DNA of 18,236 bases from Candidatus Aenigmatarchaeota archaeon (GTDB taxonomy: Archaea; Aenigmatarchaeota; Aenigmatarchaeia; Aenigmatarchaeales; JAHLMR01), in assembly GCA_018920255.1 (NCBI GenBank), contig JAHLMR010000011.1, forward strand, positions 1-18,236. The letters run 5' to 3'. Every line of letters begins with the position of its first letter. Position 1 is the first letter of the stretch. This document shows positions 1 through 18,236 of this stretch, in pieces. The notes beneath the pieces were generated by a model. That model was not told the origin of the DNA and made no database searches. It worked only from the letters and a program-made list of their open reading frames with translations. A program made the translations under genes and the position numbers.

Positions 1-1
1 A

Positions 2-553
2 TTCTCTTCCTGCTTCTTCTCCAGCAATTTTACATTCTTTACTTTCTGGGTCTTCCCAGCAACTAGAAGCAACATTATAAACATGATAACTTCCTACTAT
101 TAATAAGCTTATAAGAGAAACTAAAGCAACTGCAGTTGGATAAGTTAAAGGAATTCCAAGACCTGAACAAATTTCAACAGCAAGAGCTGCAACTAAAAGT
201 ATTATTACTGCAGAAATAGCTATTTTTATACCTAAATTTGTTAATGTTCCAACTGGATCTCTTTTTAAATCATCAATAAAGCTATTAATACCATTAATAA
301 TTCCATTACCAAAGCCAATTAATGAATTAATAATTCCTTTCCTTGTATTTTCATTTGAAAGTAATAAGCTTAAAATTACAAACAAAAACCCTCCTGGTAT
401 TATACTTGAAATGACTATTGAAAAAAGAGCCAAAAACAAATCCGAGACTCCAAAATCCGGATTAAAAGGTACTGCAAATCCGGGCAAAGAAAAGGATAGT
501 ATAAATAAGAAAATGAAAAGAAATTGGCGTTTGCCAAGCATTTTTGCCCCCAT
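2..553 (-). CDS. Exported multi-pass membrane protein, 5' part only (runs off left edge)
   Basis: Reading leftward from the ATG at 553 gives an open frame of 184 codons that is still open at the window edge. The first ~27 residues look like a signal peptide: a basic GKR stretch, a hydrophobic core, then a small-residue end at GFA. At least two further hydrophobic segments follow, at about residues 38-63 and 110-130, with a possible third near 137-155. A short soluble part contains two cysteines (SCWEDP, KECKI). An in-frame ATG at 541 is possible, but a TATA box centred 26.5 bases before 553 and the lack of a clear ribosome-binding site favour a leaderless start at 553. I do not recognise the family and infer no function beyond a membrane or cell-surface location. 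Confidence 0.7.
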   Translation of the reverse strand, partial: MGAKMLGKRQFLFIFLFILSFSLPGFAVPFNPDFGVSDLFLALFSIVISSIIPGGFLFVILSLLLSNENTRKGIINSLIGFGNGIINGINSFIDDLKRDPVGTLTNLGIKIAISAVIILLVAALAVEICSGLGIPLTYPTAVALVSLISLLIVGSYHVYNVASSCWEDPESKECKIAGEEAGRE

Positions 554-575
554 GATAAGTAATTTGATTTGCTGA

Positions 576-583
576 TATATAAA
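576..583 (-). promoter_or_regulatory. TATA box, promoter of the left-edge membrane protein gene
   Basis: The minus strand reads TTTATATA, an archaeal box A match, centred 26.5 bases before the ATG at 553. That places transcription start at or next to the start codon, so the mRNA should be leaderless. Confidence 0.6.
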
Positions 584-650
584 GATTTTGTAATGTTGAA
601 ATTAATGAAAGTAACAATAAAATTATTCTTTATTATTAAGAAATTAATTT

Positions 651-1463
651 TTAAACTTTTATTTCTCTTAATCTTTTTATTCTTTCTTCAATAGGAGGAT
701 GTGTACTAAATAAATTAATTATAAAATTACTGCTAAATGGATTTACTATCCATAAATGTGAGGTAGCATAATTTCCATTTATTGGATGTTTTTTAGAAAT
801 TTCAAAAATTTTTTCTAATGCAGAAGCTAATGCATTTGGTTTTTTTGAAATTAAAGCACCAGTATAATCTGCAGCATATTCTCTAGTTCTTGAAATAGCA
901 AGCTGTATAAGCATTGCAGCAAACGGTATAAATATAATTAATGGTAATAATAAAATATTGTTTCTGTTTCTATCACCGAAAGTTGAATACCATGCAAATT
1001 GAGCAAGATAAGAAATTGCACCTGCTATAGTTGCTGAAATTGTTGCAATTAATGTATCACGATTTTTTATGTGTGCTATTTCATGTGATAAAACTCCTTC
1101 TATTTCCTCTTCATTTAAAATATTTATAAGACCCCTTGTTACTGCAAGGGCTGAATTTTTTGGATTTCTTCCTGTTGCAAACGCATTAGGTACAGGTAAA
1201 TTTACAATATATAATTTTGGAATAGGTATTTTTGCTTCGTTTGCTAATTTTTTTACTATATTTTCAAGTTTTTTATCTTTGTATTCCTTTGCTCCATATA
1301 TGCTTAAAACTATTTTATCAGACCAAAAATAAGTAATAAAATTTAAAATGAATGCTAAGAAAAATGCTAATGAAAGACCAACCATTCCTCCTAAAATAAA
1401 TCCTATTCCCATAAACAATGCTGTAAGTAAACCTAATAAAAATGCTGTTTTTAATAATGACAT
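651..1463 (-). CDS. htpX: HtpX-type membrane zinc metalloprotease
   Basis: This is a 270-residue M48-family integral membrane protease, which in bacteria takes part in quality control of misfolded membrane proteins. The zinc site is visible as HEIAH (H127, E128, H131), with the third ligand expected at E195 in the conserved SRTREYAAD segment. The family signature PNAFATG is at residues 92-98. Two N-terminal hydrophobic segments (about 7-24 and 27-46) and two after the HEXXH (about 139-157 and 169-190) fit the four-helix HtpX layout. The gene lies 18 bases after the phosphohexomutase stop and has no Shine-Dalgarno sequence. A TTTAAAAA box centred 26.5 bases before its ATG suggests its own leaderless promoter rather than strict operon membership. 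The length is slightly short but complete for the family. Confidence 0.93.
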   Translation of the reverse strand: MSLLKTAFLLGLLTALFMGIGFILGGMVGLSLAFFLAFILNFITYFWSDKIVLSIYGAKEYKDKKLENIVKKLANEAKIPIPKLYIVNLPVPNAFATGRNPKNSALAVTRGLINILNEEEIEGVLSHEIAHIKNRDTLIATISATIAGAISYLAQFAWYSTFGDRNRNNILLLPLIIFIPFAAMLIQLAISRTREYAADYTGALISKKPNALASALEKIFEISKKHPINGNYATSHLWIVNPFSSNFIINLFSTHPPIEERIKRLREIKV

Positions 1464-1481
1464 AATTATAATTAAATATCT

Positions 1482-2783
1482 TTAGTTTTTAAATTTTTCT
1501 ATTAAACTTATTATTTCATTTGTAAATTCTTTTATTTTTGAAAAATTCTCTAACTTTCCACTTATAGAAATTCTTAGTATTGGTTCTGTATTAGAAAATC
1601 TTATAAGACAAGTGCTTAAATCATCAAAAATAAATTTAATTCCATCTAATTTTTCAGTTTTATATTTTTTAGAATATTCTTCAATAGTATTAATTATTTC
1701 TTTTTTATTATTCTCATTAATTTTAATTTTACAATTTTCAAAGAAAATTTTTGGATAGTCAGAATAAAGTTCACTTATTTTTTTATTTTCAAGAAATAAA
1801 ATATTTGAAATTTTAATAAATGTATAAAATGCATCCTCTAAATAATTACATTCTTTAAAATAAAAATGATTTGATCTTTCTGCACCAATATCAGCATTTT
1901 CTTGCTTAACTTTATTCAGCAATGTTCTTCCAACTGCAGTTTCTAATCCTACTATTTTTCTTTTTTTCAACTCTTCTTTAAAAAATTCTGAAAAGCTTAC
2001 TTCATATACGAATTTTTTTGGATTTAAATATTTTATAAAAATATAAGAAATTAATTCACCATCAATAATTTCTCCATTTTCATCTAAAAATACTATTCTA
2101 TCAGCATCACCATCAAAAGCAATTCCAAAATCTAATTTATTTTCTTTAATAACCTTACTTAATTCTTTTAAATTTTCTTTATTTGGTTCTGGCTCATGAC
2201 AAGGAAAATTTCCATCTATATTTTTATTTAAAATAATACAATTTTCATTTTTTATTAAATCATAAAATACTATTGAGCCAACTCCATTTGAAAAATCAAC
2301 TGCAAATTTCAAATTTTTAAAATTTGATTTTTCTTTTAAAAAGAATAAATGTTTATTTTTATAGTATGATCCATCTTCTAATTTTCCTTTTTCATTTAAA
2401 GAAATTTCTAAATTATCTATAATTTCATTTTCGTTTAAAATAATTAAATTTTTAAATTTATCATAAATTTTTAGTCCGTTATATTCTTTTGGATTATGAC
2501 TTGCTGTTACTTGTAAATGTAAATCAAAATTTCCATTTATCATCGCAAAATTAAATGTAGAAGTAGAAACTTCGCCTAAAAAACATACGTTAACTCCATA
2601 AAATAAAAAGGTATTTATTAAACTATTTGCAAGTGATTCACTTCCCATTCTTCCATCTCTTCCAATTAAAACTTTTTTCGGTTTAAATAATTTTATACAT
2701 GTTTTAGCTATTTTTGAAAAAATCTCTTCGTTAACTTCTTCAGGATATTTTCCTCTAATATCATAAGCTTTAAAAATTGACAT
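1482..2783 (-). CDS. Phosphohexomutase (phosphomannomutase / phosphoglucosamine mutase family)
   Basis: This 433-residue protein belongs to the alpha-D-phosphohexomutase superfamily, which interconverts hexose 6- and 1-phosphates through a phosphoserine. The active-site loop TASHNP (S95), the metal loop DGDADR (D224, D226, D228), the sugar-binding loop AERSNH (301-306) and the C-terminal phosphate loop SNTEP are all present, so it looks catalytically complete. Its place as fourth gene after glmS, an acetyltransferase and a GlmU-like gene suggests it isomerises GlcN-6-P or GlcNAc-6-P. However, SNTEP and the E-x-S-x-H-x-x-F loop resemble ManB/AlgC phosphomannomutases more than GlmM (usually GEQSGH and SGTEP), so mannose or dual specificity is possible. 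A GTGAT ribosome-binding site overlaps the stop of the preceding gene, 5 bases upstream. Confidence 0.88.
   Translation of the reverse strand: MSIFKAYDIRGKYPEEVNEEIFSKIAKTCIKLFKPKKVLIGRDGRMGSESLANSLINTFLFYGVNVCFLGEVSTSTFNFAMINGNFDLHLQVTASHNPKEYNGLKIYDKFKNLIILNENEIIDNLEISLNEKGKLEDGSYYKNKHLFFLKEKSNFKNLKFAVDFSNGVGSIVFYDLIKNENCIILNKNIDGNFPCHEPEPNKENLKELSKVIKENKLDFGIAFDGDADRIVFLDENGEIIDGELISYIFIKYLNPKKFVYEVSFSEFFKEELKKRKIVGLETAVGRTLLNKVKQENADIGAERSNHFYFKECNYLEDAFYTFIKISNILFLENKKISELYSDYPKIFFENCKIKINENNKKEIINTIEEYSKKYKTEKLDGIKFIFDDLSTCLIRFSNTEPILRISISGKLENFSKIKEFTNEIISLIEKFKN
1486..1493 (-). promoter_or_regulatory. Possible TATA box for htpX inside the 3' end of the upstream gene
   Basis: The minus strand reads TTTAAAAA, centred 26.5 bases before the htpX ATG. 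It overlaps the last codons of the phosphohexomutase gene. The spacing matches the other leaderless promoters in the window, but T/A runs are common here, so this is tentative. Confidence 0.4.
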
Positions 2784-2788
2784 TCATA

Positions 2789-3463
2789 TCACATTTTTCT
2801 AGCATTAATTAAAGCCTCTTCATTACCTATATCAGATCTTTTTCCCTTTAATGTATAAATTCTAAATTTTTTTATTTTATTATACTCTAAAATTGCATCT
2901 GTTAAATAATATTCTCCTGTTTTTTCATTAGGTTTTATTTTATCTAAAATTTTAAAAAAATCTTTTGTAATTTTAATAACTCCAACAAAAATTTTCCCCT
3001 TTCCTGTTTCAGTTTTTTCTTTAATTTCTTTTAAATATCCATTTTCTTCTATTATTTTTCCATACTTAGAAACATCATCAACTTCTTTAACACCTATAAT
3101 TAGTTCATCTTTTTTAAATTCTTCTAACGTATCTTCAAAATATTCATCAGCATATGTAATTAAAATATAATCATCAGTAATATATTTTGATGCTGTTTTA
3201 ACAGCAGATGCTGTACCATATTTATTTTCTTGAACTATGTAATTTACTCCTGGATGATATCTTTCTAAAAAGCCAATAATTTCTTCTTTTAAATATTTTA
3301 CTATAACAAAAATATTTTTATTGTCTATACCTAAAGAATTAAGCTTATCAATATGATGTGTTAATAATGTTTTTCCTTTAATAGTAAAAAGTGGTTTAGG
3401 TACTAAATTAGTATATGGTCTTAATCTTATTCCTTCACCTGCAGCTAAAATTATAGCTTGCAT
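2789..3463 (-). CDS. GlmU-like sugar-1-phosphate uridylyltransferase lacking the acetyltransferase domain
   Basis: This is a 224-residue single-domain nucleotidylyltransferase, probably joining UTP and GlcNAc-1-P to give UDP-GlcNAc. The start shows the nucleotide-binding motif LAAGEGIRLRP (from residue 5), followed by PKPL. The GTASAV motif contacts the base, and YADEY supplies a metal-binding Asp. The GEYYLTDAI segment near residues 179-187 is characteristic of GlmU pyrophosphorylase domains. GlmU normally continues into a left-handed beta-helix acetyltransferase of about 200 residues. Here the protein stops after the Rossmann-like domain. I chose the ATG at 3463 because GGTGA (3469-3473) sits 5 bases upstream, leaving one base after the preceding stop. 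Longer starts (3475, 3496) would overlap the acetyltransferase gene. The exact sugar is inferred from motifs and context. Confidence 0.85.
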   Translation of the reverse strand: MQAIILAAGEGIRLRPYTNLVPKPLFTIKGKTLLTHHIDKLNSLGIDNKNIFVIVKYLKEEIIGFLERYHPGVNYIVQENKYGTASAVKTASKYITDDYILITYADEYFEDTLEEFKKDELIIGVKEVDDVSKYGKIIEENGYLKEIKEKTETGKGKIFVGVIKITKDFFKILDKIKPNEKTGEYYLTDAILEYNKIKKFRIYTLKGKRSDIGNEEALINARKM

Positions 3464-3464
3464 T

Positions 3465-3797
3465 TTATTCACCATTAAAATCAATTCTAAATTCAAACCC
3501 CCATTTTTTAAAGCCTAATTTTTCATAAAGTTTATGAACGTTTTCTCTTGTTTCTCTACTTGTTGCAATTATTTTATAGCAACCTAAATTCTTTGCTAAT
3601 TCAATTGCTTTTTTTACTAATTCTGTTCCTATACCTTGACCTCGCATACTTTCATCAACAAACACATCTTCAAGAAGTGCATATGGATTTTTATGAAGTT
3701 CATTTCTTATTAGAAAAATAAAACATCTTCCAATTTCTTTCTTATCTTTTACTACAGAAATTTTATAATATTCTGAATTTCCTTTTTCTATATTCAT
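3465..3797 (-). CDS. Short GNAT N-acetyltransferase, candidate GNA1-like glucosamine-phosphate acetyltransferase
   Basis: This 110-residue GNAT-fold protein transfers acetyl from acetyl-CoA to an amine. The CoA-binding motif A is seen as RGQGIGTELV (about residues 52-61), after an LLEDVFVD strand. It is followed by GCYKII and by the LYEKLGF motif B. From memory, these segments parallel eukaryotic Gna1 (HIEDIAV, GQGLGKLL, GCYKII, FYEKCGF), which acetylates glucosamine-6-phosphate. Similar strings also occur in GNATs of other specificity. It sits between glmS and a GlmU-like gene that lacks its own acetyltransferase, which makes it the obvious candidate for the missing step. A near-perfect Shine-Dalgarno, GAGGTGAT (3801-3808), overlaps the glmS stop. 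It is shorter at the N-terminus than most GNATs (about 140-160 residues). Confidence 0.85.
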   Translation of the reverse strand: MNIEKGNSEYYKISVVKDKKEIGRCFIFLIRNELHKNPYALLEDVFVDESMRGQGIGTELVKKAIELAKNLGCYKIIATSRETRENVHKLYEKLGFKKWGFEFRIDFNGE

Positions 3798-3800
3798 TTA

Positions 3801-3808
3801 ATCACCTC
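3801..3808 (-). promoter_or_regulatory. Strong Shine-Dalgarno of the acetyltransferase gene, overlapping the glmS stop
   Basis: The minus strand reads GAGGTGAT 3 bases before the ATG at 3797, a nearly full match to the 16S rRNA 3' end. The glmS TGA stop (3807-3809) lies within it, so the two genes are probably translationally coupled. Confidence 0.75.
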
Positions 3809-5558
3809 ATAAAACAGTTACACTTTTAGCTAAGTTTCTTGGTCTATCTGGATTAAAGCCACGTAAAATAGCAAGTTGATATGCTAAAAGTTGCATTGGT
3901 ATTATTTGATAAATTAAATTTGATATTCCATCTTCTGGTACTTTTATCCAGATATCAAAAATTTCAGAATTTGTACTGCTTACTCCAATTATAAATGCCC
4001 CTCTACTTTTAAGCTCTAATGCATTAGAAATTATTTCTTTTTCTTTTCCTAAAAATACAATACATGGAGTTCCTTTTTCTATTAGTGCAATTGGTCCGTG
4101 CTTAATTTCTCCTCCTGGAAATGCTTCTGCATGAATATAAGAAATTTCTTTTATTTTTAATGCAGCCTCAAGTGATGTTACATAATTAATTCCTCTTCCA
4201 ATTAAAAAAATACTTTTTGAGTTTTTTAATTTTTCAGCAACCTTTTTAATATATTCGCGTCTTGATTCGGCTAAAAGTTCATAAACCTTATTTTTTATTT
4301 CATCTATATTTATAGAACTATCGTTTGAAAGAAGTTTATATATTAAAATAAAAATAATAAGTTCTGCAATATATGCTTTTGTTGAAGCAACACCTATTTC
4401 TGGACCAGCATTCATATATAAACAAATATCACTTTCTCTTTCTAGTGAACTTCCTTTTACATTTACAACTGAAAATATTTTACATCCTTTTTCCTTTGAA
4501 AATCTAATTGCATCTAAAACATCTGCTGTTTCTCCAGATTGAGATACTGCAATAACTATATCATCTTTTTTAAGAATATTTCCAAAATTTTTAAATTCTG
4601 ATGCAATAAAAACATGTGCTATTATTCCAAGTTTTGAAAAAAGATATTTTGCTGCAAGACATGCATGATAAGATGTGCCAGCAGAAACCATAAAAATTTC
4701 TTTTTTCTTAGAAATTTCAAAAACAAATTTATTTAATTTATTAATATCCTGTTTTGTTGCTTTTTCTATTACATCCTTTTGTTCTAAAATTTCTTTTATC
4801 ATATAATGATCAAAACTACCTTTTTCTATTGCAGAAAAATTTATTTCAATTTTTTCAATTTTTCTTTCAATTTTTCTTTTAAACAAATTTTCTATTTTAT
4901 ATTTATTTTTTTCTAAAACAACAAAATCATAATTTTTTAGAAATACTACATTATTTGTATATTTAATAAAAGCTGGAATATCGCTCGCTGCAAAATATCC
5001 ATGATCTGCAATTCCTATTACAAGAGGGGATTCATTTCTTATTGCAATTATCTTTTCTTCTTTATTATTTATAATTAACAAAGCAAAACTTCCTTTTAAT
5101 TCTTTAACTGCCTCCTTACAAGCATTTTCAAATTTTTTTTCTCTTTTCATATATTTTTCAATAAGGTGTGCAACTACTTCAGTATCAGTGCTGCTCTTAA
5201 AAACATGATTTTCTTTTTCAAGTGCTTCTTTTAACTCATTATAATTTTCTATAATTCCATTATGAACTATCGCTATGTTATTATTACAGTCAGTATGAGG
5301 ATGAGAATTTACTTCACTAACTTCTCCATGAGTTGCCCAACGAGTATGTCCTATAACTATATTAGACTTTAATTCTAAAAAATTTAATTTTGAATTAACA
5401 GAATCTATATTTCCAACTCCTTTTTTTATAATTAAATTTCCATTTAAAATATATGCCATTCCAACAGAATCATAACCTCTATATTCTAAATGTTTTAAAC
5501 CATCTAAAACAATTTCTGATGCATTTTTATTTCCTATATATCCTATAATTCCACACAT
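3807..5558 (-). CDS. glmS: Glutamine--fructose-6-phosphate aminotransferase (isomerizing)
   Basis: GlmS converts fructose-6-phosphate and glutamine to glucosamine-6-phosphate, the committed step of amino-sugar synthesis. The 583-residue protein begins MCGIIGYIG, so Cys2 is the N-terminal glutaminase nucleophile. RWATHGEV and the HNGIIENY segment are typical of the class II amidotransferase domain. Two SIS sugar-isomerase domains follow: one with SAGTSYHA and SQSGET (about residues 285-415), the other from about 455 to the end. The C-terminal tail NPDRPRNLAKSVTVL is the expected GlmS ending that channels ammonia. It is slightly shorter than E. coli GlmS (609) but complete. It is the first gene of a four-gene operon and faces a divergent regulator-like gene across 98 bases, with a TATA box 26.5 bases before its start. 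Confidence 0.97.
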   Translation of the reverse strand: MCGIIGYIGNKNASEIVLDGLKHLEYRGYDSVGMAYILNGNLIIKKGVGNIDSVNSKLNFLELKSNIVIGHTRWATHGEVSEVNSHPHTDCNNNIAIVHNGIIENYNELKEALEKENHVFKSSTDTEVVAHLIEKYMKREKKFENACKEAVKELKGSFALLIINNKEEKIIAIRNESPLVIGIADHGYFAASDIPAFIKYTNNVVFLKNYDFVVLEKNKYKIENLFKRKIERKIEKIEINFSAIEKGSFDHYMIKEILEQKDVIEKATKQDINKLNKFVFEISKKKEIFMVSAGTSYHACLAAKYLFSKLGIIAHVFIASEFKNFGNILKKDDIVIAVSQSGETADVLDAIRFSKEKGCKIFSVVNVKGSSLERESDICLYMNAGPEIGVASTKAYIAELIIFILIYKLLSNDSSINIDEIKNKVYELLAESRREYIKKVAEKLKNSKSIFLIGRGINYVTSLEAALKIKEISYIHAEAFPGGEIKHGPIALIEKGTPCIVFLGKEKEIISNALELKSRGAFIIGVSSTNSEIFDIWIKVPEDGISNLIYQIIPMQLLAYQLAILRGFNPDRPRNLAKSVTVL

Positions 5559-5572
5559 AAGAGAATAGATAG

Positions 5573-5588
5573 TATAAATATATTTATA
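5573..5588. promoter_or_regulatory. 16-bp perfect palindrome containing the glmS TATA box
   Basis: The sequence TATAAATATATTTATA is a perfect inverted repeat. Its minus-strand half TATAAATA (5581-5588) is centred 26.5 bases before the glmS ATG and is the likely box A, giving a leaderless mRNA. The palindrome could be an operator for the divergent winged-helix protein, but an A/T-only palindrome can arise by chance in DNA this AT-rich. Confidence 0.5.
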
Positions 5589-5626
5589 AATATTATTATA
5601 ATGGTTTTTTTAATATTATAAAAAAA

Positions 5627-5634
5627 TTTATAAA
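5627..5634 (+). promoter_or_regulatory. TATA box of the winged-helix/S-layer-like gene
   Basis: TTTATAAA, preceded by a purine run (AAAAAA) that could act as the BRE, is centred 26.5 bases before the ATG at 5657. There is no Shine-Dalgarno in between, so the transcript is probably leaderless. Confidence 0.6.
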
Positions 5635-5656
5635 GGTTTAATGGTAATAAATAATT

Positions 5657-6607
5657 ATGGTTAAAAAATTTTTAGTAGAAAAAATAAAAAATGAATATTT
5701 TATGAAAGATATAGAAATTTTTGAAAATCCTAAACATATTTCTCCGCTTACAAATAAAATAGCATGGGAAATTCTTTTAAAATTAAATCAAAAACCATAT
5801 TATCCAAAAGAATTAGCAAAAGAAATGAAAATAGATGAACAAAAAATTTATTATTATATTCATAAATTAAAAGAAGCTGAATTGATAGAAATAATTAAGG
5901 AAGAAAAAATTAGAGGGGGGACATGTAAATATTTTATGGCAAAATCTCTTGCATTTGGAGTTGAAATTCCTAAAGCAAATGCACATAAAATTAAATTAGA
6001 AAGAAGTTTTGAAAGGGTTAAAGAATTTTTTTATGAATTCATAAAAAATGGTACTTTTAATGGATATATTGTAGTTGGCTCTCCAGTTCAACATGGCCCA
6101 TACTTAACTATTGCAAGAGATGGACATTTTGCATCACAGCTTACTATGTTTCTTGGTTCTATTTGTGAAATACCAAAAAAATTTATAATAAAACTAGATA
6201 CTGAAATAAAATCTGAACGTATTGAAAAAGAAAACCTTATTTTAATAGGAGGGCCTGTAACTAATATAATTTCTGATGAAATAAATAAACAGTTAAAAAT
6301 AAAAATTGTTTGGGATAATTCTTGGAAAATTTATTCAGAATTCTCTAAAAAGAAATATACAGAGCATGATTATGGAATTATAGCTAAAATAAAAAATCCA
6401 TGGGATAATACAAAAAACATCATAATTTTAGAAGGACTTACTTTAGAGGGAACTAGAGGGTGTATAATATCAGTTGTAAATGGTTTTGAAAAAATTTTTA
6501 AAAAATATGAAAAAGGTAAAAATTATATTATTTTAATAAAAGGACTTGATAAAGATAGTGATGGGAAAGTAGATGATTTTGAAATAATTGAAAATTATGT
6601 TTTTTGA
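5657..6607 (+). CDS. Winged-helix protein with S-layer-like C-terminal region and EF-hand-type loop
   Basis: This is a 316-residue protein without signal peptide or membrane segment. Residues ~30-105 form a predicted ArsR-like winged helix (ELAKEMKIDEQKIYYYIHKLKEAELI), ending in a KYFMAKS beta-wing. The remaining ~200 residues recall the C-terminal domain of archaeal S-layer proteins: a GGPVTN turn (198-203) after a hydrophobic strand, an EGTRGC segment, and a terminal acidic loop. That loop (298-309, DKDSDGKVDDFE) has the Asp/Asp/Asp/Gly/Glu spacing of a calcium-binding EF-hand. The S-layer match is from memory of family motifs and is moderate. It probably acts in the cytoplasm as a DNA-binding regulator, perhaps of the divergent glmS operon. 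That role is inferred from gene position only. It converges on the next gene with a 13-base overlap of coding ends. Confidence 0.75.
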   Translation: MVKKFLVEKIKNEYFMKDIEIFENPKHISPLTNKIAWEILLKLNQKPYYPKELAKEMKIDEQKIYYYIHKLKEAELIEIIKEEKIRGGTCKYFMAKSLAFGVEIPKANAHKIKLERSFERVKEFFYEFIKNGTFNGYIVVGSPVQHGPYLTIARDGHFASQLTMFLGSICEIPKKFIIKLDTEIKSERIEKENLILIGGPVTNIISDEINKQLKIKIVWDNSWKIYSEFSKKKYTEHDYGIIAKIKNPWDNTKNIIILEGLTLEGTRGCIISVVNGFEKIFKKYEKGKNYIILIKGLDKDSDGKVDDFEIIENYVF

Positions 6608-6942
6608 GTTATTCTATCTAAATATTCATTAAAAGAGTTATATTCTTTTATCTCTTTGTCTTTAATTTCAATAACTTTTATTTTAAATAAATTATCTTGA
6701 GGATATTCTTTTAATTCATCTGATTTTATTCTTAAATTTCCTCCATTATATTCTACATAATTACCATTTTCTTCTACTTCAAAACCAATACTACAGCCTC
6801 TATAGATTGTAGTAATATTATTGTCAAAATCTATTTTATCTAAATTATCTTTATAAATAATTAAAATTTCTTCTTTTGAATCTCTTTTTATTTTTTCTAA
6901 TTCAGTATTAGTTGGGTTAATAATAATTAAAATATTTATCAC
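6595..6942 (-). CDS. Hypothetical protein, 115 residues
   Basis: I do not recognise this protein. It begins with a hydrophobic beta-like strand (INILIIINP), has one cysteine (RGCSIGFEVEE), and is otherwise acidic and lysine-rich with alternating short strands. There is no signal peptide or membrane helix. The start is a GTG at 6942 with AAGG and GGTGAT just upstream or overlapping, so the exact start is uncertain by a few codons. It overlaps the upstream phosphoesterase gene by 26 bases in the same direction, which points to co-transcription and translational coupling. Its 3' end overlaps the convergent winged-helix gene by 13 bases. A role linked to the phosphoesterase is possible but not shown. 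Confidence 0.7.
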   Translation of the reverse strand: MINILIIINPTNTELEKIKRDSKEEILIIYKDNLDKIDFDNNITTIYRGCSIGFEVEENGNYVEYNGGNLRIKSDELKEYPQDNLFKIKVIEIKDKEIKEYNSFNEYLDRITQKT

Positions 6943-7552
6943 CTACCTTTTCATTTATAAGAGTTTTTTGTTTATTATTTTTGTCCGTTGAAGTAAATTC
7001 AATATGACCTGTTTCATCTATTTTCATATTGTACTTAAAACCTTTTATATTTATTTTATTATTCCAAGGATATACATCAGCATAAGAATCTAAATTTATT
7101 TTTAAAGCATTATTATTTTTATAATTAAATTTTTCAATTGATGTTTTTTTATGTGTATGACCACTTAAAGATATTAAATTACTATTTTTAATATCTAAGG
7201 ATTCTATAACATAAAAGATTTGTTTTTTTGTAGGTGGCTCATGCGTTAACATTAAATAAATATTATCATAAATACTAGTAATTACACAACTTTCTGGAGT
7301 TTTCCTTAATTCTGCAGTTTCAGGTAATTTTAAGATAGTATATTCATCTTTAGATAAATTTGTAATAGGATAAGAAAAGTCATCGTGATTACCGGTTATA
7401 AGCAAATATTTATCATAATTTCCAATTATTTTATTTGCTTCCCCTTTACCACAATAATCTCCCAAACCAAAAACTATATCACCATTTAAACTTCCTTGAA
7501 ATGCTGAATGTGTATCAGTTATAACTCCTATTTCCAATGCTTCTGTTGACAT
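6917..7552 (-). CDS. Calcineurin-like metallophosphoesterase (YfcE/MJ0936 type)
   Basis: This 211-residue protein has the two-metal phosphoesterase motifs in order: DTH (D13, H15), GD (G31-D32), GNHD (54-57), THE near residue 99, and GHTH further on. This small single-domain architecture matches the YfcE/MJ0936 family, which hydrolyses phosphodiesters or phosphomonoesters in vitro. The natural substrate is unknown. The C-terminal ~60 residues (from about GFKYNMKID) form an extra beta-rich, charged tail. I chose the ATG at 7552 because the motif-bearing strand starts a few residues later and a TATA box lies 26.5 bases upstream. A longer start at 7696 would put 48 unlikely residues across the divergent promoter and into the neighbouring gene. 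It is followed by a coupled 115-residue unknown protein. Confidence 0.88.
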   Translation of the reverse strand: MSTEALEIGVITDTHSAFQGSLNGDIVFGLGDYCGKGEANKIIGNYDKYLLITGNHDDFSYPITNLSKDEYTILKLPETAELRKTPESCVITSIYDNIYLMLTHEPPTKKQIFYVIESLDIKNSNLISLSGHTHKKTSIEKFNYKNNNALKINLDSYADVYPWNNKINIKGFKYNMKIDETGHIEFTSTDKNNKQKTLINEKVGDKYFNYY

Positions 7553-7560
7553 AATTATTA

Positions 7561-7606
7561 TATGGTAGTTATAATATTTAAATATTACTATCTTATAGTA
7601 GTTATA
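7561..7606. repeat. Direct repeat pair with hairpin in the divergent promoter region
   Basis: TATGGTAGTTATA (7561-7573) recurs as TATAGTAGTTATA (7594-7606), with one mismatch in 13 bases and a 33-base period, about three helical turns. Between and into the second copy lies the inverted repeat TACTAT-CTT-ATAGTA (7586-7600). The block lies between two divergent promoters and overlaps the phosphoesterase TATA box, so it may be a regulator-binding site. Confidence 0.45.
7575..7582 (-). promoter_or_regulatory. TATA box of the phosphoesterase gene
   Basis: The minus strand reads TTTAAATA, centred 26.5 bases before the ATG at 7552. No ribosome-binding site follows, so a leaderless transcript is likely. 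Confidence 0.6.
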
Positions 7607-7611
7607 TTTAA

Positions 7612-7619
7612 TTTTTAAG
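7612..7619 (+). promoter_or_regulatory. Probable TATA-like box of the AK6-type kinase gene
   Basis: TTTTTAAG is centred 26.5 bases before the ATG at 7642. It is a weak box A match, but the same octamer sits at the same distance before kae1 (15202-15209), which supports it. Confidence 0.45.
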
Positions 7620-7641
7620 CTTTTCAAACAATTATAAAAGT

Positions 7642-8124
7642 ATGAAAATTTATGCAATAACAGGTACGCCTGGTACAGGAAAAAGCAAAGTAGCAAAATT
7701 ATTATCTAAAAAATTTGCAGTATTAAATCTAAATAAAGAGATTAAAAGAAGAAAATTATACAAGAAATATGATAATAAGAGAAAATGTTTTATTTTTGAT
7801 GAGAAAAAAACATTAAAATTTGTTAAAGAATGGATTAAAAAACAAAAAAATGATATTTTTATAGAATCTCATGTTTCACATCTTTTAAATTTAAAATATG
7901 ATTTAATTTTTGTATTTAGGTGCAATCCAGAAGTATTATACAAAAGATTAAAAAGAAGGAAGTGGAATAAAGAAAAGGTACAAGAAAATTTAGAAGCAGA
8001 AATTTTTGGAATAATAGAGGAGGAAGCAAGAAGAAAAGGTAAGACTTATATTATAGATACAACAAATAAAAGTCCTGAAAGGATAGCAGGTGAAATGCTT
8101 AAATATATTAAAAAGGAAAGTTGA
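7642..8124 (+). CDS. AK6/Fap7-type adenylate kinase (P-loop NTPase)
   Basis: This 160-residue P-loop kinase resembles the archaeal/eukaryotic AK6 (Fap7, hCINAP) family, which combines adenylate kinase or ATPase activity with a role in small ribosomal subunit maturation. The Walker A motif GTPGTGKS is at residues 8-15, directly after the first strand. ESHVSHLL matches the AMP/Walker-B-like region, FRCNPEVLYKRLKRRKW the lid, and IIDTTNKSPE the C-terminal family signature. The length is slightly below the usual ~170-180 residues. It overlaps the end of an alternative TTG start of the next gene (aIF2-beta), so the two are almost certainly one operon. That fits a shared role in ribosome biogenesis and translation. 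Confidence 0.88.
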   Translation: MKIYAITGTPGTGKSKVAKLLSKKFAVLNLNKEIKRRKLYKKYDNKRKCFIFDEKKTLKFVKEWIKKQKNDIFIESHVSHLLNLKYDLIFVFRCNPEVLYKRLKRRKWNKEKVQENLEAEIFGIIEEEARRKGKTYIIDTTNKSPERIAGEMLKYIKKES

Positions 8125-8129
8125 AAAAT

Positions 8130-8543
8130 ATGGACAATGAATATTTAGAACTATTAGAAAGATTATATCAAAAACTTCCTAAAAAGTCTGGAACTGGAGA
8201 AAGATTTGAACCTCCAAAGGTAGAAATAAGTTATATAGGAAATCAAACTATTATAAAAAATTTTATTTTTATAGCAGATTCATTAAGAAGGGAGCCACAA
8301 CATCTTCTTAAATTTTTTACAAAAGAAACCGCAGCACCAGGAAATATTTCTGGGAAACAAGCTATATTTCAAAGTAAAATACCTGCGCACATTGTAAATT
8401 CAAAATTAGAAGCATATATAAAAGAATTTGTTCTTTGTAAAGAATGTAAAAGACCTGATACAAAAATAATTAAAAAAGATAAAAAATTATTTTCATTAAA
8501 ATGTGAAGCTTGTGGTGCTGAAACATCAATAAGAAGTATTTAA
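8130..8543 (+). CDS. Translation initiation factor aIF2 subunit beta
   Basis: aIF2-beta is a subunit of the heterotrimer that delivers initiator Met-tRNA to the small ribosomal subunit. The 137-residue protein has the N-terminal helix that binds aIF2-gamma (YLELLERLYQKLP), a central alpha-beta domain (KNFIFIADSLRREPQHLLKF), and a C-terminal zinc ribbon with C103, C106, C125 and C128. Length and domain order are normal. I prefer the ATG at 8130, about 10 bases after a GGAAAG stretch. An in-frame TTG at 8121 would form a TTGA overlap with the upstream kinase stop and add three residues. It follows the AK6-type gene directly and its stop codon lies inside the TATA box of the next gene. Confidence 0.95.
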   Translation: MDNEYLELLERLYQKLPKKSGTGERFEPPKVEISYIGNQTIIKNFIFIADSLRREPQHLLKFFTKETAAPGNISGKQAIFQSKIPAHIVNSKLEAYIKEFVLCKECKRPDTKIIKKDKKLFSLKCEACGAETSIRSI

Positions 8544-8546
8544 ATA
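8539..8546 (+). promoter_or_regulatory. TATA box of the pilin-like gene, overlapping the aIF2-beta stop
   Basis: TTTAAATA is centred 26.5 bases before the ATG at 8569 and contains the TAA stop of the aIF2-beta gene. No ribosome-binding site is present before the ATG, so a separate leaderless transcript is likely. Confidence 0.6.
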
Positions 8547-8568
8547 ATAAAATTTATAATTTGTTTTT

Positions 8569-8925
8569 ATGAAAGGACAGTTTTTTATAATAGCTGGAGT
8601 ATTAATAGTATCATTAATTTCTCTTATATTTCAATACTTCTATGATTTTACTAAAATAAACCCATCTTTATATGGAATCTTTTATGAAAGAAATTATATT
8701 TATGAAATTAAAGAAATGTATATAAATGTTATAAATTTAAGTACTTGTGAAAGCTTAGAAGAAGAATTAAAAGTTCTTGAAAATGAATTATTCTTAGATA
8801 TGATTTCACGGGGAATTTTATTTAACGGTACACATTCTGGAAATTGCCCTGGCACAATAACAATAAGATTTAGTTTAATTTCTGAAAAATTTAATTCAAA
8901 TACTTCTTTTAGTTTTACAAAATAA
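8569..8925 (+). CDS. Small membrane-anchored protein with pilin-like N-terminus
   Basis: This 118-residue protein starts MKGQFFIIAG and continues into one long hydrophobic segment (about residues 5-22) with no other membrane helix. The basic-Gly-Gln start followed directly by the hydrophobic stretch resembles archaeal type III (class III) prepilin signal sequences, cut by a prepilin peptidase before the Gln. The remaining ~90 residues should lie outside the cell. They contain two cysteines (TCES and GNCPG) that could pair, and an N-glycosylation sequon (NGT). I do not recognise a family. It has its own predicted promoter and lies between aIF2-beta and an ion-pump gene without obvious functional link. 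Confidence 0.75.
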   Translation: MKGQFFIIAGVLIVSLISLIFQYFYDFTKINPSLYGIFYERNYIYEIKEMYINVINLSTCESLEEELKVLENELFLDMISRGILFNGTHSGNCPGTITIRFSLISEKFNSNTSFSFTK

Positions 8926-8928
8926 ATA

Positions 8929-8936
8929 TTTAATAA
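8929..8936 (+). promoter_or_regulatory. Possible TATA box of the P-type ATPase gene
   Basis: TTTAATAA lies about 28 bases before the ATG at 8961, in an A/T-only gap. No Shine-Dalgarno is seen before the ATG. The box is weakly defined because the whole gap is A/T. Confidence 0.35.
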
Positions 8937-8960
8937 TTAAATAAATTAAATAAATTTTAT

Positions 8961-11501
8961 ATGCTTTTAACTGAAATACCTATAAGAGAAATTATATCTG
9001 CATCAGAGGATGAAATATTAGTAAAATTTAATACATCTAAATCAGGACTTTCTTCTTCATATGCAAAAGATTTATTAAAAATTTATGGAAAAAATGAAAT
9101 AGAAAAGAAAAAGAGACGTGCAGCAATAATTGAATTTATATTAAAAATTAAAAATCCACTTATTTTAATATTAATATTTGCTGCTATAATTTCTGGTTTT
9201 TTGGGAGAAGTAACAAATGCATTAATAATAATTATTATTGTTCTAATTAGTGCAATATTAGAATTTGTTCAAGAATATAAAGCAGAAAATGCTGTTGAAA
9301 AATTAATTAAAAGGGTTGAAATTTCTGTTGAAGTTTTAAGAGATGGTAAAAAACAAGAAATTAAGTCTAGTGAATTAGTACCAGGTGATATAATATTACT
9401 TTCTGCTGGAGATATAATACCAGCAGATATTAGAGTAATAGAAGCAAAAGATTTTTTTGTTGATCAATCTGCTATTACAGGAGAATCTTTTCCAGTAGAA
9501 AAATTTTCTAAAAAAATTAATGAGAATAATATTGACAAAACATCAATGAAAAATTATCTTTTTATGGGAACTTCTGTTATAAGCGGTTATGCTACTGGTG
9601 TTGTAGTAAAAACAGGAAAATTTACAGAATATGGTCAAATAATAAAATATGCAACAGAAAATAAACTTGAAACAGAGTTTGAAAGAGAAATTAAAAAAAT
9701 TGGATATATGACAATGCAAATAACATTGTTTCTTGTATTATTTATATTTTTTGTAAATAGTTTATTAAAACAAAACTTTTTAAATTCATTTCTATTTGCA
9801 GTAGCAATTGCTGTCGGTATCATACCTGAACTTTTACCTGTAATAGTTTCTTTAAATTTATCAAGAGGAGCAATTGAAATGGCAAAAAAGGATGTTATAA
9901 TTAAACGTCTTGAATCTATTCATAATTTTGGAAGCATGGATGTTCTTTGCTGCGATAAAACCGGAACATTAACAGAAAATAAAATTAAAATGATTATGCA
10001 TATTGATATTAATGGAAAAAATAATGAAAAAGTTTTTCTTTATTCATATATTAATAGCTATAATCAAACAGGAATTAAAAATCCTTTAGATGAAGCTATA
10101 TTAAATCATGAAAATATTAATGTAACGAATTATAAAAAAATCGATGAAATTCCATTTGATTTTTTAAGAAAAAGGGTATCGATTATTGTAGAAAGGAATA
10201 ATAGTTATATTCTAATAACAAAAGGTGCACCAGAAGAAATAAATAAAATATGCCTTTATTATGAAGATTTAGGAAGTGTTAAAAAAATTACAGAAGAAAT
10301 CAAAGATAAAATAAAAAATAAATTTAATGAATTAAGTGCCCAAGGTTATAGAGTTTTATCTATTGCTTATAAAAAAGATATAGAAAAAAAGAATACCTAT
10401 TCTAAAGAAGATGAAAATAATTTGATATTTTTAGGTTTTATTGCATTTTTAGACCCACCGAAAGAATCAACAAAAGAATCTATAAGAAAACTTCAAAATT
10501 CTGGTATAGAAATAAAAATATTAACTGGAGATAATGATTTAATTACAAAGAAAATTTGTGAAGATCTTAATTTTAAAGTTAAAGGAATTATTTTAGGTTC
10601 AGAAATAGATAATTTAACTGATGATGTTTTAGCAAAAGCTGTAGAAGAAAATAACGTTTTTGCAAGAGTTTCTCCTATACAAAAAAATAGAATTATTAAT
10701 ATGCTAAAAAGAAATGGTCATGTTGTTGGATTTTTAGGTGATGGAATAAATGATGTTCCATCGATGAAGGTTGCTGATGTTAGTATATCTGTTGATAATG
10801 CTGTAGAAATTGCTAAAGATACTGCAGACATTATTCTTATTAGAAAAGATTTAACCATACTTCATAATGGTATAGTTGAAGGTAGAAAAACATTTGGAAA
10901 TACAATGAAATACATTTTAATGAGTTTTAGCTCAAATTTTGGAAATATGATAAGTGCTTCATTAGCATCCTTGTTTTTAAAATTTTTGCCAATGCTTCCA
11001 ATTCAAATTCTTTTAAATAATTTAATTTATGATTTTTCAGAAGCAACAATTCCTTATGATAATGTAGATAAAGAATATTTACAAAAACCTAAAAAAATTA
11101 ATATAAAATTCATTAAAAGATTTATGATAATATTTGGATCTATTAGTTCTATTTTTGATATTTTAACATTTTGTGTTTTAATTTTTATTTTTAATGCTTC
11201 TGAATCATTATTCCAAACAGCTTGGTTTGTAGAATCACTTTGTACTCAAGCACTCGTTATATTTGTAATAAGAACAAAAAAAGTACCTTTTATAAAAAGT
11301 AAACCAAATATTCTTCTCACATTAACTACTTTAGGTGTTGTAATTTTAGCATTAATAATTCCATATACAATACTTTCATTATACTTTAGATTTGTAGAAC
11401 TTCCTTTTGTATTTTTAGAAATTTTATTTATTTTTATAATTTCTTATTTACTAATCGTTGAAGTTGTAAAAATATGGTTTTATAAAAAATATAACGAATA
11501 A
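8961..11501 (+). CDS. mgtA: P3B-type P-type ATPase, probably Mg2+ importer (MgtA/MgtB family)
   Basis: This 846-residue cation pump has all P-type ATPase hallmarks: the actuator motif TGES (about residue 172), the phosphorylation motif DKTGTLT with D332, an ATP-binding domain with KGAPEE, the TGDN motif (about 521) and GDGIND (about 592). About ten membrane helices are expected, six of them in the C-terminal part. The M4 motif PELLPVIVSLNLSRGA, the stretch ESIHNFGSMDVLCCDKTGT and the NPLDEAIL segment resemble MgtA/MgtB rather than Ca2+ (P2) or heavy-metal (P1B) pumps, which is the basis for the magnesium assignment. Family knowledge says these pumps import Mg2+ under low magnesium. No Mg2+-sensing leader is visible, since the upstream gap is only 35 bases. 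Its stop abuts the convergent ogg2 stop. Confidence 0.9.
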   Translation: MLLTEIPIREIISASEDEILVKFNTSKSGLSSSYAKDLLKIYGKNEIEKKKRRAAIIEFILKIKNPLILILIFAAIISGFLGEVTNALIIIIIVLISAILEFVQEYKAENAVEKLIKRVEISVEVLRDGKKQEIKSSELVPGDIILLSAGDIIPADIRVIEAKDFFVDQSAITGESFPVEKFSKKINENNIDKTSMKNYLFMGTSVISGYATGVVVKTGKFTEYGQIIKYATENKLETEFEREIKKIGYMTMQITLFLVLFIFFVNSLLKQNFLNSFLFAVAIAVGIIPELLPVIVSLNLSRGAIEMAKKDVIIKRLESIHNFGSMDVLCCDKTGTLTENKIKMIMHIDINGKNNEKVFLYSYINSYNQTGIKNPLDEAILNHENINVTNYKKIDEIPFDFLRKRVSIIVERNNSYILITKGAPEEINKICLYYEDLGSVKKITEEIKDKIKNKFNELSAQGYRVLSIAYKKDIEKKNTYSKEDENNLIFLGFIAFLDPPKESTKESIRKLQNSGIEIKILTGDNDLITKKICEDLNFKVKGIILGSEIDNLTDDVLAKAVEENNVFARVSPIQKNRIINMLKRNGHVVGFLGDGINDVPSMKVADVSISVDNAVEIAKDTADIILIRKDLTILHNGIVEGRKTFGNTMKYILMSFSSNFGNMISASLASLFLKFLPMLPIQILLNNLIYDFSEATIPYDNVDKEYLQKPKKINIKFIKRFMIIFGSISSIFDILTFCVLIFIFNASESLFQTAWFVESLCTQALVIFVIRTKKVPFIKSKPNILLTLTTLGVVILALIIPYTILSLYFRFVELPFVFLEILFIFIISYLLIVEVVKIWFYKKYNE

Positions 11502-11515
11502 TTATTTTTCACATA
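11491..11515. terminator. Abutting convergent gene ends with T-runs on both strands
   Basis: The plus-strand TAA (11499-11501) and the minus-strand TAA (11502-11504) are adjacent and form TAATTA. Plus-strand transcripts meet TTATTTTTC just after the stop. Minus-strand transcripts meet a T6 run just after theirs. Archaeal termination on T-runs would therefore take place inside the opposing gene's 3' end. Confidence 0.35.
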
Positions 11516-12128
11516 TTTTTCCGCTGTCAAGATAAAACAGATAAATATCAAGTTCAGCTTGTGATATTTTTATTTTATTAGCAATTTCTTTAAGTTTATT
11601 TTCTATTTCAACGTATTTTTTCATAGAAAGTGATTTTGGAATGTCGTTTATTATTTTGTATTTTTTTAAAATTTTTAGAACATGTCTATCGAGGATTGCA
11701 AAATTTCTAAAACCCAAATTTCTAAGAAAATGTGATGCCTCTTTCATTCCAATTCCATTAATATTTTTTACAAGCCATTCTCTTAATTTCATTTCATTTT
11801 TTTCTTGTTTTATAATTTTATAAATTTCTGATTTTCTTTTTCTTGCCTCAACTATATATTTAGCTCTTTTATTATAAAATCTCCCATGATTTTCTTTAAT
11901 TTTTTTAGATAATTCACTTTCTGAAAGTGTTAGAAAACCAGTATTAATTTTATTCCAAACTTTTTGTGCATTTTTAATAGAATTATTTGCAACAAGTATA
12001 CAAAAACATAATTCGAGAAAGATTTCATTTTCTTTTAAATTTGAGCTCTTTGAAAATGAATTTAATTTTTTCTTTATTTTATCTCCAATTAAAGGAATTA
12101 ATTTCTTAATATCATATATTAGATTCAT
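11502..12128 (-). CDS. Archaeal 8-oxoguanine DNA glycosylase/AP lyase, Ogg2 type
   Basis: Ogg2 removes 8-oxoguanine from DNA and nicks the abasic site. The 208-residue protein has the helix-hairpin-helix motif NGIGMKEASHFLRNLG with the expected Schiff-base lysine at K129. The catalytic aspartate is D147 in AILDRHVL. These residue numbers agree with the archaeal Ogg2 enzymes as I recall them when translation starts at the ATG at 12128. A TTG at 12137 would overlap the upstream stop as TTGA and add three residues. ELCFCILVAN and GRFYNKRAKYIVEAR are further family signatures, and the C-terminal ending SGKICEK is typical. It directly follows an RPA-like single-strand-binding protein gene, a plausible DNA-repair pair. 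Confidence 0.92.
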   Translation of the reverse strand: MNLIYDIKKLIPLIGDKIKKKLNSFSKSSNLKENEIFLELCFCILVANNSIKNAQKVWNKINTGFLTLSESELSKKIKENHGRFYNKRAKYIVEARKRKSEIYKIIKQEKNEMKLREWLVKNINGIGMKEASHFLRNLGFRNFAILDRHVLKILKKYKIINDIPKSLSMKKYVEIENKLKEIANKIKISQAELDIYLFYLDSGKICEK

Positions 12129-12133
12129 AAAAA

Positions 12134-12871
12134 TCAAAGTTTCTTTATTCTTCCAGCATGAGGTTCATAACATATAGCTTTTTCTAAAAGTTCAGCAACT
12201 ATTTTATCTACAATTTTTTCAGGTAAACCTGATTTAAAAATTAGTTCTGAATATTCCACTCCGTTTCCTGTATCATTTTTTTCAATAATATCTAAAATTA
12301 TTTCTTTTATTGTTTCTTCATCTAAAGGCTTTTCCTCATAAGACTCTAAAGCTTCTAAAATACTATCAATATCTTCTGGTTTTATTCCTGCACGTTCTCC
12401 TAATTTTTTTAATTCAGAAACATCAGCAGTTGTTTTTTGAAGTTCCTTTATTTTTTCTATTTTACTTTTTTGTTCGTTATAAATTTCCTCTAATTCTAAA
12501 AGTCTTAAGTTTTCCCAATTTGGATCGACTTTACATATAGCTTCTATTAATATATAAATTTCATCTTCATATTTTCTAACTTTTCCAATAATATCTACAA
12601 CATCTCCTTCTGTAACTTTATCTAAAATTTCAACATCTTTAAAAACCTTTGCTCTTATTGTCTCAAAACCATCATCAAGAACTATTACACCATAGCTTTT
12701 ATCATCTTTTATAAATTTTTCAACAATTGTACCCAAAACCCTTATTCTTATTAATTTTCTTCCATAATTTGTAAGAACATAACTACTTTCAAAATTTTCT
12801 TTATGTACAAATTTTCCATTAACAATTTCATCGATTCTTGCCTTTAATGCTGTTATTCTTTGATTTTCCAA
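12134..12871 (-). CDS. RPA-like OB-fold single-stranded DNA-binding protein
   Basis: This 245-residue protein has one OB-fold (about residues 38-112: LIRIRVLGTIVEKF, YGVIVLDDGFETIRAKVF, VTEGDVVDIIGKV). A coiled linker, a small helical bundle and a C-terminal winged helix (about 192-245, ending CYEPHAGRIKKL) follow. OB plus winged helix is the layout of RPA32/RPA2-type subunits that bind single-stranded DNA and recruit partners. I infer a role in replication and repair, supported by the downstream Ogg2 gene. The start is a TTG (12869-12871) placed 6 bases after a GGTG ribosome-binding site. The next in-frame ATG would cut into the protein. Partner RPA subunits are not in this window. Confidence 0.82.
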   Translation of the reverse strand: MENQRITALKARIDEIVNGKFVHKENFESSYVLTNYGRKLIRIRVLGTIVEKFIKDDKSYGVIVLDDGFETIRAKVFKDVEILDKVTEGDVVDIIGKVRKYEDEIYILIEAICKVDPNWENLRLLELEEIYNEQKSKIEKIKELQKTTADVSELKKLGERAGIKPEDIDSILEALESYEEKPLDEETIKEIILDIIEKNDTGNGVEYSELIFKSGLPEKIVDKIVAELLEKAICYEPHAGRIKKL

Positions 12872-12884
12872 AATTTACACCTTG

Positions 12885-13343
12885 CTATTTTTCCTTTTGT
12901 ACTATAAGTTTAGCTGTTTCTATATCATACTTCCAATCTGCAGGAAGTTCCTTTTTCTTTATATAATATTTAACTAAACGTCTTATTTTACTTTCCAATA
13001 AAATTAAACCTCTTTTAGCAGAATAGTCTTTTTTATTTTTAGCAAGGTGTTCGCTTACTTTTACAGCATGTTTAAGAAGATTATAAAGATCTTCTGGTAT
13101 TGATTTATTAATCTTGTTTTCTTTAAGTATTTGTAATATACTTTTTCCAGTTATACTTTTAACAGATGGGATTCCATATTGATCTCTAAGCACAAGCCCA
13201 ATTTTTGAAGCACTTAAACCATCCTTTCTAAGTTTTACAACAAGCCTTATCACTTCTTCTGGGCTATATTCTACCCAATCCGCTGGAATTAATGGTTTTT
13301 TACTTCCTGACTTTCCTTTTTTTCTAGCATACATTCTTGCCAT
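12885..13343 (-). CDS. rps15: Small subunit ribosomal protein uS15 (archaeal S15P)
   Basis: This is a 152-residue archaeal/eukaryotic-type uS15. The N-terminal extension [17 protein letters not shown] and the [13 protein letters not shown] segment are characteristic, as is the [28 protein letters not shown] region. The conserved helical rRNA-binding domain follows ([38 protein letters not shown]). The ATG at 13343 follows GGTGA (13349-13353) by 5 bases and gives the usual family start. A GTG at 13355 would add four residues and lies within that ribosome-binding site. It lies downstream of a small membrane protein gene and upstream of the RPA-like gene in one run. Confidence 0.97.
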
Positions 13344-13355
13344 AATTTTCACCAC

Positions 13356-13583
13356 TCATTTTTCTTTTAATTCTAAATATTGTGCAAATAAATATATAAT
13401 TATTCCTATAAAAAATATAAAAGATCCTATAGACATTAAAATTGAAAAGCCTTTAAAAAATGCACCAAAAAAAACTCCCATACACCATAAAAATGATGAA
13501 AATATGAAAACTAACAAAGATACTCTTTCTATTTTTTTAGCTTTATCTTCTGTTTCTTTTATCCATTTTATTGGGTTAAACAT
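13356..13583 (-). CDS. Small two-helix membrane protein
   Basis: This is a 75-residue protein with a charged amphipathic N-terminus (NPIKWIKETEDKAKKIER), two hydrophobic helices (about residues 22-44 and 47-69) and a short charged C-terminus (ELKEK). Both ends are probably cytoplasmic. I know no family with certainty. It starts one base after the Bud32 stop, with an AAGGGAA ribosome-binding site overlapping that stop, and it ends just before uS15. It is therefore embedded in the operon and is very likely a real gene. Confidence 0.72.
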   Translation of the reverse strand: MFNPIKWIKETEDKAKKIERVSLLVFIFSSFLWCMGVFFGAFFKGFSILMSIGSFIFFIGIIIYLFAQYLELKEK

Positions 13584-13584
13584 A

Positions 13585-14211
13585 TTATTCCCTTTTTATA
13601 TATCTTCCACGCATTTCTATTTTCTTTAAAGTATCTAAAACATTTTTATATTCCTTATTTTCTAATGAATATCCTTTTATAATATTTTCCCATAGAGTAT
13701 TTAAATATTTAAAATGTACTGATGTTATTGCTTCTTTTAAAACCATTAAATCTGTTGCCATATCTTCATATCTTTTAGAAAAAAAACCTAAACCAAAATC
13801 TATTATAAAAATTTTTTCACCTGAAAGTATCATATTACTTGTTGTTAAATCACCATGGATTATTCCAGAAGCATGAAGTTTTCCAGCTATTTTTCCTATT
13901 TCTTCTCCTATTCTTTTAGCTTCAAATTCAGTACAATTTAATAAATACTCTTTTATTCTTTCACCTTTAATAAACTCCATACCAATTATAAACTTTTCTT
14001 TGTCAATGAAAAATATTTTTGGTACATTAATATTATTTTTTCTTGCAGATATCATTAATTTTGCTTCATGAGATGTTCTTTCAGTTCTAATTTTATAATC
14101 GAGAATTTGAATTCTATAACCTTTACTTATTCTTTCTTTAAATAAAATAATTTCATTCTCATATTTCTTTAAATATAATATTGCCTCTGCACCATGTTTT
14201 AAGATATCCAA
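13585..14211 (-). CDS. bud32: KEOPS complex kinase/ATPase Bud32
   Basis: Bud32 is the small atypical kinase of the KEOPS complex, which with Kae1 makes the t6A37 modification on ANN-decoding tRNAs. The 208-residue protein has the invariant lysine in FKERISKGYR (K26), ESHEA-type glutamate at E49, catalytic HGD (H119-D121) with N126, and the DFG motif (D138). The glycine-rich loop is reduced to GAEA, as is normal for Bud32. The C-terminus ends in basic GRYIKRE. The start is a TTG at 14211, 9 bases after GAGGT (14222-14226). It overlaps kae1 by 13 bases, so the pair is translationally coupled but not fused as in some euryarchaea. Confidence 0.95.
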   Translation of the reverse strand: MDILKHGAEAILYLKKYENEIILFKERISKGYRIQILDYKIRTERTSHEAKLMISARKNNINVPKIFFIDKEKFIIGMEFIKGERIKEYLLNCTEFEAKRIGEEIGKIAGKLHASGIIHGDLTTSNMILSGEKIFIIDFGLGFFSKRYEDMATDLMVLKEAITSVHFKYLNTLWENIIKGYSLENKEYKNVLDTLKKIEMRGRYIKRE

Positions 14212-15179
14212 GGAATATCAACCTCATCTGTTCTCCAAAATCTATTTATTTTTGTTTCATAAATTTTCATTCCATGAGGATTATATTTATACATAAGCAT
14301 ACCAGTCCATGCTATCATTGCTCCATTATCTCCTGCAAATTCTTGGGGGACAACATAAAATTTTGCACCACGTTCTTTACACATTATTGATAACATTTCT
14401 TGAAGTCTTTTATTTGCTGCAACACCACCAGTTAAAAGAACTTCATTTTTATCAGTATGTGCTACTGCTCTTTCTGTTACTTCTGTTAGCATTGCAAAAC
14501 ATGTTTCTTGAAATGAATAACAAATATCATTTATACTATGATTTTTAATTTTCTTTTTTGCTTCAGTTAAAATTCCAGAAAAGCTTAAATCCATTCCTTT
14601 TACAACATATGAAAAATTTATATAATTTCCTGATTTTGCATATTCTTCTATTTTTGGTCCACCAGGATGTTCAAAACCAAGCTCTCTTGCTAATTTATCT
14701 AATGCATTTCCTATTCCAATATCCTGAGTTTCTCCAAATATTCTATATTTTCCTTCTGTAAAAGCAATTACTTGTGTATTTCCACCAGAAACATAAAGAG
14801 TTACTGGATCTATTGAATGAGTTAATAATTTTCCTATTTCTATATGAGCTATGCAGTGATTAACACCAAATAATGGTTTTTTTAATTTTAATGCAAGTGC
14901 TCTTGAAAAAACTGCACCAATTCTAAGAACTCCTGGAATTCCTGGACCTTGAGAAAAAGAAATAATATCAATATCGTTTAAGTTTATTTTTGCAGTTTCT
15001 AATGATTTTTTCAAAACATCATTTGCTACATTTAAATGATGCTCTGTACATTCCTTTGGATGAATTCCGCCTACCTTTGGTTTATATACATCTTTTTCAT
15101 TTGAAAGTATATTTCCCTTTTCATCAACAATTCCTATACCAAATGTATGAGCAGTTGACTCTATACCTAAACAAAGCAT
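14199..15179 (-). CDS. kae1: KEOPS complex tRNA threonylcarbamoyltransferase Kae1
   Basis: Kae1 (archaeal TsaD/OSGEP) transfers the threonylcarbamoyl group to A37 of tRNA. The 326-residue protein has the ASKHA-fold signatures: LGIESTAHTFGIGI at the start, the metal-binding HxxxH (H108, H112), SGGNTQV (131-137), GGPKIEEYA, GGVAANKRLQ and the third metal ligand in AGDNGAMIAW (D284). Length and motifs are complete. A TTTTTAAG box 26.5 bases before the ATG suggests a promoter of its own, although eS31 ends only 33 bases upstream. No Shine-Dalgarno is seen. The other KEOPS subunits (Cgi121, Pcc1) are not in the window. Confidence 0.97.
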   Translation of the reverse strand: MLCLGIESTAHTFGIGIVDEKGNILSNEKDVYKPKVGGIHPKECTEHHLNVANDVLKKSLETAKINLNDIDIISFSQGPGIPGVLRIGAVFSRALALKLKKPLFGVNHCIAHIEIGKLLTHSIDPVTLYVSGGNTQVIAFTEGKYRIFGETQDIGIGNALDKLARELGFEHPGGPKIEEYAKSGNYINFSYVVKGMDLSFSGILTEAKKKIKNHSINDICYSFQETCFAMLTEVTERAVAHTDKNEVLLTGGVAANKRLQEMLSIMCKERGAKFYVVPQEFAGDNGAMIAWTGMLMYKYNPHGMKIYETKINRFWRTDEVDIPWIS

Positions 15180-15201
15180 ATATAAAAATTTAAATAAAAT
15201 C

Positions 15202-15209
15202 CTTAAAAA
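15202..15209 (-). promoter_or_regulatory. Possible TATA-like box of kae1
   Basis: The minus strand reads TTTTTAAG, centred 26.5 bases before the kae1 ATG in the 33-base gap after eS31. The same octamer at the same spacing precedes the AK6-type gene. It may be an internal promoter separating KEOPS from ribosomal protein transcription. Confidence 0.45.
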
Positions 15210-15212
15210 GAT

Positions 15213-15410
15213 TTATTTTTTAAAAATTTCAGAATATTTACATTTTCCACATGTTAATCTATTTGAATGAATTGCTAAAGCAGTCCCAACTCCACATCTT
15301 GGGCACCATCTCCCTTGAAATACTGCTCTATCATCTTTTATTTTATATTTTTTCCAAATTTGAACAACTTTATGCTTTGATTTACTTTTTGGTTTTTTTC
15401 CTTCAGCCAT
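15213..15410 (-). CDS. rps27ae: Small subunit ribosomal protein eS31 (S27ae), zinc ribbon
   Basis: This 65-residue protein is the archaeal equivalent of the C-terminal part of eukaryotic ubiquitin-eS31 fusions, without ubiquitin. It has a basic N-terminal extension (KKPKSKSKHK), VVQIWKKYKI, and a zinc ribbon with C36, C39, C54 and C57 (CPRCG and CGKCKYSEIF). All four ligands are present. A GTGAT ribosome-binding site lies about 6 bases before the ATG. It follows eS24 by 44 bases, the order seen in many archaea (from memory). Confidence 0.96.
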   Translation of the reverse strand: MAEGKKPKSKSKHKVVQIWKKYKIKDDRAVFQGRWCPRCGVGTALAIHSNRLTCGKCKYSEIFKK

Positions 15411-15454
15411 TTTAAATCACACAAATATTAAATATTTTAATAAGTTTTTAAAAT

Positions 15455-15742
15455 TTATTCTTTTTTCCCTGCTTCTTGCTGTTTAGTTTCTTTTTTCTTT
15501 TTTTCCTTTTTCTTTGGTTTTTCTTCCCAAACATAAACTAATGCTTTTCCCACTTGCATTCCAACTTCTCCGTTTATTTTAACAACTTCTATTTTTTCTT
15601 GATCTGCACCTACTTGTTTAGAGATTGATTCTATAATTTGATTTTTAGATGGTGTTGGTGAACCCTCATAATAAATTTTAACTATTAGTTCTTTTCTTTT
15701 TAATAGCGGATTATCTTTGGTTTCATCTATTTTTAACTGCAT
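15455..15742 (-). CDS. rps24e: Small subunit ribosomal protein eS24
   Basis: This 95-residue ribosomal protein of the small subunit matches the eS24 family: KIDETKDNPLLKRKEL at the start, the PTPSKNQIIESISKQ region and the VVKINGEVGMQVGKALVYVWEE core. The C-terminal ~20 residues are a lysine/glutamate-rich tail (KPKKKEKKKKETKQQEAGKKE). The start is ambiguous among adjacent codons. I chose the ATG at 15742, about 6 bases after GGGTGAT, whereas ATG 15745 or GTG 15751 would place the ribosome-binding site too close. The gene overlaps the upstream coiled-coil gene by about 20 bases. Confidence 0.94.
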   Translation of the reverse strand: MQLKIDETKDNPLLKRKELIVKIYYEGSPTPSKNQIIESISKQVGADQEKIEVVKINGEVGMQVGKALVYVWEEKPKKKEKKKKETKQQEAGKKE

Positions 15743-16493
15743 CATAATCACCCTTCACACGATCTCTTTGCATTATACTAAGTAAATTTGAAATCTCATC
15801 ATCAAACTTATTATAAATTTCATTTCTTATATTTTTTATACTTGTTTTTGTTTCATCTTTTAAATTTTTAATTTCTTGAGCAAAATTATTTAAAATTTTC
15901 ATTTGTTTTTCATTTTGTTCTATAATAATTTTAATTATTTTTTCATGTTCATTAATTTTAGATAAATTTTCTTTAACAACTTTAGCTAAATTTCTCATTG
16001 AATTAATTTCATTTTCTATTGTTTTTTCAACAAGAGATAGATTTGAATTTATTATATTTTTAATTCTATTTACTTCATTTGTATTTATATCGTTTATTTT
16101 TTTAATTTCAATATCAATTAATTTTTTTAAATCTAAAATAGTTTTTTCTGCAGCTAAATTAATTTTTTTACTATATTCTTTTTCTATTTCCTTTTCTTCT
16201 ATCTTTAACTCAGAAATAATTGCTTCAATAATTTTAAACCTTTTTTCTAAAGAAAAAATTTTTTCATTTATTTTATCAATATTGATTTTTTTAAATAATA
16301 ATTTTTTATTATTTTTAAAAATATCTGAAATTTCTAATATTTGATTTTTTATACCATTTATTTCTTTTTCTAATTTTTCTTGAGTTGATATAAGTCTATT
16401 TACTTTAAATTCTACCTCATTTATTTTTTTTGAAAAATTATCAATTTTTTCAAGAATATCTATTTCTTCATCCCAAGTTAATTTATTTGGCAT
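15723..16493 (-). CDS. Long coiled-coil protein of unknown function
   Basis: This is a 256-residue protein made almost entirely of heptad-like Ile/Leu, Lys, Glu and Asn runs. From about residue 10 to 245 it reads as continuous or near-continuous coiled coil, with no cysteine, no signal peptide and no membrane helix. The first residues (MPNKLTWDEEID) and the last (IMQRDRVKGDYDAVKNR) are the only non-coil parts. I do not recognise a family, and similarity searches will be confounded by composition. A GGTGAT ribosome-binding site overlaps the stop of the upstream membrane protein, and its own end overlaps eS24. It is thus locked between Spt4 and eS24 in an otherwise transcription/translation operon. 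It could be a cytoplasmic partner of the adjacent membrane protein (inference). Confidence 0.75.
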   Translation of the reverse strand: MPNKLTWDEEIDILEKIDNFSKKINEVEFKVNRLISTQEKLEKEINGIKNQILEISDIFKNNKKLLFKKINIDKINEKIFSLEKRFKIIEAIISELKIEEKEIEKEYSKKINLAAEKTILDLKKLIDIEIKKINDINTNEVNRIKNIINSNLSLVEKTIENEINSMRNLAKVVKENLSKINEHEKIIKIIIEQNEKQMKILNNFAQEIKNLKDETKTSIKNIRNEIYNKFDDEISNLLSIMQRDRVKGDYDAVKNR

Positions 16494-16497
16494 AACA

Positions 16498-17187
16498 TCA
16501 CCTTTTTAAGAATCTTTGTATGATAATTAAACCTATTCCAAATATTATAAAAATTATACCATATAAAAATAAATCAGAAATAGGCTTCATAAAATATTCT
16601 AAAAGTTTACTTATAATTATTTCTGGTGCATTTGAAAAAGATAAAAATTTATTTATAATAAATTCAAAGATATATTTTAATGAAACTAATCCTAGTCCCA
16701 AAAATATAATTTGTTTTCCGATAAATGATAATGGATTTTCTAAAATAAAAAATAAGACTATTACTGATATTATTAAAATAATTATTGATGGTACTACAGA
16801 ATTCTTTTCAATTTCTATAAATTCATTTAAACTATAATTCCATACTATTTTATTTTCATACATTTCATTAATTTTTTCTTCTAAAACAGAATTTAATTTT
16901 TGAATTTGTTCATTACAAGAATTTATACAAAGAGTAGTATTTTTACAAATAGAAATACACACATCTGTTTCATTAGTAAAATTTAAACAATAATTTAAAC
17001 AATTTTCAGAAGAGCATAGTTTTGTACATTCATCAGAAAAAATATTTTTAATATTATTTGTAAATGTTTGTTTTTCAAAATATGGGAGAGATGTAGATAC
17101 AAAAATTAAATTTGTTAATAATGTTAAAATTATAAGTATTAGAAAAATTGCAAAAAGATATTTTAAAAACTTTAAAAAAATGTTCAT
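16498..17187 (-). CDS. Four-helix membrane protein with an ectodomain of four CX3C motifs
   Basis: This is an unrecognised 229-residue protein. A hydrophobic anchor (about residues 8-31) is followed by an outward domain of about 95 residues, then three more hydrophobic helices (about 130-150, 156-180, 204-225) and a basic RFLKR end. The ectodomain has eight cysteines arranged as four CX3C pairs: C54/C58, C63/C67, C77/C81 and C87/C91. It also has N-X-S/T sequons at N69, N72, N83 and in NYS. Regular CX3C pairs on predicted helices suggest a disulfide-braced helical hairpin or a metal site. Ectodomain orientation is inferred from the helix count and sequons. An AAGGGA ribosome-binding site overlaps the Spt4 stop, and the coiled-coil gene follows immediately. 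Confidence 0.75.
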   Translation of the reverse strand: MNIFLKFLKYLFAIFLILIILTLLTNLIFVSTSLPYFEKQTFTNNIKNIFSDECTKLCSSENCLNYCLNFTNETDVCISICKNTTLCINSCNEQIQKLNSVLEEKINEMYENKIVWNYSLNEFIEIEKNSVVPSIIILIISVIVLFFILENPLSFIGKQIIFLGLGLVSLKYIFEFIINKFLSFSNAPEIIISKLLEYFMKPISDLFLYGIIFIIFGIGLIIIQRFLKR

Positions 17188-17188
17188 T

Positions 17189-17377
17189 TTATTCCCTTAC
17201 TCTTAACGCAAATTTTCCAGGAGAAGTTATACCTGCTTCTTTTGCTATTTCAGAGTTTTGTGGATCAATAATTACTATATATCCATTCCAAGATTTTGTT
17301 AAATCTGTATTTTTATCTATTGGACAAACATCTCCTTCAATTAATCTTTTACAAATTTTACATGCTTTTTCTGTCAT
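17189..17377 (-). CDS. spt4: Transcription elongation factor Spt4 (RpoE'')
   Basis: Spt4 pairs with Spt5 to bind RNA polymerase and stimulate elongation. The 62-residue protein matches the archaeal family: KACKICKR at the start, NGYIVIIDPQNSEIAKEAGI and the ending PGKFALRVRE. The zinc knuckle normally uses two CX2C pairs. Here the first pair is intact (C6, C9), but the second is C18-P-I-D21, so one cysteine ligand is replaced by aspartate. An AAGGT ribosome-binding site lies a few bases before the ATG. The gene starts 2 bases after the Rpo7 stop, the conserved archaeal rpo7-spt4 pair. Confidence 0.95.
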   Translation of the reverse strand: MTEKACKICKRLIEGDVCPIDKNTDLTKSWNGYIVIIDPQNSEIAKEAGITSPGKFALRVRE

Positions 17378-17379
17378 AT

Positions 17380-17979
17380 TTATTTACCTTTTTCTCCACC
17401 TTTTTTTGGTACTTTCTTTTTCTTTTCTTTGGCTTCTTCTTTTTTTGCTTTTGATGCTGTCTCTATCCATTTTTTTGCACCCAAAAATGGTTGTCTCATT
17501 GTTAAATTTATTTTTGTTTGCTCTTTAAAGCTTATAGAAATTATTCTAGCACGAACTATGTCACCAACTTTAAGCGACCTTTTTGATTGTTTTCCTGTAA
17601 TTTGCATATTTTTTTCATCAAAACTAACATAATCATCCATTATTTGAGATATATGCACAAATCCATCTATTGCTCCTATTCTTAAAAATACTCCAAATTC
17701 TGTTATATCAGTAACTTCAGCTTCTATTATTTCATGTTCAATAGGCTTCCATACTAATGCTTCAAATTTTACATTATAATGAACAGATGGATCATTTGGT
17801 TTTATTATTCCTTCACCTACATCATAAACATCTGTAATTGCAAGAAAAACTCCTATATTTTTATCTAAAGTACCCTCTAAGTTTTCAATTAAACATTCTT
17901 TAATAGCATCTTTAACATCCATTTCAAATTTTTCTGGCGGAACTTTTACTTCATCAACAGCAACTATCTTCTGATACAT
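17380..17979 (-). CDS. rpo7: DNA-directed RNA polymerase subunit Rpo7 (RpoE')
   Basis: Rpo7 is the archaeal counterpart of eukaryotic Rpb7 and forms the polymerase stalk with Rpo4. The 199-residue protein has the N-terminal tip domain (VAVDEVKVPPEKF) and the linker GEGIIKPNDPSVHYNVKFEALVWKP. An S1-type OB domain follows (about residues 82-160: AEVTDITEFGVFLRIGAIDGFVHISQI, ending INLTMRQP). A lysine/glutamate-rich tail of about 30 residues (from KKWIETASK to the end) extends beyond the usual family end. AGGTG lies just before the ATG, and a TTTAAA box further upstream suggests transcription starts about 10 bases before the gene. It is the first gene of the right-hand run. Confidence 0.96.
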   Translation of the reverse strand: MYQKIVAVDEVKVPPEKFEMDVKDAIKECLIENLEGTLDKNIGVFLAITDVYDVGEGIIKPNDPSVHYNVKFEALVWKPIEHEIIEAEVTDITEFGVFLRIGAIDGFVHISQIMDDYVSFDEKNMQITGKQSKRSLKVGDIVRARIISISFKEQTKINLTMRQPFLGAKKWIETASKAKKEEAKEKKKKVPKKGGEKGK

Positions 17980-18010
17980 AAAAACACCTTTTTATATCTT
18001 ATGAAAAAAG

Positions 18011-18020
18011 AATTTAAAAA
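18011..18020 (-). promoter_or_regulatory. Probable TATA box of the rpo7-spt4 operon
   Basis: The minus strand reads TTTTTAAATT about 36-37 bases before the rpo7 ATG. Initiation about 26 bases downstream would leave a ~10-base leader that carries the AGGTG ribosome-binding site seen before the ATG. Confidence 0.4.
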
Positions 18021-18061
18021 GTTTTGTTTTCTATATTTTTAATTTGAAATTTTATATAAAT

Positions 18062-18235
18062 CTATTGTTTTTCTTTTTTCAATTTCTTAATAATTTTCTT
18101 TACCTTTGCTTTCTTTATTGCACGTTTTTTAAGAGCCCAAGCTAAAGATGAAATTACTAAAATTATTGCTATTACAAGAGGTGTTAATTGTTCAATTTTT
18201 GGACAATCTCCTGGACAATTATAAATAGTTTCGTT
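18062..18235 (-). CDS. C-terminal end of a membrane-anchored protein (runs off right edge)
   Basis: The last 57 codons of a minus-strand gene end in TAG at 18062-18064. The visible part has a cysteine pair CPGDC (a CX3C spacing) in the outward segment. One transmembrane helix of about 20 residues follows (TPLVIAIILVISSLAWAL), and then a strongly basic cytoplasmic tail of ~22 residues with a dozen lysines. The start and most of the protein lie beyond the window. I cannot name the family. The layout fits a surface protein held by a C-terminal helix. Confidence 0.65.
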   Translation of the reverse strand, partial: NETIYNCPGDCPKIEQLTPLVIAIILVISSLAWALKKRAIKKAKVKKIIKKLKKEKQ

Positions 18236-18236
18236 T

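Follow-up and report, generated by a model that had tools for sequence, protein, structure and literature searches.

UDP-GlcNAc feeds surface glycans and N-glycosylation, and the described routes to it differ in how the acetyl group is added. Bifunctional GlmU and Arch_glmU (ST0452 type) combine a nucleotidylyltransferase half with a left-handed beta-helix acetyltransferase domain, and in this bacterial and archaeal order GlcN-1-P is acetylated after the mutase has acted. Eukaryotes use Gna1 (glucosamine-6-phosphate N-acetyltransferase, EC 2.3.1.4), a dimeric GNAT enzyme with a shared active site, which acetylates GlcN-6-P ahead of the mutase. In Caenorhabditis elegans Gna1, E104 and D105 bind the 3- and 4-hydroxyls of the sugar, K136 the 6-phosphate and Y149 the thiolate, and C141 is described as conserved throughout the Gna1 family yet is not catalytic (PMC3413214). 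A missing GlmU, or a missing GlmU C-terminus, has been treated as pathway loss (PMC7725333), and a genome that lacks a full GlmU is apt to be scored as unable to make UDP-GlcNAc.

The window (the whole stretch of DNA analysed, 18,236 nucleotides from an Aenigmatarchaeota genome) carries four intact ORFs on the minus strand in the order glmS, GNAT, nucleotidylyltransferase and mutase. The first gene (3807-5558) encodes the 583-aa glutamine--fructose-6-phosphate aminotransferase GlmS, which scores 681 bits against the curated TIGR01135 cut-off of 418. It is followed by a short GNAT acetyltransferase of 110 aa (3465-3797; PF00583, E=9e-18), the proposed stand-in for the acetyltransferase domain of GlmU, then by a GlmU-type sugar-1-phosphate nucleotidylyltransferase of 224 aa without a beta-helix (2789-3463) and a 433-aa phosphohexomutase of the archaeal GlmM type (1482-2783). 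We place the nucleotidylyltransferase start at the ATG at 3463; the GNAT stop comes immediately before it, which makes the TTG at 3496 chosen by the mechanical ORF call, inside the GNAT gene, unneeded. The gaps are 9, 1 and 5 bases, with GGTGA-type sites that run into or directly adjoin the stop codon of the preceding gene. Both the gene content of the operon and the spacing that the original prediction described, with 1-10 base gaps and ribosome-binding sites over stop codons, are thus borne out by intact ORFs and by agreeing family matches.

Upstream of glmS, a 98-bp intergenic region (5559-5656) is AT-rich, contains a TATA-like sequence and likely holds the promoters for glmS and a divergent gene. 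The latter (5657-6607, plus strand) encodes a protein with an ArsR-type HTH (PF01022) and an S-layer outer domain (PF05124). Similar genes stand divergently next to glmS in relatives, and the product is a candidate regulator.

The nucleotidylyltransferase has Arch_glmU as its best NCBIfam match (153 bits against a cut-off of 292). The match is confined to positions 1-225 of 393, so the beta-helix half is missing, and the C-terminal left-handed beta-helix that marks bifunctional GlmU (TIGR01173 and TIGR03992) is absent from the protein. For the mutase, Arch_GlmM (TIGR03990) is the best of all families at 299 bits, below the cut-off of 439. The protein carries the phosphoserine loop TASHNP, the metal loop DGDADR and the Glu and His of the sugar loop, all features of archaeal GlmM. 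The sugar loop itself reads GAERSNH, and most relatives end the aligned loop in SGH or NGH. An AGM1-like identity of the mutase is unsupported, archaeal GlmM being the best family. The predicted eukaryote-like route therefore survives for its acetylation enzyme and fails for its partners, a mutase of the archaeal GlmM type and a truncated archaeal GlmU as uridylyltransferase rather than AGM1 and UAP1. The combination of a GlmM-type mutase and a GlmU-type nucleotidylyltransferase does not by itself tell the order of the steps.

The source genome (552 kb in 25 contigs, 94.6% complete) was searched for a beta-helix domain with the Hexapep (PF00132) and Arch_glmU models. The bifunctional GlmU whose presence would have spoken against a replaced domain was not found elsewhere in the genome by these searches, and no Hexapep protein appeared at E<=1, whereas the same family matched in all 14 of 14 control genomes. 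The genome has one NTP_transferase, one PGM_PMM_I protein and one free-standing GNAT, each of them the operon copy; the other GNAT signal is the weak tail of an Elp3-like protein of 451 aa. With no Hexapep protein and a single nucleotidylyltransferase, mutase and free GNAT, no candidate for the acetylation step is evident other than the operon GNAT. STT3/AglB, which could plausibly use activated sugars, is present, and an ALG7-type GlcNAc-phosphotransferase (PF00953) gave no match in the source genome.

The GNAT scores above no NCBIfam cut-off and is a member of an unnamed family of about 110 aa. Its relatives at 40-69% identity come from DPANN archaea, CPR bacteria and some cyanobacteria, proteobacteria and Nitrospirota, and the 57 aligned members are mostly about 110-120 aa long. 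E43, C73, Y74, K75, T79, S80, R81, Y91 and G100 are invariant in 57 of 57 members, and D44 is kept in 53. E43, D44, K75 and Y91 align with E98, D99, K130 and Y143 of yeast Gna1, and by sequence alignment the family thus has the Glu, Asp, Lys and Tyr positions that correspond to E104, D105, K136 and Y149 of the C. elegans enzyme. The Cys of the Gna1 active site (C141 in C. elegans) is replaced by Ser80 throughout the family, and D106 occupies the column of the phosphate-binding Arg near the C-terminus (R164 in C. elegans). R104 lies two residues ahead of D106, and the same R-x-D pattern occurs in the Trypanosoma brucei protein 3fb3, which also has the C-terminal MRLDL/FRIDF pattern in common with the family. 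The PDB label of 3fb3 reads N-acetyltransferase, and we take the protein to be T. brucei Gna1. The region that precedes beta2 in Gna1 chains of about 150-190 aa is lacking as well: the alignment of the window protein with yeast Gna1 begins at about residue 60 of the latter, and what precedes this is absent. Since three of the examined Gna1 features fail (N-terminal region, Cys and Arg), we do not file the protein as Gna1, although the aligned residues suggest that it probably works like Gna1.

A remoter copy, from an Aenigmatarchaeote whose genome has no recognised GlmS, is without the Glu/Asp pair and stands outside the 57.

If the GNAT uses an amino-sugar phosphate, its invariant Lys and Gna1-like positions speak for GlcN-6-P as the substrate and for acetylation ahead of the mutase; we regard GlcN-6-P as the likely choice over GlcN-1-P. 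The operon would then work as follows. GlmS would make GlcN-6-P, the GNAT would form GlcNAc-6-P from it in the manner of Gna1, the mutase of GlmM type would convert this into GlcNAc-1-P, and the truncated GlmU would add UMP from UTP; the latter two enzymes would thus accept the acetylated forms. The main rival on step order has the mutase act first and the GNAT acetylate its product GlcN-1-P, which would keep the bacterial and archaeal order and replace the enzyme class alone. The archaeal GlmM type of the mutase fits this, as does a nucleotidylyltransferase that corresponds to the N-terminal half of GlmU, whose usual partner domain makes GlcNAc-1-P. A genome of the same taxonomic order (G016) furthermore encodes GlmS, PGM, NTase and beta-helix as four separate genes, so that a simple swap of the last gene is conceivable. 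The invariant Lys, however, is the 6-phosphate contact in Gna1 and is a better fit to a 6-phosphate substrate, and we consider acetylation of GlcN-1-P rather improbable.

The structure model of the GNAT (pLDDT 94.5) has strands at 9-17, 20-30 and 39-47, a helix at 56-70, a strand at 75-79, a helix at 85-93 and two short strands. Pfam, the model and Foldseek agree on a GNAT fold with the acetyl-CoA motif, a feature of Gna1. Foldseek places yeast, T. brucei and plant Gna1 at E values of 2e-6 to 1e-5 amid other GNATs, and VIA-align gives Z scores of 11.8-13.8 across the top 50 entries, with no Gna1 entry among these 50. Fold comparison was therefore rejected as a means of identifying the protein as Gna1, since many GNATs tie and Gna1 is not singled out. 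When the family profile was compared with the PDB, 2dxq ranked first (61.5 bits), followed by 3fb3 and then yeast Gna1. The Gna1-like residues are partly present in 2dxq, a GNAT of unknown function and the best profile match, and we count this against our favoured explanation, together with Ser80 and Asp106 at the Gna1 Cys and Arg positions and with a mutase that is not of the AGM1 type.

Because the GNAT fold is generic, the protein might also do another job, such as protein N-terminal or small-amine acetylation, in a cell that makes UDP-GlcN, takes GlcNAc from its host or has an unrecognised acetyltransferase. As the sole free GNAT of the genome it could substitute for RimI/Ard1. Many DPANN archaea depend on hosts, which also counts for this reading. 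Against it stands the score of 33 bits with the RimI model (TIGR01575), far under the cut-off of 86, on which we rejected a RimI/Ard1 identity, and the tightness of the operon. The genomic context of the family in other lineages bears on the question from both sides. At most family loci the DNA examined contains no glmS, and some members occur in genomes that also have a beta-helix GlmU-like protein. One such genome, the Aenigmatarchaeote G052, has a family member 58% identical to the window protein together with a GlmU-like protein with a beta-helix, and no GlmS at the threshold used; the tie between the GNAT family and loss of the beta-helix is thus not a strict one. Across DPANN and CPR, family members are nevertheless linked repeatedly to glmS, to GlmR and to GlmU without a beta-helix. 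This argues against an unrelated job, which we judge even less probable than acetylation of GlcN-1-P.

A glmS gene lies within 8 kb of a family member at 12 of the loci found. At 2% each, the chance of at least 12 in 57 is about 1e-9, a figure that ignores relatedness, and the related CPR genomes are not independent. In Nanoclepta minutus and the Aenigmatarchaeote KUA_Bin01, the GNAT gene is directly upstream of glmS, and in KUA_Bin01 a 234-aa nucleotidylyltransferase without a beta-helix adjoins a glmS end on another contig. One bacterial locus has the GNAT directly downstream of glmS, 8 bases after it. Six CPR loci show the order GlmS-GlmR-GNAT, often with SucC and SucD genes next. Two further CPR loci (L142 and L173) have two genes between GlmS and GlmR, and in L142 a 4-base overlap joins the GNAT to the start of a 243-aa GlmU-type nucleotidylyltransferase without a beta-helix, an arrangement close to that in the window. 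In Bacillus and Listeria, GlmR stimulates GlmS and also works as a uridyltransferase to produce UDP-GlcNAc, and acetyltransferase activity of the Listeria protein was ruled out in vitro (PMC13046274). Since GlmR makes UDP-GlcNAc without acetylating, an acetyltransferase next to it makes sense.

Among 34 genomes that carry a family member, one (a 4-Mb bacterium that has both) has a full bacterial GlmU. Among 15 such genomes none has a full archaeal-type GlmU, and seven of these 15 are without any Hexapep protein at E<=0.01. Several CPR genomes retain a nucleotidylyltransferase of 366-402 aa with part of the beta-helix. Within the class of the window archaeon, a family-profile search of glmS-centred and other loci from relatives recovered only the window copy, so linkage to glmS is rare there, and conservation of the four-gene order was not found in the loci taken from these relatives. 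The suggested check for recurrence of this order in relatives accordingly comes out negative for the class, but the window archaeon is not alone in its arrangement, since related ones exist in Nanoclepta minutus, another Aenigmatarchaeote and CPR bacteria.

In a tree of 110 columns, in which most forks are unresolved, the window, Nanoclepta minutus and KUA_Bin01 proteins cluster and adjoin two CPR rows. The label for glmS linkage needs 6 changes on this tree (6-8 across bootstraps), and the starred branches force at least 2; a single origin of the GNAT-glmS linkage is unlikely. In the taxonomic order of G016, its four separate genes indicate that GlmU can be split, and the second gene of a split GlmU could plausibly have been replaced later.

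We consider it probable that an amino-sugar phosphate is acetylated by this GNAT, which would take over from the beta-helix domain of GlmU. The claim of a replaced acetylation step has support: no bifunctional GlmU was found elsewhere in the genome with the two models searched, the GNAT is the one evident candidate, the Gna1 Glu, Asp, Lys and Tyr are kept, and glmS linkage recurs in other lineages. On balance we favour the operon as a complete de novo UDP-GlcNAc pathway that has lost the beta-helix half of GlmU and has a 110-aa GNAT in its place, with the eukaryotic order of steps as the most likely one. Whether the family as a whole is a non-orthologous replacement of the GlmU acetyltransferase common to DPANN and CPR, with the eukaryotic step order in some of the smallest prokaryotes, whose genomes would otherwise count as lacking the pathway, we rate as evenly balanced. 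A recognisable GlmU substitute, if true, would alter how self-sufficient DPANN and CPR organisms are predicted to be, and an unnamed GNAT family spanning two domains of life would gain a function. It would also define a minimal GNAT whose step had a parallel or shared origin with that of eukaryotic Gna1. The literature searched, most subscription journals being outside its coverage, yielded no report of a GNAT in the place of GlmU for DPANN or CPR.

Among known systems, eukaryotic Gna1 (yeast 1i1d, T. brucei 3fb3/3i3g) provides the best profile matches with known function. The window GNAT is like it in fold, in the E/D/K/Y positions and in a GCYK motif, but it is 110 aa rather than about 150-190 aa long, has Ser for the conserved Cys and Asp at the Arg position, and its operon has no AGM1 or UAP1 partners. 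The Agrobacterium protein 2dxq has similar IENV and CYK motifs in a full-length chain of 150 aa. Bifunctional GlmU and Arch_glmU resemble the window system in the nucleotidylyltransferase half and in pathway position, and differ in their beta-helix acetyltransferase domain, where the window operon has the GNAT. The CPR clusters of GlmS, GlmR and GNAT, including L142 and L173, have the same GNAT family and glmS as the window. A GlmU-like nucleotidylyltransferase without a beta-helix adjoins most of them and is overall found nearby or elsewhere; these clusters also include the CofD-like GlmR, and a mutase was not seen in them. The arrangement is a known pathway in a new variant, and its wider distribution in DPANN and CPR is the more interesting part.

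The window encodes a protein that joins an ArsR-type HTH to an S-layer outer domain (5657-6607), and proteins of the same composition are encoded at eight loci from other genomes: L096 (5028-5963), L097 (5060-6004), L103 (9755-10702), L104 (8698-9621), L105 (10376-11302), L109 (3101-4045), L111 (719-1546) and L136 (7027-7881). The S-layer outer domain is PF05124 in both members scanned (n = 2). In most of the relatives listed, this gene and glmS are divergently oriented, and in L136 it adjoins the GNAT gene. The protein looks like a conserved regulator linked to glmS and is a candidate for this role.

L136, from Nanoclepta minutus, also carries a split GlmS (8326-10806), in which separate genes for the glutaminase and the isomerase flank a 260-aa NAD-binding-like ORF. 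GlmU is split in L102 (3222-7628), from a genome of the same taxonomic order as that of the window (G016), where adjacent nucleotidylyltransferase and beta-helix genes form part of a GlmS-PGM-NTase-LbH cluster. In L118 (5922-7874, G066), glmS is directly followed by a mutase of 650 aa, whose C-terminal extension resembles a HAD phosphatase.

Two archaeal loci combine glmS with GlmR-like genes. The L105 operon (4123-10215, G049) runs GlmS, GNAT, a HAD+CofD/GlmR fusion, an NTase without beta-helix and PGM. Its 158-aa GNAT does not match the profile of the ~110-aa GNAT family, and other Hexapep proteins are present in the genome. In L103 (6866-7783, G037), a CofD/YvcK (GlmR)-like gene is flanked by glmS and a beta-helix-less nucleotidylyltransferase.

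In Aenigmatarchaeota KUA_Bin01 (L137, 4799-5485), the GNAT shares one open frame with an upstream archease (PF01951), reflecting either a fusion or a missed start. The family member in L033 (10973-11290, G023) has an in-frame stop close to its N-terminus: the gene may be decayed, its start may come later, or the assembly may contain an error.

Class I aminoacyl-tRNA synthetase-like genes of mixed kinds lie within 8 kb of family members at 11 loci, mostly not near glmS (L136, L144, L152, L154, L155, L180, L182, L189, L191, L193 and L194). In the CPR loci L147, L148, L185, L190 and L200, the GNAT is followed by SucC and SucD genes, and three of the five also carry a citrate synthase-like gene 3' of the GNAT.
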